Assembly (NCBI GenBank): GCA_027037705.1
Contig: JALVYZ010000456.1
Coordinates: 1 to 5,971, forward strand
Length of the DNA stretch: 5,971 nucleotides
Source of the DNA: a bacterium
Lineage (GTDB): Bacteria; DYJV01; JALVYZ01
Direction: 5' to 3'
Below the pieces are notes generated by a model. That model saw only the letters and a list, made by a program, of their open reading frames with translations. It did not search any database and was not told the DNA's origin. Each line of letters opens with the position of its first letter. The stretch's first letter is position 1. The position numbers were made by a program, and so were the translations under genes. Positions 1 through 5,971 of the stretch are shown one piece after another.

Positions 1-553
1 TTGTAAAGTTAATGATATTGATGTTGAAAAAGCTATTGTTAAAACAGATAGAGGGGAATTAAATTACGATATTTTAGTAAATGCAGCTGGCTTATGGGCA
101 GATGAAGTTGCAAAAATGTGTGGAATTGAAGGATTTAAAATTGTGCCCTATAAAGGCGATTATTATGCTTTAAATGAAGATACAGTTAATAGCATGATTT
201 ATCCCGTCCCATTAGATAAAAAAGGAGCTCTTGGAGTTCACTTTACAAAAACAGCTTACAATGAAATCTGGATTGGGCCAACAAGCAAGGAACATAATAA
301 AAAAGACGATTATGATGTTTATGAAAAAAAAGATATTTTTTTAAAAGCGTGTGAAATATATTTAAAAAATTTTAATCCTGATAAAATAACTGAAGGTTTT
401 TCTGGAAATAGACCAAAACTCTTTTTTCAGGGAAAGTTTATTTATGATTTTATGATTTTCAGGAGAAAAAATGTTATCCATTTACTTGGAATTGATTCTC
501 CTGGATTAACTGCAGCTCCAGCAATTGCAAATTATGTAGCTGATTTAATTTGA
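1..553 (+). CDS. FAD-dependent oxidoreductase, LhgO/GlpA-like (DAO family), 3' part only
   Basis: The reading frame is open from base 2 to the TGA at 551-553 and gives the last 183 residues. The N-terminal FAD-binding Rossmann region lies outside the window. Visible family marks are [11 protein letters not shown] (about residues 27-37), the end of the FAD-binding half in DAO-family enzymes; PYKGDYYAL (49-57); IYPVP and LGVHFT in the substrate half; and the C-terminal [13 protein letters not shown] that closes the FAD site. This pattern fits L-2-hydroxyglutarate oxidase-like proteins (COG0579 type), which oxidise a 2-hydroxy acid with FAD. The true substrate cannot be read from this fragment, and a glycerol-3-phosphate dehydrogenase-like or other role is possible. 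The protein ends straight after the DAO domain, with no BFD-like [2Fe-2S] tail. The stop is 11 bases before the purH start and overlaps its Shine-Dalgarno region, so the two are probably co-transcribed and translationally coupled. Confidence 0.85.
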
Positions 554-560
554 AGGAGGA
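553..560 (+). promoter_or_regulatory. Shine-Dalgarno of purH
   Basis: AAGGAGGA lies five to six bases before the ATG at 565 and overlaps the last base of the preceding stop codon. It fixes the purH start at 565 and suggests that ribosomes finishing the oxidoreductase gene can re-initiate here. An almost identical arrangement (AAGGAGGATAAA, then the start codon) precedes purS. Confidence 0.8.
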
Positions 561-564
561 TAAA

Positions 565-1152
565 ATGAAATTAAAAAAAGCTATTATTAGTGTAAGTGAT
601 AAAACAGGAATTGTTGATTTTGCCAAAGAATTAAAAAATTTAGGAGTAGAAATATTATCCACAGGTGGGACAGCAAGAATTTTAAAAGAAAATGGAATAA
701 ATGTTACAGAAATTTCAGAATATACAGGATTTCCAGAAATAATGGATGGTAGAGTTAAAACATTACATCCAAAAATTCATGGTGGAATTTTGGCATTAAG
801 AGATAATCCAGAACATATGGAAAAAATTAAAGAATTAGGGATTGAACCTATTGATATGGTTATTGTAAATCTTTATCCTTTTGAAAAAACAATAGAAAAT
901 CCTGAATCAACTTTTGATGATGCAATTGAGAATATTGATATTGGTGGACCTACTATGATAAGAGCTTCTGCAAAAAATTTCAAATTTGTTGTTGTAATTA
1001 TTGATCCAGAAGATTATAAAAAAGTATTGGAAGAACTTAAGGTCAATGGAGATGTCTCTTATTCCACAAGACTATATTTAGCTCAAAAAGTTTTTGAAAG
1101 AATGAGCCAATATGATAATGCAATAACAAAATATTTAAAAAAATATCTTTAA
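565..1152 (+). CDS. purH: Stand-alone IMP cyclohydrolase (PurH N-terminal domain only)
   Basis: This 195-residue protein matches the MGS-like IMP cyclohydrolase half of bifunctional PurH, which closes the ring of FAICAR to IMP in the last step of de novo purine synthesis. Conserved blocks appear in order: ISVSDKTG (8-15), STGGTA (32-37), [16 protein letters not shown] (54-69), HGGILA (72-77), VNLYPFE (101-107), [10 protein letters not shown] (121-130), IRASAKN (132-138) and YDNAI (183-187). Residues matching the known active site are R63, K65, Y104, D125 and K137. Usual PurH is about 450-530 residues; here the AICAR formyltransferase half is absent. The stop falls at the domain boundary and no formyltransferase sequence follows, so this looks like a natural single-domain enzyme (sometimes called PurJ or PurH1) and not a broken gene. 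The ATG at 565 is preferred over the in-frame TTG at 550 because AAGGAGGA (553-560) precedes it at proper spacing and the protein then begins like the family. Confidence 0.93.
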
Positions 1153-1160
1153 AAAGAGGA
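1141..1160 (+). repeat. 20-base direct repeat, copy 1 (purH 3' end)
   Basis: These bases match 3071-3090 at 19 of 20 positions. In both places the frame reads K-Y-L-stop and continues into a Shine-Dalgarno sequence (AAGAGGA here, AGGAGGA in the second copy). The similarity ends at both edges. The two copies bracket the toxin-antitoxin pair plus purD. It may be a scar of recombination between gene ends, or chance likeness of two lysine-rich C-termini followed by ribosome sites. Confidence 0.55.
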
Positions 1161-1165
1161 AAAAG

Positions 1166-1366
1166 ATGAAATCTTTAATAAAAAATGATAAAATTATTTT
1201 AGAATTCCAATTTAATAAAATTGACGAGGATTTAATATCATTATTATCATCAATTGAGATTGGAGAAAAAAGTCAAGCTTCAGAAAATGATATTTTAGAT
1301 TTATCCAATGAAATTAAAAAAGAATGGTGGAAAAAAAATAAAAGGAATTTTATTTTAGATGAATAA
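1166..1366 (+). CDS. Small antitoxin-like protein paired with the PIN toxin
   Basis: A 66-residue acidic/basic protein begins at ATG 1166 behind the Shine-Dalgarno AAGAGGA (1154-1160). It has no signal peptide or membrane segment. The N-terminal third could form beta strands (KIILEFQF, 9-16). The rest is helix-prone and ends in a charged stretch with two tryptophans, EIKKEWWKKNK (49-59). The C-terminal helix carrying a WW/W-K pattern resembles small proteins encoded just before PIN-domain toxins, whose C-terminal arms wrap the toxin and block its active site. I do not recognise a DNA-binding fold such as AbrB, RHH or Phd, so autoregulation is not evident. Its stop lies inside the toxin gene (8-base overlap, 1359-1366), the usual antitoxin-first, translationally coupled layout. 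The antitoxin role is inferred from size, order, overlap and the tail motif, not from a family match I can name. Confidence 0.68.
   Translation: MKSLIKNDKIILEFQFNKIDEDLISLLSSIEIGEKSQASENDILDLSNEIKKEWWKKNKRNFILDE
1359..1366 (+). other. 8-base antitoxin/toxin gene overlap
   Basis: The bases ATGAATAA hold both the toxin start codon (1359-1361) and the antitoxin-like stop codon (1364-1366) in different frames. Overlaps of this kind usually couple toxin translation to that of the antitoxin and keep the toxin from being made in excess. Confidence 0.8.
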
Positions 1367-1787
1367 ATTAAAAATTGTTTTGGATAGTAATATAATATTT
1401 TCTGCATTATTAAGCACGAATAATAAATTCAAATTCATTATTTATGATAAAAGATTTAAATTTTTTAGTTGTAATTTTCTTTTTACAGAAATTTTTAAAA
1501 ATAAAGAAAAACTTTCAAATATTTCAAAGTTAACTGAAAAAGATTTATTAATCCAAATGTCAAATATCTTTTCAAAAATTCATTTTATTCCAGAAGAATT
1601 TATTCCAAAAGAGATTTATAATAAAGCTTATAATTTGTGTAAAAACATTGATGAAAGCGACACTCCTTTTATTGCATTAGCAATTTTCCTCAATGCAAAA
1701 TTATTAACAGGTGATATGAAATTAGCAAATAAACTAAAAACATTGACAATATCTGTAACAGATATTTTAGAAAATAAATTAAAATAG
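1359..1787 (+). CDS. PIN-domain ribonuclease toxin (VapC-like)
   Basis: This 142-residue protein is one PIN domain, the usual length for VapC-type toxins, which are Mg2+-dependent ribonucleases that cut tRNA, rRNA or mRNA. The four acidic active-site positions are visible: D9 in IVLDSNIIFSALL (6-18), E44 in FTEIFK, D98/D101 in IDESDTPFIALA (97-108) and D119 in TGDMKLA (117-123). The residue set is complete, so the enzyme is probably active. The start ATG at 1359 overlaps the end of the antitoxin-like gene by 8 bases. A modest Shine-Dalgarno, AAAGGAA (1341-1347), lies eleven bases upstream inside that gene. Lines in this gene count about 21% G+C against about 34% in nearby purD lines, which suggests a different origin or relaxed codon choice. 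The closest fit is the 'putative toxin component, PIN family' group near VapC; the exact subfamily is not certain. Confidence 0.85.
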   Translation: MNKLKIVLDSNIIFSALLSTNNKFKFIIYDKRFKFFSCNFLFTEIFKNKEKLSNISKLTEKDLLIQMSNIFSKIHFIPEEFIPKEIYNKAYNLCKNIDESDTPFIALAIFLNAKLLTGDMKLANKLKTLTISVTDILENKLK

Positions 1788-1791
1788 AAAT

Positions 1792-1798
1792 GGGGGGA
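1792..1798 (+). promoter_or_regulatory. G-rich Shine-Dalgarno of purD
   Basis: Six G in a row followed by A (1792-1798) stands three bases before the ATG at 1802. It can pair with the anti-Shine-Dalgarno but differs from the AAGGAGG form used by purH and purS. It excludes the ATG at 1790, whose own G is the first base of the run, as the main start. Confidence 0.6.
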
Positions 1799-1801
1799 AA
1801 T

Positions 1802-3082
1802 ATGAAAATATTAGTTGTTGGAGGAGGGGGAAGAGAACATGCTTTATGCTGGGCATTAAATAATAGCAACAAAGTTACAAAAATTTACTGTGCACCTGGA
1901 AATGCAGGGATCTCTGAAATTGCTGAGTGTGTAAATATTGGAGCCGAAGATATAGAAAATTTATGTAAATTTGCAAAGGAAAACAGCATAGATTTAACTG
2001 TTGTTGGACCAGAAGCTCCCCTTGTTAAAGGGATTGTAGATATTTTCAATGAAAATGGATTAAAAATCTTTGGAGCAGATAAAAAAGGAGCTCAACTTGA
2101 AGGTAGTAAAGTATTTGCAAAGGAATTTTTTAAAAAATATAATATCCCATCAGCTGATTTTAAAATTTTTGATAATGCAGATGAAGCTTTAAAATATGCA
2201 GAAGCCATTGAATATCCTAAAGTTTTTAAAGCAGATGGTCTCGCTGCAGGGAAAGGTGTTATTGTTGCTAAGACTAAAGATGAAGGAATTGAAGCTATAA
2301 AAAAGATAATGATAGATAAAAAATTTGGTGATGCTGGAAATAGGATGGTAATTGAAGATTTTCTTGAAGGAGAAGAAGCTTCATTTATTGCTGTTCTTGA
2401 TGGAAAGACTTTCATTCCATTTGATTCTTCTCAGGACCACAAACCTGTCTTTGACAATGATGAAGGACCAAACACAGGTGGTATGGGAGCTTATTCTCCA
2501 GCGCCAGTTGTCAATGAGACAGTTTTTAACAAAATTATTGAAAAAGTTTTAATTCCAACTATAAATGGATTGAAAAATGAAGGAATTGAGTATAAAGGAG
2601 TTTTATATGCAGGATTGATGATAAAAGATAACGAACCTTATGTACTTGAATATAACTGTAGATTTGGAGATCCTGAAACTCAACCATTACTTGTTAGACT
2701 TGATTACGATTTTTGTGAAATTATCGAAAATGCAATTGATGGAAATCTCGAAGAAATAAAAGATAATGTTAAATGGAAGGATGAAGCTGCTGTCTGTGTA
2801 GTAATGGCTTCAGGTGGCTATCCAGAAAGTTACAAAAAAGGATATGAAATTAAAGGACTTGATGAAGTAAAAAATATGGAAAATGTAGTTGTTTTTCATG
2901 CAGGCACAAAAAAAGAGGGAAATAAAATAGTAACTTCAGGAGGAAGAGTTCTTGGCGTTACAGCTCTTGGCAAAACAATTCCTGAGGCAATTGAAAATGC
3001 ATACAAAGCAGTAAGCAAAATCTCATGGACAGATGTTCATTACAGAAAAGATATTGGTAAAAAAGCATTGAAATATCTTTAA
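1802..3082 (+). CDS. purD: Phosphoribosylamine--glycine ligase (GAR synthetase)
   Basis: PurD joins glycine to 5-phosphoribosylamine with ATP to make GAR, the second step of purine synthesis. The 426-residue length is normal. Domain order is complete: the N-terminal Rossmann-like domain opens with VVGGGGREHAL (5-15) and includes VVGPEAPL (67-74). The ATP-grasp core has KADGLAAGKGV (143-153), SSQDHKP (209-215), GPNTGGMGAYSP (222-233) and EYNCRFGDPETQ (283-294). The C-terminal domain has SGGYP (337-341), GGRVLGV (380-386) and HYRKDIG (413-419). I chose ATG 1802 over the in-frame ATG at 1790 because the G-rich ribosome site sits between them and family members begin at the M-K-I-L-V-V-G strand. 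It starts 14 bases after the PIN toxin stop. In Bacillus subtilis purH and purD are direct neighbours; here the toxin-antitoxin pair separates them. Confidence 0.97.
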   Translation: MKILVVGGGGREHALCWALNNSNKVTKIYCAPGNAGISEIAECVNIGAEDIENLCKFAKENSIDLTVVGPEAPLVKGIVDIFNENGLKIFGADKKGAQLEGSKVFAKEFFKKYNIPSADFKIFDNADEALKYAEAIEYPKVFKADGLAAGKGVIVAKTKDEGIEAIKKIMIDKKFGDAGNRMVIEDFLEGEEASFIAVLDGKTFIPFDSSQDHKPVFDNDEGPNTGGMGAYSPAPVVNETVFNKIIEKVLIPTINGLKNEGIEYKGVLYAGLMIKDNEPYVLEYNCRFGDPETQPLLVRLDYDFCEIIENAIDGNLEEIKDNVKWKDEAAVCVVMASGGYPESYKKGYEIKGLDEVKNMENVVVFHAGTKKEGNKIVTSGGRVLGVTALGKTIPEAIENAYKAVSKISWTDVHYRKDIGKKALKYL

Positions 3083-3090
3083 AAGGAGGA
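3071..3090 (+). repeat. 20-base direct repeat, copy 2 (purD 3' end)
   Basis: This is the partner of 1141-1160, differing only at the fifteenth base (G here, A there). It covers the last three sense codons and stop of purD and the ribosome binding site of purS. Confidence 0.55.
3082..3090 (+). promoter_or_regulatory. Shine-Dalgarno fixing the TTG start of purS
   Basis: AAAGGAGGA ends four bases before the TTG at 3095-3097 and begins within or next to the purD stop codon. A near-consensus site compensates for the weak TTG codon and is the main reason for placing the purS start here. Confidence 0.75.
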
Positions 3091-3094
3091 TAAA

Positions 3095-3346
3095 TTGAAG
3101 GTTAAGGTATATGTTTCTTTAAAAAAAGGAGTGCTTGATCCACAGGGAAAAGCAGTTTTAAGCACTTTACATTCATTAAAATACAATGAATTTAAAGATG
3201 TTAGAGTTGGAAAATTTTTTGAAATTGAAATAGCAGACAATATTAAAGATAAAAATTTAATTGAACAAAAGGTTAAAGAAATATCAGAAAAAGTGCTTTC
3301 AAATCCAATTATTGAAAGCTACACATATGAAATAGTGGAGGATTAG
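3095..3346 (+). CDS. purS: FGAM synthetase subunit PurS
   Basis: An 83-residue protein, the usual PurS length. PurS is a small alpha/beta protein that, with PurQ and the small form of PurL, makes formylglycinamidine ribonucleotide synthetase, and it helps pass ammonia from PurQ to PurL. Family marks are the first strand [20 protein letters not shown] (2-21, with the DPQGKAV loop) and [11 protein letters not shown] near residues 37-47. The start is TTG at 3095, supported by AAAGGAGGA (3083-3090... spacing five bases) and by the expected length; there is no ATG near by. It follows the purD stop by 12 bases and ends one base before purQ, a pairing found in many purS-purQ-purL operons. Confidence 0.95.
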
Positions 3347-3347
3347 A

Positions 3348-4034
3348 ATGAAATTCGGAGTTGTTAGATTTCCAGGTTCAAATTGTGATGATGATTGCTA
3401 TCATGTGGCAAAAAATGTATTGGGGATTGAAACTGACTATTTATGGCATAAAGATACAAAACCACTAAGTGAATACTCATGCATTATAATCCCAGGAGGC
3501 TTTTCTTATGGTGATTATTTAAGACCTGGTGCTATTGCCAAATTTTCACCAATAATCTCAAGTATTAAAGAGTTTGCTGATAAAGGAGGATTAATTATTG
3601 GAATTTGTAATGGCTTTCAGATTTTACTTGAATCAGGATTACTTGAAGGTGTTTTAATTAGAAATAAAAATTTAAATTTTATTTGTAAAGATGTTTATAT
3701 CAAAGTTGAAAATAAAAATACTCCTTTCTCAAAAACAGAAAAAAACATTTTAAAAATACCAATTGCTCATAAAGAAGGATGTTTTTATTGTGATGAAAGC
3801 TTGCTTAATAAATTAAAAAGCAATAATCAAATTGTATTTAGATATTGCGATGAAAATGGAGACATTACAGAAAAAGTTAATCCAAATGGATCATTATATT
3901 CGATTGCTGGGATATGTAATGAAAAAGGAAATGTACTTGGAATGATGCCACACCCTGAAAGATGTTCAGAAAAAATTCTTGGGAATGAAGATGGTAGACA
4001 AATTTTTCAATCAATTATAGATTATTTATCATAA
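3348..4034 (+). CDS. purQ: FGAM synthetase glutaminase subunit PurQ
   Basis: A 228-residue class I glutamine amidotransferase. It releases ammonia from glutamine for PurL, which converts FGAR to FGAM. Visible marks are [13 protein letters not shown] (5-17) at the N-terminus, the oxyanion segment [16 protein letters not shown] (49-64), the nucleophile elbow GICNGFQ (85-91) with C87, and PHPER (201-205) with catalytic H202 and E204. The triad is complete and the length is normal for PurQ acting with PurS. The ATG follows the purS stop by one base. Its Shine-Dalgarno, GTGGAGGA (3335-3342), lies within the last purS codons, so translation is probably coupled, as suits subunits of one complex. purL does not follow; the next gene on this strand is an ABC ATPase beyond a 191-base gap. 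The purL gene must be elsewhere. Confidence 0.97.
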
Positions 4035-4160
4035 AAACTCTTTTCTATATTTTTTCTTAATAATGTCAGAAACACAAAAAATATCAATCAGCCTTGCCAC
4101 ATTAATTAAACCATTAATAATTAACTCTTTAAGATAAATAAATATAAATTTCCTAAACAT
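4029..4160 (-). CDS. Possible 43-residue minus-strand small protein, tail-to-tail with purQ
   Basis: The minus strand reads from ATG at 4160-4158 to TGA at 4031-4029. The peptide has a hydrophobic N-terminal half ([18 protein letters not shown], residues 5-22) and a basic tail (KKKYRKEF). Its stop overlaps the last purQ sense codon. In its favour, the minus strand here carries 22 G and 5 C, the G-over-C bias expected on a coding strand, while the + strand genes show the opposite local bias. Against it, there is no Shine-Dalgarno before the ATG, I recognise no family, and an open frame of this length can occur by chance in such A+T-rich DNA. It could be a real small gene, the remnant of a lost minus-strand gene, or part of an untranslated RNA. 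Confidence 0.25.
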
Positions 4161-4225
4161 TATATTCTATCAATATAAAATTATTATCTTGAAAAACTTT
4201 TTATATTTTGAGATATATTTTTAAT
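4035..4225. other. Intergenic gap between purQ and the ABC ATPase gene
   Basis: This is the only gap of note in the window (191 bases). I find no G+C-rich hairpin with a T tail that would end the purine operon. The strongest pairing is an A/T-only seven-base stem, TTAATTA (4102-4108) with TAATTAA (4118-4124), which is too weak to call. The left and middle parts overlap the possible minus-strand ORF. The right end contains promoter-like elements for the ATPase gene. I see no riboswitch, tRNA or repeat array. Confidence 0.6.
4189..4217 (+). promoter_or_regulatory. Candidate promoter of the ABC ATPase-miaB pair
   Basis: TTGAAA (4189-4194) is followed after 17 bases by GATATA (4212-4217), a fair match to the housekeeping -35/-10 pattern. 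Transcription would begin about 4224-4226, at the ATG of the ATPase gene, giving a leaderless message. A+T-rich DNA produces such matches easily, so this rests mainly on position: it lies in the only gap, just before a gene that lacks a Shine-Dalgarno sequence. Confidence 0.4.
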
Positions 4226-4954
4226 ATGATAGAGATTAAAAATATAACAAAAAAGTTTGGGGAATTTACAGCTGTTAACAATGTTTCATTTAAAATTGAA
4301 AAAGGTAAGGTTTTGGCGCTTGTTGGAGAAAGTGGAAGTGGTAAAACAACTCTTTCAAAATTAATAATAGGAATTGAAAAACCAGATTCTGGAAAAATTT
4401 TTTATAAAGGTAAAAATATTTTTGATTACACAAAAGATGAGTGGATTTCATTTAGAAAAAAAACTCAATATATATTTCAAGACCCATATTCTTCTTTAAA
4501 TCCAAGATTAAAAATTGGAACTTCAATAAAAGAACCACTTTTAATCCATAAAAATATAAAAAATAAAAAAGAAAAAGTTCTGAAAACAATGGAAGAATGT
4601 GGCTTAAAAAAAGAGTTTTATAACTATTATCCACATCAGCTTAGTGGAGGACAACGTCAGAGAGCTGTAATAGCAAGAGCACTTGTAATAAATCCTGAAT
4701 TTGTTATAGCAGATGAACCTGTTTCGTCATTAGATGTATCAGTGCAGGCTCAAATTTTAAATTTATTGAAACAGATGCAAAAAAAGTATAATATGACAAT
4801 GTTATTTATTACCCATGATTTTTCAGTTGTGAGGTTTATTGCAGACAAAGTTGCTGTTATGAAAAACGGTAAAATTGTAGAAGTAAAAGAAGCTGAAGAT
4901 TTATTTAAAAATCCTGAAAGTGACTATACAAAACAGTTATTAAAGGCAGTATAA
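4226..4954 (+). CDS. ABC transporter ATPase, DppF/OppF (peptide/nickel) type
   Basis: A 242-residue nucleotide-binding subunit expected to power an inner-membrane importer. The motifs are complete: Walker A GESGSGKTT (34-42), Q-loop at Q85 within FQDPYSSLNPR (84-94), signature LSGGQRQR (139-146), Walker B VIADEP (160-165, D163/E164), D-loop SSLD (167-170) and switch H197 in THD. The FQDP-SSLNPR sequence and the end LFKNPESDYTKQLLKA mark the oligopeptide/dipeptide/nickel family. Full OppF/DppF proteins run to about 320 residues; this one stops near the start of the usual C-terminal oligopeptide region, so it is a short form. No permease or binding-protein gene is in the window, so the substrate is unknown. 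I chose ATG 4226 over the in-frame TTG at 4208 because the family begins near M-I-E-I-K-N. No Shine-Dalgarno is evident for either start. miaB begins one base after its stop. Confidence 0.9.
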   Translation: MIEIKNITKKFGEFTAVNNVSFKIEKGKVLALVGESGSGKTTLSKLIIGIEKPDSGKIFYKGKNIFDYTKDEWISFRKKTQYIFQDPYSSLNPRLKIGTSIKEPLLIHKNIKNKKEKVLKTMEECGLKKEFYNYYPHQLSGGQRQRAVIARALVINPEFVIADEPVSSLDVSVQAQILNLLKQMQKKYNMTMLFITHDFSVVRFIADKVAVMKNGKIVEVKEAEDLFKNPESDYTKQLLKAV

Positions 4955-4955
4955 A

Positions 4956-5971
4956 ATGAAATATTTTATTAGAACATTTGGATGTCAAATGAATGAAAAC
5001 GATTCAATTCAAGCTGGAATTTTACTTGAAAAAGAGCTTGGAATGAAAAAGGTTAATGAACCAAAAGATGCTGATGTAATTATTTTAAATACATGTAGCG
5101 TAAGAGAAAAGCCAGAAAAAAAGGTTTTTAGTGAAGCTGGCAGGATAGGAAAGTTAAAAAAGAAAAAGCCAAATATTATTTTTGGTATTATGGGATGCGT
5201 TGCTCAGGAAATTGGTAAAACCTTTTTAGAAAAATTGCCATATTTAAACTTTGTTATTGGTACTCACAATATTCATAAATTACCAGAAATAATAAAAGCA
5301 ATAAATGAAAAGAATGAAAAATTTTGCGAAACTGAATTTTACAATGAAATTAAATCAATAAATATTCCAACATTGCCTTATGACAAATTTAACCTAAAAG
5401 CCTATGTAACTATAATGCAAGGATGTAATAATTTTTGCTCCTACTGTATAGTTCCATTTGTTAGAGGGAGGGAATATTCAAGGAAAAGTGAGGATATTAT
5501 TAATGAAATAAAACTTTTAGCTGAAAAAGGTGTAAAAGAAGTTACACTTTTAGGACAAAATGTTAATTCTTATGGAAAAACCAGAGAAAAAGAAATTTCA
5601 TTTTGTGAACTTTTATATAAAATTTCAGAGATACAAAGTATTAAAAGGATTAGATTTACAACATCTCACCCAAAAGATTTTGGAGATGATTTAATAGATG
5701 CTTTTAAAAATTTAAAAAAATTATGTAATCATCTCCACCTACCTCTACAATCTGGTTCTACAAAAATATTAAAATTAATGAATCGGAAATATACAAAAGA
5801 AGAATATCTTGAAAAAGTTTATAAATTAAAGGAAAAAGTTCCTGATATTGCAATTTCAACTGATATAATAGTAGGATTTCCTTATGAGGAAGAAAATGAC
5901 TTCCAAGAAACTTTAGATGTAATGGAAAAAGTTAATTATATTACCTCATTCTCATTTAAATATTCTCCACG
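4956..5971 (+). CDS. miaB: tRNA-2-methylthio-N6-dimethylallyladenosine37 synthase, 5' part (runs off window)
   Basis: The frame is open from ATG 4956 to the window edge, giving 338 codons plus two bases of the next; MiaB is usually about 430-450 residues. MiaB is a radical-SAM enzyme that adds a methylthio group to i6A37 in tRNAs reading codons that begin with U. The N-terminal methylthiotransferase domain begins TFGCQMNENDS and holds the three auxiliary-cluster cysteines C10, C47 (NTCSVREK) and C81 (MGCVAQE). The radical-SAM domain has the CxxxCxxC motif GCNNFCSYC (C157, C161, C164), followed by VPFVRGRE (166-173), LLGQNVNSYG (198-207), HLPLQSGS (261-268) and STDIIVGFP (301-309). The NTCSVREKPEKKV form favours MiaB over RimO or MtaB. 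The C-terminal TRAM domain lies outside the window. The stop of the ATPase gene and this ATG are separated by one base, with AAAGG (4942-4946) as a modest ribosome site, so the two are probably co-transcribed. Confidence 0.95.
   Translation, partial: MKYFIRTFGCQMNENDSIQAGILLEKELGMKKVNEPKDADVIILNTCSVREKPEKKVFSEAGRIGKLKKKKPNIIFGIMGCVAQEIGKTFLEKLPYLNFVIGTHNIHKLPEIIKAINEKNEKFCETEFYNEIKSINIPTLPYDKFNLKAYVTIMQGCNNFCSYCIVPFVRGREYSRKSEDIINEIKLLAEKGVKEVTLLGQNVNSYGKTREKEISFCELLYKISEIQSIKRIRFTTSHPKDFGDDLIDAFKNLKKLCNHLHLPLQSGSTKILKLMNRKYTKEEYLEKVYKLKEKVPDIAISTDIIVGFPYEEENDFQETLDVMEKVNYITSFSFKYSP

Follow-up and report, generated by a model that had tools for sequence, protein, structure and literature searches.

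Why does a two-gene pair with the look of a toxin-antitoxin (TA) module stand between purH and purD, inside a run of purine genes? The window, by which we mean the whole stretch of 5,971 nucleotides analysed here, is one complete contig (G000:C456) of an assembly of 496 contigs. All genes named in it lie on the + strand, in the order oxidoreductase fragment, purH, 66-aa ORF, PIN ORF, purD, purS, purQ, ABC ATPase gene, miaB. The initial annotation had placed a pair at 1166-1787, on the same strand as the flanking purine genes and 13-14 bases away from them, and these coordinates proved exact: the purH stop codon (1150-1152) is followed after 13 bases by the 66-aa ORF, which overlaps the 142-aa PIN ORF by eight bases, and another 14 bases separate the end of the PIN ORF from the purD start at 1802. 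A purH gene indeed adjoins the pair, but it encodes the IMP cyclohydrolase half only. The main features are:

2..553, + strand: FAD-dependent oxidoreductase resembling L-2-hydroxyglutarate oxidase, of which the contig, beginning inside the gene, holds just the C-terminal part (PF01266 DAO, 6.4e-25; NF008726, 1.2e-28)
565..1152, + strand: purH, 195 aa, coding for the IMP cyclohydrolase half alone (MGS domain and the first 58 positions of PF01808)
1166..1366, + strand: antitoxin-like gene, 66 aa, with the C-terminal motif WWKKNKRNF (family found upstream of PIN_2 genes)
1325..1351, + strand: antitoxin C-terminal segment W54-W55...N58-K59...F62, proposed toxin-binding helix (conserved; AlphaFold helix 40-62)
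1359..1787, + strand: PIN_2 toxin-like gene, 142 aa (PF10130, 6.9e-25)
1788..1801, + strand: 14-base gap with a GGGGGG ribosome-binding-like run ahead of purD (seen in the sequence)
1802..3082, + strand: purD (TIGR00877, 566 bits)
3095..3346, + strand: purS (PF02700, 5.1e-29)
3348..4034, + strand: purQ (TIGR01737, 320 bits)

The match of the 142-aa protein to PF10130 (PIN_2) scored 88.3 bits, where the cut-off is 22.4, and covered positions 1-116 of the 133-position profile. The four acidic residues noticed at the outset are present (D9, E44, D98 and D119), together with D101. PF10130 was matched by all 43 aligned toxins, and in the toxin alignment (42 aligned sequences) D9, N11, E44, D98 and D119 were invariant. 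The DNA pattern by which the loci were collected (described below) forces D9 and N11; it leaves E44, D98 and D119 free, and the invariance of these three residues is independent conservation. The structural model of the toxin was confident (pLDDT 94, pTM 0.88), and its best matches among solved structures were PIN proteins, many of them VapC from VapBC complexes (Z of about 11-12, 9-16% identity). As modelled, the toxin shares the PIN fold with VapC; the fold by itself is no proof of toxicity. PF10130 occurred in four of the 290 genomes in the set of relatives. Two other PIN_2 genes met in that search, L034 and L036, lie downstream of small proteins that are Phd-like in one case and RHH-like in the other, as read from their sequences. 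PIN toxins usually have several antitoxin types. The WW-type partner in the window is apparently one of several types paired with PIN_2 toxins.

Searches of the 66-aa protein against Pfam and NCBIfam gave nothing above chance, and none of 42 antitoxin members had a convincing match in the two collections, the AbrB, RHH, Phd and HTH antitoxin families included. The profile search proposed in the initial annotation thus returned no Pfam or NCBIfam model. The protein belongs to a conserved, antitoxin-like family that is linked to PIN_2 genes and has a C-terminal WWxxNKxxF motif as its hallmark. The family appears to be uncatalogued, in the sense that neither Pfam nor NCBIfam holds a model of it; the antitoxin was found in one of 241 genomes searched. 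The AlphaFold model of the antitoxin was modest (pLDDT 79, pTM 0.36) and consists of a beta-hairpin, a helix spanning residues 21-35 and a second helix (40-62) bearing the WW motif. A structure search of the PDB with this model gave no significant match. Judged by Pfam, NCBIfam and the modest model, no DNA-binding domain could be recognised in the antitoxin. Kinship with DUF2281 (PF10047) was considered but found no support, the best single-member E being 0.14 and hhalign giving a probability of 3.5% against a thin three-member alignment. In the same genome, a gene at G000:C142:435-611 (L217) matches DUF2281 and is a possible second antitoxin-type gene.

A tblastn search identified a PIN_2 gene on a Runella plasmid (31% identity), which is preceded by a 67-aa ORF ending in the same C-terminal motif. 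A DNA pattern composed of the antitoxin motif and the PIN start matched once in the window, once in the Runella plasmid and never in shuffled sequences. It forces antitoxin residues W54, W55, N58 and F62, for which it therefore provides no independent conservation. Across about 85,000 species genomes the pattern had at least 118 matches, 80 of which were listed; these 80, the window and the Runella plasmid made up the 82 loci examined. Genuine pairs of a small ORF and a PIN gene were present at 70 of the 82 loci, and in 50 of these 70 the two ORFs overlap by 4 bp. Most pairs come from Bacteroidota; others belong to records whose titles name Spirochaetes, Acidobacteriota, Thermodesulfovibrionales and Aminicenantes.

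As a control for pattern bias, the toxin profile alone was searched in 20 host genomes. Five extra copies (L226, L228, L250, L252 and L254) had a clear antitoxin-profile match directly upstream, and since these pattern-free copies have the same partner, the linkage of the two genes is independent of the pattern. In the same search the PIN_2 gene at L253 was preceded by a weak antitoxin-profile match, and at L248 and L249 a small ORF in a comparable position closes with a degenerate W..YK..F-type motif. The sequences of these last three loci, where the PIN_2 genes are more distant, suggest a wider antitoxin superfamily. The PIN_2 match and the linkage of the small-protein family to PIN_2 genes across several phyla support the identification of the pair as a toxin-antitoxin system.

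The toxin ORF was short in 18 loci, 14 of which have ample downstream DNA. In these 14 (L040, L058, L060, L073, L075, L077, L080, L081, L083, L084, L088, L096, L117 and L118) it is interrupted by in-frame stops or frameshifts, or truncated, next to an antitoxin ORF that is open; the records of eight of the 14 are not labelled as MAGs. Decay of the toxin beside an open antitoxin would fit a costly toxin, with the proviso that the pattern itself demanded an intact antitoxin end and that there was no matched control for antitoxin decay.

The junction was compared in relatives, as the initial annotation had advised. In G001, a genome of the same order from another family, no gene separates purH from purD, which share 4 bp, and neither the toxin nor the antitoxin was found in that genome. 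At seven outgroup purH-purD junctions purD directly follows purH, with gaps of 10-39 bp and without the pair. Because of these absences we rejected the pair as an ancient, fixed component of the operon; by parsimony they point to a derived pair, inserted in the lineage of the source genome. With G001 as the one genome of the order compared, the insertion can be dated only loosely. The missing half of PurH, AICAR transformylase, is encoded by a separate gene (G000:C340:20703-21686). The split is common to both members of the order compared (the two halves lie on C44 and C42 in G001), and therefore the insertion of the pair was not its cause.

The pair had been described as much richer in A+T than the genes around it, and the figures agree: the G+C content is 19.7% in the 66-aa gene and 19.5% in the toxin gene vs 26.5-33.0% in the other genes of the window. 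This is not evidence of foreign origin, which we rejected because GC3 is native. With values of 13.6% (44th percentile) and 13.4% (42nd percentile), respectively, the two genes fall inside the genome background formed by 153 ORFs on other contigs of the assembly (mean 15.4%, s.d. 5.8%). The A+T richness of the pair resides in codon positions one and two, i.e. in amino-acid composition, and its low G+C therefore says nothing in favour of recent acquisition.

No terminator was found around the pair. Promoter-like sites numbered 33 in the whole 540-4230 region, little above chance (23.6 ± 4.7 in shuffled sequences), and the 100 bases that precede the 66-aa ORF had none on the + strand. These results agree with the earlier impression that no separate promoter or terminator is seen around the pair, and from the gaps of 13-14 bases, the lack of a terminator and the near-chance number of promoter-like sites we infer that the pair is co-transcribed with the purine genes. 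The window contained no riboswitch or other Rfam family, and only short, chance-like repeats, with no mobile-element ends, were detected around the pair. An origin from phage was rejected: tblastn gave no match in 50,697 phage records, and two scans of viral contigs with the toxin revealed no relative. A single viral match of the DNA pattern lay inside an unrelated long ORF and was attributed to chance.

The reading that we favour, with a probability of roughly 75%, is that the pair is a type II, VapBC-like module that was inserted between purH and purD, is co-transcribed with them and has been kept as addictive, probably selfish cargo. The 142-aa PIN_2 protein would be the toxin, presumably a Mg-dependent RNase, and the 66-aa protein a labile antitoxin made just ahead of it from the same message. 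The stable nuclease would be kept inactive by its labile partner, which would probably insert its C-terminal helix, with its basic and aromatic residues (WWKKNKRNF), as a plug into the acidic active site. Riding on the purine-operon transcript, the module would be addictive, as loss of the pair or uncoupling of the antitoxin would leave free toxin. It could also be sheltered, as its deletion could harm the flanking biosynthetic genes. Addiction together with shelter between needed genes is the simplest account of the presence of the pair.

The initial annotation had offered two options, a tie between purine status and growth arrest or a passive cargo, and the second describes the data better. 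In the first, repression by purines would let the labile antitoxin fall, the stable toxin would slow growth, and the site between purH and purD would have been selected for regulation. Tight embedding without a terminator or a clear promoter does imply that the dose of the pair probably follows the operon. But members of the same family stand between gap and pgk (L044, 4488-5107), between glmU-like and glmM-like genes (L107, 1540-2180), between rlmB and rarA (L098, 6601-7229) and between genes for an SDR and an NCS2-type permease (L043, 3521-4161, and L073), all gene names being read from the sequences. A family found between unrelated housekeeping genes argues against a specific role in purine metabolism. 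Among the matches listed, both neighbours were co-directional at 28 of the 54 loci with both flanks readable, and at L065, L045 and L053 the pair is alone between opposed genes. Copies in the wider family, moreover, often have room for a promoter of their own, the median upstream gap to a co-directional gene being 118 bp. The purine link found no support here, in a window without a riboswitch and with the same site lacking the pair in relative G001, and we regard it as very improbable. If purine coupling were true, growth arrest would be tied to a metabolite; the evidence is not in favour. We are less sceptical, while still considering it unlikely, of a TA class parasitic on operons, in which an antitoxin devoid of a DNA-binding domain and of autoregulation repeatedly lands between co-transcribed housekeeping genes and borrows their transcription; if this were so, the toxin dose in the window would track purine demand, but incidentally.

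Two further explanations give the pair a use for the host. Had it been domesticated, the PIN nuclease would process host RNA, for example by tuning the purine transcript, with the small protein as its regulator. Both ORFs are intact and their GC3 is native, as expected after long residence and amelioration, or after transfer from a similar donor genome; but the patchy distribution of both genes among the genomes searched and the frequent breakage of the toxin elsewhere make domestication improbable. The pair could instead be a chromosomal decoy (anti-addiction) system or a phage-defence module, protecting against related plasmids or phages, a notion to which the homologous pair on a mobilizable Runella plasmid lends some colour. 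It is the least probable of the alternatives, since none of the proteins in the window had a PADLOC match, the window has no defence neighbours, and neither the phage records nor the two viral-contig scans contained a related locus. What all these data leave standing best is the cargo module described above.

These results point to a widespread antitoxin-like family partnering PIN_2 proteins, whose members, such as that of Runella, are annotated only as 'hypothetical protein' because the family has no Pfam or NCBIfam model. With several TA pairs located between core biosynthetic genes, it can also be asked whether such placement protects a module from loss.

Among known systems, type II VapBC is similar in that a PIN protein with an acidic site is encoded after a small, overlapping partner gene, and VapC proteins were among the nearest solved structures; in contrast to VapBC, the best family of the toxin in the window is PIN_2 (PF10130) and not PF01850, and its antitoxin matches no Pfam or NCBIfam antitoxin family. 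The pair on plasmid pSP2_3 of Runella sp. SP2 (WP_122934734/WP_122934735) shares the two-gene layout, the C-terminal motif of the antitoxin and 31% toxin identity, whereas it is located on a mobilizable plasmid outside any biosynthetic operon and has a 4-bp overlap. The closest pairs among the matches listed were those of the MAGs DS4.bin58 (L065) and WY2.bin12 (L114); the former has 58% toxin and 44% antitoxin identity but stands alone between oppositely oriented genes. A search of open-access papers returned nothing that deals specifically with this toxin family or with a TA pair inside a purine operon. A parallel in unrelated protein families was described by Makarova and colleagues (2009, PMC2701414): the lysine operon of Thermus thermophilus HB8 contains an MNT-HEPN module that is missing in HB27, again a TA-like insertion among biosynthetic genes that a relative lacks. 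TA pairs in biosynthetic operons have thus been reported before; the novelty here lies in the family of the antitoxin and in the site that the pair occupies.
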